Of a stretch of DNA of 64,000 nucleotides, positions 1 to 64,000 are shown piece after piece (the first letter of the stretch is position 1; every line of letters begins with the position of its first letter). Position numbers and translations under genes: made by a program. The DNA lies in assembly GCF_918378365.1 (NCBI RefSeq), contig NZ_OU912926.1:372001-436000 (forward strand). The letters are read 5' to 3'. Under the pieces are notes generated by a model that had not been told where the DNA came from, did no database searches, and saw only the letters and a program-made list of their open reading frames with translations. Origin of the DNA: Candidatus Nitrotoga arctica (lineage in GTDB: Bacteria; Pseudomonadota; Gammaproteobacteria; Burkholderiales; Gallionellaceae).

Positions 1-2
1 CG

Positions 3-542
3 CAGCATCTTGGGGTGTTGCTGCAAAATGAAGGCGGTGAATTCTGGGGTAGTGTGCAGGAATATGTATTGTTGGGCCGTTTTCCCCATCGCGCCTCGCT
101 GTTCGGTTATAACGTACAGGATGAAGCACTGGCACAGCAGGCTTTGGTGCAGATGGAGTTAGAAGGGCTGGCACAACGACCATACAATACATTGTCAGGC
201 GGTGAACAGCAGCGTGCCGCAATTGCCCAGGCGCTGGCGCAGCAAGCACAGTGTTATTTGCTGGATGAACCATTACAGCATCTTGACTTGCGCCATCAGG
301 CACAGACGATGCAAGTGTTCAACCGGTTGAAGGAGCAAGGGTGTGCGCTTATGATGGTGCTGCATGACACGCTGTGGGCGCAACGCTGCTGCGATCATGT
401 ACTGATGCAGTTTGCTGATGGTCATGTGCTGCATGGTACAGCGCAAGAGTTGCTGACGCGCGCGCACTTGGAGGCGTTGTATCAGTGCCCGTTACGCGAG
501 CTGTCTGTGGAGGGAGAGCGCTGGTTTGTAGCGGGTGTATAA
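3..542 (+). CDS. ABC transporter ATP-binding protein, 3' part (cobalamin/haem/iron-siderophore importer type)
   Basis: This is the C-terminal part of an ABC ATPase whose reading frame is open to the left window edge, so the start and the Walker A loop lie outside. Visible in order are the Q-loop region near the left edge (LLQNEGGEF), the ABC signature LSGGEQQR, the Walker B strand CYLLDEP with its D-loop, and the H-loop His in MVLHD. The short helical domain with VLLGRFPHR is typical of the BtuD/HmuV/FhuC importer branch that feeds vitamin B12, haem or Fe-siderophore through a BtuC-type permease. That assignment is family knowledge; the substrate cannot be told from this fragment. The permease and binding protein would be expected to the left. 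Confidence 0.85.
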   Translation, partial: QHLGVLLQNEGGEFWGSVQEYVLLGRFPHRASLFGYNVQDEALAQQALVQMELEGLAQRPYNTLSGGEQQRAAIAQALAQQAQCYLLDEPLQHLDLRHQAQTMQVFNRLKEQGCALMMVLHDTLWAQRCCDHVLMQFADGHVLHGTAQELLTRAHLEALYQCPLRELSVEGERWFVAGV

Positions 543-599
543 TCCACGCTTCTAATTATGTCGCGGTTTGTTGCGGCATTTCTGTCACAGTAGAAAGCA

Positions 600-1940
600 A
601 TGATAAAAAAGCTGTTCAAGCGCATATTCGGAAAATCTGTCCGCACCCGGATAGAAGGGAAATGTCACATCATCCCCTTTGATGTACATGGTGTTAGCCG
701 CGATGGCATTAGCCCAGCTGCGCGCAGGGTGACGGATGGTTTACAGGCGGCGGGCTACGCGGCTTTCGTCGTAGGCGGTGCGGTGCGCGATTTATTACTC
801 AGCCGTCATCCCAAAGATTTCGATATTGCAACTGACGCCACGCCGGAAGAAGTGCGCCGCGTGTTCCGTCGTTCGCGTATCATCGGGCGGCGCTTCCGTT
901 TGGTGCATGTATTGTTCGGCGAGGAAACAGTGGAGACCTCCACTTTCCGCCGCAAGATAGAGAGTGAAGAGGCAGAAACTGATGAACATGGTCGGTTGCT
1001 GCGTGACAATGAGTTTGGCGATCAGGAGCAGGACGCGGCGCGACGCGATTTTACCGCCAACGCGCTATTTTATGATCCGTCCAGTCAGGAAATCTACGAT
1101 TATCACAATGGCTATGCCGACATCTGCGCCAATACCTTGCGCATGATCGGTGATCCAGCTGTGCGTTACCGCGAAGATCCCGTGCGCATGCTACGCGCGG
1201 TGCGCTTGTCGGCCAAGCTGGGCATGAAGCTTGAGGCTGCTACTGCCGCACCCATTGCAAAAATGAAAGATCTGCTTGGTAACGTGCCACAGGCACGCTT
1301 GCTGGATGAGATGCTTAAGCTGCTGCTATCGGGCCATGCATTGGAGTGCGTCAAGAAACTACGCTCTATGGATTTACACCATGGAATGTTGCCCATGCTG
1401 GATGTGATATTGAAACAGCCTTTGGGCGAAAAGTTCGTCATGTTAGCATTGCAGAATACCGATCAGCGTATTCGTGATGAAAAATCTGTATCGCCTGCTT
1501 TCCTGTTTGCCGCGCTACTGTGGCACGATGTGCTGTCTGCCTGGAAAATGCATCAAGATGCAGGCGAACGTCCAGTCGCCGCGCTACATGCAGCGATGGA
1601 CGAGGTACTTGACAGGCAGCAGGCGCAGATCGCCATCCCCCGCCGTTATGATGCGATCATGAAGGATTTGTGGTTATTACAACCTCGTTTCGGGCAACGC
1701 GGTGGGCAGCGGCCATTTCGCTTGTTGTCTCAGCCACACTTTCGCGCCGCTTATGATTTTTTGCTACTGCGTTGTGAAAGTGGCGAGGTAGATTCGCAAC
1801 TGGGTTTGTGGTGGGACGAGTTTCAGGATGCCACGGACGAGCGCCGCGCCGAAATGCTATTGCCTGACGAAGGGGTCAAGAAACGCCGTCGTCGCAAGAA
1901 ATCGGGCATGACGGTACAAGCGGAACTGTCTACTGAATGA
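600..1940 (+). CDS. pcnB: Poly(A) polymerase I
   Basis: The 446-residue product is a class II nucleotidyltransferase that adds poly(A) tails to RNA 3' ends and so marks them for decay. The head domain shows AFVVGGAVRDLLL (about residues 55-67) and the metal-binding DFDIAT (about 73-78). The flexible-loop region RRVFRRSRIIGRRFRLVHV and the RRDFTANAL block follow, as in PcnB rather than in CCA-adding enzymes. The C-terminus is strongly basic (VKKRRRRKKSG), a PcnB feature thought to bind RNA. The chosen ATG gives the basic N-terminus MIKKLFKRIFG usual in betaproteobacteria. The gene precedes folK by about 105 bp, an order found in many proteobacteria. Confidence 0.95.
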   Translation: MIKKLFKRIFGKSVRTRIEGKCHIIPFDVHGVSRDGISPAARRVTDGLQAAGYAAFVVGGAVRDLLLSRHPKDFDIATDATPEEVRRVFRRSRIIGRRFRLVHVLFGEETVETSTFRRKIESEEAETDEHGRLLRDNEFGDQEQDAARRDFTANALFYDPSSQEIYDYHNGYADICANTLRMIGDPAVRYREDPVRMLRAVRLSAKLGMKLEAATAAPIAKMKDLLGNVPQARLLDEMLKLLLSGHALECVKKLRSMDLHHGMLPMLDVILKQPLGEKFVMLALQNTDQRIRDEKSVSPAFLFAALLWHDVLSAWKMHQDAGERPVAALHAAMDEVLDRQQAQIAIPRRYDAIMKDLWLLQPRFGQRGGQRPFRLLSQPHFRAAYDFLLLRCESGEVDSQLGLWWDEFQDATDERRAEMLLPDEGVKKRRRRKKSGMTVQAELSTE

Positions 1941-2046
1941 TGAGTATCAAGAAAGCCTTCATTTTGCCTGCCGACTTTCGTTAAAAGACGATAGGTATCG
2001 CTTCGTTGCACACATCCTGCTGAAATCGCATAAGGCATATTTAAGA

Positions 2047-2544
2047 ATGAATTCCAAGCATACGGCTTTCATTGGCTTGGGCAGTAACTTGGACGACCCG
2101 TGCGAACAGTTATTACACGCTTTGCGGGCATTAGCCAGTTTGCCACATATCCGAGTATTGGCGAGCTCTTCGTTCTACCGCAGTGCGCCAATAGGTTATT
2201 TCGAACAGCCGGATTTCATTAATGCGGTAGCGCAATTGGAAACGACTTTGAGTCCTCGCGCCCTGCTGGATGCGCTACTTGGACTGGAACGCGAGTGTGG
2301 CCGCACGCGGGAATTTCGTAACGCACCGCGAACACTGGATTTGGATGTGCTGTTATATGATGATTTGCGTCACCATGAGCACAGCCTGACCATTCCTCAT
2401 CCGCAGATGCACCTGCGTGCATTTGTGTTGCGCCCTTTACTGGAAATCGCACCGGATTGTGTTATTCCCGGTGTGGGTGCGGTGGCGGAAGCGTTACTAG
2501 GTTGTCAGCAACAGCAATTGGAGCGGATAGTAGATGTTGTTTGA
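2047..2544 (+). CDS. folK: 2-amino-4-hydroxy-6-hydroxymethyldihydropteridine pyrophosphokinase
   Basis: FolK transfers pyrophosphate from ATP to hydroxymethyl-dihydropterin in folate synthesis. The 165-residue protein has the usual HPPK length and begins with the substrate loop FIGLGSNLDDP. The diagnostic signature RTLDLDVLLYDD lies near residues 97-108 and carries the two magnesium-binding aspartates; it is followed by IPHPQMHLRAFVLRPL. The stop lies 11 bp inside the following deoxynucleoside kinase gene, so the two are probably translationally coupled. The chain then continues into panB and panC, linking folate and pantothenate functions on one transcript. PanB uses methylene-tetrahydrofolate, which makes this grouping metabolically sensible. 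Confidence 0.95.
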   Translation: MNSKHTAFIGLGSNLDDPCEQLLHALRALASLPHIRVLASSSFYRSAPIGYFEQPDFINAVAQLETTLSPRALLDALLGLERECGRTREFRNAPRTLDLDVLLYDDLRHHEHSLTIPHPQMHLRAFVLRPLLEIAPDCVIPGVGAVAEALLGCQQQQLERIVDVV

Positions 2545-3175
2545 TAGGTACCGTTACGTAGTGGTCGAGGGACCAATCGGGGTGGGCAAGACCAGCCTGG
2601 CGCGCCGTCTTGCCGAACATTATGAGGCGACTGCGCTGCTGGAAAAACCAGAAGAAAATCCTTTTTTGGCACGATTTTATGAAAATCCTGCACGTCATGC
2701 GTTGTCTACTCAATTGTTCTTCTTGTTTCAACGTATTAACGAGGTACGTGATTTGGCGCAAATGGATTTATTCCGCGCCAGTACCGTGGCGGATTATTTG
2801 TTCGACAAGGATGTGCTGTTTGCTCGCTTGAATCTTAGCGACGATGAATTTGCGCTTTACCAGAACATTTATCACAACTTGGCACCGCAAGTGCCTGCAC
2901 CGGACTTGGTAATCTACCTGCAAGCCTCGCCGGAAGCTTTGGTTGAGCGCGTGCACAAACGTGCCACACCTTACGAGCGCCAAATTGCTGATTCCTACCT
3001 GACGCGTCTGGCGCAAGCTTATAGCGATTTCTTTTATCATTACGACACGGCGCCAGTGTTTATCGTGAACAGTGAGAATTTGAATTTTGTGGATAGCGAC
3101 GAGGATTTCGCTTTTCTGTTACAGCGTATCGAAGGGATGCGCGGGCAGCGTGAATTCTTTAGTAGAGGAGCATGA
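2534..3175 (+). CDS. Deoxynucleoside kinase (deoxyadenosine/deoxyguanosine kinase family)
   Basis: The 213-residue protein belongs to the dNK family that phosphorylates deoxynucleosides with ATP. The P-loop [14 protein letters not shown] lies near residues 13-26. A lid-like basic segment [11 protein letters not shown] near residue 135 follows the [12 protein letters not shown] strand, as in the family. It overlaps folK by 11 bp, and its stop overlaps the panB start in an ATGA arrangement, so it sits in the middle of a tightly packed operon. A dNK gene between folK and panB is a recurring order in betaproteobacteria. Specificity (dA, dG or dC) cannot be read from the sequence. Confidence 0.88.
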
Positions 3176-3966
3176 TGCGAACGACATTAACGTCATTGCA
3201 GGCATTACGTGACCAAGGTGAAAAAATCGCTGTATTGACCTGTTACGACGCCAGCTTTGCGGCGTTGCTTGAAGCAGGTGGCGTGAACGCGCTGTTGGTG
3301 GGCGATTCGCTCGGCATGGTATTGCAAGGGCATGAAACTACCCTGCCGGTGACCTTGGACGAGATGGTTTACCACACAGCTTGCGTAGCACGTGGGTCGC
3401 AACAGGCATTCATAATCACCGATATGCCGTTCGGCACCTTTCAGGTCAGCCCGGAAAAAACATTTGAAAATGCCGCGCACCTGATGGCAGCGGGCGCGCA
3501 GATGATCAAACTCGAAGGTGGTAGGGCGATGGCCGAGACTATTTCCTTCCTTACCGGGCGTGGCATTCCAGTATGTGCCCATATTGGGCTTACACCGCAG
3601 TCGGTGCACCAGATTGGTGGTTATCGAGTGCAGGGTAAGAATGACGCTGACGCTCAGCGTCTGTTGCAAGATGCGGTAATCGTCGAGCAGGCTGGAGCTG
3701 GACTGATTGTGTTGGAAGCCATGCCAGCGCTGCTGGCCGCAGAAATTACCGCCAATGTTTCTATTCCCACCATAGGCATAGGCGCGGGTGCGGCATGTTC
3801 AGGCCAAGTGCTGGTGTTGCACGACATGCTGGATATTTACCCAGGCAAAAAAGCACGCTTTGTGAAAAATTATATGCAGGGTGCACAAGGCATTGCCGAC
3901 GGGGTGATGCGTTTTGTAATTGAGGTAAAATCCGGCGCTTTTCCCGGTGTGGAACATAGCTTCTGA
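3172..3966 (+). CDS. panB: 3-methyl-2-oxobutanoate hydroxymethyltransferase
   Basis: PanB makes ketopantoate from alpha-ketoisovalerate and methylene-tetrahydrofolate, the first committed step to pantothenate. The 264-residue protein contains the Mg-binding [19 protein letters not shown] block (about residues 43-61), then [10 protein letters not shown] and [20 protein letters not shown] follows in the active-site region, and the catalytic Glu lies in [10 protein letters not shown]. Two ATGs lie back to back at 3172 and 3175. The first overlaps the dNK stop as ATGA and the second would also serve; a purine-rich stretch AGTAGAGGAG sits just upstream. panC follows after 28 bp. Confidence 0.97.
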
Positions 3967-3994
3967 AGAGGAAATAATTTTTTAAGGGACATTG

Positions 3995-4831
3995 ATGCTA
4001 GTGATTCACACCATTGCCGAACTACACGTGCATTTGCGAGGTGTAACGGGCATCGTCCTGGTGCCGACTATGGGCAATCTGCACCAGGGGCACCTTGATC
4101 TGGTGCGGATCGCGCGCCAGTATGGCCAATTTGTGGTGGTAAGCATATTTGTCAATCCGCTACAGTTTGGCATGAACGAGGATTATTCCAAATATCCGCG
4201 AACACTGGAGCAGGATTGTAAAATGCTGGAACAGTGCGGGGCGGATGTGGTCTTTGCGCCGAGCGAGCGTGACTTATATCCGCAGCCGCAGCAAGTAACA
4301 GTAGAGCTACCACCCATCGCCAATGAGTTATGCGGTGCTTTCCGCCCCGGTCATTTTCGTGGCGCGGCGACGGTGGTACTAAAGCTGTTCAATATTGTGC
4401 AGCCGCGCATCGCGGTATTCGGCAAGAAAGATTATCAACAGTTGTATTTAATGCGCCAAATGACGGCACAATTGAATCTGCCAGTAGAAATTATCGGCAG
4501 CGAAACTGTACGTGCATCGGACGGCCTGGCGCTGAGTTCGCGCAACCAGTACTTGAACGTTGCGGAGCGAACTGAAGCGGTTTTTCTATACCAAAATCTT
4601 GTTGGGATTCGCCTGGCCATTATGGATGGCGCAACGGATTTCTTTAAGTTGGAACGGCAAGCGATGGAAGTGCTTAGCGCGCGTGGTTGGCGGGTCGACT
4701 ATGTGGCGATACGCAGTCAGTCCAACTTGGCTGAACCCACCGCGTGCGAGTGTAATCTGGTCATATTGGCCGCGGCTTGGCTGGGAAAGACTCGACTTAT
4801 AGATAATCTGGAGGTCTTGAGAGATAGGTGA
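3995..4831 (+). CDS. panC: Pantothenate synthetase (pantoate-beta-alanine ligase)
   Basis: PanC condenses pantoate with beta-alanine using ATP. The nucleotide-binding HIGH-type motif is seen in PTMGNLHQGHLDLV near residue 25. GKKDYQQLYLMRQM (about 145-158) and the KMSKS-like loop DGLALSSRNQYL (about 175-186) follow. Length (278 residues) matches the family. I use the ATG at 3995; the in-frame TTG at 3992 is possible, but AAGGGAC at 3984-3990 is better spaced for the ATG. It is the last gene of the folK-dNK-panB-panC run. panD follows 119 bp later behind its own promoter-like sequence. Confidence 0.96.
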   Translation: MLVIHTIAELHVHLRGVTGIVLVPTMGNLHQGHLDLVRIARQYGQFVVVSIFVNPLQFGMNEDYSKYPRTLEQDCKMLEQCGADVVFAPSERDLYPQPQQVTVELPPIANELCGAFRPGHFRGAATVVLKLFNIVQPRIAVFGKKDYQQLYLMRQMTAQLNLPVEIIGSETVRASDGLALSSRNQYLNVAERTEAVFLYQNLVGIRLAIMDGATDFFKLERQAMEVLSARGWRVDYVAIRSQSNLAEPTACECNLVILAAAWLGKTRLIDNLEVLRDR

Positions 4832-4888
4832 TTCGGATGCCGTTATAAATTAAAGAACTTTCTTGGTGATACAGTACTGGGGCGAAAT

Positions 4889-4917
4889 TTGGATTTATAG
4901 AGGCGTCCTTATATAAT
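4889..4917 (+). promoter_or_regulatory. Sigma70-type promoter for panD
   Basis: A TTGGAT -35 box at 4889-4894 and a perfect TATAAT -10 box at 4912-4917 are separated by exactly 17 bp. The expected start of transcription is about 34 bp ahead of the panD ATG. This suggests panD can be expressed apart from panBC. Confidence 0.6.
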
Positions 4918-4950
4918 GCCTGCCCTTGTTCTCCCGTAGGGGGTAACGCA

Positions 4951-5331
4951 ATGCAAAGAACTATGCTCAAAGCCAAATTGCATCGAGTGCATGTGACGCA
5001 TTCGGAATTGCATTATGAAGGCTCGTGTGCGATCGATGAGGATTTATTGGATGCCGCTGATATCCGTGAATACCAGCAGATCGATATTTATAACGTCACC
5101 AATGGTGAGCGTTTCACCACCTATGCCATCCGTGCACAACGCGGCTCCGGCGTTATCTCAGTGAATGGTGCTGCGGCGCATAAGGCCAACCCAGGCGACA
5201 TTCTAATTATCGCCACTTACGCAATGTATACCGAATTGGAGTTGCAGAAATTTCATCCCCAATTGGTGTATGTTGATGAGCGCAATCGTATTATTGCCGA
5301 ACGTGATGAAATTTCAATACAGGCAGCGTAA
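4951..5331 (+). CDS. panD: Aspartate 1-decarboxylase proenzyme
   Basis: PanD makes beta-alanine from aspartate for PanC. The proenzyme cleaves itself between Gly and Ser to create a pyruvoyl group; the site is visible as YEGSCAID near residues 22-29. The 126-residue length, the N-terminal [12 protein letters not shown] block, the [14 protein letters not shown] segment and the [20 protein letters not shown] core all match the family. The reading frame starts at ATG 4951 after a GGGGGTAACGCA stretch. The gene completes the pantothenate set begun by panB and panC. Confidence 0.97.
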
Positions 5332-5631
5332 CTAATTCTCCGTCTGGTCTTGTGTCTTCTCAGCCCCTTGGCTATTGCCAAGCCTATCTTTATATTGAGC
5401 TTTAATTAGCCGGGGCGTCGTACTTCCAATACGACCCGGAACATTGGAAAAAACGATACAAGATAACCAAAGATGTCCGCTTAAAGTACTCAAGTTAAAC
5501 TGCGCTGCTGAGCTAACGATAACTTTTGTTGCTGTGAATTGAACCCCGCATTGTCATCTTATGTCCAATTAGAATTCAGGTGTATTCCGTTACCAAGTAA
5601 AGGATTAACAAGAAATCTTAAGAGGGTTGTT
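5332..5631. other. Intergenic gap with a possible panD terminator hairpin
   Basis: No gene is visible. A perfect 6-bp hairpin, CTTGGC (5367-5372) with GCCAAG (5377-5382), is followed by only a weak T-rich stretch, so it could be a leaky terminator for panD. An RBS-like AAGAGGG ends the gap at about 5620-5626. The rest is AT-rich and unassigned. Confidence 0.4.
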
Positions 5632-6387
5632 TTGAATCAAAAAATTCGTGTCGGTCTCATAGGCTACGGTAAGGCAGGCAAAGCCGTAGCCACTATCATA
5701 AGTGAAGCTCTGGGTTTTGATCTGTGTTGGATTGTTCGTCGTTCTATTGGTACGGAGATTCTATTGCAACTAAACTCCACAATTCCTATCCATGGGATTG
5801 AAGAAATCTCATTCGAGTCATTGCTTGACCAGCATCCTGTTGATGCATTGGTCGATTTTTCGTCCAGTGAAGCTGTACATCTTTATGGGGAGGTCATTCG
5901 GAACCGGCGCATTATGCTGGTCACTGCGATATCGGCTTATTCAGAAAGTGAATTAAATTATGTGCGTAGTTTGGGACAAAATATTCGCGTAATGTGTTCT
6001 CCTAACATCACCCTTGGCATTAATTTTCTTATTGTAGCGGCCAACCTCTTGCGTAAGATTGCGCCTTTCGCTGACGTAGAAATTCTTGAGCAGCATTTCA
6101 AAGAGAAACCCGAAATTTCAGGTACGGCGCGCAAGATCGCGGAAAAATTATGTATTGACGATGGACATATCACTTCGCTAAGGTTAGGTGGGATTGTCGG
6201 CCATCATGAAGTGATTTTCGGTTTCCCTCACCAGACTGTTCGCCTTGTTCATTCATCCATTAGACGTGAGGCATTTGGCACAGGTGCGGTCTTCGCACTA
6301 TCCCAGTTGATAACTTGCGATATCGGCTTTTACACTTTTGACGATCTGCTGCTTCGCTTGATTCGTGCAGAATTGGTGGGCGAGTGA
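5632..6387 (+). CDS. DapB-like dihydrodipicolinate reductase paralogue
   Basis: The 251-residue protein aligns by motif with 4-hydroxy-tetrahydrodipicolinate reductase. The N-terminal Rossmann loop is GLIGYGKAGKAV; SPNITLGIN and the active-site segment EQHFKEKPEISGTA (around residue 160) follow, then RLGGIVGHHEVIF and the GTGAVFAL region. In biosynthetic DapB the segment carries His-His and Lys. Here the first His and the Lys are kept, but the second His is Phe. The start is chosen at TTG 5632, six bases after AAGAGGG; the upstream in-frame region (from 5539) lacks similarity. It stands alone, not in a lysine operon. It may be a divergent reductase with another imine substrate, or the genome's working DapB. 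Confidence 0.65.
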   Translation: MNQKIRVGLIGYGKAGKAVATIISEALGFDLCWIVRRSIGTEILLQLNSTIPIHGIEEISFESLLDQHPVDALVDFSSSEAVHLYGEVIRNRRIMLVTAISAYSESELNYVRSLGQNIRVMCSPNITLGINFLIVAANLLRKIAPFADVEILEQHFKEKPEISGTARKIAEKLCIDDGHITSLRLGGIVGHHEVIFGFPHQTVRLVHSSIRREAFGTGAVFALSQLITCDIGFYTFDDLLLRLIRAELVGE

Positions 6388-6538
6388 CACTTGATAAATT
6401 TAATCTCGAGTACAGCGATCAATAAAAAGCGCGGGTTGACAATATGTTTAATTATTTTCAGCATACTAATTAAAAGTTTGTCTCTAGACGAATTATCTGG
6501 CACGGCGCAGCTGAATAATTTCAGTAAAGACTGAGAGC

Positions 6539-7435
6539 ATGAATATTTTTGACTTTGCCTACTTGCGCGACGCCCCGCCTAATGCAGTCACACTGATCCA
6601 CGTAGTCGTAATTCTTCTGTTTGCTTGGCTATTATTTAGGATAAGTCGTAAGTTGATTCACACATTGCGTGCCCATATGGGGGGGCGAGCTGCTACGGCT
6701 GAAAATATTCGTCGTATTGATACTTTGGCACATGTATCTCGTTATGTGATTAGCTCATTGATTACTCTGATTGCCAGTATGATGATCTTGAGTGAATTGG
6801 GCGTGTCCATCGCTCCTATTCTTGGTGCCGCTGGCGTGGCCGGTATTGCTGTTGGTTTTGGCGCGCAAAGTCTGATCAAAGATTACTTTAACGGTTTTTT
6901 CATTCTGCTGGAAAATCAGATCCACGAAGGTGATGTTGTCGAAGTAAGCAGTAAGACTGGTGTAGTTGAAAAGGTTACCCTTCGCTATATTCTTCTGCGC
7001 GACTTTGAGGGTAGCGTACATTTTATCCCAAATGGACTGATTACCACTGTTACCAACAAATCACGAGGCTACGCATATGCGGTAATTGATGTGAAAATTG
7101 CTTACCGAGAAAGCATTGATGAAGCCTTCGACGTCATGCGGAAAGTAGGCTCGGAAATGCGAGCGTCGGCGGACTATGCAGCCAAGATGGTTGAGGACAT
7201 TGATATTGCCGGTGTTCAGGATTGGGCGGATTCCGCGGTAGTGTTACGTTGCCGTTTTAAAGTAATTCCGCTGGAACAGTGGGGGGTACGTCGCGAATTT
7301 TTGCGTCGATTGAAGGAGGCGTTTGATGCTCGAGGCATAGAGATTCCTTATCCGCATGTCACAATTTATGTCGGTCAGGACAAGAGCGGTATCCCTTCAG
7401 CGTTAAGGGTACTCAAAACTAAGAAAGACTCCTAG
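6539..7435 (+). CDS. Small-conductance mechanosensitive channel, MscS family
   Basis: The 298-residue protein is an MscS-type channel that opens on hypo-osmotic shock. Hydrophobic helices lie near residues 18-38 and 65-90. The pore-lining helix follows, rich in Gly and Ala (ILGAAGVAGIAVGFGAQSLIKDYFNG, about 92-117), then the beta domain with NQIHEGDVVEV and the conserved FIPNG turn. A soluble mixed alpha/beta domain closes the protein. A TTGACA box lies at about 6436 upstream, but no clear -10 at the right spacing was found. The gene precedes the stress cluster starting at 7758, and the channel fits an osmotic-stress theme. Confidence 0.9.
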   Translation: MNIFDFAYLRDAPPNAVTLIHVVVILLFAWLLFRISRKLIHTLRAHMGGRAATAENIRRIDTLAHVSRYVISSLITLIASMMILSELGVSIAPILGAAGVAGIAVGFGAQSLIKDYFNGFFILLENQIHEGDVVEVSSKTGVVEKVTLRYILLRDFEGSVHFIPNGLITTVTNKSRGYAYAVIDVKIAYRESIDEAFDVMRKVGSEMRASADYAAKMVEDIDIAGVQDWADSAVVLRCRFKVIPLEQWGVRREFLRRLKEAFDARGIEIPYPHVTIYVGQDKSGIPSALRVLKTKKDS

Positions 7436-7757
7436 CAGTCTGTTGGGCTTCTGGCTGTATTTTAATAATACTGGTGAGCGCCGCTCATTGAATCCCTGCT
7501 TTTCATGGGAAAGCCCGTGTCATAGATGATCCAGTAACGGCTGCTATCACACCCCGAGCGCTGGCAGACCCAACCTAGAAGGAGGTTTTATTGGACCGAT
7601 ATGGATGAAATCCCATTTTTTAAAGTTATCTTATGTTCGCTATCGAACCGACTGTGCTTAATATTAGTAATAGACTGAAAATGGTTTCTGAAATTTGGAA
7701 AGTTATTAACCCGGAATTTATTTAAGTATCTAATTTATAACTAAAATGGAGTTTGTT
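7436..7757. other. Intergenic gap before the stress cluster
   Basis: No gene is supported. A distant inverted match, GTTGGGCTTCTGG near 7443 against CAGACCCAAC near 7566, could form a long hairpin. AGAAGGAGG near 7578 looks like a ribosome binding site but has no convincing ORF after it. The last 100 bp are strongly AT-rich and probably carry the promoter of the DUF883 gene. Confidence 0.3.
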
Positions 7758-8072
7758 ATGACACAATTTATTAGCCAAAATTTAAAAAATGATTTACTTA
7801 AAGATTTCAATGCTGTTGTGAACGAAGGTGAGCAATTATTGAAGTCTGTTGTCGATGAAGGTGGTGATAAAGCCAATGCTTTACGCGCGAAGATGGAATC
7901 AAATTTAAAGGCAGCCAAAGATAGGCTACGCCACATTGAAGAAACTGCGATTGAAACTACCAAGACAGCAGTTCGGGCCACTGACAATTATGTTCATGAA
8001 AATCCTTGGCGTGCTATAGGGGTAGCTGTAGGAATTGGAGCAGTGATTGGGTTGCTTCTGAATCGTCGTTAA
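7758..8072 (+). CDS. DUF883 family protein (ElaB/YqjD-like, ribosome/membrane stress protein)
   Basis: The 104-residue protein has a long amphipathic, charged helix rich in Lys, Glu and Ala. It ends in a single C-terminal membrane segment GVAVGIGAVIGLLLNRR preceded by ENPWRAIG, the signature end of the ElaB/YqjD/DUF883 family. Known members are RpoS-controlled inner-membrane proteins that associate with ribosomes in stationary phase. I start at ATG 7758, six bases after GGAG; an in-frame ATG at 7746 has no ribosome binding site. It opens a plus-strand run of envelope and stress genes. Confidence 0.85.
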   Translation: MTQFISQNLKNDLLKDFNAVVNEGEQLLKSVVDEGGDKANALRAKMESNLKAAKDRLRHIEETAIETTKTAVRATDNYVHENPWRAIGVAVGIGAVIGLLLNRR

Positions 8073-8158
8073 TTTTTCTGATTTTTATATCGAACGGTAC
8101 GGTAGCTCTTCGTGATACAAAATATTGTGATAGGTAAGCAAGAGTCGTAAAGGAAAGT

Positions 8159-8974
8159 ATGTTTAATAATAGGATTTATTCGGCAATATTTATCAGTCTT
8201 TCATTAGTTGCGCTCGACGGATGTAAAACCACTACAAGTGGCGGTGCAGTCGGTGCACAGCGCTCTCAGCTCATGCTTGTTTCTTCACAGCAATTAGAGC
8301 AAGTTGCCGAACAAAGCTATACCAAGTTGAAGGCAGAAGCAGTACAAAAAGGAACACTGAATCAAGATCGCGCGATGTTGGAACGACTGCTTACGATTAC
8401 CAACCGCATCAAACCGCATACCGCAACATTTCGTCCTGATGCGCCAAGTTGGAAATGGGAAGCCAATATAATTAGCGATAAACAGCTTAATGCATTCTGT
8501 ATGCCTGGAGGAAAAATTATTTTTTATTCAGGACTAATCAATGAATTAAAGTTAACCGATGATGAAATCGCAGTTGTGTTGGGGCATGAGGTTGCTCATG
8601 CCTTGCGTGAGCATTCTCGTGAACAGGTCTCTCAAGCAATTGCTGCCAATACCACAATTAATGTTGGCGCCGCATTGTTAGGTTTAAGTGGGGGTATAGC
8701 TGATCTGGCTGGCGCTGGTTATCAGGCACTAATCGCAACCAGATTCAGTCGTACTGACGAGACTGAGGCTGATCATATTGGTCTGGAACTAAGTGCACGA
8801 GCAGGTTACGACCCACGCGCAGGAGTTACATTGTGGCAGAAAATGATGAAGGCCAACGGCGGCCAGCGTCCGCCTGAGTTTCTGAGTAGCCATCCGGCTG
8901 ACTCAACTCGCATTCAACACATTGAAAAATTGCTGCCAACCGTCATGCCCCTTTACGAAGCTGCACGTAGATAA
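8159..8974 (+). CDS. M48 family metallopeptidase lipoprotein
   Basis: The 271-residue protein starts with a lipoprotein signal peptide ending in VALDGC, so it is expected at the outer membrane or periplasm. The zinc-protease motif HEVAHALREH is at about residues 144-153. The third zinc ligand Glu lies in TEADHIGLELSARAGYD near residue 201, as in the M48/BepA-LoiP group. Ser-Gly-Leu and Met-Pro-Gly-Gly segments ahead of it (FCMPGGKIIFYSGL) are typical. Relatives take part in outer-membrane protein quality control. The gene lies between DUF883 and BON genes, which fits an envelope-stress role. Confidence 0.9.
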   Translation: MFNNRIYSAIFISLSLVALDGCKTTTSGGAVGAQRSQLMLVSSQQLEQVAEQSYTKLKAEAVQKGTLNQDRAMLERLLTITNRIKPHTATFRPDAPSWKWEANIISDKQLNAFCMPGGKIIFYSGLINELKLTDDEIAVVLGHEVAHALREHSREQVSQAIAANTTINVGAALLGLSGGIADLAGAGYQALIATRFSRTDETEADHIGLELSARAGYDPRAGVTLWQKMMKANGGQRPPEFLSSHPADSTRIQHIEKLLPTVMPLYEAARR

Positions 8975-9138
8975 CCTAATAATCTTCTGGGTGTCGGCAA
9001 ATATGTTCGCTAGCGCACTGAATAGATTTTGGAAGTATGAAAGAATCCGCAAAAGGCTGTGAGAGTTTGATGGTATGGGTTTATCGTATCTCCATCGATT
9101 CATATTCTGCTTCTAGTTAAATTTATTGGAGAAAAAGT

Positions 9139-9714
9139 ATGAATACTTACCATAGATTGGTTGTTCTGATTGTATCGGTTACCGGCGTTCTGTCTTTCAC
9201 CGGTTGCGGTAAAACTCAAGAGGATGGAGGTAAGTCTGCCGCAAATACTACGGTAGGAACAGAGATTGACGACAGTATTATTACTGCTAAAGTGAAATCC
9301 AAGTTGTTGGCTGATTCAGATTTTAAAGGTTTTGATTTAAAAGTAGAGACGCGTAAGGGAGATGTTCAGTTAAGTGGCTTTGTAGATACTCAAGCTCAAA
9401 TTGATCATGCAATGATGATCACGCGTTCTGTAGAAGGTGTTAAGAATGTAGACAATAGAGTGAGCTTAAAAAAAGATAGTGGCACGACCATGGGCGTCAA
9501 AGTTGATGACAGTATTGTAACTTCTAAAGTTAAATCTTCGTTGCTCGCTGATCCCGACATTAAAAGCTTCGACATCGCAGTGATAACAAATAATGGCGAA
9601 GTTCAGCTTAGTGGTTTTGTCGACAATCAGACTCAAATTGAGCGCGCAACTGATGTCGCACGCAGAACTGAGGGTGTGCATAATGTTATTAATGAATTGC
9701 GCGTCAAAAAATAA
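9139..9714 (+). CDS. Lipoprotein with two BON domains (OsmY-like)
   Basis: The 191-residue precursor has a signal peptide with lipobox FTGC. Two tandem BON domains follow (about residues 45-110 and 122-189), each with DDSIITAKVKSKLLADSD- or DDSIVTSKVKSSLLADPD-type starts and a GEVQLSGFVD-type core. BON proteins such as OsmY and DolP bind phospholipid and support envelope integrity under osmotic stress. The two domains are clear internal duplicates of each other. A GGAG stretch upstream of the ATG supports this start. A second, single-domain BON gene lies at 61104. Confidence 0.9.
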   Translation: MNTYHRLVVLIVSVTGVLSFTGCGKTQEDGGKSAANTTVGTEIDDSIITAKVKSKLLADSDFKGFDLKVETRKGDVQLSGFVDTQAQIDHAMMITRSVEGVKNVDNRVSLKKDSGTTMGVKVDDSIVTSKVKSSLLADPDIKSFDIAVITNNGEVQLSGFVDNQTQIERATDVARRTEGVHNVINELRVKK

Positions 9715-9755
9715 AATTATATTAATTAATCCATCAATATTAAAAAGGATAAAAG

Positions 9756-9956
9756 ATGAACTGGGATCAAATTGAAGGCAACTGGAAACAATTAAAGGGT
9801 CAGGTTAAGGAGCAATGGGGAAAGCTTACAGATGATCATCTTGACGTTATAGCGGGCAAACGTAATCAGCTAGCAGGCAAGATTCAGGAAACTTACGGTG
9901 TCACTAAAGAAAAAGCGGAAGAGGAAATTTCTGAATGGGAAAAAAATCAGAAATAA
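9756..9956 (+). CDS. CsbD family general stress protein
   Basis: The 66-residue protein is a full-length CsbD-like protein. The opening MNWDQIEGNWKQLKGQVKE and the central KLTDDHLDVIAGKRNQL are diagnostic, and the end is a charged helix. CsbD proteins are abundant, highly charged small stress proteins of unknown biochemical role, usually under general-stress sigma factor control. It follows the BON gene by about 40 bp with AAAAAGGAT ahead of the ATG, and is probably co-transcribed with it. Confidence 0.93.
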   Translation: MNWDQIEGNWKQLKGQVKEQWGKLTDDHLDVIAGKRNQLAGKIQETYGVTKEKAEEEISEWEKNQK

Positions 9957-10031
9957 GTTTGTGGTTTGAGTGACGCGTTAAAACGAAATGTATTTCTACT
10001 TTTTTTCATTCAATAAACTAAAGGAAAACTC

Positions 10032-10454
10032 ATGAACAAATTCAAGATTAGCATGATAACAATTGGTCTCGCCATTACCTTCAGCGCGATCGCAGAAGAA
10101 TCGATGACCAAAGAGGCATATAAATCCGAAAAGGGACGTATTGAGCTTGAATACAAATCTGACAAGGATAAATGCAAATCTTTGGTCGATAATGCTAAGG
10201 ATATATGCAAAGCTGAAGCCAAAGGCAAAGAGGAGGTTGCAGAGGCCGAATTAAGCGCCAAATACAAACCATCAAAGAAATCTAGTTACAAGGCGCACAT
10301 AGCCAAAGCAAAAGCAGATTATAAAATAGCCAAGGAAAAATGCGATGATCTAACTGGCAACCCAAAAGATGTTTGCCAAAAGGAAGCTAAAGCTGCAATG
10401 ACTGCTGCAAAAGCTGATGCCAAGGCGCAAATGGAGACTTCGGAATCAAAGTGA
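10032..10454 (+). CDS. Secreted Lys/Ala-rich protein with repeated Cys pairs, probably 3'-shortened
   Basis: The 140-residue precursor has a signal peptide cleaved after the Ala of FSAIAEES. The mature part consists of two similar segments: DKDKCKSLVDNAKDICKAEAK and KEKCDDLTGNPKDVCQKEAK, each with two Cys spaced 12-13 residues apart. Many betaproteobacteria carry proteins of this kind, usually with a third such segment. Here the frame stops early, but remnants of the third segment are readable downstream (see next entry). Function is unknown; disulfide-linked helical hairpins in the periplasm are likely. The neighbours are envelope-stress genes. Confidence 0.7.
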   Translation: MNKFKISMITIGLAITFSAIAEESMTKEAYKSEKGRIELEYKSDKDKCKSLVDNAKDICKAEAKGKEEVAEAELSAKYKPSKKSSYKAHIAKAKADYKIAKEKCDDLTGNPKDVCQKEAKAAMTAAKADAKAQMETSESK

Positions 10455-10617
10455 CGGCTGGTAATAAAATGCCGTAGTGCGTACTGATGTTGCGGCTGAA
10501 AAGCGTGACGCTGATCGCAGTGACTAAAAAATGCGATGCTTGAACAGAGGAAGCCAATAGTAAATGTTCGGCTGAAGCCCAAGCTCATACGGGTACAAAG
10601 GCAGCTTTAGTGTGGTA
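10455..10617 (+). pseudogene. Decayed third repeat of the upstream Cys-rich protein gene
   Basis: Conceptual translation gives VRTDVAAEKRDAD in one frame from about 10476. After a frame change it gives KKCDA, a stop, then TEEANSKCSAEAQAH. This recreates the CxxxxxxxxxxxxC pattern and the EKRDADY-like spacer expected of a third segment of the gene at 10032. At least one frameshift and one stop interrupt it. This is my reading of the sequence; no other function is evident. Confidence 0.55.
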
Positions 10618-10655
10618 ACCACGATTAATTTTCTATAACTAAAAAAGGAACTAAC

Positions 10656-10871
10656 ATGAAAACGATACATAAAGTTGCAGTAAACACATTAATCGCAGCC
10701 ATGATTCTTGGCTTAGGTGGATGCTCCGGCATGTCAACGCAGGGTAAAAGTACCGCTATCGGTGCTGGGGCAGGTGCACTTGGCGGTGCGGTGCTTACAG
10801 GAGGCAGTACTGCTGGAACGCTTGGTGGTGCTGCAGTTGGCGGGGTTATCGGTCACGAGATCAGCAAGTAG
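10656..10871 (+). CDS. Small glycine-zipper lipoprotein
   Basis: The 71-residue precursor has a lipoprotein signal with LGGC at the cleavage site. The mature part is nearly all Gly, Ala and small residues (AIGAGAGALGGAV, AAVGGVIGHEIS), a glycine-zipper pattern that forms tightly packed membrane helices. It resembles the C-terminal region of SlyB/17-kDa antigen proteins. AAAAAGGAACTAAC precedes the ATG. It is followed by two further small lipoproteins. Confidence 0.75.
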   Translation: MKTIHKVAVNTLIAAMILGLGGCSGMSTQGKSTAIGAGAGALGGAVLTGGSTAGTLGGAAVGGVIGHEISK

Positions 10872-10964
10872 AACATATATGACCAACTCGATGTATCTAT
10901 AACTAACTGAATGTGATGATGCATCGTTTATGAGATATACAATTTATTCAGGGAGTTTAAATAA

Positions 10965-11162
10965 ATGATGAAATTAAAAACACACATCGCTGCGGCATTA
11001 GCAGTAAGCGCTTTAATGTTGGCGTTATTGGGGTGTCAGAAACACGAAGGTCCGGCCGAGAGTGCTGGCAAGGACATTGACAAGGCAGCTCAGAAAACCG
11101 GAGAGAAAATTGAAAAGGCCGGAGATAAAATTCAAGACACCGTTAACGGTGACAAAAAATAA
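10965..11162 (+). CDS. Small lipoprotein with amphipathic helix
   Basis: The 65-residue precursor has a signal peptide ending in ALLGC (lipidated Cys at about residue 24). The short mature part is made of alternating Lys, Asp and Glu (DKAAQKTGEKIEKAGDKIQD) and would form one amphipathic helix. Tandem ATGs at 10965 and 10968 are both usable. Similar small lipoproteins accompany BON and CsbD genes in other betaproteobacteria, but no function is known. Confidence 0.65.
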   Translation: MMKLKTHIAAALAVSALMLALLGCQKHEGPAESAGKDIDKAAQKTGEKIEKAGDKIQDTVNGDKK

Positions 11163-11296
11163 TAGCGTGAATTTTCTATATATATGTCGGTTGCATGCGC
11201 TCTTTTTTTGCTGAGATTCTGTGAATGGCTTGGCTTTTGCTGAAGTTTATAATTTTTTTTAAAATCCGGCTATGCTGGCTTATTTAGGAGTGCTAA

Positions 11297-11779
11297 ATGA
11301 AATCGATGCAAATTATTTTAGTAGGAGCTATGACGGCTGCGACGTTATTAGGAGGCTGTGCCAACAGTAGTAATCCTGCCGCGTCGAACAATACATCTTC
11401 ATTGCCATCTACGTCCTCATCTTCATCATCCAATTTTATTGGCTATGGTGTGGTTGAAGATATAGAGACCATTAAGGTTTCCGAGGATGGTAAAAATATT
11501 GCCGGAACCTTAATCGGTGGAACAGTGGGTGGTCTATTGGGACATCAAGTTGGTAGCGGAAAAGGCCAGACCGCAGCTACAGTTGCTGGTGTAGTCGGAG
11601 GTGCTGTTGCCGGTCACGAAATTGAAAAGCGTTCACAAGTCGCAAGCCGAGAGGAGTATCGTATCCGTGTTCGATTGAGTAACGGTACTACTCACGCTGT
11701 CACTCAAAGCAGTATTAGTGATATAAAAATTGGTGATCGAGTGCGCGTGGATAATGATCGCGTATCACGTGCTGATTGA
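11297..11779 (+). CDS. Glycine-zipper 2TM lipoprotein (SlyB/17-kDa antigen family)
   Basis: The 160-residue precursor has a lipobox LGGC near residue 21, then a Ser-rich linker. The family segment YGVVEDIETIKV leads to two glycine-rich helices (GTLIGGTVGGLLGHQVGSGKGQ and AATVAGVVGGAVAGHEIEK, each given here in part). A small C-terminal beta domain with YRIRVRLSNGTTHAV and IGDRVRVDNDRV completes it. SlyB-type proteins sit in the outer membrane and are induced by envelope stress. GGAG lies just upstream of the ATG at 11297. Confidence 0.88.
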   Translation: MKSMQIILVGAMTAATLLGGCANSSNPAASNNTSSLPSTSSSSSSNFIGYGVVEDIETIKVSEDGKNIAGTLIGGTVGGLLGHQVGSGKGQTAATVAGVVGGAVAGHEIEKRSQVASREEYRIRVRLSNGTTHAVTQSSISDIKIGDRVRVDNDRVSRAD

Positions 11780-12004
11780 TGATGCGTATGCGGTTTCCAT
11801 AATGACTAATGAGTCAAATAACTCAGCAGGGTACATTTTGTATATATAGTTAAATGACAACAAAGGGAGAAGATGTCATTACTATAAACTGTAGGTTTCC
11901 ATGGTTATCTATTGCTGTTAGTTATCGGCTTTATATGGGTTTCTGCCATAAGGAGTATTCTAAAGGCATTCTGGATTTCCCTCTATATAGGCCAGATGAT
12001 AAAA

Positions 12005-12042
12005 GGCGCCGCAATTTTTGATTGTGCGTCTTTTTTTATTAT
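12005..12042 (+). terminator. Probable rho-independent terminator
   Basis: GCCGCAAT and ATTGTGCG arms (one G-U pair) around TTTTTG are followed by seven T residues. It lies about 225 bp after the glycine-zipper gene and before the OmpA gene. A 60-codon frame running through it is therefore not believed. The stretch 11780-12004 may hold an untranslated tail or a small RNA. Confidence 0.5.
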
Positions 12043-12145
12043 TAAATATTTTGCTGTACGTTATGAAAACTCACATAGATTTAGCGTTAAATAATTAAAA
12101 TATTAACGTAGAGGAATAGTCCTAAACTTAGAAAGAGTGAGCCTT

Positions 12146-12880
12146 ATGAGGAAACCATTAACAAATAAAAAAAACGGACTATCGGTGTCAATTGCTTTAA
12201 TACTGGGAATTGTCACCGCGTCGGTTAATGCACAAACAACACGCAACGAAAAGGAACATATTGAAGTAGATATTCATGACTCGAGTGGCAAAATAGTGAG
12301 GAGTGGAGCTGGAGAATGTTGGCACACGCATTTTGGTCAGGCAGAACAGGGTGAATGTAATTCAACGCCGATAGCGAAGACCGCAGCGCCTGCTTTAATG
12401 GATAAGACTACTTCAATTGATAAGCCCACTCTAATTACTCCACCAATTCAAATTGAGGAACCGGTTGCGGTGCGCGAATTGCCAATTGTTTCAACTAAGA
12501 AACTAACATTGGATGCAAGCGAATTTTTCGATTTTGGTGAACCGATATTGCGGCCATCAGCTCGGGCTGAGCTGGATGATTTTGTCGAAAAGCTTAAAGA
12601 TATCAATCCCCAAACAATCACGGTTACCGGTCATGCAGATCGAATTGGTAGCGCTCATTACAACCAGATCCTTTCCGAGCAGCGAGCAGCTACAGTGAAG
12701 GCTTACCTTGTTAGAAAGGGTGTCTCGCCCGATATAGTGCTTGCCGAAGGAAAGGGTGATACGCAGCCGATTACAAAAAAAGACCAATGTCCAAGCGACA
12801 AAGCCCCCCAAACTATCGAATGTTTACAACCTGATCGCCGTGTTGAGGTTGAAATGACTGGTACCAAGACAGGGCCGTAG
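12146..12880 (+). CDS. OmpA-family peptidoglycan-associated protein
   Basis: The 244-residue protein has a signal peptide ending ...SVNAQT. A short N-terminal domain contains GAGECWHTHFGQ, a sequence typical of OmpA-like proteins lacking a full barrel. A Pro/Ile linker leads to the C-terminal OmpA/MotB domain (about residues 125-240), with FFDFGEPILRP, TVTGHADRIG and LAEGKGDTQPIT plus the peptidoglycan-contact DRRVEVEM. It should anchor the outer membrane to the cell wall. The ATG at 12146 is chosen over the GTG at 12137 because GAGTGAG is better placed for it. It ends the stress cluster. Confidence 0.85.
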   Translation: MRKPLTNKKNGLSVSIALILGIVTASVNAQTTRNEKEHIEVDIHDSSGKIVRSGAGECWHTHFGQAEQGECNSTPIAKTAAPALMDKTTSIDKPTLITPPIQIEEPVAVRELPIVSTKKLTLDASEFFDFGEPILRPSARAELDDFVEKLKDINPQTITVTGHADRIGSAHYNQILSEQRAATVKAYLVRKGVSPDIVLAEGKGDTQPITKKDQCPSDKAPQTIECLQPDRRVEVEMTGTKTGP

Positions 12881-13365
12881 TTTCATGAGTTGTAGTGGGC
12901 AAATTCAAGAGCCAACCACAACAGTGAATGTTTAGTCACCACAAGCCGCCAACTACGGAACAACTCGGGAATCCCTTGTTTATTTTCTCGAACGTTTGCC
13001 GATAACCAACACCACAGACAGTTCATATTGGAATATGCTGTGAATTGGGGCAGGCGGTAGCCTCAGCGTTACTATAAAAATAGTAAAAGTTTTTTATATG
13101 CGTGTTAACGCACGGACGAGCCTTTGGAAGGAAGTGATGATTCGATCGACAATTGAAGAGCGCTCATATATTCATTGCAGGCGGGCAATTACTTTCTCCC
13201 AGTTTACAAGCAACCCTATAATATCTGCGTGGGGAATTCTGCAACTGTCAATTTCGACGCGAAATCTTGCCTGTCGGAGATTGTGAGGTGATTTGCAATT
13301 CCATAGAGTATCTTGCTTTTAAAGGTGCCGAGTTGCCCAGATTTAACTGAAGTAAGGTGACATCG
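12881..13365. other. Non-coding gap between the OmpA and GGDEF genes
   Basis: No convincing gene. Small palindromic stretches such as GCGTGTTAACGCAC (13099-13112) are present, and AT-rich stretches near 13070-13095 could hold promoters. A 62-codon frame at 13098 lacks a ribosome binding site and protein-like composition. I see nothing further. Confidence 0.3.
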
Positions 13366-14304
13366 ATGGTTAGCCGATCTGATATTCTTAATGCTAACGT
13401 CCTGATTGTTGACGATCAGGACGTTAACATTCGCTTGCTCGAGCACATGTTGAGTGGTGCGGGCTATGTTTCTGTGACATCCACGACGAATCCTTTTGAT
13501 GTGTGCGAGCTATACCGCAAAAATCGTTATGATCTGGTCTTGCTTGATTTGCAAATGCCCAGAATGGACGGATTTCAAGTAATGGAAAGTCTTAAGGAAA
13601 TTGAATTGGATAACTATCTTCCGGTGCTTGTGATTACTGCCCAGCCGACACTAGAGTTGCGCGCGTTGCAAGCGGGTGCGAAGGATTTCATCAGCAAACC
13701 TTTTAATGTGGCCGAGACGTTGGCAAGAGTTCATAATTTGCTGGAAGTACGTCTGTTACATAAGAAAGTGCATAATCATGCCAAGGTACAGGAATCTCGA
13801 GCCTTGCATGATTCGCTGACTGGGCTAGCCAACAGGCAACTGTTGGCGGATAGGATTTCGCAGGCCATCACCCACGCGCAAAGAAACAAGAATGCGATGG
13901 CGTTGTTATATGTAGACTTGGATGGGTTTAAACAGATCAATGACACCTTTGGCCACGACGGTGGAGATCTTGTACTAAAACTGGTCGCATCACGCTTGGT
14001 GGCTGCGGTGCGCCAAGAGGACACCGTAGCGCGTTTAGGTGGAGACGAATTCGTGATTGTTATGTGGCAAATTAGCAGTGCTGTCGGTGCGTCCATCGCC
14101 GCGGAAAAAATGATCCAAATACTGTCACAACCTTATAGCATTCATGGTCAGACCGTCAATATGACCGCTAGCATAGGAGTCAGTATTTATTCTGTGCATG
14201 GCCGCGATGCGGAGGCTCTTTCGAAGAGTGCAGATCTGGCGCTATATGATGCCAAGCACGCAGGTAGGAATAACTATCGAATTTCAAACCGCATAGACTT
14301 GTAA
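13366..14304 (+). CDS. Response regulator with GGDEF (diguanylate cyclase) output domain
   Basis: The 312-residue protein joins a CheY-like receiver (about residues 8-125) to a GGDEF domain (about 145-308). The receiver shows the acidic DDQD pocket, the phospho-acceptor Asp in LLDLQMPRMDG, and the Lys in SKPFN. The cyclase shows DSLTGLANR, DLDGFKQINDTFGHDGGD and the intact active-site GGDEF. The feedback I-site RQED lies exactly five residues before GGDEF, so product inhibition by c-di-GMP is expected. ATG 13366 with AAGG eight bases upstream is preferred to GTG 13357. No partner kinase is adjacent. Confidence 0.93.
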   Translation: MVSRSDILNANVLIVDDQDVNIRLLEHMLSGAGYVSVTSTTNPFDVCELYRKNRYDLVLLDLQMPRMDGFQVMESLKEIELDNYLPVLVITAQPTLELRALQAGAKDFISKPFNVAETLARVHNLLEVRLLHKKVHNHAKVQESRALHDSLTGLANRQLLADRISQAITHAQRNKNAMALLYVDLDGFKQINDTFGHDGGDLVLKLVASRLVAAVRQEDTVARLGGDEFVIVMWQISSAVGASIAAEKMIQILSQPYSIHGQTVNMTASIGVSIYSVHGRDAEALSKSADLALYDAKHAGRNNYRISNRIDL

Positions 14305-14518
14305 AGAGCACCTCTAAAAATTCACTACCAACAAAGACACCTATCTACACAAGTTGGCTCTCATCCATAAATACCCTAATTTTCAGCACTGCCCGCTGAG
14401 TATTGATTAGTCGCTATCAGTCGAGCTTCTTTTCGTTATAGACAGACGAACGTGCCCGTGCGGTCGATTCGCGCTTGCTTGAGTTTGTATTAATTGGATC
14501 GGATATAGCTTTGGGTTA
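14305..14518. other. Non-coding leader region upstream of clpB
   Basis: No gene or clear repeat is seen between the GGDEF gene and the heat-shock promoter. Confidence 0.3.
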
Positions 14519-14546
14519 CTTGAAATTTATGCCATCTGCCCCATTT
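14519..14546 (+). promoter_or_regulatory. Heat-shock (sigma32/RpoH) promoter of clpB
   Basis: CTTGAAA at 14519-14525 and CCCCATTT at 14539-14546 match the RpoH consensus, with 14 bp between CTTGAA and CCCCAT. Transcription would start about 25 bp before the clpB ATG. clpB is a classic RpoH target, so context and motif agree. Confidence 0.85.
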
Positions 14547-14577
14547 ATCAATTCATAATTTTTATTAAGGAGCCATT

Positions 14578-17157
14578 ATGCGATTCGACAAATTTACAAC
14601 TAAACTGCAACAGGCGCTGTCTGATGCCCAGAGTTTAGCTGTGGGTAATGACAATCAATTCATTGAGCCGCCGCATTTACTGCTGGCCTTGCTCAACGAT
14701 GCCGATAGTGGCGCGGCCTCACTGCTTGCACGCGCAGGTGGTAATGTCGTTCCTTTAAAAGAGGCGTTGACGCAAAGTGTGGCGCGTCTGACCAAGGTAG
14801 AAGGACACGGCGGCGAGGTGCAGGTCGGACGTGATCTCGTTAATTTGTTTAATCTCACCGACAAGCAAGCGCAAAATCGTGGCGACCAATTTATTGCCTC
14901 GGAAATGTTTTTGTTAGCACTAACCGAAGACAAGGGTGAATGCGGGCGTCTATTAAAGCAGCACGGTGTCGTCCGTGCAGCGTTGGAACAAGCGATCAAC
15001 GCGGTACGTGGTGGACAAAACGTGGGTAGCCAGGAAGCTGAGGGTCAGCGCGAGTCGCTAAAAAAATACACTGTGGACCTTACCGAGCGTGCCCGTCAAG
15101 GCAAACTGGATCCGGTGATCGGACGTGACGATGAGATCCGTCGCGCTATTCAAGTTCTGCAACGCCGCACCAAAAATAACCCGGTTTTGATTGGTGAACC
15201 GGGCGTCGGTAAGACCGCTATCGTGGAGGGTTTAGCGCAGCGTATTGTCAACGAAGAAGTACCGGAATCTCTGAAGGGCAAGCGTGTGTTGTCGCTTGAT
15301 ATGGCGGCGCTACTGGCCGGTGCGAAATATCGCGGCGAATTCGAAGAACGCCTGAAATCTGTGCTGAAGGAAATAGCCATGGAGGAAGGACGCATCATCG
15401 TATTTATTGACGAGCTGCATACCATGGTCGGCGCGGGCAAGGCTGAAGGTGCAATGGATGCGGGCAACATGTTGAAGCCAGCACTGGCACGTGGCGAGTT
15501 ACATTGCATCGGCGCCACTACGCTGGATGAATACCGCAAATACATCGAGAAAGATGGTGCGCTAGAGCGTCGTTTCCAAAAGGTGCTAGTTGATGAGCCT
15601 TCAGTGGAAGCTACCATCGCGATCCTGCGCGGTTTGCAGGAAAAATATGAGTTGCACCACGGTGTAGAGATTACTGATCCGGCTATCGTGGCAGCGGCAG
15701 AATTGTCGCACCGCTATATAACTGATCGTTTTTTGCCGGACAAGGCAATTGATCTGATCGACGAAGCTGCCGCGCGTATCAAGATGGAAATTGACTCAAA
15801 ACCGGAAGTGATGGACAAACTTGACCGGCGCCTGATTCAGTTGAAAATTGAACGCGAAGCAGTAAAGAAGGAAAAGGATGAGGCATCGAAAAAACGTATG
15901 CAGCTTATCGAAGACGAGATTGAAAAGCTGTCGCGAGAATATGCCGACCTGGAAGAAATATGGAAAGCGGAGAAAGGTTCCGCTCATGGCACGGCACAAG
16001 TAAAGGAAGAAATCGAACGCGTACGTGCCGAAATTACCCGGTTGCAACGCGAAGGAAAATTGGACAAAGTAGCCGAGTTGCAATATGGCAAACTCCCGCA
16101 ACTCGAAGCGAAATTAAAAGAGGCGAATCAGGCAGAGGCAGCCAAGCCTCAGAATCGCCTGCTGCGCACGCACGTTGGTGCGGAGGAAATTGCAGAAGTA
16201 GTAAGTCGTGCCACCGGCATTCCCGTTTCCAAGATGATGCAGGGCGAGCGTGACAAACTGTTGCAGATGGAAACCAAGTTGCACGAACGCGTGGTCGGAC
16301 AGGACGAGGCCGTACGCTTGGTGTCGGACGCAATCCGTCGTTCGCGTTCTGGGCTGGGGGATCCTAACCGTCCCTACGGATCCTTTCTGTTTCTAGGACC
16401 CACTGGAGTGGGTAAAACCGAATTATGTAAGGCGTTGGCCGGGTTTTTGTTCGATTCGGAAGATCACCTCATCCGCATCGACATGAGTGAGTATATGGAA
16501 AAACATTCCGTGTCGCGCCTGATCGGTGCGCCGCCAGGCTATGTGGGCTACGAAGAAGGCGGCGGACTTACCGAGGCCGTACGGCGCAAACCGTATTCCG
16601 TCATATTGTTGGACGAAGTGGAGAAAGCGCACCCCGATGTGTTCAACGTACTTCTGCAAGTTCTGGATGATGGCCGAATGACCGACGGACAGGGGCGTAC
16701 CGTAGATTTCAAGAACACAGTGGTTGTAATGACCTCGAACCTTGGCAGTCAAATGATCCAACAGCTATCAGGCGACGATTACCAGGTCATCAAACTGGCG
16801 GTGATGGGCGAGGTAAAGAATTATTTCCGTCCTGAATTCATCAACCGCATTGACGAAGTGGTGGTGTTCCATGCACTGGATGAAAAGAATATCAAGGCTA
16901 TCGCGCGTATCCAGCTGGGCTATTTGGAAAACCGCTTAGCTGCGATGGATATGAAACTTGAAATTACCGATGCCGCCCTGACGGAAATCGCCACCGCCGG
17001 ATTCGATCCTATGTATGGCGCCCGTCCCCTTAAACGTGCCATACAGTCGCAACTGGAGAATCCACTCGCCAAACAGCTTCTGGAAGGCCGCTTCGCCGCT
17101 AAAGACACCATCAAAATTCATTGCTTGGGTGGGATAATGAGGTTTGATAAAGGCTAA
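14578..17157 (+). CDS. clpB: ATP-dependent disaggregase ClpB
   Basis: The 859-residue Hsp100 chaperone threads aggregated proteins through its hexameric pore together with DnaK. The order is: N-domain repeats (residues 1-145), first AAA+ module with Walker [10 protein letters not shown] and Walker [17 protein letters not shown], then the coiled-coil M domain (about 400-530, many Lys/Glu heptads with [10 protein letters not shown]). The second AAA+ module carries [10 protein letters not shown] and [13 protein letters not shown]. The presence of the M domain and lack of a ClpP-docking loop separate it from ClpA. AAGGAG lies seven bases before the ATG, and an RpoH promoter sits just upstream. 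Confidence 0.98.
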
Positions 17158-17191
17158 GATCATATAAAAATGCCGTTGAATTGAACGGAGT

Positions 17192-17284
17192 TCAATCTGA
17201 TCTGACAATACACTTGTAACAGTGAGCGTTACCAAGTTTGATATGGGTGTCGAATCCGTAATTAAACTTAAAAAAGGTAACGCT
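17192..17284 (+). mobile_element. Solo IS481-type terminal fragment
   Basis: About 93 bp here match, with roughly a dozen differences, the terminal and leader sequence of the IS481-type remnant at 35991-36085 in the opposite orientation. Shared landmarks are AATCTGATCTGACAAT, GTTTGATATGGGTGTCGAAT and GGTAACGCT. In the other copy the transposase ATG follows immediately. Here the similarity stops and the DUF4139 gene's 3' end begins eight bases later. It is a detached element end with no transposase. Confidence 0.7.
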
Positions 17285-17292
17285 TTACAATA

Positions 17293-18735
17293 TCAATATT
17301 TGACGCGCACCCGGTAAGTCAACGTGGACTTGCCGTCAGCGGGTACCGTCACTTTCCATTCTGCGATGCCGGATGTGGCCTTGGTGTGAGGTTGAGATTC
17401 GGATATCATCGTCCAGTCACCAGGCATGGGCTCTCGTACCACCACTGTGACTGACTCGTTCTTGGCATTCTTCAATACAATCTCGTAGGCACTTTCGAAG
17501 ATGTTACTAGAACGCCCCGTTCCGGCCAGTTTCTGAAAATCCGTCTGCTTCTTGTCGGCTGTTACATCAAATGCATCTCCCAATTTCAGGCGAATAAACT
17601 CATTCTTAGGTGTGTGATTAATTTGATCTTCACCTACAAATTGGGCATTGCGCTGAGCATCTTTTTTGTAAACTCGAATTACCCCCTTGGGTAGCGGAAT
17701 CCCTAAGCCCTCGCCCTTGTTTTGAAATTCTACAAAGACACCCACTTTAAGCTTCTGACCGATGTCTCCGTACTGTCCCGAGTAATAATAATTCGCGCCC
17801 ACCAACAAAAACTCTTTATTTATTGGCACGCTGGATGCAGACATCAGCGCTACCTGCTTGGTCTGGTTTTCCATTAATGTCGTAGTGCGTTGCAGCGTAT
17901 AGAGATGATATTCAAACAGTGATTCTTGTTTCATTTCCTCCGCATCTGCCATTTTCGGCGCCATAGCCATCATATTGCGCGAAATGACTTGTGGTTGACG
18001 CACCCGGTTCAGATCACCGGCAACCAGTTGCAGCTTGGCATTCGGATACGCTGCCCCACTTTGATTGGTCAGCGTGACCCAGCCGTTGAGATCCAGGCGG
18101 TCATCGCGTTCATTTAATTCAGCCACATAATCGGCGCGCCATGATAGTCCAGCAGTTAAATAGGAAAGTTCAAGATTTTGTTCGCCCGCAACAGGGTTAA
18201 TGAGTGAAACAACCAAAGTAGGTTTGTCGCGTAAATTCTCCGGAACGCCGGAGAACGCCAGGCGACCAGGGACGCCGGTCTCTATCCGGTCGGCAAATTT
18301 GAGTACGGTACCCCCATTGGTTGCAAGCACTGTGGCTGTTTCCCTGATTTCCGTACCGGTGGCTGGGTTGGTTTGAATTACTGTCACTTCTTTGTTGAGA
18401 TATTTTTCCAGCAGTTTTTGCGGCGTCAACAGATCAAAGTCGAAATTTTGCTCCTGCAAGCGGAATCCGCCGGGATTGGTAAGATTGCGCAATAGTGCCG
18501 TCTCGGGCCGCATTTGAGCGGAGACTTCGCGCCAGGCCAGTTTATTGAAATCACGATCCAGTTTTACCCTGCGCGCGTCTTTAATTAAAGCCAGGTTGTC
18601 GTTGTAAATCGTAACAGCCACTTCCTTTTGATCTGACACCGTTGTGACTTTCTCCTCCCGAGGAGCAGCAGCTCCATTTAGAGATGTTAATAGGGAACTC
18701 GCTACAATCATGTTTGCAATTGATACCCTAGGCAT
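17293..18735 (-). CDS. DUF4139 domain-containing secreted protein
   Basis: The 480-residue protein begins with a signal peptide (MPRVSIANMIVASSLL to about residue 24), so it is periplasmic or exported. The body matches the DUF4139 family: EVAVTIYNDNLALIKDARRV near residue 40, LSYLTAGLSWRADYVAELNE near 205, and the C-terminal YEIVLKNAKNESVTVVVRE and ADGKSTLTYRVRVKY segments (quoted in part). No catalytic residues are known. TCCTTTAT upstream on the minus strand corresponds to an AAAGGAG ribosome binding site. The stop is eight bases from the IS481 fragment. Confidence 0.8.
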   Translation of the reverse strand: MPRVSIANMIVASSLLTSLNGAAAPREEKVTTVSDQKEVAVTIYNDNLALIKDARRVKLDRDFNKLAWREVSAQMRPETALLRNLTNPGGFRLQEQNFDFDLLTPQKLLEKYLNKEVTVIQTNPATGTEIRETATVLATNGGTVLKFADRIETGVPGRLAFSGVPENLRDKPTLVVSLINPVAGEQNLELSYLTAGLSWRADYVAELNERDDRLDLNGWVTLTNQSGAAYPNAKLQLVAGDLNRVRQPQVISRNMMAMAPKMADAEEMKQESLFEYHLYTLQRTTTLMENQTKQVALMSASSVPINKEFLLVGANYYYSGQYGDIGQKLKVGVFVEFQNKGEGLGIPLPKGVIRVYKKDAQRNAQFVGEDQINHTPKNEFIRLKLGDAFDVTADKKQTDFQKLAGTGRSSNIFESAYEIVLKNAKNESVTVVVREPMPGDWTMISESQPHTKATSGIAEWKVTVPADGKSTLTYRVRVKY

Positions 18736-19120
18736 TTAACTTCTCCTTTATAGTCCGCAAATTAAAATTTGAAGTACATCACTTTACGGTGGCTTGATAT
18801 AGCGTATTTTTTCAAAGAATTTTCCAAACAGTGTTCTGCGTACCTTAATGTTGAGGTGATTTACCACTCACAAATTGATACATCGATACTTGGTATCTTT
18901 ACTCATAAGTCGTAAATAGCCCGACATTTAGAGTGTGCGGAAGGAAAATCGAGTGAGGTGATTGCCCCGCGATGGAGGGAGCCAACCACACTCCACAAAT
19001 GGCTGAATCGCACGATTGATAGGCGGAGGTCTCTGCGCAAGCTCAAAGCCAAGAAAGCTCCTGGAGAACCCCCTTGCTGGCGTACGCAGGCTCGAAATTA
19101 AATCTCCCACTCAGAACGAT
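18736..19120. other. Non-coding gap between the DUF4139 and bacterioferritin genes
   Basis: No supported gene. The stretch 18930-19110 is richer in G and C than its surroundings and keeps a 60-codon minus-strand frame open. It has no ribosome binding site or recognisable motif, and I could not assign it. It may be a remnant of inserted DNA. Confidence 0.3.
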
Positions 19121-19585
19121 CTACATCTGGCTTTGTAGCCAATTCTGGATGCCGACTTTTTGCATCACGTCCAACTGGGTTTCCAGCCAATCAATGTGTT
19201 GTTCGGTGTCTTCCAGAATTTTTTTAAAGATTTCACGAGAAACATAATCGTTAGCACCTTCGCAAGCGGTCATCCCGGCGACCAGATTTTCGCGTGCGGC
19301 CAATTCTAGCTTGAGATCACAGGCCACACACTCCTCGGCTTTCTCGCCGATCATCAGCTTACCGAGTTCCTGTAAATTAGGCAGACCTTCCAGAAACAAA
19401 ACGCGCTCTATCAGCAGATCAGCATGCTTCATTTCCTCAATGGATTCATCATACTCGTGCTTACCCAGACTATTGAAACCCCAGTTCTTGTACATGCGTG
19501 CATGAAGAAAATACTGGTTAACGGCAGTCAGCTCGTGTTTCAGTTGGCGATTGAGAAACTGAATGATGTCTTTATTGCCTTTCAT
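19121..19585 (-). CDS. bfr: Bacterioferritin
   Basis: The 154-residue protein stores iron in a 24-subunit haem-containing shell. The ferroxidase ligands are visible: Glu of LKHELTAVNQYF, EEMKHAD (Glu, then the haem-ligand Met, then His), ENLVAG and the EDTEQHIDWLE segment with Glu and His. The annotated longer frame starts at 19612. ATG 19585 has AAGGAGATCATC just ahead and gives the usual MKGNKDIIQFLN start, so I use it. No bacterioferritin-associated ferredoxin gene is adjacent. Confidence 0.96.
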   Translation of the reverse strand: MKGNKDIIQFLNRQLKHELTAVNQYFLHARMYKNWGFNSLGKHEYDESIEEMKHADLLIERVLFLEGLPNLQELGKLMIGEKAEECVACDLKLELAARENLVAGMTACEGANDYVSREIFKKILEDTEQHIDWLETQLDVMQKVGIQNWLQSQM

Positions 19586-19721
19586 GATGATCTCCTTAGG
19601 TGATGGTCTCAACCAGATGGCTGAGTTAATGTGAAATTATTTGTATGCTTTATATTTTTCCTTGAACAGTCAAAATATACGGTAGCTGGTGCTCCAGCAG
19701 GAGTCGAACAGCACCGGATAT

Positions 19722-20177
19722 TTATTTCGATTCTAAAACCGTATTTTCAATAGTCGCGATCCAGATTTCGATTCCGTACCCTTCTATGCGCTGATCGATT
19801 CGTTTGCCGACAATCTCGACCTCATCGCCAACATATGGCCTAAGGGTTCCAACGTCAAGACCAGCCACGTACACGTTCAATTTATCTGCACCAACAACCA
19901 GCCTGAATGACATGTCGCGGGTATTCGGCCCCTCTCGAACATGGGCCAGTTGAAACACACCGGTAAGAACTTCCTCTGGTTCCGGCCTTTCCCGATAGAA
20001 GGACTTTTCGGCAAAAATTTGCAGGGGCTTCAACTTCCCATCTTGTGGTATGGCTTTTTTGTCAGACTGCCTGGGAGCCACCGGCACCACCTCCGATGTA
20101 GGTCGCCGGTCGCCCGTCTTGCCAAGCTCGCTCGTATTTGCGAACGGTTTACAGCCGATTCCCAGAGACGCTGCCAA
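19722..20177 (-). CDS. Putative lipoprotein with unresolved start
   Basis: The 151-codon frame from TTG 20177 begins only nine residues before a Cys (AASLGIGC). Reading upstream in the same frame gives HLLSFVIAILAASLGIGC, an excellent lipoprotein signal peptide, down to a stop at 20226-20228. That stretch has no ATG, GTG or TTG codon. Either an unusual start (ATT, ATA or ATC around 20180-20210) is used or a start has been lost. The C-terminal half (about 75-150) has a beta-rich pattern with VYVAGLDVGTLRPYVGDEVEIVGKR, suggesting an OB-like fold. It follows the PAN-domain gene closely. Function unknown. Confidence 0.5.
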   Translation of the reverse strand: MAASLGIGCKPFANTSELGKTGDRRPTSEVVPVAPRQSDKKAIPQDGKLKPLQIFAEKSFYRERPEPEEVLTGVFQLAHVREGPNTRDMSFRLVVGADKLNVYVAGLDVGTLRPYVGDEVEIVGKRIDQRIEGYGIEIWIATIENTVLESK

Positions 20178-20221
20178 AATGGCTATAACAAAAGAAAGTA
20201 GGTGGATTATTAAGCGCTGAG

Positions 20222-20755
20222 TTAATCAATACGAACCGATCTTGGCCGGAACTTCACGCCGGAGATCGTGTTTCGGTCACTCACCGGAGGAGGAACGCCA
20301 GCCTTCAACCAACAGCGGCCACGTGGCTCCTGGATTCCCCGCCGCACATAAGTCCAAGCCGCACACATTTGATCGTTCATGCATGCAGTCTCGCAGGGCT
20401 GCCATGAGTCGATCCAGAAATTGTTATAGTCTGATCCTGGACGATTGGTATTATCTTCTGCCTTCAGATCACGCTTTGAAATGTGTTCGCCTGAGCCGGA
20501 GTTGCAGCAATTGTCCTTAACCAGGGTGGGAACTCTGTCCTTGAGCCAGCAATGTCCACTTGGCCCCTGGATTCCCGGCTTGACCCAAGTCCAAGCCTGA
20601 CATCGAGGATCGCCCCCACATGAATTTCTACAGACAAATGCCGAATGTGCGTTGAAATTAGCATAATCGGAACCAGGCAAGTTGAATCCATCGACAGCGT
20701 GCGCTGATATGGAAAACACCAGCATCGTGGCTACAACAAGAAGGTAAGCTCGCAT
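20222..20755 (-). CDS. Secreted protein with two tandem PAN/Apple domains
   Basis: The 177-residue precursor has a signal peptide ending SAHA. Two repeats follow (about residues 22-90 and 105-170). Each has PGSDY-NF, a Cys pair, CxAWTxVxxGIQxPxGxCWLK and VP, which is the PAN/Apple pattern of disulfide-rich domains that bind proteins or sugars. The first repeat also has an extra Cys-Cys. Minus-strand GGAGGATAAATT precedes the ATG. The partner lipoprotein gene begins about 45 bp downstream and may be co-expressed. Ligand unknown. Confidence 0.8.
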   Translation of the reverse strand: MRAYLLVVATMLVFSISAHAVDGFNLPGSDYANFNAHSAFVCRNSCGGDPRCQAWTWVKPGIQGPSGHCWLKDRVPTLVKDNCCNSGSGEHISKRDLKAEDNTNRPGSDYNNFWIDSWQPCETACMNDQMCAAWTYVRRGIQEPRGRCWLKAGVPPPVSDRNTISGVKFRPRSVRID

Positions 20756-21135
20756 AATTTATCCTCCGCTGAATATGCTAATAAATGTCGCCTGCAACAT
20801 AGCAGCGACTAAAACAAAGCGCCTGCATCTACTTTCTACAACATTAAAAAATGCGTGAAAAATAAGCTGGACAGGATCGAATCCTAAGATAATAACCATA
20901 AAAAGCGAATAAGCAAATTGCTTATTTTGGCTAAAGAATTCATATTTTTTGAAATATTTTTAATGCCGGATGTACTTAAGGTGGCCAAACTGGATGTGCA
21001 GCAAAAAACGGTCAAGTTTTAATTCAGGTGGTGGAAAAGTACTGACTTGATGTGGGGCGGCTTTCCTCGTCGGGCACAATCAGTTGTGCAAATCCTTGGT
21101 GAATGATATTCCCTAATGCGTTACTCATAACAAAG
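20756..21135. other. Non-coding gap holding a dispersed palindromic repeat
   Basis: No gene is visible. The clear feature is the palindrome at 20901-20935, listed separately; the rest is AT-rich and unassigned. Confidence 0.4.
20901..20935. repeat. Dispersed palindromic repeat, copy 1
   Basis: AAAAGCGAATAAGCAA, one A, then TTGCTTATTTT; the 9-bp arms AATAAGCAA and TTGCTTATT are perfect. The same sequence with the same flanks (AAAAGCG on the left, TTAAAG-like on the right) recurs at 33139-33175. Confidence 0.65.
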
Positions 21136-21504
21136 TTATAGCAAGATGGCGGCAACCACTTTGCGGTCTTCTCCCATGAGGATGTTGTACGTGCGGCAGG
21201 CGGCGGGGGTATCCATACTTTCCACGCCGATGCCGGCCGCGGTCAATTGCTGATATAGGCGTGGATGCGGAAAACGCTGCTGCGCACCGGTTCCGAGCAG
21301 TACAATTTCTGGCTTCATGACTAGAAGATAGACGAAGTGCGATTCGTTTAATGCATCGAAACCTTGCGGCTGCCAATCGCTGAATACCTGTTCTGGCATG
21401 ACCACTATGGAATGCTCAAAGCACTGGCCATTGACCGTGACATAGCCAGCGCCGTGGGCAGTGAAAACATTTTGGTTTGTGCGGGTATTGAGATGCAGTT
21501 TCAC
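21136..21504 (-). CDS. Mth938-like domain protein
   Basis: The 122-residue protein matches the small Mth938/Xcc1710 fold (also in mitochondrial NDUFAF3): AGYVTVNGQCFEHSIVV near residue 20, LLVMKPEIVLLGTG near 60, and the C-terminal AACRTYNILMGEDRKVVAAIL. Function is not established. In betaproteobacteria this gene is usually divergent from, and next to, an alanine-type aminotransferase, as it is here; the two starts are about 165 bp apart and could share a regulatory region. Confidence 0.88.
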   Translation of the reverse strand: MKLHLNTRTNQNVFTAHGAGYVTVNGQCFEHSIVVMPEQVFSDWQPQGFDALNESHFVYLLVMKPEIVLLGTGAQQRFPHPRLYQQLTAAGIGVESMDTPAACRTYNILMGEDRKVVAAILL

Positions 21505-21670
21505 GCGAGTTCTCCATTTGCTGACCTAGGCGCGCTCGGTTAGAATCATGCCCTTTGCAGTCAGTAATTTCAAGGATCATAAGTGTATTTATGCCGTTTG
21601 TCGTTCGTGTCAAATTCTACCACCCAGCGGATTGATGTCACAGTTTGAAGCAACAGATTGAGAGAACTAA

Positions 21671-22933
21671 TTGAAACAACCTGACAGCACAGATATGGAA
21701 GTTGTGCCCCTTATATTGAAATCCACCAAACTGGCAAGCGTCTGCTATGACATTCGCGGCCCCGTTATGGCGCGCGCCAAGCAGATGGAAGAAGACGGCC
21801 ATCGTATTATAAAACTGAATATTGGCAATTTGGCGTCATTTGGCTTCGAAGCGCCGGAAGAAATTCAGCAGGACGTAATACATAACCTGCCTAACTCCTC
21901 CGGCTATTCTGATTCAAAAGGACTGTTTGCCGCGCGCAAAGCCATCATGCACTACGCCCAGCAAAAGAATATCGCCGGGGTGGGACTAGAGGATATTTTC
22001 ATTGGCAATGGCGCATCCGAATTGATCGTGATGTCCATGCAGGGACTGCTTAATACGGGCGATGAAGTGCTCGTGCCAGCGCCGGATTATCCGCTGTGGA
22101 CGGCGGCGGTCACCTTGGCAGGCGGCACGCCGCGCCACTATTTATGCGACGAACAGGCTGACTGGTTGCCGGACGTGGCCGACATCAGCAGCAAAATCAC
22201 ACCCAACACACGCGCCATCGTGCTGATCAACCCGAATAATCCCACTGGTACGATATACCCGGATTCGTTGTTGCAAGAAATTATCGAAATCGCACGCAAA
22301 AACAGACTCATTGTGTTCGCCGACGAAATTTATGACAAGGTACTCTATGACGGCGTGAGCCATACCTCAATTGCTTCGCTGGCGGATGATGTACTGTTCG
22401 TTACGTTTAACGGTCTGTCCAAGAATTATCGTGCTTGTGGCTATCGTGCCGGCTGGATGATTGTGTCGGGCAGAAAGAAGCACGCGCAGGATTATATTGA
22501 TGGCCTGGGCATTCTCGCTTCGATGCGGCTGTGTTCAAACGTGCCCGGGCAATTCGCCATCCAGACTGCGCTGGGAGGTTATCAGAGCATCAATGATCTG
22601 GTCGCGCCTTCCGGACGGCTGTGTAAGCAGCGGGACCTTGCATACCAATTGCTTACCGCTATTCCGGGTGTTACATGCGTCAAGCCGAAAGCTGCGCTAT
22701 ACATGTTTCCGCGCCTGGACCCCAGGATGTATCCAGTCAATGACGATCAGAAATTTATCCTTGAACTGCTGGAAACCGAGAAGGTGCTCGTGGTTCAGGG
22801 TACGGGCTTTAACTGGGCGAATCCCGACCACTTCCGCGTGGTGTTCCTGCCTAATGCGGACGATTTAGTCGAAGCGATTAGCCGAATTGCACGTTTTCTG
22901 GAGTATTACCGGAAGCGGTATGGGAAGAAGTAG
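21671..22933 (+). CDS. alaA: Alanine-type PLP-dependent aminotransferase (AlaA/AlaC class)
   Basis: The 420-residue class I/II aminotransferase probably makes alanine from pyruvate and glutamate. The family opening KLASVCYDIRGPV is followed by IKLNIGNLASFGF. The fold-type I markers are INPNNPTG, FADEIYDKVLYDG and the PLP-binding Lys in FNGLSKNYRACGYRAGW (around residue 257). TTG 21671 preceded by GAGAG is the start given; ATG 21695 is an alternative. In many betaproteobacteria this gene precedes hom and thrC, as here. AlaA versus AlaC is not certain. Confidence 0.88.
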   Translation: MKQPDSTDMEVVPLILKSTKLASVCYDIRGPVMARAKQMEEDGHRIIKLNIGNLASFGFEAPEEIQQDVIHNLPNSSGYSDSKGLFAARKAIMHYAQQKNIAGVGLEDIFIGNGASELIVMSMQGLLNTGDEVLVPAPDYPLWTAAVTLAGGTPRHYLCDEQADWLPDVADISSKITPNTRAIVLINPNNPTGTIYPDSLLQEIIEIARKNRLIVFADEIYDKVLYDGVSHTSIASLADDVLFVTFNGLSKNYRACGYRAGWMIVSGRKKHAQDYIDGLGILASMRLCSNVPGQFAIQTALGGYQSINDLVAPSGRLCKQRDLAYQLLTAIPGVTCVKPKAALYMFPRLDPRMYPVNDDQKFILELLETEKVLVVQGTGFNWANPDHFRVVFLPNADDLVEAISRIARFLEYYRKRYGKK

Positions 22934-23008
22934 TGGCTCTACATGATTCGCATGTGGACAACCCTTCGATATGTGCAAGATGAACAACAAGAAATAATCA
23001 TTTAAAAA

Positions 23009-23038
23009 TCCGTTCGTCCTGAGCTTGTCGAAGGATGG
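23009..23038 (+). repeat. REP-like repeat, left arm of inverted pair
   Basis: ATCCGTTCGTCCTGAGCTTG followed by TCGAAGGATG; a perfect 30-bp inverted copy lies at 23345-23374. Degenerate copies occur near 26628 and 26714. Confidence 0.85.
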
Positions 23039-23065
23039 ATGGATTGCTAATTAAGGATAAATGAA

Positions 23066-23404
23066 ATGTTTTGGGTGTACATTCTCCGCTGTGCCGACGG
23101 TAGCTATTACACCGGTCATACCGACAATCTTGAAAGGCGCATCGCCCAGCACCAGGCCGGAGAATGCGAGGGTTACACCGCAACGCGCCGTCCGGTGGAA
23201 CTTACTTGGTCTCAGGAGTGTGTCATGCGGGAAGACGCCTTGTCAGCCGAAATGCAAATCAAAGGCTGGAGCCGCAAGAAGAAAGAAGCCATGATGCGTA
23301 GCGACTGGACGGAAGTTTCTCGCTTGGCGAAAAGTAAATTCGCTCATCCTTCGACAAGCTCAGGACGAACGGATTTATTTCTTCTGCGGGAGGTTGAAAA
23401 TTGA
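23066..23404 (+). CDS. GIY-YIG nuclease family protein (YhbQ/UPF0213-like)
   Basis: The 112-residue protein opens with FWVYILRCADGSYYTGHT, the two catalytic strands (VYI and YTG variant of GIY-YIG). The Arg of NLERRIAQH and a Glu in the REDALSAEMQIKGWSR helix (about residue 58-70) follow. Its role is unknown; relatives are single-domain nucleases without DNA-binding domains. The last 25 residues (from about HPSTSSGRTD) are encoded by a repeat, the inverted partner of the one upstream, so the tail is probably not part of the original protein. The final codons overlap a second repeat also found at 30484. Confidence 0.88.
   Translation: MFWVYILRCADGSYYTGHTDNLERRIAQHQAGECEGYTATRRPVELTWSQECVMREDALSAEMQIKGWSRKKKEAMMRSDWTEVSRLAKSKFAHPSTSSGRTDLFLLREVEN
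23345..23374 (-). repeat. REP-like repeat, right arm inside GIY-YIG gene
   Basis: Perfect inverse of 23009-23038. It lies inside the 3' coding part of the GIY-YIG gene and encodes HPSTSSGRT. Confidence 0.85.
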
Positions 23405-23429
23405 TACCCACTTTATTTCACATAGAGCC
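23385..23429 (+). repeat. 45-bp dispersed repeat, copy 1
   Basis: TGCGGGAGGTTGAAAATTGA continuing to TTTCACATAGAGCC; about 40 of 46 positions match 30484-30529. It covers the stop of the GIY-YIG gene. Confidence 0.65.
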
Positions 23430-23628
23430 GAAGTGATTATGGAAACCCAAACATGCCCTCTCAAGTTTTTCAAGGTATGCATTTAATCTACAATGAATTT
23501 TTATAAGAGAGGCTTCCGGGCAATTTGCAACCTCGGCCCGAGTACCCCCGCTAACCCTTCACAATCCCTATTATCAGGGGAGCCGAGAGGGGATGAATAA
23601 ACGAATTGAATTTTGGAGTAAAAAACAA

Positions 23629-24942
23629 ATGAAGCCAATGAACGTAGGTCTACTGGGTATAGGCACCGTAGGTGCAGGCACATTTACCGTGTTGTCACGC
23701 AATGCTGAAGAAATTTCCCGCCGGGCGGGGCGTCCCATACGCATTGTCGCGGTGGCGGAAAAGGATGTAGCACGTGCCAATGAAATTACACAGGGCACCT
23801 GTCGGGTAGTTGACGATGCCTTCGCTGTGGTGAGCGACCCAGAAGTGGATATCGTTATTGAGCTAATCGGCGGCTGCGGTGTGGCCAAAGAATTAGTGCT
23901 TAAGGCCATTGCTAATGGCAAGCATGTGGTCACTGCTAACAAGGCGCTACTGGCCATGCATGGCAACGAAATATTTGCGGAGGCACAAAAGCAGGGCGTG
24001 ATGGTTGCATTCGAAGCGGCAGTGGCGGGCGGTGTGCCGATTATCAAAGCGGTACGCGAGGGACTGAGCGCAAATCGCATTGAATGGATTGCCGGGATTA
24101 TTAATGGAACTACTAACTTTATCCTATCCGAGATGCGCGATAAGGGGCTAAGTTTCGATACCGTGCTGAAAGAAGCACAGCGTTTGGGTTACGCCGAAGC
24201 CGATCCGACTTTCGACATCGAAGGGGTGGATGCGGCGCACAAAATCACCATACTCTCTGCGATTGCGTTCGGCATTCCGATGCAATTCGACAAAGCGTAT
24301 ATTGAGGGCATTTCCCAGCTTAATGCAAAAGACATAAAGTACGCCGAACAACTCGGCTATCGCATCAAACTGCTCGGAATTACCAGACGCACCCCGGCAG
24401 GTGTTGAGTTACGCGTGCATCCCACCTTGATTCCCGCCAAACGACTGATCGCCAATGTGGAAGGTGCAATGAACGCGGTGGTAGTACAGGGTGACGCAGT
24501 CGGTGCTACGTTGTATTACGGCAAGGGCGCTGGGGCGGAACCAACGGCCAGTGCGGTGATTGCCGATCTGATCGATGTGACGCGTATGCACACTGCCGAC
24601 CCGGAACATCGTGTGCCGCATTTGGCATTCCAGCCGGATCAATTGGTCGACCTGCCCATTCTGCCAATAGCTGAGGTGCAGACCTGTTTCTACCTGCGCC
24701 TGCGGGTGCATGATGAACCTGGCGTGCTGGCCGATATCACACGTGTGCTGGCTGATGAGCAGATTTCGATTGATGCCTTGATTCAGAAAGAACCGGGAGA
24801 TGGTGAAGACGAGACGGATTTGATTCTGCTTACCCATTTGACCCTCGAAAAACGCGTCAATGCAGCTATTGCCCGGCTTGAAAAACTGTCAGTGGTAGTG
24901 GGTAAAGTGACGCGCATCCGCATGGAAGAGTTGGGCAAATAA
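23629..24942 (+). CDS. hom: Homoserine dehydrogenase
   Basis: The enzyme reduces aspartate semialdehyde to homoserine. The Rossmann loop GIGTVGAGTF is at the N-terminus; EAAVAGGVPIIKAVREG and GIINGTTNFILSEM follow in the catalytic domain, and an ACT regulatory domain occupies the last 80 residues (LRVHDEPGVLADITRVL), which permits threonine feedback. ATG 23629 yields the usual MKPMNVGLLG start; the earlier ATG at 23593 gives an unsupported extension with its ribosome binding site too close. Length is 437 residues. thrC follows after 98 bp. Confidence 0.97.
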   Translation: MKPMNVGLLGIGTVGAGTFTVLSRNAEEISRRAGRPIRIVAVAEKDVARANEITQGTCRVVDDAFAVVSDPEVDIVIELIGGCGVAKELVLKAIANGKHVVTANKALLAMHGNEIFAEAQKQGVMVAFEAAVAGGVPIIKAVREGLSANRIEWIAGIINGTTNFILSEMRDKGLSFDTVLKEAQRLGYAEADPTFDIEGVDAAHKITILSAIAFGIPMQFDKAYIEGISQLNAKDIKYAEQLGYRIKLLGITRRTPAGVELRVHPTLIPAKRLIANVEGAMNAVVVQGDAVGATLYYGKGAGAEPTASAVIADLIDVTRMHTADPEHRVPHLAFQPDQLVDLPILPIAEVQTCFYLRLRVHDEPGVLADITRVLADEQISIDALIQKEPGDGEDETDLILLTHLTLEKRVNAAIARLEKLSVVVGKVTRIRMEELGK

Positions 24943-25040
24943 GGCATTCCCTCTCTACGGAGAAACACTTGTAAAAACTTATTCCCTACTCCTCTCTCCT
25001 GTAACAAGGAATAGGGATTGAAAGCGAAGCGAGCAAAGCA

Positions 25041-26474
25041 ATGAAATACATCTCCACACGTGGCAATTCACCCGCTAAAAATTTCACCGAAATTCTGCTC
25101 GGGGGACTCGCCCCCGATGGCGGCCTGTACCTGCCGGAAGAATATCCACAAGTAACGCGAGCCGATCTGGATAACTGGCGCAATCTGCCTTATGCTGATC
25201 TCGCTTATGCCGTGCTGTCCAAATTTGCAACGGATATTCCTGCAGCCGACCTTAAAGTGATCGTTAGCAAGACTTATACCTCTGCCAAGTATCACAATGC
25301 CCGCGCTGATTCTGACACTCAACAAATTACTCCATTGCGTACGCTGGAGTCGGGAATGCATATTTTAGAATTATCCAACGGCCCGACCTTGTCGTTCAAG
25401 GACATGGCGATGCAATTGCTGGGTAATCTGTTCGAATACGTGCTGGATAAACAGGGCGAAGAACTTAATATCCTTGGCGCCACTTCCGGTGATACCGGCT
25501 CGGCGGCGGAATACGCCATGCGCGGCAAGCGCGGCATCCGTGTGTTCATGTTGTCGCCGCACGGCAAAATGTCCGCTTTCCAGCGTGCGCAGATGTTTTC
25601 ACTACAAGATCCAAACATCTTCAACATCGCCATTCGTGGCGTGTTTGACGAGGCGCAGGACATGGTCAAGGCAGTGTCCAATGATCACGCCTTCAAAGCG
25701 AAATATAAAATCGGCACGGTCAATTCGATCAACTGGGCGCGTGTGTCGGCGCAGATCGTCTATTATTTCAAGGGCTACTTTGCCGCGACACAATCCAACG
25801 ATGAGAAAGTTGCGTTTTCGGTGCCCTCCGGCAATTTCGGTAACATTTGCGCGGGCCACATTGCGCGCATGATGGGCTTGCCCATCGGTCAGCTTATCCT
25901 TGCCACTAATGAAAACGATGTATTGGATGAGTTCTTTAGAACCGGCGTCTATCGCCCGCGCGCGACGGATCACACCTATCACACCAGCAGCCCGTCGATG
26001 GATATCTCCAAGGCATCCAACTTCGAACGCTTTATATTTGATCTGGTTGGGCGCGATGCAGCCAAGGTGCGTGAATTCTGGAGCGGCATTGATGCGGGGG
26101 GCGCGTTTGACATTAAGGGCACGCCCTATTGGCATGAGCTGTCTAAATTTGGTTTCGCTTCCGGAAAAAGTACGCACCTCGACCGCCTCAAGATCATCCG
26201 CGAACTGTGGGAAGACTACGACGTAATGGTCGATACCCATACCGCGGATGGGATCAAAGTCGGCCTCGAACAACGCCGCCCCAGCTTGCCGCTAATCTGC
26301 TTGGAAACCGCGTTGCCAGCCAAGTTTGAAGAAACCATCATCGAGGCACTCGGACGCAATCCGGAACGGCCAGCCGGATTAGAATCTATCGAGAAATTAC
26401 CACAGCGCGTCGAGGTGATGGACGCAGATTTGGAAAAGCTTAAGGCGTACATCGCTGCCAAAATTCCGAATTAG
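25041..26474 (+). CDS. thrC: Threonine synthase
   Basis: ThrC converts phosphohomoserine to threonine with PLP. The 477-residue length and the opening MKYISTRGNSPAKNFTEILLGGLAPDGGLYLPE (quoted in parts: STRGNSPAKNF, LAPDGGLY) fit the long fungal/proteobacterial class. The PLP Lys lies in LSFKDMAMQLLGN near residue 120, with GATSGDTGSAAEYA and VPSGNFGNICAG for phosphate binding. It directly follows hom, giving a two-gene threonine unit; a homoserine kinase gene is not in the window. Confidence 0.97.
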   Translation: MKYISTRGNSPAKNFTEILLGGLAPDGGLYLPEEYPQVTRADLDNWRNLPYADLAYAVLSKFATDIPAADLKVIVSKTYTSAKYHNARADSDTQQITPLRTLESGMHILELSNGPTLSFKDMAMQLLGNLFEYVLDKQGEELNILGATSGDTGSAAEYAMRGKRGIRVFMLSPHGKMSAFQRAQMFSLQDPNIFNIAIRGVFDEAQDMVKAVSNDHAFKAKYKIGTVNSINWARVSAQIVYYFKGYFAATQSNDEKVAFSVPSGNFGNICAGHIARMMGLPIGQLILATNENDVLDEFFRTGVYRPRATDHTYHTSSPSMDISKASNFERFIFDLVGRDAAKVREFWSGIDAGGAFDIKGTPYWHELSKFGFASGKSTHLDRLKIIRELWEDYDVMVDTHTADGIKVGLEQRRPSLPLICLETALPAKFEETIIEALGRNPERPAGLESIEKLPQRVEVMDADLEKLKAYIAAKIPN

Positions 26475-26846
26475 AGCTCAAAAATGTCCAAGGTTTTATG
26501 GTGAATGCGGCGACATGTTGCCGTTTTCATGATTTGTCCTGTTGGCCCAATATAAAAAAGCTTTATCATCAAACAATCCATCCTTGACCCTGTATTCCTC
26601 TGTTGCTGATCGAAAACTCCATCCATCCTTCCTTCCTTCGATAAGCTCAGGACGTTCGGCAAAACAAGCTTAGGACGAAGGAAATTTTTTGCGCTTACCG
26701 AATAGGTGAATGATCGTTCGTACTGAGTAGCCTTGCTTTGGCATGGCGTATCGAAGTATGAATGGGTGTATACAGAGGAAAATTGACCTGCCTCTTTGCT
26801 CTTGGCGTATTTTTTTGTAGGTATATTGAACGAGCAATGAAAACGT
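26475..26846. other. Intergenic stretch with degenerate REP-like repeats
   Basis: No gene. A minus-oriented degenerate copy of the TTCGTCCTGAGCTTGTCGAAGG repeat family lies at about 26628-26659 (CCTTCGATAAGCTCAGGACG). A plus-oriented variant lies at 26714-26766 (CGTTCGTACTGAGTAG, then GTATCGAAGTATGAATGG). Confidence 0.55.
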
Positions 26847-26865
26847 ATATACTTTAGCAGTATAT
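26847..26865. promoter_or_regulatory. Operator of the toxin-antitoxin module
   Basis: ATATACT and AGTATAT form a perfect 7-bp inverted repeat with a 5-bp centre, ending 17 bp before the antitoxin ATG and overlapping a -10-like sequence. Ribbon-helix-helix antitoxins bind such short repeats and repress their own operon; that is inference here. Confidence 0.5.
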
Positions 26866-26882
26866 TTTATGAGGGTCGCACC

Positions 26883-27161
26883 ATGTCCAAAGAAGCTGTT
26901 TTCACAATGAAGTTGGAGCCTGAGCTACGCGCGGAGTTCATGGCCGAAGCGGAAGCCGCCCACCGGCCGGCGTCTCAGGTCATGCGCGAATTGATGCGCG
27001 AATTCGTTCATCGTCAGCGAGAGGCGCGGGAATATGACGAGTTTCTGAGTCGTAAGGTCGATGCCGGCCGCGCCTCGATGCGCGCTGGTGTCGGTCACGC
27101 CAATGATGAAGTTGAAGCCACGTTCGCCGCGCGGCGTGCAGTTGTGACGAACCAAGCGTGA
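26883..27161 (+). CDS. Antitoxin, ribbon-helix-helix type (ParD/CopG-like)
   Basis: The 92-residue protein begins with a short beta strand and two helices (AVFTMKLEPELRAEFMAEAEAA, RPASQVMRELMREFV, quoted in parts), the layout of ribbon-helix-helix repressors. A flexible C-terminal tail follows that should bind the toxin. Its stop overlaps the toxin start as GTGA, the classical order antitoxin then toxin. The two genes look richer in G and C than the flanks, suggesting acquisition. GAGGG lies eight bases upstream of the ATG. Confidence 0.8.
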   Translation: MSKEAVFTMKLEPELRAEFMAEAEAAHRPASQVMRELMREFVHRQREAREYDEFLSRKVDAGRASMRAGVGHANDEVEATFAARRAVVTNQA

Positions 27162-27442
27162 GGATTATCTGGACGCTTGAAGCGCTGCAGGATCGCGTTG
27201 ATGTTTGGGACTGCATCGCGGCGGATAACCTGCGAGCGGCCGCCCGCATGGATGAGCTTTTCAGCGATGCGGCTGCTCAGCTGGCCGATCACCCGAAGCT
27301 GGGGCGACCGGGAAAAATTCAAGGAACCCGCGAGCTGATCCCGCATGAAAACTATCGCCTAGTGTACGAAATTAGCGGCGAAGCCGTGTGGATGCTGGCC
27401 TTGGTTCACACTGCGTGCCAGTGGCCATTAGTCCGTGATTGA
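27158..27442 (+). CDS. Toxin of the ParE/RelE superfamily
   Basis: The 94-residue protein has the compact ParE/RelE pattern. It opens with MRIIWTLEALQDRVDVWDCI, then has helix ARMDELFSDAAAQLADHPKLGRPGKIQGTRELIPHENYRLVYEI (given in parts: HPKLGRPGK, TRELIPHENYRLVYEI) and ends WMLALVHTACQWP, a variant of the family VLHxARQWP end. GRPG and RELxxxxNYRLVYE match the YoeB/ParE class that usually poisons gyrase (ParE) or cuts mRNA (RelE). Which one applies cannot be read. It starts with GTG overlapping the antitoxin stop. Confidence 0.8.
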   Translation: MRIIWTLEALQDRVDVWDCIAADNLRAAARMDELFSDAAAQLADHPKLGRPGKIQGTRELIPHENYRLVYEISGEAVWMLALVHTACQWPLVRD

Positions 27443-27515
27443 GTGAGGGGAGTATTCAGCACAACCGAGCTTTGTCATTTCGACTGAAAGAAGAAATCCT
27501 TACCGGGCTGCCATC

Positions 27516-27692
27516 ATGGGGACACGCTACAACCCACACGTCAAAGCTGTTTATGAGCGCTTGCTTGCCTGGGGCAAGTCCAAGATGTCCGCTCTTGGTG
27601 CCGCAATGCGCAAACTGGTGCATTTGTGCTTTGGTGTACTCAAAACTCAACAGCCGTATCAACACGATTACTTGAAAAATGCTTGGCGTTAG
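27516..27692 (+). mobile_element. IS110-family transposase, C-terminal remnant
   Basis: A 58-codon frame reads GTRYNPHVKAVYERLLAWGK, then KMSALGAAMRKLVHLCFGVL and ends QHDYLKNAWR before a stop. This is the characteristic C-terminal end of IS110/IS1111 transposases (YNPxxKAxYERLxxxGKxxxxALxAxMRKL). Nothing recognisable of the DEDD catalytic domain precedes it, so only the tail survives. Confidence 0.75.
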
Positions 27693-28002
27693 AGGCGGTA
27701 TCTACATTAGCCTGGGCTACGCTTGCTGCATCAGCACGCCGGTAACGCATGTTTCATCCTCTTGTATGTTGGGCTTGGTGCAGCCCTTGAACGGTTACGT
27801 TATGATCATCCTGGGCTGCAACTTTGATGAGAGGCCTCAGAGTCTGACCTTATTTGTTATTTGTTCTTCAAAACCTTACAATCCTCATAGATTCCATTCT
27901 CCGGTGGTTCAGTCCAACTGAGGTTTATCCGATGCCAATAAGTCGGCGGGTTTAACATGTTAGGGAGGACGGCAGATAAACGGTATTCGTTAGAGGTTCC
28001 CA
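27693..28002. other. Unassigned stretch after IS110 remnant
   Basis: No supported gene. GGGCT and AGCCC arms near 27773-27788 form a small hairpin. An open 80-codon frame at 27679 lacks a ribosome binding site and protein-like character. Confidence 0.3.
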
Positions 28003-28338
28003 ATGAACATACTTGTGTTGGTTGTTGGTCAGGATGATGGTGTGGTCCAGCCGTACTACGGAGTCGAACATGAAGGTAAGTTATGGCTTATTACAGCATG
28101 GTTGATAGAGACTGTAACAGGATTAGCCACGCCAGAGAGAATGATTCGCGTAGATACACAGCCCGTTCAAAAGATTGACGAACCGGGGGCAAAGTTTCAC
28201 TACGCAAATATTCTATTGCCCAAAGCCGTGATCGAGGGCCTTTCCCAAGAAACACCCGGATATGAGGTACGAAGTCTCCCAAACTCGCCGGTCGTTCATC
28301 GAGATGACCTGAAACCACTCCCGATACTTTTTTGCTAG
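28003..28338 (+). CDS. Hypothetical protein
   Basis: The 111-residue protein is not one I recognise. AGAGG six bases before the ATG and even codon use support that it is real. It is soluble, without signal peptide. It has GVEHEGKLWLITAWLIE near residue 22, and the segment NILLPKAVIEGL and VVHRDDLKPL later. It overlaps or abuts the lipoprotein gene that follows, so the two are probably co-expressed. It lies in the accessory stretch next to a TA module. Confidence 0.5.
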   Translation: MNILVLVVGQDDGVVQPYYGVEHEGKLWLITAWLIETVTGLATPERMIRVDTQPVQKIDEPGAKFHYANILLPKAVIEGLSQETPGYEVRSLPNSPVVHRDDLKPLPILFC

Positions 28339-28340
28339 CC

Positions 28341-28829
28341 ATGCTTCCTCCATTTCACCATTATTTTAGGCTCCACATCGTGCTTAAGCTCTTCTCTGGA
28401 TTTGCGTTTCTGCTGCTATCGGCCTGCGCCGTTGGACAAGTTATTGATCCGGAATCCTACATCAAACAGAACGGCTCCCAAAAAAAAGCCGCTGCAGGAT
28501 TAGGCATCTTCTACACAACGATTAAAAGAGTACAAGCAGATGAAATACCGCCATTCATGGAGGCAGTGAAAACAATGCCTCGTACGGAAGAGGCGAAAAA
28601 TATCTGCCAGCAGCAAGCCACTGGAGTGCAGAAGCAATTCGACTCGGAGGGGAGGAAAGATCTTCGTGTCAGAAAGTCAGTTGGCTATGGCGGGCCGCAA
28701 GACGGAAAGTTTGGATGTGTGTTCTTTATTGAATCGCAGAGGGCAATTGCCGCTACTCAAGTTTACTTCATAAAGATCGTGCTTCGCGACAAAACCTATG
28801 ATGCTTACACGGTGATTGTTTCCCACTAG
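28341..28829 (+). CDS. Putative lipoprotein, unknown function
   Basis: The frame encodes a hydrophobic stretch with a lipobox (FAFLLLSAC), so it is a probable outer-membrane lipoprotein. From ATG 28341 the signal region is unusually long and His-rich. A GTG at 28380 would give MLKLFSGFAFLLLSAC, a textbook signal peptide, and may be the true start. The mature part has two Cys (NICQQQATG and KFGCVFFIE) that could form a disulfide. No family recognised. It follows the hypothetical gene at 28003 directly. Confidence 0.55.
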   Translation: MLPPFHHYFRLHIVLKLFSGFAFLLLSACAVGQVIDPESYIKQNGSQKKAAAGLGIFYTTIKRVQADEIPPFMEAVKTMPRTEEAKNICQQQATGVQKQFDSEGRKDLRVRKSVGYGGPQDGKFGCVFFIESQRAIAATQVYFIKIVLRDKTYDAYTVIVSH

Positions 28830-28876
28830 CTCGATAGGAAGCGTCTCTAACGTCAAGCATTTTTAATGCTCGGTAG

Positions 28877-28903
28877 GTTGGGCTGAATGAAATGAAGCCC
28901 AAC
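28877..28903. repeat. REP-like hairpin (GTTGGGCT...AGCCCAAC)
   Basis: An 8-bp perfect inverted repeat with an 11-bp loop and the common flanks GGTAG and ATCT. Hairpins of this type are dispersed in many bacterial genomes; here it may end transcription of the lipoprotein gene. The rest of 28830-29127 holds no gene. Confidence 0.5.
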
Positions 28904-29127
28904 ATCTCATCGCTAACCATCTATCCATTACCTCTTTGCCACCCCAATCCGATGTTGCCATTCCCCGCTCAATGTAGCCATGCAATGTTGAATGTGGCCA
29001 ATCAACAGGCCGAGTGACTCAGCCATGTTTTACAGGATTTTAATGAATGTAGTCAATGTGCTGACAGTATTATGAAAATTTATAATTTGATAATGAGCAA
29101 ACTACAGGCGTCTACGTCTAACCTAAA

Positions 29128-29973
29128 ATGATCAACCAACATGACCTTGCTATCCATATTTATGCCAACGTAACTACCGCTCTCGATGAAGACCTGCGCG
29201 ACGGTGATCTCACCGCGCAACTCATTCCATTACATACACAAGCACACGCCACTGTTATTACGCGCCAAGATGCAGTGTTATGCGGCGCAGCTTGGTTTGA
29301 TGCATGTTTTAAAGCGATGGATAAAGATTGCATCATTCATTGGCTTGCGCAGGATGGCGATGTCATAGCAGCCAAGCAAACGCTGTGCGAGATACGCGGT
29401 GATGCACGTGCGATGCTGACTGCCGAACGGTGTGCTCTGAATTTTTTGCAAACACTTTCCGCTACCGCCACGCAGACGCGGCACTATGTCGAGGCGGTAC
29501 GCGGCACGCATGCGAAAATTCTGGATACACGCAAGACGCTGCCGGGCCTGCGTATTGCACAGAAATATGCGGTGAAAACGGGCGGCGGGCATAACCAGCG
29601 GATTGGTTTATTTGATGGCATGCTGATTAAGGAGAATCACATTCTGGCTGCGGGCGGCATCCATCCTGCGCTGGAACAGGCTTTTCGTCTTGCTCCTGAG
29701 GGTATAAGCATCCAAATTGAAGTAGAAAATCTGGAACAGCTGCGTGAAGTGCTAGATGCTGGTGCCAAGCTAATTTTGCTCGACAATTTCGATCTCGATA
29801 GTATGCGTGTTGCTGTCAAACTCACTGCCGGACGCGCCGAACTTGAAGCCTCCGGCGGCATTACTCTTGATAAAGTACGCGCTATCGCCGAGACCGGCGT
29901 AGAACGCATCTCCATTGGTGGCCTGACCAAAGATATACAGGCTGTAGATTTATCGATGCGGTTTGAAATTTAA
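29128..29973 (+). CDS. nadC: Nicotinate-nucleotide pyrophosphorylase (quinolinate phosphoribosyltransferase)
   Basis: NadC turns quinolinate and PRPP into nicotinate mononucleotide in NAD synthesis. The 281-residue protein has the expected length and motifs: EDLRDGDLTAQL near residue 15, ERCALNFLQTLSATAT near 93, and ILDTRKTLPGLR with KYAVKTGGGHNQRIGLFDGMLIKENH (quoted in parts) around 130-170. IEVENLEQL, ILLDNFD and EASGGITLDKV then form the phosphate-binding barrel end. It is followed by trxC after 46 bp; nadA and nadB are not in the window. Confidence 0.97.
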   Translation: MINQHDLAIHIYANVTTALDEDLRDGDLTAQLIPLHTQAHATVITRQDAVLCGAAWFDACFKAMDKDCIIHWLAQDGDVIAAKQTLCEIRGDARAMLTAERCALNFLQTLSATATQTRHYVEAVRGTHAKILDTRKTLPGLRIAQKYAVKTGGGHNQRIGLFDGMLIKENHILAAGGIHPALEQAFRLAPEGISIQIEVENLEQLREVLDAGAKLILLDNFDLDSMRVAVKLTAGRAELEASGGITLDKVRAIAETGVERISIGGLTKDIQAVDLSMRFEI

Positions 29974-30019
29974 ACTATCATTCCCCATGTAGGGAGCATT
30001 CACAACTGAGGTAACAATC

Positions 30020-30454
30020 ATGAGCGATTCCATTAATATCGTCTGTCCGAGTTGCGATGCGGTAAACCGCATTCCCGCTGGAAAGTTAACCAGCCAGCCG
30101 AACTGCGGCAAATGTAAACAAGCTCTATTTAACGCGCATCCGATTGAGCTGGGCAGCAGCAACTTCGAGAAACACATCACGCGTAATGATATCCCGGTTT
30201 TAGTGGATTTCTGGGCACCATGGTGTGGTCCCTGCCGCATGATGGCACCCGCCTTTATACAGGCAGCAGAGAAACTCGAGCCGGGAATACGTTTAGCTAA
30301 ACTAAATACAGAAGAAGCACAGGAACTGGGCGCGCGCTATAACATCCGCAGCATTCCCACCTTGGCCATATTTAAAAATGGGCGTGAGGTGGCAAGACAG
30401 GCAGGTGCCATGGATGTGGCCGGCATTGTGTCGTGGGCTCGTGCTAACGCCTGA
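30020..30454 (+). CDS. trxC: Thioredoxin 2
   Basis: The 144-residue protein has the TrxC layout. An N-terminal zinc ribbon holds two Cys pairs (CPSCDA and CGKCKQA; residues about 9-37). A thioredoxin domain follows with active site WAPWCGPCRMM near residue 70 and the cis-Pro loop RSIPTLAIF. It reduces disulfides and responds to oxidative stress in relatives; zinc release by oxidation is known for E. coli Trx2. It starts 46 bp after nadC. A 46-bp dispersed repeat lies 30 bp after its stop. Confidence 0.96.
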   Translation: MSDSINIVCPSCDAVNRIPAGKLTSQPNCGKCKQALFNAHPIELGSSNFEKHITRNDIPVLVDFWAPWCGPCRMMAPAFIQAAEKLEPGIRLAKLNTEEAQELGARYNIRSIPTLAIFKNGREVARQAGAMDVAGIVSWARANA

Positions 30455-30483
30455 GAAATGCCACCCAAACGTTATGCAACTGG

Positions 30484-30529
30484 TGCGGGAGGTTGAAAGT
30501 TGATTGCCCACTCTCTTTCACATAGAGCC
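30484..30529 (+). repeat. 45-bp dispersed repeat, copy 2
   Basis: Matches 23385-23429 at about 40 of 46 positions, including TGCGGGAGGTTGAAA and TTTCACATAGAGCC. Confidence 0.65.
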
Positions 30530-30566
30530 AATAAAAATGGGAGGGAGACCGCCAGTGAATATACTT

Positions 30567-31835
30567 ATGAAAAAAATCAACAAATCATATGGATGCAAAC
30601 GATTTCTGTCGTGTCTGGCGATAGGAATCGTTTGTTTGTCAACAGCTGGATGTGTCACGGGTCCACGTAGCCTCGAGACTGATCGACTCACATACAATGA
30701 GGCGATCAAGAGCACCACCGAGGCCCAGTTACTGCTCAATATTGTACGGCTGCGCTACAACGATACGCCGAGCAGCTTGGCAGTATCGGCGATTGCGACG
30801 CAATTTGAGATACAGAAAAGTTTTTCGCTGACTCCCTTTTTCGGCGTGAACGGCGGTGATCCGGCGCAGCACTTTTCCGCACTGCTGCCGCAAGCGCAAA
30901 TATCTACTACTGACCGCCCTACCATTACGCTGACCCCGCTTGACGACCAGGAATTCACGCGCAAGCTTTTTACACCGATGACACTTGATGGTGTGCTTTA
31001 CCTCACAAAAACAACGTGGCCGATATCAACGGTATTTCGTCTATGGCTGGAGAATCTTAATTGGGTTTCCAACGCCCAGAACGGTAGCGGCCCGACATTG
31101 AAGAGCGTGCCAGACTATGCCGAATTTTTGCGCGGAATCGATGCGCTGCAAGCGCTGCAGGATCGAGGCCACATCGTGTTCGGCACGGAAGAGCGAGAGG
31201 AGGCGCAACAAGGGACTGTGGCCGCAGGCCTAACGGCTCACGACTTGCTGGATGCAGCCAAGGAAGGTTATGAATTTCGTCCTGATCACAATAGCGCATT
31301 GGTATTAGTCAAGAAAAGCCGGCAACCGGTGATGAAGGTTCATCCGGAAGCATTGGCCTCAGCAGAAATGCGCGAACTCGCCCAGGTTTTCGGCCTCCGG
31401 CCTGGACTGCCGAAATATGATCTCAAGATCGAGAACCTGGACCCGTTCAAGATAAATCATCCGCCGGATGGCGTAGACGTTATGGACTTGGAGACGCGCT
31501 CGTTGCTTCAGGTGTTGTATTTCGTTTCCAAAGGGCTTGATGTTCCTGTGGAACATGTGGGACGGGGATTTGTTCAGGCAACTACCGACGAAACGGGCCA
31601 GCCGTTCGATTGGCGAAAAATCACGAGTAATCTCTTCCACGTATACTCGGTCATTGGAGACAGGCCACCAACCGCGCATGTGGCGGTCAAATATCTGGAC
31701 TACTGGTTCTATATAGACAAAGCTGATCAGGACACTATGGCTACTTTTTCGTTGCTGATGCAATTGGCGCGATTGGAAACAAATGGCAAAACAGGGCTAG
31801 GGCCAGCGCTGACCCTGCCGTTGGGCGGGCGATAA
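30567..31835 (+). CDS. Large putative lipoprotein, unknown function
   Basis: The 422-residue protein starts at ATG 30567 with a lipoprotein signal ending LSTAGC. The first mature segment (RSLETDRLTYNEAIKSTTEAQLLLNIVRLRYNDTP, in part) recurs in conserved hypothetical lipoproteins of proteobacteria; I do not know a named function. A LLQVLYFVSKGLDVP segment and KYLDYWFYIDKADQDTMATFSLLMQLA near the end are also typical of this group. The upstream in-frame extension from 30504 is unlikely because it runs through the dispersed repeat. The gene stands alone. Confidence 0.65.
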   Translation: MKKINKSYGCKRFLSCLAIGIVCLSTAGCVTGPRSLETDRLTYNEAIKSTTEAQLLLNIVRLRYNDTPSSLAVSAIATQFEIQKSFSLTPFFGVNGGDPAQHFSALLPQAQISTTDRPTITLTPLDDQEFTRKLFTPMTLDGVLYLTKTTWPISTVFRLWLENLNWVSNAQNGSGPTLKSVPDYAEFLRGIDALQALQDRGHIVFGTEEREEAQQGTVAAGLTAHDLLDAAKEGYEFRPDHNSALVLVKKSRQPVMKVHPEALASAEMRELAQVFGLRPGLPKYDLKIENLDPFKINHPPDGVDVMDLETRSLLQVLYFVSKGLDVPVEHVGRGFVQATTDETGQPFDWRKITSNLFHVYSVIGDRPPTAHVAVKYLDYWFYIDKADQDTMATFSLLMQLARLETNGKTGLGPALTLPLGGR

Positions 31836-31959
31836 TAGGGGAACTGGTCAGTCATAGACATTGAATATTTTGCAAAGCAACGTTGCACAGGGACCAGGAG
31901 TTATTAATGATGCCCGACGGTAATCTGTCGGGCACAGGCGGGGAAAGTGGACCGATTCG

Positions 31960-32976
31960 TTAGTTTTGGTTCACTCTGATGCTGTACGAGCCAGTACCTT
32001 GAGCCTTATTATAATGTCGAACTTGGGCAAAATATTGTCCCGGGATGAGTTGAGCTGCGATTCTTGAGTTTAGCCCAATGCCACCATCGTCGTCTTCGGT
32101 AATAAGACTCGTCTGACTGTTGGGGCCGAATAACTTCATCACCACATCGGTCTGGCCGCCCGTTTGGATGATATGGCGACCACTCTTTTTTACGGTGAAT
32201 TTGAACAGGTCTTCTTCACCAGGCAGGCCGATCGAGGTCGATACAGGTGCTGCATTGACGCTCAACTCGATCGCTTGAACCGCAATGTGCGGATAGGCTT
32301 GTTCGCTGGCAATGAAGGCCTGGTCCAGCGCTGACAACACGTTATTCTCTTTGGTGCCATGGCCGTTTTTGACCCAAGTGTCGGGAAAGAAGTAAAGCAT
32401 GATCGAAGCGGGATCGAATTCCGTCCCTTTGATCTGATCAACCGCATATTTTTCCAAAACATTTTGCCGGACTTGATCCGGGGTCCAGCTATTCGGCGGT
32501 TTACCTAAGTCGCTGATAACGACTTCCTCGTTCCACTCAATTCCCCCCAACGGATTTTGATGCTCGTGTGCAAGACCAATTGCATGGCCAAACTCATGGG
32601 CGGCAGTGCCACCATCGAGAAATCCAAGGTTCATCGTGGGCTGATCGCGCGGGATTGATTGACAATCTGTACCGATATAGGACCACGCTCCATCCGAAGA
32701 ATCAAAGGCAATGCGAATCTCTGCGTCAGGTGCGTTGTTAAACTCGAATTTCAGATTTGCATGCGGTAGCCACCAAAGCGCTTGTTCTTTGGCGGTTGCT
32801 TGCTGAGCCTCGGTCCCGCCCATGAATCGTACGCGTAGTGTCGATCCATTGACCCACATCTTTCTAAAAAGGAAGACCGCCTTCACTTTTCCATTGCCGA
32901 GCCTGATAGTCTGCTGTGGGCGGACAAGATCGAGCGGCAGAATTCTGTCGTGACAAATTTTTAGATTCTCTTTCAT
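31960..32976 (-). CDS. Astacin-like M12A metalloprotease with C-terminal PPC-like domain
   Basis: The 338-residue protein contains the extended zinc motif HEFGHAIGLAHEHQNP near residue 130, where HExxHxxGxxHE is the astacin/M12A pattern. QTIRLGNGKVKAVFLFRKMW at the N-terminus leads into a metzincin fold. The Met-turn is probably SIMLYFFPD, with Phe in place of the usual Tyr two residues after Met. After residue 240 a PPC-type beta domain follows (EEDLFKFTVKKSGRHIIQTGG, YFAQVRHYN, SYSIRV). No N-terminal signal peptide is seen, which is odd for an astacin. AAGGAGATCACT precedes the ATG. It resembles secreted proteases of predatory or soil bacteria. Confidence 0.8.
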   Translation of the reverse strand: MKENLKICHDRILPLDLVRPQQTIRLGNGKVKAVFLFRKMWVNGSTLRVRFMGGTEAQQATAKEQALWWLPHANLKFEFNNAPDAEIRIAFDSSDGAWSYIGTDCQSIPRDQPTMNLGFLDGGTAAHEFGHAIGLAHEHQNPLGGIEWNEEVVISDLGKPPNSWTPDQVRQNVLEKYAVDQIKGTEFDPASIMLYFFPDTWVKNGHGTKENNVLSALDQAFIASEQAYPHIAVQAIELSVNAAPVSTSIGLPGEEDLFKFTVKKSGRHIIQTGGQTDVVMKLFGPNSQTSLITEDDDGGIGLNSRIAAQLIPGQYFAQVRHYNKAQGTGSYSIRVNQN

Positions 32977-33350
32977 AGTGATCTCCTTAATATTAATAAA
33001 AAGCTGAATTCTTAGTCAATATTTATACCATTCTGATGCATCCTCGAATAACGGCCTTACGAGCTGCTCATGTCAAACTATCGTCTTCACGTGGAAATTA
33101 CTATTCCAGCAAGGCCACAATAATAGGGCGTCCCCCAAAAAAAGCGAATAAGCAAATTGCTTATTTTTGATTAAAGGGCGTTCTACCATTTAATTAAAAT
33201 TACAGGCCGAATAAGCTCGCTCTCCTACAGCCCAGTGGCTAGCACCAGCATAAATGACGTTCCAGATATCAGCACATTAAAGATGAACATAAGAAGGGAG
33301 AATCAGAGCACCAAATGGCAGCATGAACAAAAACATTCAGGCGACAACTA
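32977..33350. other. Non-coding stretch before the IS630-type element
   Basis: No gene is visible. It contains the palindromic repeat at 33139-33175 and otherwise AT-rich sequence. Confidence 0.35.
33139..33175. repeat. Dispersed palindromic repeat, copy 2
   Basis: AAAAAGCGAATAAGCAAATTG and TTATTTTTGATTAAAG; same palindrome and flanks as 20901-20935. Confidence 0.65.
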
Positions 33351-33376
33351 TAGACCCGGCACGATTTATAAATGAA
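33351..33376 (+). repeat. Left terminal inverted repeat of IS630-type element
   Basis: TAGACCCGGCACGATTTATA; about 21 of 26 positions match the inverse of 34440-34465. Confidence 0.8.
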
Positions 33377-33405
33377 TTTTTATTGGTTTCCGATGTCTAT
33401 GGAGT

Positions 33406-34446
33406 ATGGAAAAAGAAGATGCCCGCAAGCAGTCGCGAGAAGTACTGCATGAACGACGCAAGCAAGTTATTCGTATGCACCGCAAAGGTGTGGCGGTGAT
33501 GGAGATCGTGGTGCAAACGGGACTGAGCTGGACGGCAGTCAATACGGCGCTGCGGTTGTATAAGGCTGAAGGTTCGGGGGCACTCAAGCCCGGCGTTCGG
33601 GGTAAAAAACCTGGCAGTGGACGTAGCTTGACGGTTAGCCAAGAGCTGGCGATTCAACAAACCATCTGCGACAGACGCCCCGAACAACTCAAGATGGATT
33701 TTGCGCTATGGAGCAGGCCCGCTGTGCGCCAGCACATTGAGCTGGCGCACAGTATCAAGCTGTCTATTCGGGCAGTAGGCAACCACTTGGCACGTTGGGG
33801 TTTTACACCACAAAAACCCATTAAAAAAGCATACGAGCAGCGGCCTGAAGCCGTCCAGGCTTGGCTTGTTGAACAGTATCCGGCCATTGAAACCAGAGCA
33901 AAAGCCGAAGGTGCGGAAATTCACTGGGGCGACGAGACGGCGCTAGTCAACACGGATGTCAGAGGCAGGAGCTATGCGCCGGTGGGCAAGACACCTGTGA
34001 CGTTCGCAGTAGGCGGCACGCGCCACAAGCTATCGATGATTGCGACGGTAACCAATCAGGGTAAAACGCGCTGGATGATTATTGATGAGGCATTTAACTC
34101 CGACAAGCTCATTGAATTTCTGGAGGCGCTCATCAAGGATACAGACCGCAAGGTGTTTCTGATACTGGACAACTTGAGAGTTCATCACAGCAAACCTGTA
34201 AAGGCTTGGGCTGCCGAGAACGCACAGAAAATCGAGTTGTTCTACTTGCCCAGCTACAGCCCTGAACTCAACCCCGAAGAAAGACTGAATGCAGATCTCA
34301 AGCACGTCATCACTTCAAAGGTGCCAGTGCGCACCAAGGCAAAACTCAGAGCTGCTGCGACTGATCACATGACCATGCTTGAGCAAAACCCCGAACGCGT
34401 GCGCCGTTATTTCCGCGACCCAAAAGTCGCCTACGCGGCTTCATGA
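33406..34446 (+). CDS. IS630-family transposase
   Basis: The 346-residue transposase has an N-terminal helix-turn-helix region (MHRKGVAVMEIVVQTGLSWTAV, about 24-46) and a second one near residue 110. A DDE catalytic domain follows: first Asp in IHWGDETALVN (about 175), second Asp in VFLILDNLRVHHSK (about 253), and Glu in YSPELNPEERLNADLK (about 285-300). This spacing is typical of IS630. No stop or frameshift interrupts it. The gene reads across almost the whole element. Confidence 0.95.
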   Translation: MEKEDARKQSREVLHERRKQVIRMHRKGVAVMEIVVQTGLSWTAVNTALRLYKAEGSGALKPGVRGKKPGSGRSLTVSQELAIQQTICDRRPEQLKMDFALWSRPAVRQHIELAHSIKLSIRAVGNHLARWGFTPQKPIKKAYEQRPEAVQAWLVEQYPAIETRAKAEGAEIHWGDETALVNTDVRGRSYAPVGKTPVTFAVGGTRHKLSMIATVTNQGKTRWMIIDEAFNSDKLIEFLEALIKDTDRKVFLILDNLRVHHSKPVKAWAAENAQKIELFYLPSYSPELNPEERLNADLKHVITSKVPVRTKAKLRAAATDHMTMLEQNPERVRRYFRDPKVAYAAS

Positions 34447-34465
34447 ATAATTCGTGCCGGATCAA
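34440..34465 (-). repeat. Right terminal inverted repeat of IS630-type element
   Basis: Read inward it is TTGATCCGGCACGAATTATT; it overlaps the last codons of the transposase gene. Confidence 0.8.
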
Positions 34466-34706
34466 TAGCTGGACAATCACCGAAGGTGCCACTCGTGTGT
34501 TAGGGTGAAGCGTTTTGTCCCTTGGGGATAGGGTATTTCGACTCTCTGGTGTTTGTCGCCAAAAACACATTCATGATGATGTGCGTATATCCGCGTGCGG
34601 AAGGAAGCAAGAAGGTAGGGCAGGTTTATTCTCTGGGAGAATTAATTTTTCTAGACTGCCTGTTTTCCAGCGCGTAGATCTTTTCCTTCATTCAAAAGGA
34701 ATTCAA

Positions 34707-34838
34707 ATGGACTTACAGACAGACAAGCTGGAATCAGTTATGGCCAATGGCCATAGGGGAGGCATTTTGAGCGAGACCAAGACTGAAAGATTATTTTTTT
34801 GGTGTTATGTCTATAACCTTCACACCAAGCTCTTTTAG
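34707..34838 (+). CDS. Possible small or truncated ORF
   Basis: A 43-codon frame starts MDLQTDKLESVMANGHRGG with AAGGA six bases ahead. Its 3' third runs antisense into the end of the repeat protein gene at 34791, suggesting that a longer gene was cut here. The stretch 34466-34706 before it holds no gene but has a nested hairpin (ATTCTC/GAGAAT within GGCAG/CTGCC) near 34620-34665. No function can be proposed. Confidence 0.25.
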   Translation: MDLQTDKLESVMANGHRGGILSETKTERLFFWCYVYNLHTKLF

Positions 34839-35174
34839 CTTTTCATCAACTTCCTTACCTTTCTTTTTGGGAACGGTTTCCGTGAAATCGGCCTTCGGGT
34901 CAATTGGGTCGTAAGTAACCGTCCCGTCAGAGTTAACTTTCTTTGTCATGACGGGTTTTGATGTTATGTCAATAACCTGGACGCCCACTTCCCTTGCTTG
35001 TTTATCAATCTCCTTACTTAACTTTTGGGGTACTGTTTCTGGAGAGCCGGCCTTCGGGTCTCCCACTGGGTCATAGGTAACTGTGCCGTCAGGGTTGATT
35101 TTCTTGGTCATAACGGGGGCTGCAATTGCAACGCTTGAGATAGTAACGGCAAGCAGCAGTGTGATGAGTTTCAT
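34791..35174 (-). CDS. Secreted protein made of two tandem repeats
   Basis: The 127-residue precursor has a signal peptide ending AIAAP. The mature part is two near-copies of one 52-residue unit: PVMTKKINPDGTVTYDPVGD to GVQVIDITS and PVMTKKVNSDGTVTYDPIDP to GVKVIDITP. The repeat units share VMTKK, DGTVTYDP, ETVP and VIDIT landmarks. AGGAGCC precedes the ATG on the minus strand. I do not recognise a family. It sits between an IS630-type element and an IS481 remnant. Confidence 0.65.
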   Translation of the reverse strand: MKLITLLLAVTISSVAIAAPVMTKKINPDGTVTYDPVGDPKAGSPETVPQKLSKEIDKQAREVGVQVIDITSKPVMTKKVNSDGTVTYDPIDPKADFTETVPKKKGKEVDEKLKELGVKVIDITPKK

Positions 35175-35259
35175 ATTTAAGGCTCCTGGAAATATTTACA
35201 ACTATTTGAAGCTCGTGCAATTGAGCAAGTGTGATTACATACTGGTCATATTTTATGAA

Positions 35260-35989
35260 ACCGGTTTCTCATTGAGTAAGGTTTCCAACGGCATTCTGCC
35301 ATTACAAACCCTGTGCCCTGATGAGTTCTTTCATTATTGTAATAATTGAGCCATTCGTCTAGATCTTCTGCAAGGTTTCCACATCGACATAAAATTTTTT
35401 AATGAACGACCTTGCTGTAGGTATCAATAACGTCTGCTGCTATATACGAGCCACGCCTTTTAGATTATCTACGTAGAAGGTATCTTGCGCACCCAAGTAG
35501 CCCGGATGAGCCGTTCCAATTTCACCGCAGGCCACATCATCCTCATGCTTGCGTTCAAGTGCGGCAATTTGCGCATCACTGAGTACATACCCTCATTCGC
35601 AACTTTGGCTTCCAGTGTGCTCAAGCGGCCTTTGAAATTCTCAAGTTTGTGCCGTAGCCAAATAGAGCGGACGCCACTACCTGCAACAAATACTCTGTGT
35701 TTACGTCATTCATTGCTGGTGCTGTGCTGACCATGTGCAGGAAGTCTACTGCATAACCGATGACAGCTTGTTCTGTGCCTTCGTTAACACGGTTCTAAAG
35801 ATTAGGTACACGGCGCTCGCGATGGATGAGTCCTTCTAAACCTTCGGTTTCAACAAGTTCTTGATAGCGATAAAACGTGTTTCTCGACACGCCCATAATC
35901 TTGCAGGCTTTAGAGACGTTTTGAAGTTCTGACGCAAGATTGAGTAATCCTGCTTTATGTTTAATGATTGGGTTGCTAGTATGAAACAT
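35260..35989 (-). pseudogene. IS481-family transposase pseudogene with internal deletion
   Basis: Reading the minus strand, the N-terminus is intact (MFHTSNPIIKHKAGLLNLAS, NVSKACKIMGVSRNTFYRY). It then hits a stop at RVPNL; NEGTEQAVIGYAVDF, GVRSIWLRHKLENFKGRL and ADVIDTYSKVVH follow in shifting frames. The sequence then jumps to FYVDVETLQ and DLDEWLNYYNNERTHQG. Between DTYSKV and FYVDVETL about 75 codons of the DDE catalytic core are missing. Several frameshifts and stops make it inactive. The family call rests on the N-terminal HTH and the DLDEWLxYYNNERTHQG end. Confidence 0.8.
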
Positions 35990-36085
35990 GAGCGTTACCT
36001 TTCTTTAAGTTTGATGACGGATTCGACACCCATATCAAACTCGATAACGCTCACTTTTTCAAGTGCATTGTCAGATCAGATTGAG
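35990..36085 (-). mobile_element. IS481-type element terminus and leader
   Basis: The 95 bp ahead of the pseudogene's ATG, ending near AATCTGATCTGACA on the minus strand, are shared with 17192-17284. This marks the element's outer end, about 10 bp from the EF-hand gene stop. Confidence 0.7.
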
Positions 36086-36095
36086 ACTAGTTCAG

Positions 36096-36602
36096 TTAAT
36101 CATCGTCATCATCCTCATCGTCCATCTTCTTGTTTCGAGTATCGCCCATCCGCTTATCCTGGGAGCCGCCCATTTTATTGCTTGATTTATTAGCGCCGGA
36201 GTTTGGAGTCCAACAGCATGAGTTGTCGGAGCTATCGGTAGCCTTAGTATCGCTCTTGGGATTGGCGCTGTCCATTTTGGAACCGGACTTAGAGCCGGCC
36301 TTCCTGGAACCCATATCCCTATCACTCATTTTATTGTTCTCTCCGCTCATCATCTTTTTGTACGCAGCCTTCATTTCATCGGTGCTGAGTTGACCATCAC
36401 CATTCGCATCCATTTGTTGAAATTTCTTTGCTCCATAATTATTAAATTCGTCTCTGGTAACCTTTTCATCAGAATTTGAATCCATAGCTTTGAACATTTG
36501 ATCGTGCATATTTCCTTGAGATGAATCAGCGTCAGCGTGAGCCAAAGACGTGCCTAATACAAAGCAAGTTGTAATGGCGAGGTAATTAAAAGATTTTTTC
36601 AT
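36096..36602 (-). CDS. Secreted EF-hand calcium-binding protein
   Basis: The 168-residue precursor has a signal peptide ending SLAHA. Two EF-hand loops are readable: DSNSDEKVTRDE (about 44-55) and DANGDGQLSTDE (about 66-77), with calcium ligands at positions 1, 3, 5 and 12. A Ser/Lys/Met-rich low-complexity region follows, with a Cys-Cys, and an acidic tail DDEDDDDD. ATG 36602 with GGAG six bases ahead is preferred over 36614. The acidic tail ends next to the IS481 terminus. Confidence 0.8.
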   Translation of the reverse strand: MKKSFNYLAITTCFVLGTSLAHADADSSQGNMHDQMFKAMDSNSDEKVTRDEFNNYGAKKFQQMDANGDGQLSTDEMKAAYKKMMSGENNKMSDRDMGSRKAGSKSGSKMDSANPKSDTKATDSSDNSCCWTPNSGANKSSNKMGGSQDKRMGDTRNKKMDDEDDDDD

Positions 36603-36821
36603 TTGAATCTCCATTTATGGTTTTACGGAAGATTTCTTAATCGACATAACCTTATGTCGCTCTGAAGAGTTTTGCCAAGACATTTGGCTAACTCTTCATT
36701 AAGCTTAATGCAGTGTATTGAACACAGTCTGTGCGATAGGGCACATTATTGTGCGTAGGCATTAGAGGGGCTAGATAAATCAAGTATGAGCGAGCAATAA
36801 CAGCAGCGCTTATTGTGTCCC

Positions 36822-36966
36822 ACCGAACAGACGTACCATACTCTCTCAACTATTCTGTAATTGTTCTCTGCTTATTGCTGTTGAGTACAAATAATTCCTC
36901 TTTTAATTATTTGTAACTGCAAGTCTCCCCTGACGTGCATTAAGCGGAGGGCTCTCAATTAGAGCG
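36822..36966 (+). ncRNA. Structured element X (paralogue of Y), putative RNA or leader
   Basis: ACCGAACAG, then 20 bp later TATTCTG, then CTCTG, and 22 bp later ACAAATAATT are in the same spacing as in element Y at 37217. ACAAATAATT and AATTATTTGT form a perfect 10-bp hairpin (about 36887-36914). A shared core TCTCCCCTGACGTGCATTAAG follows, then a hairpin GCTCT/AGAGC (36951-36965). Y keeps hairpin 1 with an A-U to G-C exchange. A 48-codon ORF follows 70 bp later, so X may be its leader. No Rfam family is recognised. Confidence 0.5.
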
Positions 36967-37038
36967 ATAGAATTCGAGAATTTTTCTAAGTTCACGCCAA
37001 ATAAAAGGGGCAAGCTAAACTGAATTTCGGAGCATATT

Positions 37039-37185
37039 ATGCTGACGTTCGATCTAGACACTAACGAAAAAATTGATTTTAATGATACTACCAAAGCTAG
37101 AAAGTCTTTATTAGAAGTAGCTTATGGAGTCTTTATTGCTTTGCTCACCATAGCAGCAATTGATCCTAGCTTAATGACTTGGTGA
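37039..37185 (+). CDS. Small membrane protein ORF, 48 residues
   Basis: The ORF begins at ATG 37039 with GGAG six bases upstream. The first half is polar and charged (MLTFDLDTNEKIDFNDTTKA), and the second half is a single membrane segment (VAYGVFIALLTIAAI) ending in DPSLMTW. Length and composition suit a small inner-membrane protein or a type I toxin-like peptide. It sits between the related structured elements X and Y. No family is recognised; it is too short for ordinary gene callers. Confidence 0.5.
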   Translation: MLTFDLDTNEKIDFNDTTKARKSLLEVAYGVFIALLTIAAIDPSLMTW

Positions 37186-37216
37186 TTCAAGTATAAAAAA
37201 TGTCGTACTGTTTGAT

Positions 37217-37360
37217 ACCGAACAGATAATGTTAAAGCCATTAGTTATTCTACAACCGCTCCCTGTTTCTTGCTACTTAGCACAAATGATTCGTGAATAG
37301 TCATTTGCGCCTACAGATCTCCACTGACTAGCATTGAGCAGGCGGCTTCATGATAGTAGC
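37217..37360 (+). ncRNA. Structured element Y, putative small RNA ending at a strong terminator
   Basis: It aligns almost without gaps to element X: ACCGAACAG, TATTCTA, CCCTG, CTTGCT, ACAAATGATT. Hairpin 1 is CAAATGA/TCATTTG (about 37282-37307), matching X with compensatory change. The core ATCTCCACTGACTAGCATTG and a hairpin GGCT/AGCC (about 37343-37360) follow. A rho-independent terminator comes six bases later, with no ORF in between, so a transcript from here would be a small RNA of about 150 nt. Confidence 0.5.
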
Positions 37361-37365
37361 CCTTT

Positions 37366-37401
37366 CCGCTCTTTTCCTTCGGGGGAAAGGAGCGGTTTTT
37401 T
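37366..37401 (+). terminator. Strong rho-independent terminator
   Basis: CCGCTCTTTTCC and GGAAAGGAGCGG form a 12-bp stem (one G-U) with loop TTCGGG, followed by TTTTTT. Confidence 0.9.
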
Positions 37402-37433
37402 ATTGTTTGTCACAGGTGCACGTTTTTTTGGGC

Positions 37434-37497
37434 GGGCTGTGTGGGAAGGCGCAAGCCTGGCCGGTTCCTTTCCCAGGCTGTTAACCCGCACAGTTCC
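37434..37497 (+). ncRNA. Folded leader-like RNA with alternative helices
   Basis: CTGTGTGGG (37437-37445) pairs with CCCGCACAG (37485-37493) in a 9-bp closing stem that extends by G-U and G-C pairs. Inside, GGC-GCAA-GCC (37448-37457) makes a GNRA tetraloop hairpin, and GCCTGG (37455-37460) can instead pair with CCAGGC (37473-37478). These two helices share bases and exclude each other, as in attenuators or riboswitches. A 53-codon ORF with a good ribosome binding site starts 63 bp downstream. Confidence 0.45.
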
Positions 37498-37559
37498 GTG
37501 CTCTTTCGTTTAACCACGTCGGAGAGCGATATAAATCGTAGTATCTAAAGGAACTCCTA

Positions 37560-37721
37560 ATGAATCCTCCTCAAGCACACCTGCATCATCCCTCTACGGC
37601 TTTGGCATTGGGCATCATGCCTGGCGTTGCACTATCGTATCTTTTGGGAATCATCAGCATCATGAATCGCATAACAATATCCCCTTTTGCTTTGGTTTCA
37701 GGTCGTTGCTCTAATTTATAA
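37560..37721 (+). CDS. Small ORF, 53 residues, probable membrane peptide
   Basis: AAAGGA seven bases before ATG 37560 is a good ribosome binding site. The product has an N-terminal His-rich part (MNPPQAHLHHPSTALALGIM) and a hydrophobic middle (GVALSYLLGIISIM) that could span a membrane. A single Cys lies near the end. It follows the folded RNA at 37434 and is too short for usual gene finding. No family recognised. Confidence 0.4.
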   Translation: MNPPQAHLHHPSTALALGIMPGVALSYLLGIISIMNRITISPFALVSGRCSNL

Positions 37722-37879
37722 AAATAATGATTTGTGGCTAATGAGGATAGTTTGAGCCGCGCTGACAATATTTTATAAACTCATACTCGAGTATTTAATA
37801 AATGCGATGACATACTGGTGGCATAAAGTTAATGTTCTGTGAGCTACAACAGATGAATCGCTGGAAGCACTGTTAACAT

Positions 37880-37956
37880 TGGTGCCCCGAAGACGAATCG
37901 AACGTCCGACCTACCCCTTAGGAGGGGGTCGCTCTATCCACTGAGCTACCGAGGCG
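37880..37956 (-). tRNA. tRNA-Arg (anticodon CCT)
   Basis: The minus strand folds as a full 77-nt cloverleaf. The acceptor stem is GCCTCGG with TCGGGGC, and the D arm has GCTC/GAGC. The anticodon stem is ACCCC/GGGGT around the loop CTCCTAA (anticodon CCT, reading AGG), followed by a T arm GGACG-TTCGATT-CGTCT (one G-T pair). The CCA end is encoded. Confidence 0.95.
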
Positions 37957-38252
37957 CGCGCGCATTCTAACGCAAATGAGCTCGGATCACACCTCTGCGA
38001 TTCAGCATTTACCCTATGGTAATGCGTATTACTGGGCGAGGAAATTTGACAGAGACGACCACCTGCTCAAGCTGATAGTGCCACAATTCATGAAACAGTA
38101 ATTAAGACGGGTAAGAACGACGTGACAGATCCCAAATTTGACTTTACAACCTGTTGGACTCCCGTCCAGTCGAAATAATCTGTGGCCAGTTGTGTATCTC
38201 TATTTCGATGGTAGCGAAAAGACAATCTTTCAATAGGTTTTGAGCGAAATAA

Positions 38253-38280
38253 AACCGGGCAATTATTCAATTGTCCGGTT
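38253..38280 (-). terminator. Terminator of the outer-membrane barrel gene
   Basis: AACCGGGCAATT and AATTGTCCGGTT form a 12-bp stem (one mismatch-like G-U) with loop ATTC; on the minus strand a T-rich run follows. It lies 21 bp after the barrel gene's stop. Confidence 0.75.
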
Positions 38281-38301
38281 GTGCCGCGGTAATACAAAAC
38301 A

Positions 38302-38922
38302 TCAGAATTTAAATGTGATACCGGCCGACAGGAAGTCCATGTCCGTTTCCCCAGTCGTGGCGTTATCGCCTACCTTGTTTAAGCGCTCCCATTCTGCACG
38401 AACGGCGAGATTCGGGACGAAATCATATGTCGCGCCGAAGCCGAAGTTGGCGCCAGTGCTGGATTCTTTTTGGTGAGCTCTAAAACCAAGACCGGAAGCA
38501 TTAGTTTTTAGTTCATTCCTCGCCAGACCAAGCTTGCCGAATACCGAAAACCCATTACTGATTGGTGCCGTAAAAACACCTGCCAACCCCCAGGCTTGAA
38601 CTTTGGCAGATGCATTGACAGGAACAACGGTACTGCCATTAAATGCGGTGTCATTACCCGTAAATTTGCCCAAGTCAAAATAGGTGGCTTCCACTCCCCA
38701 GTTTGGGTTGATCTGATAGCCACCATATACCTTGTACCCAGTATCCTTGTCATCGACATTTCTCAAACCTTGCGGAATGTCTTTGTATTTCGACTGACCG
38801 ACGCTGCCGCCGATGTAATAAGCGGATTGACCTGGTCCGGGTGCGGCTATTACTGAGGGTACGATGAACGTGCTTCCTGCTCCCAGCAGTGCAACTGCAC
38901 AAGCTACTTTTTTCAATTTCAT
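38302..38922 (-). CDS. Outer-membrane beta-barrel protein (OmpA/OmpW-like barrel)
   Basis: The 206-residue precursor has a signal peptide ending VIAAP. The mature part alternates hydrophobic and polar residues in eight probable strands: YYIGGSVGQSKY, GYKVYGGYQINPNWGVEATYFDLG, WGLAGVFTAP, FSVFGKLGLARN, GANFGFGATYDF, LAVRAEWERL and the terminal FLSAGITFKF. The C-terminal Phe is the usual barrel insertion signal. It resembles the small OmpA-type barrel domains (PF13505-like) but has no peptidoglycan domain. It has its own terminator. Confidence 0.88.
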   Translation of the reverse strand: MKLKKVACAVALLGAGSTFIVPSVIAAPGPGQSAYYIGGSVGQSKYKDIPQGLRNVDDKDTGYKVYGGYQINPNWGVEATYFDLGKFTGNDTAFNGSTVVPVNASAKVQAWGLAGVFTAPISNGFSVFGKLGLARNELKTNASGLGFRAHQKESSTGANFGFGATYDFVPNLAVRAEWERLNKVGDNATTGETDMDFLSAGITFKF

Positions 38923-39187
38923 GATTTCCCCTTTCGTTATGTTAAGAACGGTAACCGGACAAAGCCTTTATTTTTTATCAGGTTACCCTTTTCCAGCGCA
39001 CCGCTCTTTATAAGAAATATCTACCTTAGTAACATTTCCCATATCCTTAGGCACTCTAGCGCAAACATTGTCATACCTACACAGGTGATCTTTAATCTTG
39101 AGGGTAGAAAAAGTTGTCACGCTGCATCTATATTTTTAACCCCCGGCAGTTCCGATTTAAATACCAGCACATTCGCGCTTAATGGAT

Positions 39188-39544
39188 TTATCCACGCCCG
39201 TATAACGCTTCCAGCAACTCCACTTCAAACACCAACGTTGCATTCGGTGGAATGGCGCGCCCTGCACCACGCGCGCCATAGCCTAGTGATGCCGGAATAG
39301 TCAGTTTGCGCACGCCACCGACCTGCATGCCTTGTACACCTTCATCCCAGCCAGCTATGACTTCTCTTGCGCCGAGAGTGAATTGGAAGGGGTCGTTTCT
39401 ATCTTTGCTGGAATCGAATTTTGTGCCATCCGTAAGCCAGCCGGTGTAATGTACGGTAACGGTGTGTCCGCCTTGAGCGGTCCCCCCGCTGCCAACGGTA
39501 ATGTCTTCATATTGCAGTCCGGATGGGGTAGTAGTTGTAGTCAT
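39188..39544 (-). CDS. FKBP-type peptidyl-prolyl cis-trans isomerase
   Basis: The 118-residue single-domain FKBP has the complete binding pocket. Seen are [66 protein letters not shown] and [15 protein letters not shown]. No signal peptide is present, so it acts in the cytoplasm. Family members speed proline isomerisation in folding. It is followed on the same strand, toward the 5' side, by folD. Confidence 0.95.
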
Positions 39545-39601
39545 TTCTTTCCTTGTGAGTTGGTTTAGGATTGGTCATTTCCGTTTTTGTTGGAATGACG
39601 G

Positions 39602-40459
39602 TTATTCTTGCTTTTCTTCACGTTCTGCTGCTTCTATAGTATTTGCCATCAACATGGTAATGGTCATTGGGCCGACGCCGCCGGGCACAGGGGTGATGTA
39701 GCCGGCCACTTCTGTTGCACTTTCAAAATCAACGTCACCTACTAGCTTGCCGTTGGGCAGACGGTTAATGCCGATATCAATCACGACGGCACCGGGTTTG
39801 ATCATATCGCCGGTAATCATATGGGGCTTGCCAGTAGCGACCACCAGAATATCAGCATCCCTTGTGTACTTGCCAAGATTCATCGTCTTGGAGGTACAAA
39901 TGGTGACGGTTGCACTGTTGTGCAGCAGCATAAGTGCCATTGGTTTGCCGACGATGTTGCTACGGCCAACTACCACGGCGTGTTTACCTTCTATTTCGAT
40001 GCCCATTTTTTCTAGCAATTTCATTGTACCAGATGGTGTACAGGGCGGAAATAAGGTGGTGCCGGTAACCAATGCACCGACATTCATCGGATGAAATCCA
40101 TCTACGTCCTTGTTCGGACTGATGGCTTCCAGTACCTTATGACTGTCGATGTGATTGGGCAAGGGGAGTTGTATCAACAGACCATGGATCGCCGGGTTAA
40201 CATTTAATTCAGCAATTTTCGCTAGCAATGTTGTTTCTTGCGTGTCGGCGGGCAGAGCAATATGTTCGGAATAAAGCCCGATTTCGGCACAGGCTTTTAC
40301 TTTGTTGCCAACATACACCTTTGAGGCAGGGTCTTCCCCTACGATGATGACTGCCAAGCCAGGCGTAATGCCACGCGCCTTTAGCGCATCCACACGTACC
40401 TTCCACTCAGCGCGTAATTCCTGAGCGATGGTCTTACCGTCAATGATGCGAGCTGTCAT
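39602..40459 (-). CDS. folD: Methylenetetrahydrofolate dehydrogenase/cyclohydrolase
   Basis: FolD interconverts methylene- and formyl-tetrahydrofolate. The 285-residue protein shows [15 protein letters not shown] with the catalytic Lys near residue 54. [13 protein letters not shown], the [11 protein letters not shown] block and the NADP loop [15 protein letters not shown] follow. The C-terminal end is [29 protein letters not shown] (in parts), fully conserved. Its methylene-THF product feeds PanB. It lies between FKBP and hppA. Confidence 0.97.
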
Positions 40460-40655
40460 TTTTATTCCTTGAGATTAAAACGAATATCTTTTTGATGCAT
40501 TTGTATAGTTGGCAAGCTCGGTCTTGATTTTGAATAGGTTTAGTCCAACGAAAAAAGCATTCTGAATCTTGCCCAACTTGAACTCATGATGTGAGTTTTT
40601 GTGTGCATTGAAAGACGCGAATTGTAACATTCAGCGAATAGAAAATAAGGGCGAG

Positions 40656-40682
40656 AAAAAGGGGGCTTTGGTGGTAGCCCCC
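40656..40682 (-). terminator. Rho-independent terminator of hppA
   Basis: GGGGGCT and AGCCCCC arms around TTGGTGGT; on the minus strand TTTTT follows. It is 23 bp after the hppA stop. Confidence 0.8.
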
Positions 40683-40704
40683 TGGATGTGCTACTAAATC
40701 AGGT

Positions 40705-42732
40705 TCATAACAATGGCACGATCATTAGCGCCACAATGTTCATGATTTTGATTAATGGATTGATGGCAGGGCCAGCGGTATCTTTATAGGGATCGCCAAC
40801 GGTGTCGCCCGTTACCGCTGCCTTGTGGGCTTCGGAGCCTTTGCCGCCGAAGTTGCCTTCCTCAATATATTTTTTGGCATTATCCCATGCGCCACCACCA
40901 TTGGTCATGGAAATTGCCACGAAGATGCCGGTGACGATGGCGCCAACGAGCACGCCGCCCAAAGCTTGTGCGCCAAGACTTAGACCGACGATTACTGGAA
41001 CCGCCACCGGCAGCAGAGAGGGTACGATCATTTCCTTGATAGCGGCTTTGGTCAACATATCAACACAGGTCCCATATTCAGGCTTGCCGGTACCTTCCAT
41101 GATGCCGGGAATTTCCTTGAATTGGCGGCGCACTTCCACCACCACAGAACTGGCGGCGCGGCCGACCGCTTCCATGCCCATGGCAGCGAATAAATAGGGC
41201 ACCATACCGCCGATGAAAAGGCCAATGATCACCATGTGATTAGATAAATCGAAAGTCAATCCCGGGTGATTGGAGGAAAGCGCGTGGGTGTAATCGGCAA
41301 ACAGCACCAGTGCCGCGAGGCCGGCGGAGCCGATGGCGTAGCCCTTGGTCACGGCCTTGGTGGTATTACCTACTGCGTCGAGGGGATCAGTGATGTTGCG
41401 TATGTTATTCGGCAACTTGGCCATTTCGGCAATACCACCGGCGTTATCGGTAATCGGGCCAAAGGCATCGAGCGCCACGATGATCCCCGCCATAGAGAGC
41501 ATTGAGGTCGCGGCGATCGCGATACCATACAAGCCGGCCAGTTCATAGGCGCTCCAGATAGCCACGCACACCGCCAATACTGGCGCAGCGGTCGACTTCA
41601 TCGATACTCCCAAGCCGGCAATTACATTGGTGCCATGGCCAGTCGTGGAGGCTTCAGCAATATGTCTTACCGGGCTGAACTCGGTCGCTGTGTAGTATTC
41701 GGTGATCCACACCAGCGCGGCCGTCAGCGCCAGTCCAATGAGAGCCGAACCATATAGCGCGTTAACGGAATAAACGCCGTTGTCGCCCATTAGCCATTTG
41801 GTAATGGGATAGAAGGCGATCAGAGCCAACACGGCAGATACTATTAGGCCGCGATAGAGTGCGTTCATAATCTTGCCACCCTCTCGGGCTGTTACAAAAT
41901 AGGTGCCCACAATGGAAGCGATGATCGAGAACCCGCCCAGCACCAATGGATAAATCACCGCGTTTGAGCCGGAATTGGCCATCAGCAAACCACCCAAAAG
42001 CATGGTGGCGATGATGGTCACGGCGTAAGTCTCAAACAGGTCGGCTGCCATGCCCGCACAGTCACCGACATTGTCGCCGACGTTGTCGGCAATTACTGCA
42101 GGATTACGCGGATCGTCTTCAGGGATGCCCACTTCAACTTTGCCCACCAAGTCTGCGCCTACGTCAGCACCTTTGGTGAAGATGCCGCCGCCAAGACGGG
42201 CGAAAATAGAAATCAGCGAGCCACCGAAAGCCAGACCGACCAAGGCATGTGTTGCTTCCATAGGGGTACTGCCCATTGAAATAGTGAGAAAGGCGTAGTA
42301 ACCAGCTACACCCAGCAGACCCAAGCCGACTACCAACATGCCGGTGATGGCTCCGCCCTTGAAAGCTACATTCAAAGCTGCGTTGAGACCGGCATGTGCA
42401 GCTTGTGCGGTACGCACGTTGGCGCGCACCGACACGTGCATACCGATATAGCCGGTTAGACCCGACAGAATCGCACCGAGGGCGAAGCCTATGGCTGTTT
42501 TCCAACCCAACTCCGGTATCAGAAAAATTACCAGAAACAGAGTTACGCCGACAATGCCTATCGTGCTGTATTGCCGGTTCAGGTAAGCAGAAGCTCCTTC
42601 CTGTATGGCAGCAGCGATCTCGCGCATGCGATCGTTGCCGGTCGATTGAGCCAAAATCCATTTAATAGAAACCGCTCCATATATGAGCGCTGCCATTGCG
42701 CATAACAGTGTAAATATCAGACCACTAGACAT
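40705..42732 (-). CDS. hppA: K+-independent proton-translocating pyrophosphatase
   Basis: The 675-residue membrane protein (about 16 helices) splits pyrophosphate and pumps protons. The substrate site shows [20 protein letters not shown] and [29 protein letters not shown] (in parts). The sequence [16 protein letters not shown] carries Lys and Thr at the positions that mark the K+-independent class; K+-dependent enzymes have Ala there. ATG 42732 with GGGAG ahead is chosen; the longer frame to 42789 is unsupported. It lies next to a PPi-using phosphofructokinase, so both take part in PPi metabolism. Confidence 0.96.
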
Positions 42733-42954
42733 AAGTTTCTCCCTATAGTTAAACCAGTCTGTTAGAACCGGCAAATTGCACAAACACAAAGAACCAAAAT
42801 AAATTATTGACCTTTACGTAATTCGTGATAGATGCCATTTCAGCAACCGCTATTCTCGCGAAAGCGTGGATAACGGGGTGGTAGATATTGCTTGTTATTG
42901 CGCCCTTTCCAAACATTTGGACGTGGTGACTAAATGTTTTATGTGATGTTTAAG

Positions 42955-44214
42955 CTATATCTTAAAATCGCTCAGTTTCTTGGGGATCGCCACATTCTTG
43001 AGCCGAACGTACTGTGGCAAGCCGTCTTTGTAAGGTGGGTAATCTTCGCCCTTGATCAGCGGAGTGAGGTACATACGGCACTTGTCGGTGATGCCGAAGC
43101 CATCCTTGGTGATAAAGTTGCGCGGCATCATTTTTTCTACATTAGCCACGTTCTTGAGCTGGGCAACGCCAATTTTCCACTTGTAGGGCTTGTCGGTGAG
43201 CCGAACAATGGTAGGCATGACCGCATTTTCGCCCTTCAACGCCAGCTGCACCGCAGCCTTGCCGAGCGCATAGGCCTGTTCGACGTCGGTCTTAGAAGCG
43301 ATATGGCGCGCAGCACGTTGCAGGTAATCTGCCACCGCCCAATGGAATTTGTAACCCAGCGCATCTTTCACCATGTTAGCTATGATCGGCGCTACGCCAC
43401 CTAACTGGGCGTGACCAAAAGCATCTCGTAGCCCCTGGTCAGAAAGAAATTTACCGTCTGCACCTTGCACGCCTTCTGATACCACTACTGAGCAATAGCC
43501 ATGCTGCTTTACCATAGCATCGACTTTGGCCAGAAATTTTTCTTTATTGAAGGGGATTTCGGGAAACAGGATGACGATCGGCAACTCGCAATTCACATCC
43601 GAGGCCAAACCACCGGCAGCGGCTATCCAGCCAGCATGTCTGCCCATCACTTCCACCACGAATACCTTGGTTGAGGTCTTGGCCATGGAAGCAACGTCGA
43701 AACTGGCTTCGCGAACCGATACGGCGACATATTTGGCGACCGAGCCAAAACCAGGGCAACAGTCAGTGATGGGCAAATCATTGTCCACCGTTTTAGGTAC
43801 ATGGATTGCCTGAATGGGGTAACCCATTTTTTCAGCCAGCTGGGAAACTTTCAGGCAGGTATCAGCGGAATCGCCGCCGCCGTTATAAAAGAAATAACCA
43901 ATGTTGTGTGCCTTGAAGACTTCGATCAACCGCTCGTACTGCAATCTGTTTTCTTCAATACCTTTTAGCTTGAAGCGGCAGGAACCGAATGCGCCGGACG
44001 GAGTGTAGCGCAGTGACGCAATGGATTTGGCGGAATCTTTGGTCGTATCGATCAGGTCTTCAGTCAGCGCGCCGATGATGCCGTTACGGCCTGCATAGAC
44101 TTTGCCGATTTTGTCCTTGTGTGCACGCGCCGTTTCGATCACACCGCAAGCCGATGCGTTGATTACTGCGGTTACGCCACCCGATTGGGCATAAAATGCG
44201 TTCTTCTTTATCAT
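42955..44214 (-). CDS. Pyrophosphate-dependent 6-phosphofructokinase
   Basis: The 419-residue enzyme phosphorylates fructose-6-phosphate using PPi, and the reaction is reversible. Diagnostic residues are the GGGDSADT loop (Asp where ATP enzymes have Gly) near residue 105, and PKTVDNDLP with the Lys that selects PPi near 130. MGRHAGWIAAAGGLA follows later. The protein starts KKNAFYAQSGGVTAVINAS. About 220 bp separate its start from nothing but the RT remnant, and about 220 bp lie between its stop and hppA. The pairing with hppA suggests a PPi-saving glycolysis. Confidence 0.93.
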   Translation of the reverse strand: MIKKNAFYAQSGGVTAVINASACGVIETARAHKDKIGKVYAGRNGIIGALTEDLIDTTKDSAKSIASLRYTPSGAFGSCRFKLKGIEENRLQYERLIEVFKAHNIGYFFYNGGGDSADTCLKVSQLAEKMGYPIQAIHVPKTVDNDLPITDCCPGFGSVAKYVAVSVREASFDVASMAKTSTKVFVVEVMGRHAGWIAAAGGLASDVNCELPIVILFPEIPFNKEKFLAKVDAMVKQHGYCSVVVSEGVQGADGKFLSDQGLRDAFGHAQLGGVAPIIANMVKDALGYKFHWAVADYLQRAARHIASKTDVEQAYALGKAAVQLALKGENAVMPTIVRLTDKPYKWKIGVAQLKNVANVEKMMPRNFITKDGFGITDKCRMYLTPLIKGEDYPPYKDGLPQYVRLKNVAIPKKLSDFKI

Positions 44215-44417
44215 GTGGTTAATGACTCCATATGAGTTATTGATTTTCTATCCATTGATCGGTAATGCCAAATTGATCTTACTCCATTTTTTAATGGCCC
44301 AGATAATCAAATATTGGGCCTGTTAAAAAAACCCGGTAAACCGCTTATTTTCGCTTGCGGCTCTGAACTGATATTTGCTCAACGAGCAAGCTTCTCGCCG
44401 CTAATGGAGTACAGCGA

Positions 44418-44726
44418 TCACCATAAATTGGTTGGCCACCACAAACTCGTTCTCTCCGGGTGAGCAAAATTAATCAGACATGCCAGATCACCACGCTCGT
44501 CGCCGTCTTGTTGGAGGCTCGCTTTCACGCAGACTGTGGATGGATTCGTTTGCTCCAACGGCCTGACCAGAAACACATCACCGTTGCCCGCGCTCTGGGT
44601 GTCCCCATCGGGTGCAATATTCAGCGTGTAAACATAGCTGTAGTTCCAGTATTCGAGTAGCTTGATGATGAAGTCTTCGATATCGAATTGGGGGGACTGC
44701 TCATAGAGAGTGATGTCCCTGAGCTT
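44418..44726 (-). pseudogene. Frameshifted partner gene of the reverse transcriptase, unknown family
   Basis: A 102-codon frame reads QFDIEDFIIKLLEYWNYSYV, TLNIAPDGDTQSAGNGDVFL and ends PERTSLWWPTNLW, a protein-like sequence without a start codon in frame. An ATG at 44704 overlaps the RT stop as ATGA and runs in the neighbouring frame through a run of six C (44691-44696). One more C would join this start to the frame. So the gene either lost a base in the C-tract or is switched off by it. Family not recognised. Confidence 0.5.
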
Positions 44727-45586
44727 TTAACATAAACAGTTCCACCTCTTGAGGCGGAATAACAGGCAGCAGATTATCAATTTTTTCCTGATCAATAATT
44801 TTGAGTGGATCAAGCAAACCTTTTAGTTCATTGGAGGAAATCCAATTTAGATTCCAAATTGCCTGCGGCTCTCCAGCAACCAGCTTGCATAACTGCTCAT
44901 CATAGGAAAATGTTTTTGCAAATGGTTGAGAAACACGCTGCAACCATATTTGCATATGTCCTAATATTGGGTAATTGATTAAAACGTTTTTTTACCTTAC
45001 CAATCACATCATTTTTTATTTCTTCGTTATCGAGCAGACTTATCAGCTTGCTGAGTATTGCCGAAACAATCGGGTATGTTCGAGGGCTATGATATGCGAT
45101 GTCAACCACAATACTTATCAGTGGCATCAGGGATTCCGAGATTTTTTTAAATCCAACAATGCGTTTGTAATAGCTAGAAAGTGCGACAACGACAGAACCT
45201 GAATTTGGAAATTGAAAGGCATGATCATGAATAATTAACAAATGTTTTTGGAGGTTTTTCGCCGATTGCTTTTGCACTATCCAGTGCAGCTTGTCGATCT
45301 TGATAGAACCTTGAATGACTTGATTGCTGAGCGTTGTTTTTGATGGATTCAATTTAAGCCCAAGTCCAATCAATATTTCTGTAATTGCTTTAAGAATTTG
45401 TTCACCATCCTGAGGATTGTTAATAAATATTCGATAATCATCTCTGTAACGAAGTATTTGGTAATTCTGAATCCCAAGTTTTTCTAGCTTTAGAGTTAGT
45501 TCATGATCTGCGTAGCCCAACACCATCTCCGCTATGAAATCCATGAGGGCCGAACCCTGAGGAATGCCATTTGTTTGAGCGCTCAT
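44701..45586 (-). pseudogene. Reverse transcriptase, 5'-truncated and frameshifted
   Basis: The first frame (45586 to 44900) opens TNGIPQGSALMDFIAEMVLG, RT motif 4 with PQG. The catalytic motif LRYRDDYRIF then shows a YxDD box, followed by GLGLKLNPSKT. Motifs 1-3 and the first catalytic Asp are absent, so the 5' part is lost. Near 44962 an extra A shifts the frame; removing it joins NQLPNIGHMQIWLQRVSQPF to a C-terminal domain ending at 44701. The PQG motif argues against diversity-generating type, and no maturase domain is seen. It looks like a retron/abortive-infection class RT. Confidence 0.75.
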
Positions 45587-45690
45587 AAGATTACCTGAAC
45601 TTCAAGTCGATGTTCTTGCACAGCTTGTCGACGGCTTTCCAGAGCTTTTTTCCCGGGGTTCGTCTTCGTTTTCTTTTGTGGTTTAGCCAT
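45583..45690 (-). CDS. Small basic ORF upstream of the RT, 35 residues
   Basis: The frame MAKPQKKTKTNPGKKALESR ends VQEHRLEVQVIL, and its stop overlaps the RT start as ATGA. The N-terminal half is basic and Lys-rich. Upstream, in another minus-strand frame (about 45700-45805), GFGFHCSSYINVLPISLYEK and WSCPVAR are readable between stops. The two pieces look like remains of older coding DNA. Real translation of this ORF is uncertain. Confidence 0.35.
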   Translation of the reverse strand: MAKPQKKTKTNPGKKALESRRQAVQEHRLEVQVIL

Positions 45691-45817
45691 GAATTGTTTT
45701 GTCTCTTTTATCTGGCAACGGGACAAGACCATTTATCCTTTTCGTACAGGGATATGGGCAGCACGTTAATGTACGAGGAGCAGTGGAAGCCGAAGCCGTT
45801 TTTTCAGTGAAGCAGGC

Positions 45818-46342
45818 TTAGGTAATGCTCACCAACGAGTCCCGATAGCGACCAAGATTTTCCACGTAGCGCACAGCATTGGCATGCAGGGCTGCGATTT
45901 CTTCTTCCCGCAGGCTACGCAACACCTTGCCGGGCGAACCTACCACCAGCGAATTATCCGGAATTACTTTGCCTTCGGTAATCAGCGTGTTCGCGCCTAT
46001 CAGGCAGTTACGTCCGATTACAGCGTGATTAAGGATGGTACTGTGAATGCCGATCAGGCTGCCATCGCCGATGGTACAGCCGTGCAGCATCACCAAGTGA
46101 CCGACAGTGACGTTATTGCCTATGGTGAGCGGTGCGCCGGGGTCGGTGTGCAGCACGGAGCCATCCTGAATATTGCTGTTTTCGCCGATGCGGATGGGTT
46201 CGTTGTCGCCACGTATCACCGCGTTGAACCAGATGCTGACATTATTTTCGAGAATGACCGAGCCAATGACGCTGGCATTGGGCGCGATGAAATGCTGTTG
46301 TCCGCGTAGTTCCGGTGTGCGGTCTGACAGGGTGTAAAGCAT
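45818..46342 (-). CDS. Gamma-class carbonic anhydrase-like protein
   Basis: The 174-residue left-handed beta-helix protein has hexapeptide repeats (VIGSVILENNVSIWFNAVIRGD, IRIGENSNIQDGSVLHTDPG, in parts) and the metal His residues in VGHLVMLHGCTIG and GIHSTILNHAVIG. Relatives (CaiE/PaaY/YrdA) bind zinc or iron. Some hydrate CO2, others act on CoA thioesters, so the substrate is open. It lies next to a GlcG-like gene and the adk-kdsB block, read in the same direction. Confidence 0.9.
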   Translation of the reverse strand: MLYTLSDRTPELRGQQHFIAPNASVIGSVILENNVSIWFNAVIRGDNEPIRIGENSNIQDGSVLHTDPGAPLTIGNNVTVGHLVMLHGCTIGDGSLIGIHSTILNHAVIGRNCLIGANTLITEGKVIPDNSLVVGSPGKVLRSLREEEIAALHANAVRYVENLGRYRDSLVSIT

Positions 46343-46345
46343 GAA

Positions 46346-48220
<1,875 letters not shown>

Positions 48221-48224
<4 letters not shown>

Positions 48225-48409
48225 CGAAGTCGTTCGATTTCTTCCGGAGTAAGCTTGCGCGCTTCATCTGCCAGCATTACTGGAATGTCATCCTGTATAG
48301 GAAATGCCAGACGATCTGCCTTGCAGATTAATTCCTGTTCGGTTTTGCGGTAAATCAGTGGGGATTTGCACAATGGGCAAACCAGGATTTCAAGCAGTTT
48401 TGCGTCCAT
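48221..48409 (-). CDS. Trm112/YcaR family zinc-ribbon protein
   Basis: The 62-residue protein begins [20 protein letters not shown], with one Cys pair, then [19 protein letters not shown]. This is the bacterial YcaR/Trm112 pattern; the second Cys pair is reduced to one Cys, as often in bacteria. It is almost always found between lpxK and kdsB, as here, and overlaps both. Function is unproven; in eukaryotes Trm112 activates methyltransferases. Confidence 0.93.
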
Positions 48410-49382
48410 CAGGAGTAACCTTTTCTAGGATTTGTTGGGTAAGCAAGGAATCCAGCTGCGCATCCACGCGCAGCACCCAGCATTTTTCGTTGGCGAATGC
48501 TGTGCATTTTACCGCATCTTTTTCCGTCATGAGTATTGCGTCTGCATCAGTGTAGTCTAGATCGGCAGGCGTGAAGCGATGATGATCGGGGAAAGGATGG
48601 GCTTGTGCCTTCAATCCCAGACGGTTCAGATGCGAGAAGAAGCGCTGTGGGTGACCGATCCCGGCAATGGAGTGCAGACGTTGGCCGTAAAAATCAGCAG
48701 CGTGAGCAGAGGTATTGGGATTGAGTAGGTTGTAAAAACTTTCCCCATAGAGTTGCATGCTGTGTTGATTTTGGGCGGCCATGCCCCCGTGAATGACGAC
48801 GGCATCCACCTGCGTCAGGCGTGATATGGGCTCACGCAACGGGCCCGCTGGGAGCAGGAAACCATTGCCAAAGCGACGTATACCATCTACTACCACGATT
48901 TCGAAATCGCGCTGCAAGCGGTAATGTTGCAGGCCATCATCGCTAAGCAAGATATCGCATTCAGGATGGGCCTGTAGCAATGCGCGAGCTGCGCCAACGC
49001 GGTCGCGCCCAATCCACACGGGACACAGCTTACGTTGTGCCATCAGCACGGCTTCATCGCCGGCCTCATCGGGGCTGCTTGATGCATGCACGGCCAGCGG
49101 AGATATAGTGGTACCCCCGTACCCGCGGCTGATGATGCCGGGATGCCAGCCGCTATCGATTAATTGTTGCGCCAGCCATAGTGTAAGCGGTGTTTTGCCA
49201 CTGCCGCCAACGGTAATATTGCCCACCACGATGATCGGTACCGGCAGCTTCACGCTAGTTAAAATGCCGTTACGGTAAAGCGCACGTCGGGTTGCTGCCA
49301 GCATGCGGAATATAAAACTGACAGGCAACAGGATGAAGTGTAGGAGAGTGGTGCGATACCAGTGTTGTTCTAGCCACTGCAT
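48390..49382 (-). CDS. lpxK: Tetraacyldisaccharide 4'-kinase
   Basis: LpxK phosphorylates the lipid A disaccharide. The 330-residue protein has a membrane-associated N-terminus ([16 protein letters not shown]) and the P-loop [20 protein letters not shown] near residue 52. [18 protein letters not shown] [13 protein letters not shown] near residue 142 and [14 protein letters not shown] near 262 follow. It lies between exbD and the Trm112-like gene in the conserved betaproteobacterial order. Confidence 0.97.
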
Positions 49383-49402
49383 TCGCTTAGCCTGGCCGCC
49401 CG

Positions 49403-49816
49403 TTATTTTCGGCTGGTGGTGAAGGTAATGCGGCCATAACCAGCGAGACGCGCTGCTTCCATGATATTAATTACGGCTTGGTGCGGTGCCTTGGCATCGG
49501 CGTGGATGACGATGGTCGGATCTTTTTGCTCGCCAGCGGCTGTACGTAGCGCTTGCGACATATTCTGTACGCTATTGAAGGTTGTGGCCGCATTGTTGAT
49601 GGCGTAGTGCTCCGAAGCATCTACTGACACATTGATTGGTTTTGCTTGCGAAGTTGTTTCATCGCCACTAGCCTGCGGCAGGTTAATCTGCAGTTCGGAG
49701 AATTTGGTGTAGGTGGTCGACACCATTAGAAAAATTATGATTACCAAAAATATATCTATCATTGGAATCAGGTTGATTTCTGGTTCCTCACGCATGCGGC
49801 CGCGTTGAAAATTCAT
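49403..49816 (-). CDS. exbD: ExbD/TolR-family proton-channel subunit
   Basis: The 137-residue protein has one N-terminal membrane segment, INLIPMIDIFLVIIIFLMVS, that includes the proton-carrying Asp (Asp of MIDIFLV, about residue 21). A periplasmic domain follows with VIHADAKAPHQAVINIMEAA. It forms an energising complex with ExbB. The order exbB-exbD-lpxK is conserved in betaproteobacteria; the partner could be TonB or an LPS-linked process. Confidence 0.93.
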   Translation of the reverse strand: MNFQRGRMREEPEINLIPMIDIFLVIIIFLMVSTTYTKFSELQINLPQASGDETTSQAKPINVSVDASEHYAINNAATTFNSVQNMSQALRTAAGEQKDPTIVIHADAKAPHQAVINIMEAARLAGYGRITFTTSRK

Positions 49817-49819
49817 GGC

Positions 49820-50428
49820 TTAACCTCGGCGTGCGCCATGTATGATTTCAATTAGTTTGATTGCTTGCTGTTCCATCTCGATGGTCAGGCCATCTACTTT
49901 AGCGCGGAAATGGCGATAGAAAATCATACTGGGGATAGCCACCATCAGACCGAATGCTGTGTTGTACAAGGCTATTGAGATGCCATGGGCAAGTGCGGCG
50001 GGGGCATTTTCTGCGGTATTTTGCACGCCGAAAATTTCAATCATTCCCACCATCGTGCCGAATAGGCCTAACAGTGGGCTTATTGAAGCGATTGTGCCTA
50101 ATGTGGTGAGAAAGCGTTCAAGTTCATGGGCGGCAGCGCGTCCTGCTTCCTCGACAGATTCTTTCATCACCGTGGATGGGCTTTTAATGTTCTTAAGGCC
50201 CGCGGCGAAGATACGACCGAGCGGGGATTCTGCTTCTAAACGGGAAAGCATGGCATCGCTGACTCCGCGCAGTTTAAGTTCCTGGACCACTTCATTGAAT
50301 AGCTCTGCAGGTGCAATTTTTTTGCTGCGCAGGGTCATCAAGCGTTCTGCAATTAACGCAACAGCAATCACAGATGCAACTATCAGAAACCAAATCGGCC
50401 AACCAGCCGCTTCTACAAGAGCAAACAC
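49820..50428 (-). CDS. exbB: ExbB/TolQ-family proton-channel subunit
   Basis: The 202-residue protein has three membrane helices: PIWFLIVASVIAVALIAERL near the start, then ATIASISPLLGLFGTMVGMIEIF and ISIALYNTAFGLMVAIPSMIFY (in parts). The conserved TVxGMI-type and AFGLMVAIP motifs define the MotA/TolQ/ExbB family. Its stop lies three bases before exbD. It starts the operon that reads toward lpxK, kdsB and adk. Confidence 0.93.
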   Translation of the reverse strand: MFALVEAAGWPIWFLIVASVIAVALIAERLMTLRSKKIAPAELFNEVVQELKLRGVSDAMLSRLEAESPLGRIFAAGLKNIKSPSTVMKESVEEAGRAAAHELERFLTTLGTIASISPLLGLFGTMVGMIEIFGVQNTAENAPAALAHGISIALYNTAFGLMVAIPSMIFYRHFRAKVDGLTIEMEQQAIKLIEIIHGARRG

Positions 50429-50808
50429 TGAACTTCTCCAAATATGCTTAAATTTAACAAAGCGGAACTGTATCTGGTCACACTTGTTTGAGCAAGATTT
50501 CTCCAGCTAATTTAACCCGAGTGTCCCTGAAGTTCGTTATCATAATTGTTTTGATAACAGCACTATAAAGCGAAGTGGCGGTGATACTGTCGCATGCACA
50601 AAAATTGTGGATAACTATGTGGATAAGATATTAGAAACAATGCTTAACTGCTTATAATATAACCAATTTTGGTCACCTGTTTAATTTGCACATTGCTTAA
50701 AAAGCACAATAAAAACAAAAGCATATTATATATCACCAAAGTATTGCGCTATAATTTTTGTGCAAATATGCCCTCTTTCCTAAATTGTGGATTATTAAGA
50801 ATGTCAAT
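50429..50808. promoter_or_regulatory. Divergent AT-rich region between exbB and xseA with DnaA-box matches
   Basis: TGTGGATAA occurs twice exactly (50606-50614 and 50618-50626), 12 bp apart and in the same direction. TGTGGATTA follows at 50786-50794. These equal the inverse of the DnaA box TTATCCACA. A TATAAT -10 box for xseA lies at 50750-50755. No gene is visible. Confidence 0.55.
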
Positions 50809-52164
50809 ATGATTTTTAAATTAGTTGAAGATGAAAAAAATCATGTATTCAGTGTGCAAGAACTCAACATGGCCGCTAAACAGATATTGGAAAACGGCTT
50901 GCCCCTGCTATGGGTACGCGGCGAAATTTCCAATTTTGTCTGTGCTACTTCTCGACATTGGTATTTTTCCCTGAAAGACGAGCAGGCGCAGGTGCGCTGC
51001 GTAATGTTCCGTCACAAAAGTCAGTACCTTGATTGGCTACCAAAGAATGGTATGCAAGTGGAAGTGTTGGCTCTGACCACGTTGTATGAAGCTCGTGGTG
51101 AATTTCAATTGACGCTGGAGCAGATGCGGCCAGTCGGACTGGGTGCGTTGTATGATGCGTTCGAGCGCCTCAAACGCAAACTGGAAGCCGAGGGGTTGTT
51201 CGATGCTGCGCGAAAACGACCGCTGCCGTTCTTCCCCGTACAAATTGGCATTATCACTTCGCCGCAGGCAGCAGCGTTACACGATGTGCTGATTACCTTG
51301 GCTAATCGTATGCCAAGTACTTCTGTCGTGCTGTATCCCACACCGGTACAGGGAGAAGGAGCGGCGCAAAAGATCGTGCAAGCCATTCGACTTGCTAATG
51401 AGCGCGCAGAGTGCGATGTGCTGATGCTATGTCGTGGTGGCGGCAGTATCGAGGATTTGTGGGCATTTAACGAAGAAATAGTAGTGCGTGCGATCTTCGC
51501 CAGCCGCATTTTGATAGTGAGTGGTATCGGCCACGAAACCGATGTTACTATCGCTGATTTTGTTGTAGATCAGCGTGCTGCGACACCCACTGCAGCAGCG
51601 CAACTGATTGTGCCGGAGCGGCAGGAGTTATTGCAACGTGTGTACAATTGGGCACAGCGATTAGCACATGGCAAGCAGCGTCAATTCGAACGGGTGATGC
51701 AGCAGCTCGACTACTTGCAGCGGCGTTTGGTGCATCCTGCACAGCGAATACAGCAACAAACTCAGCACCTTAACCATCTGCAGCGACGCTTGGAGACCGT
51801 GCTCGCTTACATGTTACAGCGTCAACAATGGCGCTGGCAGTCGTTGCAGCGGCGTTTAGATACGGTGTGTCCAAACATTGAGCAGTTTAGTACGCGGCAG
51901 ACGATTTTGGCGCGCCACCTGCTGGAAGTTATGCAGCGCACACTGGAACGCTACAATGCGCGTCTAGGTAGCATACATCAGCACCTCGACCATCTCGATC
52001 CGCAACAGGTGCTGGCGCGCGGCTACAGCATGGTGCGTGATACACGTGGCACAATTATTTTAGACAGCGCTGTTTTACCGGTAGGCGCGCGCCTCGATAT
52101 TACCTTCGCACATAGTTGGGCGCGTGTAGAATTAAAAGATAAGGGGGAGTCTTTCCCAGCCTAG
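50809..52164 (+). CDS. xseA: Exodeoxyribonuclease VII large subunit
   Basis: XseA is the catalytic subunit of the single-strand exonuclease. An OB-fold occupies the first 100 residues (FSVQELNMAAKQILENGLPLLWVRGEISN, in parts). The nuclease core follows with GIITSPQAAALHDVL, CRGGGSIEDLWAFNEE and SGIGHETDVTIADFVVD, and the rest is a long coiled coil with Gln/Arg-rich repeats. I take ATG 50809 (451 residues); the longer frame to 50758 begins within the promoter region. The small subunit xseB is not nearby. Confidence 0.95.
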   Translation: MIFKLVEDEKNHVFSVQELNMAAKQILENGLPLLWVRGEISNFVCATSRHWYFSLKDEQAQVRCVMFRHKSQYLDWLPKNGMQVEVLALTTLYEARGEFQLTLEQMRPVGLGALYDAFERLKRKLEAEGLFDAARKRPLPFFPVQIGIITSPQAAALHDVLITLANRMPSTSVVLYPTPVQGEGAAQKIVQAIRLANERAECDVLMLCRGGGSIEDLWAFNEEIVVRAIFASRILIVSGIGHETDVTIADFVVDQRAATPTAAAQLIVPERQELLQRVYNWAQRLAHGKQRQFERVMQQLDYLQRRLVHPAQRIQQQTQHLNHLQRRLETVLAYMLQRQQWRWQSLQRRLDTVCPNIEQFSTRQTILARHLLEVMQRTLERYNARLGSIHQHLDHLDPQQVLARGYSMVRDTRGTIILDSAVLPVGARLDITFAHSWARVELKDKGESFPA

Positions 52165-52338
52165 ATGTGAGCGTGAACGAGAGATAGGGACATTAGGCTG
52201 TTATATCTCAGCAGATTTAACGTTGAAAAAAGCAGCATTATTAATTTCGTTAACTTGATGCAATAGCTGTAGGTTGATCAGGTAGAAGGTTTTAGAGTAG
52301 AATTGCGGATCTTTTGCAAACTAGTTGGGGAAATAGCT

Positions 52339-52575
52339 ATGGCTCGCGTCTGTCAAGTAACGGGGAAACGCCCGATGGTGGGAAACAATGTATCTCACGC
52401 CAACAATAAAACAAAGCGTCGTTTCCTGCCGAATTTGCAGCGTCGTCGTTTGTGGGTTGAAACTGAAAATCGCTGGGTATCCTTACGCCTTACAAATGCC
52501 GGATTGCGTACCATTGACAAGAATGGTATCGATGCGGTGTTGCTTGAAATGCGTGCACGCGGCGAAAACGTTTAA
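52339..52575 (+). CDS. rpmB: 50S ribosomal protein L28
   Basis: The 78-residue protein begins [20 protein letters not shown] and continues with [17 protein letters not shown], the L28 signature. ATG 52339 with GGGGAA ahead is the right start; the frame upstream to 52303 is not coding. It forms the usual pair with rpmG, 13 bp downstream. Confidence 0.97.
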
Positions 52576-52588
52576 GGAGTAACGAAAA

Positions 52589-52744
52589 ATGCGTGAAAAA
52601 ATCAAGCTTGAATCCAGCGCCGGTACTGGTCATTTCTATACGACGGACAAAAATAAGCGTACTACGCCGGAAAAGCTTGAGATCAAGAAGTTTGATCCAG
52701 TGGTGCGCAAACATGTGATGTACAAGGAAACCAAGCTGAAGTAG
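52589..52744 (+). CDS. rpmG: 50S ribosomal protein L33
   Basis: The 51-residue protein [20 protein letters not shown] through [19 protein letters not shown] is a complete L33. It has no Cys pairs, so it is the zinc-independent form. AAGGAG lies ten bases ahead of the ATG. It is shorter than common ORF cut-offs and easily missed. Confidence 0.96.
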
Positions 52745-52774
52745 GCTATTCGCTTTGTTCGAATGCATGCAAAA

Positions 52775-52796
52775 ACCCGCTTAAGCGGGTTTTTTG
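52775..52796. terminator. Bidirectional rho-independent terminator
   Basis: ACCCGCTTAAGCGGGT is a perfect palindrome with T-run on one side and A-run on the other. It ends rpmBG and the convergent desaturase gene. Confidence 0.9.
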
Positions 52797-52819
52797 TTTA
52801 GGTTCGCAAAAGAAGTATG

Positions 52820-53986
52820 CTAAGCATAGCAACGCAGTCGTTGGGAAAATTCCTGTAACGCCGCAATCCCGCTGTTTTCCGCTCGATGACACCAGTCTTC
52901 CAATTGTTTTACTAATTGCTCCTTGGTAGCTGTAGAGCTTTGCCAGATGGCGGCCAACTCTTGGCGTAGGGTATAGGTTGTCCGTAGGATACCACTGGCT
53001 TTTATTACCTCACTTAGTTTCGTTTTTTGTTGTTCGGTTAAAACGTTTTCATCCAAATGCAGCCAGTGTTTGATACGCGTCACATCAATTTTATCTGAGG
53101 CTTGTAGTTTGAGCCGAGCTATTTCCGTGGAGTAGGTTTTTTTCAGTAATTGGGCATATCTGGCTGTGACTTCGTAGCGGTTGGCGATTACGGCGTGCAG
53201 GGTCTCCATGTCACATGAAGTCTTGGCTTGGTTCAGGCGTACTCGCGGGGCACGTCTCTTAACTTGTGCTAAACCGAGCGTTTCTATGATGCGGATGTAG
53301 AGCCAACCGATGTCGATTTCATACCACTTGTTGGAAAGTTTGGCGGAGGAGGCATAAGCATGGTGGTTGTTGTGCAGCTCTTCACCGCCGATGAAAATAC
53401 CCCACGGCACGATGTTGGTGGAAGCGTCATCCGTCTGGAAGTTGCGATACCCCCAGTAGTGCCCAAGGCCGTTGACAATACCCGCTGCATTAATAGGTAT
53501 CCATGCCATCTGTACGGCCCAGATGGTTAGGCCAAGTGGGCCAAACAAAAGTACGTTGATGATCAGCATCAGCGTGATGCCGAGCTCGCTACGTTTGCTG
53601 TAAAGATTGTTCTCCAGCCAGTCGTTCGGTGTGCCGTGGCCGTATTTGTCTAGTGTTTCCTGATTCTGGGCTTCTTTGCGATAAAGAGCCGCGCCTTCCA
53701 ATAACACTTTCTTTATACCCAGAATAACCGGGCTATGTGGGTCTTCCTCTGTCTCGCATTTAGCATGGTGTTTGCGATGGATGGCGACCCATTCTTTAGT
53801 GACGATAGCGGTGGTTAGCCATAACCAGAAACGGAAAAAATGACTGGGAATAGCATGCAGATTCAGTGCGCGGTGTGCCTGATGGCGGTGCAAAAAAATG
53901 GTAACAGATGCAATGGTAATATGGGTTAAGGTTAGTGCAACAACTACATAGCCCCACCAAGGCAAATCAATAAAACCTGAAAACAT
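52820..53986 (-). CDS. Membrane fatty acid desaturase (acyl-CoA/acyl-lipid delta-9 type)
   Basis: The 388-residue protein has the three histidine boxes of di-iron desaturases: HRHQAH near residue 33, HRKHHAK near 70, and HNNHH near 205, separated by hydrophobic segments. These enzymes introduce a double bond in fatty acyl chains and raise membrane fluidity in the cold. The last 150 residues are soluble and helical, longer than the core family, with unknown role. AGGAGATAGTG precedes the ATG on the minus strand. Confidence 0.9.
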   Translation of the reverse strand: MFSGFIDLPWWGYVVVALTLTHITIASVTIFLHRHQAHRALNLHAIPSHFFRFWLWLTTAIVTKEWVAIHRKHHAKCETEEDPHSPVILGIKKVLLEGAALYRKEAQNQETLDKYGHGTPNDWLENNLYSKRSELGITLMLIINVLLFGPLGLTIWAVQMAWIPINAAGIVNGLGHYWGYRNFQTDDASTNIVPWGIFIGGEELHNNHHAYASSAKLSNKWYEIDIGWLYIRIIETLGLAQVKRRAPRVRLNQAKTSCDMETLHAVIANRYEVTARYAQLLKKTYSTEIARLKLQASDKIDVTRIKHWLHLDENVLTEQQKTKLSEVIKASGILRTTYTLRQELAAIWQSSTATKEQLVKQLEDWCHRAENSGIAALQEFSQRLRCYA

Positions 53987-54047
53987 TCACTATCTCCTGA
54001 AATTTAGGCTATACATTAACTTATCATTTTAACATAATATAAGCTTA

Positions 54048-54398
54048 TCAAGCTGCGGCCGCCCAGATTTCAGCTTCTTCATAATCGGTAAAGACGCATA
54101 TATCGGCATCCACAAACATGCGCGATAGCCAAGTCTGCCAAGTGATCCACTCATCTTCCGTAATAACTGCAATCTTGCTGAAGTCATGCAGGTGTTCACG
54201 ATTGAAAAATTTAATTTCCTCCCATGCTACATCCACCGTGTAGCTGATCATGTCACGTAGGTCGAACAACAGATTGACCGTGCCGGGTGATTTAAGCATG
54301 TAGAGTGCGTGTTCTTCGAATTGCTTGAAATCGGCCAAGGTAAACTCGCCCAGTACAGCAATGTTGAGCAGGATGGGGGTTTGTTCTATTGTAATCAT
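54048..54398 (-). CDS. SpoIIAA-like/STAS-type small protein
   Basis: The 116-residue protein resembles the SpoIIAA-like family (PF11964 type): LNIAVLGEFTLADFKQFEEH near residue 11, NLLFDLRDMISYTVDVAWEE (in parts) and SKIAVITEDEWITW follow. It is cytoplasmic and has no catalytic motif. Family members occur near lipid or transport genes but have no established role. It lies between the desaturase and the EamA transporter. Confidence 0.75.
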   Translation of the reverse strand: MITIEQTPILLNIAVLGEFTLADFKQFEEHALYMLKSPGTVNLLFDLRDMISYTVDVAWEEIKFFNREHLHDFSKIAVITEDEWITWQTWLSRMFVDADICVFTDYEEAEIWAAAA

Positions 54399-54419
54399 AT
54401 TAAGTCTCTTCTTCGTTAG

Positions 54420-55268
54420 TTATGCGCCGCCGTGCTTGGGTGCCAGCTTCAAGCTTAACACACCGCCTGCAATGATAAGTCCCATGCCTATCCATCCCAT
54501 CAATGACAATGCCTCGCCCCACAAGACCATGCCGAATATGCTGGCGAATATCACCGTGCTGTAGGACAAGCTACCCGCCACTAGCATTTTCCCGGTACGG
54601 TAGGCACGGGTCATGGCTAGTTGTGCGAGCGTGGCAGTGCTGCCGAGTCCGAGCAAGATGAATAAACCAGGCGTAGTGATCGGGTGAATAGTTCCGAGCA
54701 ACATGCCACCGCCGCTGCTAATAGCGGCAATCAGACTGAAATAGAACACTACACGCCATTCTGGCTCACCACGTAACCCAAGCTGCTTGACATTGAGGTA
54801 GGCGATGCCGGCCAAAAAGCCGGAAATCAGCCCGATCAGACCGGGGATGAGTTGATCCTGTGCCAACGTGGGCTGCAGTAACAATATCACGCCACAAAAC
54901 CCCAGCAGGATTGCGCTGGAGAGAGCCGGACGGAAATGCTCCTTAAATGCCAGCATGGTCAGGATAGAGAAATAGAGCGGGGCGGTATAATTTAGCGTTA
55001 CTGCAGTGGCCAGCGGCAACACAGTGATACAGTAAAAATATAGCATCAGCGCGATGGTGCCAGAAATGCCGCGCCACAAGTGCTGCTTCAAGTAAGGGGT
55101 CGACAGCGACAACCCTTGTTGACGGATGACCGCGTAGATCATCAGTAACCCGAGGGAAGCGCGATAGAATACTAATTCAATATGAGAAAAATATTCTGCA
55201 CCGAGTTTGACAAACACCCCCATGCAGCCGAAAAAGAATCCGGCGACTAGCATCCATAATGCGCCCAT
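54420..55268 (-). CDS. EamA/DMT-superfamily transporter
   Basis: The 282-residue protein has ten probable membrane helices in two EamA repeats. The first repeat includes LVAGFFFGCMGVFVKLGAEY and the conserved YRASLGLLMI segment; the second contains LIGLISGFLAGIAYLNVKQL and ends GWIGMGLIIAGGVLSL. Such carriers export amino acids or other metabolites; the substrate cannot be told. The stop overlaps no gene; the SpoIIAA-like gene follows after 21 bp. Confidence 0.88.
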   Translation of the reverse strand: MGALWMLVAGFFFGCMGVFVKLGAEYFSHIELVFYRASLGLLMIYAVIRQQGLSLSTPYLKQHLWRGISGTIALMLYFYCITVLPLATAVTLNYTAPLYFSILTMLAFKEHFRPALSSAILLGFCGVILLLQPTLAQDQLIPGLIGLISGFLAGIAYLNVKQLGLRGEPEWRVVFYFSLIAAISSGGGMLLGTIHPITTPGLFILLGLGSTATLAQLAMTRAYRTGKMLVAGSLSYSTVIFASIFGMVLWGEALSLMGWIGMGLIIAGGVLSLKLAPKHGGA

Positions 55269-55405
55269 TCCAATAAATTATTTAAGTGGATGGTTAAAGA
55301 AAACGCTAATCCAGCGCAGGCAGAAATAGTGCTGTTTAACTAAACGGGAGTCACGCCTGCACATGTATGACAATGCATGGAATTTTTTAGTGGCGATTAA
55401 GATGA

Positions 55406-56515
55406 TCATTTTTCTAAATGTGGATCAAGCTGGCGTCGCAGAAACTCATGGAAATGCAGCAGGCCGTCCTCGGTCGGAGATTGATACGGTCCAGCATCTT
55501 CGATCCCATGCTGGTATAGCCATTTGCGCCCTTGGTGCATTTTCAGGCAGATGGTATCGTCCTCAAGCGCGGTTTCGCGGTAGGCAGCCTTTTCCGCTTC
55601 GACAAAATCGCGCTCGAATAACACTATGTCTTCGGGGTAGTAAAACTCCATAATGTTAGTGCAGGCATCGACCCCGCGCGGAATGACAGTGCTGACCACT
55701 AATGTATTGGGGTACCACTCAACCATGATGTTAGGGTAATAGGTCAGCCAGATCGCGCCGTATTTGGGTAGCGTGCCGTTGCTATATCGCAGTACTTCTT
55801 CCTGCCATTTGCCGTAGGCGGCACTCCCAGCTTTGCGCAAGTCGTGATTGATGCCTACAGTTTGTACGCTATACCAGTCGCCGAATTCCCAGTGCAGATC
55901 GTCACAATTGACGAATTTACCCAAGCCGGGATGGAACGGTGCAACATGGTAATCCTCTTGATATACCTCAATGAAAGTCTTCCAATTGAAAGCATATTCA
56001 TCTATCTCTACACGATCCAGTTGATAATTGGAAAAATCCAGTTCCTTTAGAGCAGGGATATCCGCCAGATCCTTGGTAATATTGCGTTTACCTGCGAACT
56101 GTAAGCCATTCCAATGTTGCAATGGGGTCTTATTAAGATCCCGGCAGGGATTTTGCGGGAAGCGCGGTGCACCCAACAGTTTGCCATCCAATTGGTATGT
56201 CCAGCGATGCAACGGGCACACAATGTTTTTCGCGCTACCACGTCCTTCGAGCATGATGGCCTGACGATGACGACAAATATTGGAGAGCAGCTCTACCCCA
56301 TTTTTATTGCGCACTAACATCTTGGCATTATCCATCCAGTCCAGAACATGGTAATCGCCAAGGTTTGGTACCAATAATTCGTGCCCGATATAGCCGGGGC
56401 CATCATCGAATAATATGCGCTGCTCAATCTCCAAAATTTTTGGATCGAAATACCAGCGCAATGGCGGTTGTGTGAGAACTTGGGTGAGCTGATAGATCTT
56501 AGCGATCTCGGACAT
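55406..56515 (-). CDS. Rieske-type aromatic ring-hydroxylating oxygenase, alpha subunit
   Basis: The 369-residue protein has the Rieske 2Fe-2S site CRHRQA and CPLHRWTY (Cys-x-His, then Cys-x2-His, about residues 80-105). A mononuclear iron site includes DYHVAPFHPG near residue 190. The family hydroxylates aromatic or quaternary-amine substrates; here no reductase or ferredoxin gene is adjacent, so the substrate is open. ATG 56515 preceded by AAGGAAG is chosen over the longer frame at 56599. Confidence 0.9.
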   Translation of the reverse strand: MSEIAKIYQLTQVLTQPPLRWYFDPKILEIEQRILFDDGPGYIGHELLVPNLGDYHVLDWMDNAKMLVRNKNGVELLSNICRHRQAIMLEGRGSAKNIVCPLHRWTYQLDGKLLGAPRFPQNPCRDLNKTPLQHWNGLQFAGKRNITKDLADIPALKELDFSNYQLDRVEIDEYAFNWKTFIEVYQEDYHVAPFHPGLGKFVNCDDLHWEFGDWYSVQTVGINHDLRKAGSAAYGKWQEEVLRYSNGTLPKYGAIWLTYYPNIMVEWYPNTLVVSTVIPRGVDACTNIMEFYYPEDIVLFERDFVEAEKAAYRETALEDDTICLKMHQGRKWLYQHGIEDAGPYQSPTEDGLLHFHEFLRRQLDPHLEK

Positions 56516-56868
56516 ACCAACATCTTCCTTGCAAAAAAGAGAATACGTTACGGGCAAAAGAATCAAATTGTCCCTTAAAATTGCAAGGGGGGGCAACAAA
56601 AATTGTCATTTGGCTTCAAATTACATTCAAGGGCGGCAACATTCGCCGCCGACCCGTTTTAGTCCCCGCATGAAAATCTGCCGGAAATCATCGTATGGTT
56701 GGTAATGCGAATGCTGGACCAACCCTCTACCTGAGCAATTTGTAATCGGCGGGACTCCTCTTTATTAGGCGGGCCATCAATACAATTCCCCCTAGTAAAA
56801 TCATAACTTGGTTTACAAGTAGCGAAATCCACTAAAATAGCATTCTGCAAAAAGCAAATAAAATTAAT
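56516..56868. other. Non-coding stretch between divergent oxygenase and DUF4254 genes
   Basis: GGCGGC and GCCGCC (56632-56650) form a 6-bp GC-rich hairpin. A minus-strand frame at 56659-56907 with KPSYDFTRGNCIDGPP looks protein-like but has no good start, and I do not call it. Otherwise nothing is seen. Confidence 0.35.
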
Positions 56869-57513
56869 ATGCACCTGATTACCAGCCACTTTGTGACCAC
56901 CTTTCACGACACTTACTTGGCTAACCCATCTTGGTCTGCATCTTCGGTCATAGACAATACCGATGGAACTGAGTTATGGAAGTGGATCATCAAAAATCAT
57001 TGCAACAATTGCCTGCTTTGGGCAGAGGAAGATCTGGCTCGCCGTGTTAAGGTCAGTGACATTGATATCGCCATGAATAAGCGCGCTATTGACCGCTACA
57101 ATCAGGCCCGCAACGATGCCATTGAATGCATTGATGAACAGTTATTAATCGCCCTTAAGCTAGTAGATGCTATCTCTGCACAAACTGATTCGCCCATCGT
57201 CAAAGTAGTAAAAGATGCGCGTTTGAATAGCGAGACCGCTGGCAGTATGGTGGATAGAATGTCTATTTTAGCACTGAAGATATGCGCCATGCGTCAGCAG
57301 ACTGAGCGTATTGAAGTTGACGAAGCTCACCGTTTAATGTGCCATAGGAAATTGGAACGGCTGAATGAGCAACGCAGTGACTTGGGTGCTTGCCTGGACG
57401 AGTTGCTAGCTGATACACAGGCGGGCCGGGCATACTTCAAAGTTTATCGCCAATTCAAAATGTACAACGATCCGCAGTTGAATCCGGCGTTAGTGGCAGA
57501 AAGTAAATTGTAA
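56869..57513 (+). CDS. DUF4254 domain protein
   Basis: The 214-residue protein shows the DUF4254 pattern. LWKWIIKNHCNNCLLWAEEDLAR (in part) near residue 40 leads to INKRAIDRYNQARNDAIECID-like KRAIDRYNQARNDAIE near 70. SETAGSMVDRMSILALKI follows near 125, and a helical end contains LGACLDELLADTQAGRAYFKVYRQFKMYNDP (in parts). It is soluble and mostly helical. Genes of this family often lie beside ADP-heptose/GT9-type glycosyltransferases in LPS clusters. Here the convergent neighbour is a glycosyltransferase fusion 46 bp away. Confidence 0.85.
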   Translation: MHLITSHFVTTFHDTYLANPSWSASSVIDNTDGTELWKWIIKNHCNNCLLWAEEDLARRVKVSDIDIAMNKRAIDRYNQARNDAIECIDEQLLIALKLVDAISAQTDSPIVKVVKDARLNSETAGSMVDRMSILALKICAMRQQTERIEVDEAHRLMCHRKLERLNEQRSDLGACLDELLADTQAGRAYFKVYRQFKMYNDPQLNPALVAESKL

Positions 57514-57558
57514 ATGTTTAATTTAAATCCAGAAATGTAAAGAAATTCTTATTGACGA

Positions 57559-59826
57559 TTACGCTACCATCGTACACAAGGCGTCTCGCACTCTCGCCAC
57601 TACCTCTTCCCAGTCGCCAATTTTGCGTTGTCGGAACAAGCGAAGGGACGGGTACCACGGACTATCTTCCCTCTCCAGCAGCCAGCGCCAGTCTGCCGCA
57701 AAAGACAATAACACCCATGCCGGTTTGCCAATAGCCCCTGCAAGATGAGCAACCGATGTATCGACACAAATTACAAGATCAAGATTGGCAATTAATGCCG
57801 CGGTACTGGCAAAATCCCCGATGTCTTCCGTCAAGCCGATGAAATGGAGATTTGCTAGCGGTTGTTTAGCTTGGGCCTCTCCAGGACCTTTTTGCAGGTT
57901 AAAAAACATCACATTTTCTACGGTACCAAGCAAATCAAGTTGACTGAGGGATATGGAGCGATTCAGATTGTTCTTGTTTCCGGGACTTCCAGCCCACATC
58001 AACCCAACTTTTAATGCGGATCCGGTATCTGGCATGCGTTTCCGCCAATCTTCAATCAAGCCTTCATCGGGGGAAAGATAAGGAACCGCCGCTACTGGCA
58101 TTTTCCCATCAGCTGTGCGGAGCCTGGACGGCAAACTCAGTAATGGACAATGGAAATCGTGTTGGGGTAGCGGTTCACCTCGCAAGATGATTTCATGAAT
58201 TCCTTTCACCTCTTTAAACAGGCGGTTCAGCGCAGGTTTACATTCAAATAAGATGTTTCCCCCAAGCGATGCCAGTAGTGGCGCATATCGAATGAACTGT
58301 ATAGCATCGCCAAAACCCTGTTCCGCATGCAAAAGTATTGTTTTGCCGTGAAGGTCTTCGCCATTCCATAACGGACTCGTAAAGCGTTTTCCCTCACCAG
58401 CCAGTTCTGGCGTCTTCAGACGCCACTCATATTCATCCCATCCACGCGAAAAATCACCCATTATGAGTAATGTCAGTGAAAGGTTCCAGTGTGCCTGAGC
58501 AAAATCAGGCCGTAAGGCAATTGCTCTTTCGTAATACGTAACTGCTTCAGCAGGACGTCCTGTGGCTTCGAAAATCAAGCCCAAGTTGTTATATGCTTCG
58601 ACATAGTTGGCGTTCAGGGCGATTGCTTGGCGATAACATTCGACAGCCCGTTGATGATCCCCTATGGCTTGATACACTAATCCTAGATTATTATGAAAAT
58701 CCGGAATTGAAGGCTGAATCTGGATGGCTTGCTTAATCAGCTTCAAGGCTTTTTCGTGGGCATCTGATTGATAGGCAATTACCCCTGAATATTGCAATGC
58801 AACTGCATTTTGCGGTTGTTCGTGCAAAATCAAGCCATAAATTGTGTTGGCATGAACGATATGGCCCAGCTGATGGTGCTTTAATGCGACGGATAACATC
58901 CATTGAATGTCCTCCTCGCGAGTTGCGCCGCGTGGTATAGATGTCACGGCAATTTTTCCGCAGCAATTCTTATAACGTTCACCGCTACCGCACGAACATG
59001 TTTCATTTCGGCTTATTGATTTTGAAGCAGGGGGGTTTGCCATTGCCGCTAATTGACTACGGGCGTCTGAATGATCAGGATTGCTCTCAAGGATGCGTTG
59101 AAAGACTGCCTCAGCGAAACGAAATTGTCGCAGATCCCGGTAATTGATTCCAAGCCGGAAAAACTGGATGGAATTTGTAACATTGGACGGCAGGCTATGG
59201 ATAAACTCTTCCACTTCATTCGGAGCAAGGGCCATCCACATATTGAATAACCCGTGAAAACCGAAAGGCTGGCAGGCTGGATAAGTGGTTTCGAAAGAAA
59301 ATTTTTCTGCCTCGGATTCTGGCGCAAACCGTATTTGGTATTGTTCCTCCAGCAGGGACCGATATTTTCGGCCAATCAGTTCATCTTCAGCTAACTCTTC
59401 ATCGAACGGGATTTCCCGCGTTGCAAGTAACAATTTACGCGACCGCAATGAAAAACCACCGTTACCCACTCTGAATCCATCTTTGTGATGACCCCACACC
59501 GCACCGATATAGTCAAAGTTTAGAAATTCATTCGTCCATGCGTTGGGGTTAATGATGTAGCCATCCCACTGAACAAGAAGAACGAAATCACTATCAATAT
59601 AATGATGCAATTCATGCAACACAAACATCGAATATTCTTGCCGTGAGCGGATCGGTGGTATTTCTATTGTTTCAATACCTGGAAGGGTAAAATCTCGGTT
59701 CGTCAGAAAAAGTACGCGGTCAAAGACGCATCTTTCTTTAGATTTTTTCAATGCCTCGATGGCAAGGTTATGATTGATGCAGTCCACGCAGCAAAGTGTG
59801 ATAGTGATAACTTGTTCAGTTTTCAT
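57559..59826 (-). CDS. Multidomain glycosyltransferase: DUF5672, SEC-C, TPR, GT9-like
   Basis: The 755-residue protein is a four-part fusion. Residues about 5-210 match DUF5672 (DFVLLVQWDGYIINPNAW, IGAVWGHH, FGFHGLFNMW). A SEC-C zinc motif follows (CSCGSGERYKNCCGK, about 278-292). Five or more tetratricopeptide repeats (about 320-450, for example AIALNANYVEAYNNLGLI) come next. The last 280 residues resemble the GT9/GT41-like domain with LLHAEQGFGDAIQFIRY and LVICVDTSVAHLAGAIGKPAWVLL. It probably modifies protein or surface glycan; acceptor unknown. It converges on the DUF4254 gene. Confidence 0.85.
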   Translation of the reverse strand: MKTEQVITITLCCVDCINHNLAIEALKKSKERCVFDRVLFLTNRDFTLPGIETIEIPPIRSRQEYSMFVLHELHHYIDSDFVLLVQWDGYIINPNAWTNEFLNFDYIGAVWGHHKDGFRVGNGGFSLRSRKLLLATREIPFDEELAEDELIGRKYRSLLEEQYQIRFAPESEAEKFSFETTYPACQPFGFHGLFNMWMALAPNEVEEFIHSLPSNVTNSIQFFRLGINYRDLRQFRFAEAVFQRILESNPDHSDARSQLAAMANPPASKSISRNETCSCGSGERYKNCCGKIAVTSIPRGATREEDIQWMLSVALKHHQLGHIVHANTIYGLILHEQPQNAVALQYSGVIAYQSDAHEKALKLIKQAIQIQPSIPDFHNNLGLVYQAIGDHQRAVECYRQAIALNANYVEAYNNLGLIFEATGRPAEAVTYYERAIALRPDFAQAHWNLSLTLLIMGDFSRGWDEYEWRLKTPELAGEGKRFTSPLWNGEDLHGKTILLHAEQGFGDAIQFIRYAPLLASLGGNILFECKPALNRLFKEVKGIHEIILRGEPLPQHDFHCPLLSLPSRLRTADGKMPVAAVPYLSPDEGLIEDWRKRMPDTGSALKVGLMWAGSPGNKNNLNRSISLSQLDLLGTVENVMFFNLQKGPGEAQAKQPLANLHFIGLTEDIGDFASTAALIANLDLVICVDTSVAHLAGAIGKPAWVLLSFAADWRWLLEREDSPWYPSLRLFRQRKIGDWEEVVARVRDALCTMVA

Positions 59827-60002
59827 CGTAAAGCCAGTAAATTTTTAACTTGAAGAATCAATAATTTTCATCAGATGTTTTACAGTTGAGCATTTCAGTA
59901 TAACTTTAAAAAAATTTCTGTCATGCTCTACAACAAGCTCGCTGAGCAGGGAACTCTTTCTATCCAGATTTCTTTGCTCGTTTCATAGCAGCAGGCTGAC
60001 GC

Positions 60003-60887
60003 TCAGCGGATGTCTTGTTTCTGTGGACTACGTTTTGTGGTACTCATTGCCTTGAGATAGGCGATGATTTCTTTTGTGACTTTCGCTCGATTAAGGATCT
60101 CTTGTGCAAGTCCCGGCATCAGCGAGTTGTGTCGGATACTCGATGGATTCTCGATCCAGCGTGTCAGGTACTCAGGCTTGATGTACTCGACCACGCTCGT
60201 TGGATAATTGAGTTCAGGTGCCTTGCCGCCGCCTTCACCATTAATCATATGGCATGCCATACAATATTTACGAAAATGCAAGAAACCACGCCGCACTTCT
60301 GCAGATGCCTTAGCTGGCGGAGAAAGGTTCGGAAAGCGAGTCGCAAATGTTGTGAGTTCGATACTCTTCACCTGGTAAGGCATGTCAGACGCGCCATCTT
60401 CAAGTAGCACTTTTGATTTCATGTTGTCCCAAATTAAGTAGAGCGGCCCGAGTTGTACTACCTCGTTATTCTGTAGTATGTTGGTCATCGTAAATGGCGA
60501 ATTGTCGTGGTGAGCAAAGGCGAAATAGGCATCATGGGAGAGAAACTTTGTTACCGGAATGCTCGCTTGGTATCCGTCCATGGAGATGAATACGATCTCC
60601 TCTGCTTTCAGCCACCCTTTGCCAAATGTTTTGTCAAAAAGCGCTCGGGCAGGATAAGCCTTATAGATTTGGTCTTTTTTTTCGTGGATTTCGAAAGTTT
60701 TTAACGAAACTGCTGTAACTTCAGTAGTAATATCGCTTAAAGTCAAAACCTTGACGTTTTGATCTTTGTCTTTGAACTCAATGCCGATATTGTTTTGTGA
60801 AAACGCTAGTGCAGGTAAACAAACGTTACCGCAAATTACGACGGTCAGAAAAATATTTTGGAAATTTCTTGAGATTGGGTTACTCAT
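60003..60887 (-). CDS. Periplasmic cytochrome c fused to a molybdopterin-oxidoreductase-like domain
   Basis: The 294-residue precursor has a signal peptide ending ALAFS. The first 165 mature residues resemble the small sulfite-oxidase-like fold without an obvious cofactor Cys (YPARALFDKTFGKGWLKAEE, LGPLYLIWD). The C-terminal part has one haem-binding CMACH motif near residue 210 and a distal Met in SLMPGL near 258. It should be a periplasmic electron carrier. Its partner is unknown; neighbours give no hint. Confidence 0.75.
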   Translation of the reverse strand: MSNPISRNFQNIFLTVVICGNVCLPALAFSQNNIGIEFKDKDQNVKVLTLSDITTEVTAVSLKTFEIHEKKDQIYKAYPARALFDKTFGKGWLKAEEIVFISMDGYQASIPVTKFLSHDAYFAFAHHDNSPFTMTNILQNNEVVQLGPLYLIWDNMKSKVLLEDGASDMPYQVKSIELTTFATRFPNLSPPAKASAEVRRGFLHFRKYCMACHMINGEGGGKAPELNYPTSVVEYIKPEYLTRWIENPSSIRHNSLMPGLAQEILNRAKVTKEIIAYLKAMSTTKRSPQKQDIR

Positions 60888-61103
60888 ATTATGCCCCCAT
60901 AGCTGGTGGTCAATGTTTTTGAAAACATGGCATCAAAAGGATACGAATTTTTTACAAAAAACAAGGTGCAAGAAGTTTGCACCAGAGCTTGAAAAAATAT
61001 CTTGGTTTCGGTATTTTTTCATGTTTTATGAGCGTTAGCGAACTGAAAAGTAAGCAACGAAGTATTATTTTGATAATTCTTATTTTGGAAGTGAGGTAAA
61101 GTC

Positions 61104-61448
61104 ATGAAAATCAAAGTTGCGTCAATTTGTATTATGGTCGGTATATTGGTTATACCCCGTATAGGTTTCACTGCCGATCTAAAAATGGATCATCCAGACC
61201 CCACAGCAATAGTCAAGGATTCGGATACAACAACTAAAATAAAAGCACGACTGAGCGCCGATAAACATTTAGGAAAATTCAAGAGTATTAAAGTTGATAC
61301 AGATAACAATGGCGTTGTTTGGTTGAGCGGTACTGCTCACCTTTTATCAGAAGAGGAAAAAGCGATTGAAATTGCTCGAAGTACTGAAGGTGTGGTTATA
61401 GTCCATAGCAATATCAAAATCAAGAATGGACATCCAATAAGTGATTGA
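61104..61448 (+). CDS. Secreted single-BON-domain protein
   Basis: The 114-residue precursor has a signal peptide ending GFTAD. One BON domain follows (about 38-108): DSDTTTKIKARLSADKHLGK, VVWLSGTAHLLSEEEKAIEI and GVVIVHSNIKI (in parts). It is a shorter relative of the two-domain protein at 9139. GAGG lies upstream of the ATG. It is probably periplasmic and stress-related. Confidence 0.88.
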   Translation: MKIKVASICIMVGILVIPRIGFTADLKMDHPDPTAIVKDSDTTTKIKARLSADKHLGKFKSIKVDTDNNGVVWLSGTAHLLSEEEKAIEIARSTEGVVIVHSNIKIKNGHPISD

Positions 61449-61564
61449 TATAACAAGCGTCTCAAAATTGAAAAAATAGTTCGCTAAAATTTAGCTCATC
61501 TGGATTATTGCTCGGTAGAGACGCGACCGCTAATTTAACTAAACAGATTGATGTATTACATCCA

Positions 61565-62461
61565 TTACCCCCTTGGATGATGTTGCGCGTGCAGTTGTTT
61601 CAACCGTTCGCGTGCAACATGCGTGTAAATCTGTGTGGTAGAAATATCGGCATGGCCAAGTAACAGTTGCACTACGCGCAGATCTGCTCCATGGTTAAGC
61701 AAATGGGTGGCGAAGGCGTGGCGCAAGGTGTGCGGCGATAGTGGTTTGTGTAGGCCACCGTGCTTTGCATGACGTTTGATGAGATACCAGAACATCTGCC
61801 TCGTCATTGCTGTGCCACGTTGAGTAACGAACATCGCTGCATTTAATTTATCGCCCAGCAAGACGGGGCGCGCGTCAACCAGGTAGCGGCGCACCCAGTC
61901 TAGCGCTTCCTCTCCCAACGGCACCAGACGTTCTTTATTACCCTTACCCATCACACGCACTACGCCCATGTCGAGGCTGATTTGTGTAATGCTCAAGTTG
62001 ATCAACTCAGACACGCGCAGGCCGCTGGCATATAACACTTCCAGCATAGTGCGATCACGCATGCCCAGAGGTATATCCGTATCCGGTGCTTGTAGCAGCA
62101 TATCCACATCTTGTTCGGTGAGCGTTTTTGGCAGGTTACGAGGCAGCCTGGGGGTAGCGATTTGCAGGGTGGGATCAGTGTCTATTTTGCTCTGCCGTAA
62201 CAGGTAACGGAACAGGCGTTTGAGGCTTGATATGGCACGACTGGTACTGGTGGCTTTAGCTTTTTGTTTGACGACCAAATAAGCGAGAAAGCCTTGGACG
62301 TCAGCATGTGTCGCCTCTAGTAAGGAACAGTGATGTTGTTTTTCCATCCAGAAAATAAATTTGCACAGATCGCGTCTGTAGCTTTCCAATGTGTTGCGCG
62401 ACAAACCGTCTTCCAGCCACAGGCAATCGCAGAATTCATCCAGGAGGTCAGTGTTGTTCAT
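61565..62461 (-). CDS. xerD: Tyrosine recombinase XerD
   Basis: XerD works with XerC at dif to resolve chromosome dimers. The 298-residue length is typical. The N-terminal SAM-like domain contains LWLEDGLSRNTLESYRRDL. The catalytic residues are Arg in YASGLRVSEL (about 150), HTLRHAFATHLL (His-x2-Arg, about 245), the GH of LLGHADISTTQ, and the nucleophile Tyr in QIYTHV (about 281). XerD rather than XerC is suggested by the start and RVVQLLLGHADISTTQIY. Confidence 0.93.
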   Translation of the reverse strand: MNNTDLLDEFCDCLWLEDGLSRNTLESYRRDLCKFIFWMEKQHHCSLLEATHADVQGFLAYLVVKQKAKATSTSRAISSLKRLFRYLLRQSKIDTDPTLQIATPRLPRNLPKTLTEQDVDMLLQAPDTDIPLGMRDRTMLEVLYASGLRVSELINLSITQISLDMGVVRVMGKGNKERLVPLGEEALDWVRRYLVDARPVLLGDKLNAAMFVTQRGTAMTRQMFWYLIKRHAKHGGLHKPLSPHTLRHAFATHLLNHGADLRVVQLLLGHADISTTQIYTHVARERLKQLHAQHHPRG

Positions 62462-62675
62462 ATATCGTTGTCATTTTGAATGTAGCGAGAAATCTATATG
62501 ATTCTTCACTATGTACGAAATATTAGCTGTAGTTGCTCCCGCCTGCTCCTGGATAACGGACTCTAATAGATTGTCGGACTTGGATTTTTAGTTGCGTAAC
62601 ATATTGATCTTATATATAAATCAATTTCACTAAATCATATTTACCTCAATTTAATCAATTTATTACGGGTAAATC

Positions 62676-63158
62676 CTACAGGTTCTTTCTTTGGTTCGAT
62701 TGCTTTTCATATGCAAGCAACCAGCGTTTGATATCCAGCGCATTCCCCGCGCGCTGATGTATGAAGCCGCCGATACCAGATTTACTTACCACGCGATGGC
62801 AGGGGATGACAATGGGAATGGGATTTGCGCCACACGCCTGACCAACCGCCCGCGGGCTGGAAGCTAGCAACGTGGCGAGATCGCCATAATTACGTGTTTT
62901 CCCGGGTGGAATAGCAGATATTGCCTGCCACACTTTTGTTTGGTGGACAGTGCCGTTTAGCTTGAGGGAAAGATTAAAATGAAAATTTGGATCAATGAAA
63001 TAGGCCTGCAATTGTCTGCATACCTCTCGAGCGAACGCTTGGCTAGGCGATTGTGGCGTGGCATCTGACTCCAGAAAGTCGATGTCAGTTAGCGTATCCG
63101 CCTCACAACAAATACCCAGCATACCAAATGGTGTAGGTAGCTTTGCCTGATAATTCAT
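62676..63158 (-). CDS. ogt: Methylated-DNA-protein cysteine methyltransferase
   Basis: The 160-residue protein removes alkyl groups from O6-guanine by transfer to its own Cys. The reactive Cys lies in VIPCHRVV near residue 130, with GANPIPI before it and SGIGGF after. The Arg-finger helix has TRNYGDLATLLASSPRAVGQACGAN (in parts). No Ada regulatory domain is attached. ogt versus other names is by similarity only. Confidence 0.93.
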   Translation of the reverse strand: MNYQAKLPTPFGMLGICCEADTLTDIDFLESDATPQSPSQAFAREVCRQLQAYFIDPNFHFNLSLKLNGTVHQTKVWQAISAIPPGKTRNYGDLATLLASSPRAVGQACGANPIPIVIPCHRVVSKSGIGGFIHQRAGNALDIKRWLLAYEKQSNQRKNL

Positions 63159-63475
63159 TGCTTACCTTCCTTACACAAATATTTGGCACGAATATTTGGC
63201 TAATTTTAAAGGTCTGATCCAGACAATATGAGACCTGGAAACAATAAGAGTTTATATTCCCAAGTGACGGACGCAAGCAATATTTAGTACATTACGCAAG
63301 CATTCATGAAAAATATTTCGGGAATTGGCGTTACAAAGAGAGGGCAAGTAGCCCCCCAGCCTTAGGGGTAACCAGAGTTTTTGAGGTGCCTTAGCAGTAA
63401 CCTCCGGTTTTGCCGGAGGCAATCAATTTGCCCATTCTTATTTTAAATAAGAATAAGAATGAATTAACTGCAAAC
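63159..63475. other. Non-coding stretch with hairpins downstream of rplS
   Basis: CCTCCGG/CCGGAGG (63401-63419) and ATTCTTATTT/AAATAAGAAT (63434-63454) are perfect hairpins, about 20-75 bp after the rplS stop. Next to them GGGGTAACCAGAGTTTTTGA and GCAGTAACCTCC look like a partly repeated unit. A transcript end or a dispersed repeat is possible; no gene is visible. Confidence 0.4.
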
Positions 63476-63844
63476 TTAAACCGCTTTGCGGTTAGGGAGT
63501 TTTTCCTTGATGCGCGCGGATTTTCCGGAACGGTCACGCAAGTAGTACAGCTTGGCACGACGCACATCACCCCGGCGTTTTACTTCGATACTGGCAATGG
63601 CTGTTGAATAGGTTTGAAAGGTACGTTCCACACCTTCACTAGCGGAAATTTTCCGCACGATGAAAGATGAATTCAGGCCACGATTGCGCTTTGCAATCAC
63701 TACGCCTTCGTAAGCCTGCACGCGTTTGCGTTCACCTTCGACCACGTTCACATTGACGATAACGGTGTCGCCAGGGGCGAAGCTCGGGATTACTTTGCCC
63801 AGACGGACAATTTCTTCTTGTTCAAGTATTGCGATAAGATTCAT
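63476..63844 (-). CDS. rplS: 50S ribosomal protein L19
   Basis: The 122-residue protein shows [40 protein letters not shown] and [27 protein letters not shown] (in parts), complete L19. ATG 63844 is the start. It overlaps the trmD stop as ATGA. The order rpsP-rimM-trmD-rplS is expected upstream (to the right). Confidence 0.97.
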
Positions 63845-64000
63845 TTTATTTCCTCTTGTTGTACGGATGCTTGTTCCTGCTGGTACTCTGCCAGTAGCCG
63901 AGCTTCCTGTTTTGTTAACTGGCGTTGTGCCAGCAAATCTGGGCGGCGTTGCCAAGTCCGTCCTAGCGCCTGCTTCAACCGCCACTTTTCTATCTCGGCG
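63841..64000 (-). CDS. trmD: tRNA (guanine-37-N1)-methyltransferase, C-terminal part
   Basis: The last 52 codons read [20 protein letters not shown], then [20 protein letters not shown]. This is the TrmD C-terminal end, with IxxWR and RTxxRRPDLL marks. The gene continues beyond the right edge. Its stop TGA overlaps the rplS ATG. The protein methylates G37 in tRNAs to keep reading frame. Confidence 0.85.

Follow-up and report, generated by a model that had tools for sequence, protein, structure and literature searches.

Multicopy small RNAs (sRNAs) are usually met in a handful of copies. FnrS, an sRNA under a Crp/Fnr-family activator, is single-copy and has an FNR site. In the part of the source drawn on here (PMC4132741), LhrC of Listeria and RsmX of P. 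syringae are described as having five copies each; LhrC1-5 are near-identical, stand under a two-component regulator and carry three CU-rich sites. NmsRA and NmsRB of the betaproteobacterium Neisseria are described, in the cited sections of PMC5362039, as tandem siblings of 70% identity with a UC-rich anti-Shine-Dalgarno loop.

A nitrite oxidiser appears to have about 20 sibling copies of one RNA, here called type A, most of them tied to one promoter design. Like FnrS, type A is predicted to have a Crp/Fnr-family activator; unlike FnrS, it has a different dyad and many copies. With LhrC1-5, which are stress-regulated and whose UCCC-type sites pair with Shine-Dalgarno regions, it shares several sibling copies and C-rich sites, and, as far as the cited part of that source describes LhrC, it differs in its up to 20 divergent copies, its one C-rich hairpin in a three-way junction, its Crp/Fnr-type dyad and its leader variants (PMC4132741). 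NmsRA and NmsRB, as described in the cited sections (PMC5362039), differ from it in their two copies, stringent-response control and three stem-loops. We consider it likely that the type A elements are Nitrotoga-specific multicopy regulatory RNAs, Crp/Fnr-activated and serving as sibling sRNAs and as leaders. The sets of sRNA, leader and EF-hand gene across Nitrotoga species would form a natural experiment on why bacteria multiply sRNAs and on whether satellites move them.

Organisation of the locus

The window, meaning the whole 64,000-nt stretch analysed, corresponds to C1:372001-436000 of the single-contig, 3.30-Mb genome of Candidatus Nitrotoga arctica. The 11 closest named homologues of one regulator of this genome were 75-95% identical to it and comprised nine Candidatus Nitrotoga records and two with broader labels, the next homologue being 72% identical. 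An earlier note on this DNA had held that no ordinary gene lies between the EF-hand gene and tRNA-Arg, and this was borne out by ORF and tRNA searches. The features of the interval and its borders were as follows.

36096..36602, minus strand: EF-hand periplasmic-type protein gene, divergent partner of A1 (MKKSF start at 36602; ORF open from 36614)
36707-36702, minus strand: possible -10 element TAAGCT of the EF-hand promoter, read from the sequence
36728..36745 (genome 408728-408745), minus strand: dyad TGTGCCCTATCGCACAGA of the EF-hand promoter, found by pattern search; similar dyads precede EF-hand paralogues
36814..36831 (genome 408814-408831), plus strand: dyad TGTGTCCCACCGAACAGA of A1, centred 41.5 nt before the inferred start
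36851..36856, plus strand: -10 element TATTCT of A1
36863..36955, plus strand: A1, three-way-junction RNA domain without a terminator, predicted leader of sORF1 (start inferred; 108.6 bits)
36923-36934, plus strand: C-rich hairpin GTCTCCCCTGAC of A1
37039..37185, plus strand: sORF1, 48 aa, with a single hydrophobic segment seen by eye (two relatives, of 46 and 50 aa, share its setting)
37209..37226 (genome 409209-409226), plus strand: dyad TGTTTGATACCGAACAGA of A2, degenerate
37246..37251, plus strand: -10 element TATTCT of A2
37258..37402, plus strand: A2, predicted stand-alone sRNA, three-way junction plus terminator (start inferred; 146.3 bits)
37317-37328, plus strand: C-rich hairpin ATCTCCACTGAC of A2
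37366..37395, plus strand: intrinsic terminator of A2
37424..37507, plus strand: C4-antisense-RNA-like element, probably decayed (28.7 bits against a gathering score of 45)
37586..37768, minus strand: possible YCII-like gene remnant, with sORF2 (37560-37721, plus strand) antisense over it
37880..37955, minus strand: tRNA-Arg(CCT), right-hand border

A1, A2, sORF1, the terminator and the third RNA all lie on the plus strand, in agreement with the note, and the strong terminator that it had reported is the hairpin at 37366-37395, which forms the 3' end of A2. The gene at the left-hand border matched Pfam EF-hand_1 (9.6e-11, over a 166-aa stretch with the first residues missing). Upstream of it, at lower coordinates, a transposase-like ORF (33406-34446) was noted by eye, together with a winged-HTH ORF (35795-35989) that resembles a transposase fragment. 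The note had not noticed the promoter dyad, the common regulon, the copies elsewhere in the genome, the link to EF-hand genes or that to C4 and satellites, all described below.

Copies and distribution of the type A RNA

A search of the genome with the ORF-poor stretch returned 20 places including itself, mainly of two kinds: type A, which is the RNA element, and type B, in which an EF-hand paralogue has its promoter and 5' region. For type A, a covariance model was built from the -10 element to the terminator and trained on 12 copies from this genome. A1 and A2, both among the 12 training rows, scored 108.6 and 146.3 bits, the latter being the best copy in the genome; both also fold below shuffles (A2, z -3.3, 0/200 shuffles as stable; A1, z -2.4, 3/200), which sustains the claim of two related structured elements.

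At E<=0.01 the model matched this genome 20 times, with 13 matches at >=57 bits, and the genus 54 times, over 11 of 19 Nitrotoga genomes (20 here, 14 in SPKER, six in strain 1052 and one to three in each of eight others). No type A copy was found at E<=0.01 in 8/19 genus genomes (4/15 of those at least 90% complete), and the RNA is therefore non-essential in the genus. The 139 family genomes from other genera, searched under stricter filters by which weak matches are lost, gave one weak match (26 bits), and none was found in 12 named genomes of other genera, the named genomes having been picked via the regulator gene, or in 16 genomes from other families of the order.

Rfam gave no match over A1 or A2 at E<=5. 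Type A was likewise absent from phage and plasmid records (distant blastn), and exact type A core patterns matched neither viral contigs nor named genomes, a set from which near relatives may be left out. The literature searched held no paper with both 'Nitrotoga' and 'sRNA'. The copies have diverged, matches being mostly 66-84% identical, and some, including L039 and L043, look decayed. Type A is a real, genus-restricted multicopy RNA family with a coherent promoter design, undescribed in Rfam and in the literature searched.

Fold and covariation

The proposed fold has four parts: P1, P2 (a long AU-rich hairpin), P3 (a short hairpin whose loop is C-rich) and the terminator. It was evaluated on an alignment of 35 copies from 11 genomes at >=57 bits; L230 and L036 were left out of the 37 copies above that score, and A1, L035, L207 and L208 were cut near the end of P1. 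The fold pairs in 91.3% of cells, with changes on both sides in 20 of 33 pairs, and the terminator helix is 91.6% paired. When the partner was slid by 1-3 columns, pairing fell to 34-54%. None of 500 shuffles reached the observed value on any of five measures (an earlier 12-copy alignment gave 0/500 on four measures and 43/500 on the fifth); these controls are not to be read as probabilities, because the structure was derived from some of these related sequences. The C-rich loop (CUCC, CCCC or CCUC) is present in 30/35 rows. The P3 stem reads GTA/TAC instead of GTC/GAC in seven copies (1052, CP45, MKT and two further genomes), five of which keep a C-rich loop. The covariation is evidence for an RNA with a three-way junction and a C-rich loop, after which most copies have a terminator. 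In the predicted transcript, the junction would expose a small hairpin whose C-rich loop reads UCUCCCCU or CUCUCC.

A protein-sequestering RNA of the Rsm/Csr sponge type, rather than a base-pairing sRNA, might account for the high copy number, which resembles that of RsmX, with its five copies in P. syringae in the cited part of PMC4132741. The sole recurrent GGA, however, sits by eye in the paired P1 strand, and the loop is C-rich, and we regard a sponge as unlikely.

A riboswitch-like attenuator was also considered, in which the domain would respond to some signal by forming either the terminator or an antiterminator ahead of a gene. The 3' strand of P1, AGCGGA, is complementary to TCCGCT, an arm of the terminator (80.5% of cells pair), and some copies are leaders. 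Against this, the alternative helix shows no covariation, 484/500 shuffles pairing as well or better, and on that test an attenuation switch in the family was ruled out. The neighbouring genes point the same way. Among 29 terminated copies with a neighbour, the next mechanically called ORF of >=80 aa is convergent in 18 and co-directional in 11; because of this excess of convergent ORFs (18/29), the terminated copies do not look like leaders. We hold the attenuator to be very improbable, and retain the reading of sibling sRNAs and leaders.

Terminated copies, probable leaders and small ORFs

Homologous stand-alone copies with a conserved structure and a terminator of their own, as expected of a multicopy sRNA, were found. 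For most copies, transcription would stop at an intrinsic terminator some 145 nt further on, and the product would be a trans-acting sRNA. A terminator hairpin is missing from six of the 37 copies at >=57 bits (A1, L035, L207, L208, L230 and L036); A1 was counted here because it has a T run without a hairpin, and L030 and L034 were counted as terminated, their hairpins being present in the alignment. A Shine-Dalgarno-like motif with a small ORF follows within 220 nt in five of the six, A1 included, and in five of the 31 other copies, one of these latter being the ORF of L230 and one sORF2. A structured element followed by a terminator or a small ORF, the repeated layout described from the window, thus recurs in other genomes. 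The few copies without a terminator, A1 among them, would be 5' leaders for genes such as sORF1, whose products would be small and either membrane-bound or secreted. In Nitrotoga sp. 1052, an 82-aa ORF that looks lipoprotein-like by eye (L207:1643-1891) lies directly behind a terminator-less type A leader.

Two relatives of sORF1 were identified, of 46 aa behind L035 in this genome and of 50 aa behind L230 in SPKER, the latter found by its position behind a type A copy. Every pairing among the three aligns better than all 2000 half-wise shuffles. In both the window and L017 the order is a type A element without a terminator, sORF1, and a type A element with a terminator. Over the last 28 codons of the pair from this genome, differences fall at 10 first, 7 second and 18 third positions (6 codons identical, 6 synonymous, 16 non-synonymous), a distribution that gives weak support to coding constraint. 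A protein search outside this genome returned, as its best match, one with E 0.235 and an internal stop, and a motif scan of the copy loci recovered just the two ORFs of this genome. The product of sORF1 is probably a small membrane protein, by prediction.

In a type I toxin-antitoxin system, sORF1 would encode a hydrophobic toxin that is kept in check by an RNA, either A2 or the A1 leader. A small hydrophobic ORF does adjoin type A RNAs in three places; yet an ORF of this kind stands behind only 3/37 copies examined, the RNA family is far wider than the ORF, and A2 has the same sense as sORF1, with no antisense overlap seen in the sequence. Such a system is highly unlikely, and a leader role for A1 is preferred.

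The second small ORF of the earlier note, sORF2 (37560-37721), was rejected as a gene. It has no Pfam match, and it overlies DNA whose homologue elsewhere in the genome, in the opposite reading direction, immediately precedes a YCII-domain ORF: window positions 37584-37819 are 70% identical to that stretch (genome 964807-965044). The remnant stretch of the window itself gave no Pfam match over the cut-off. The claim of two small ORFs therefore stands for sORF1, with its two relatives in the same position, and falls for sORF2, and the broader proposal of a regulatory RNA/small-protein system left blank by annotation holds for A1, A2 and sORF1 without sORF2.

Promoter dyad and candidate regulator

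The upstream regions of 52 of the 54 genus matches were read, two SPKER rows being left out, for a dyad that lies outside the covariance model, which starts at the -10 element. With a call at >=8/12 positions, a Crp/Fnr-type dyad, TGTGC-N6-GCACAGA, was found in 46/52 copies, starting 36-39 nt before the -10 element; it was low-scoring in the other 6/52, and 1.0% of random positions in the same loci reach the threshold. In 36 of the 46 copies the distance is exactly 37 nt, which places the centre at -41.5. The palindrome near -41.5 expected of a class II Crp/Fnr promoter is therefore present, with the start site taken from the -10 element. From this geometry, a Crp/Fnr-family dimer would bind the dyad at -41.5 and activate the TATTCT-like promoter. 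Upstream of L028, L205 and L206 (dyad 8/12) and of L050 and L213 (low-scoring), the sequence departs from the usual dyad and contains a common stretch like CGAATCATTTGYATT; these five are possibly another promoter class.

Across this genome the dyad pattern gave 35 matches against two for the reversed control. The 35 represent 32 places, three palindromes having been counted on both strands, and include nine type A copies and six of type B. Of the 18 other genus genomes, 15 showed at least threefold enrichment over the control, as in G005 (22 against 3) and G009 (32 against 1); G001, G002 and G011 fell short of this. Beyond the genus, Nitrosospira Nl5 (20 against 1), Nitrosomonas (24 against 1) and Methylobacter (17 against 0) have an excess of a related pattern. 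Sideroxydans (3 against 4), Rhodoferax (2 against 8) and Thiobacillus thioparus (0 against 2) show no enrichment, though genomes of these three genera have homologues of the candidate regulator described next.

That candidate, P0001, is encoded as follows.

L104:2122-3483 (genome 2817621-2818982): region of P0001 and the BON-domain gene

P0001 is a Crp/Fnr-family gene (genome 2818224-2818982) divergent from the BON-domain gene, with a palindromic dyad between the two. Around P0001 homologues (80 loci), the density of dyads at <=1 mismatch is 0.844 per kb within 400 nt upstream of the gene, compared with 0.110 per kb in the rest; 25 of the 80 loci, which are related to each other, have one. Perfect dyads are not enriched before the homologues (one upstream and 12 elsewhere, 0.031 against 0.029 per kb). 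Two other Crp/Fnr proteins are present in the genome. Because near-matches to the dyad are enriched before the genes of its homologues, P0001 is probably the regulator of the type A RNAs and would be autoregulated.

Other dyads lie near DUF883, DUF3309, CHRD, Cu/Zn superoxide dismutase and further EF-hand genes, and the associated genes look like an envelope or general stress regulon. A near-perfect dyad was also seen between a DUF1264 gene and a Cu/Zn superoxide dismutase gene (L105, C1:91000-94200). RedB, a Crp/Fnr subgroup, was considered as a namesake for P0001 and rejected, its motif in the cited part of the report being a non-palindromic 12-mer unlike the dyad (PMC9603854). In the excerpted sections of a CRP/FNR meta-regulon study of a nitritation reactor (PMC8510549), the dyad motif was not found.

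Pairing with EF-hand genes

An EF-hand gene lies upstream of 14/52 type A copies; these are 12 distinct genes, since each of two tandem pairs shares one. The upstream flanks are homologous among many copies because the EF-hand genes there point away from the RNA. In ten copies the EF-hand start lies within 300 nt of the -10 element of the RNA. The window pair is the eleventh; it was added separately, the EF-hand motif scan having missed the window's own gene.

In five EF-hand/RNA pairs, L026 in this genome, L219, L224 and L226 in SPKER and L214 in 1052, the best dyad on the gene strand consists of the same 16 bases as the RNA dyad, so that one site stands at class II distance from both promoters. 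The gene-side -10 element is TATTCT in three of these pairs and TAATAT in one; that of L214, TTAACC, is poor. The window pair differs in that A1 and the EF-hand gene have separate dyads. The RNAs and the EF-hand proteins would be co-expressed from divergent promoters, five pairs of them from one dyad.

Candidate targets

The EF-hand mRNA was tried as a favoured target and was not favoured by duplex energy, its start regions ranking below most of 53 other window genes. Their median rank was 32 or worse for each of the 37 copies, in a test biased against EF-hand start regions, which are AT-rich. A perfect complement of 10-11 nt to GAGTTACAAAT, which spans the Shine-Dalgarno sequence to the start codon of the EF-hand gene, is present in 10/37 copies, A1 included, and the mean longest match to the EF-hand start was 6.92, against 6.10 for shuffled RNAs. 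From the loop itself and the LhrC and NmsR analogues, the most likely action is anti-Shine-Dalgarno pairing, in which the C-rich loop would pair with Shine-Dalgarno regions.

C4-like RNA and satellite-like islands

The third RNA (37424-37507) was not stable beyond shuffles (z -1.17, 24/200 as stable), and the claim that it is a folded RNA is left with a weak Rfam match. It aligns to the whole C4 model (RF01695) at 28.7 bits, below the gathering score of 45, and, in further difference from RF01695, no integrase or AlpA gene was seen beside it (ORFs by eye). In the genus, C4 is restricted to this genome and SPKER, with five matches; besides the window copy, three exceed the gathering score (60.3, 55.2 and 52.8 bits), two of them in this genome, and one falls below it (43.9). 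A type A copy on the same strand precedes four of the five, at a distance of 20 to about 840 nt. The fifth, on SPKER contig C1, lies beyond an integrase-like ORF on a contig for which no type A match was listed.

An integrase, type A, C4, an AlpA or HTH gene and replication-type genes (by eye), with a tRNA at one end, were found in this order in three places.

L242, C1:2972000-2990000: satellite-like island of this genome
L243, C1:1000000-1014000: satellite-like island of this genome
L244, SPKER C31:1-16000: satellite-like island

In two of them, one in this genome at tRNA-Phe and one in SPKER with tRNA-Met, an EF-hand gene adjoins type A and a phage capsid gene follows further on; the HTH match of the SPKER island is below its cut-off. 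The third (tRNA-Ser, with a terminase) has the end of an integrase-like ORF, by eye, in the fetched stretch. The islands resemble P4-like and PICI satellites in their integrase, AlpA or HTH gene, replication-type genes, capsid gene in two and place near a tRNA. They differ in that two of them have both an EF-hand gene and a type A copy inserted between the integrase and C4. By gene content the islands look like phage satellites, two of them carrying the EF-hand/RNA pair.

These positions bear on an alternative in which satellites and IS elements have spread the copies, mostly as selfish or hitch-hiking DNA, and the structure is kept only by recent origin. Copies do lie on satellite-like islands and beside IS elements (IS by eye), and many are confined to few genomes. 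The copies have nonetheless diverged, covary and keep the promoter geometry, and in three genomes copies with homologous flanks stand beside tadA (by eye); covariation and promoter conservation in orthologous chromosomal copies were partly seen. Hitch-hiking as the main explanation is quite unlikely, and the regulatory reading is kept. Its boldest form can be offered only tentatively: one RNA domain would serve as about 15-20 sibling sRNAs and as leaders of small membrane proteins, one Crp/Fnr dimer would drive the divergent EF-hand and RNA promoters, and satellites would carry the pair as cargo. If true, satellite cargo wired into a host stress regulator would explain the patchy amplification of the EF-hand/RNA pair.

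In an attachment-repeat search of the window, no second copy of the tRNA-Arg end was found with <=3 mismatches. The C4-like element there stands 20 nt after A2 and is followed by the possible YCII-like remnant and tRNA-Arg, an arrangement that suggests a decayed insertion.
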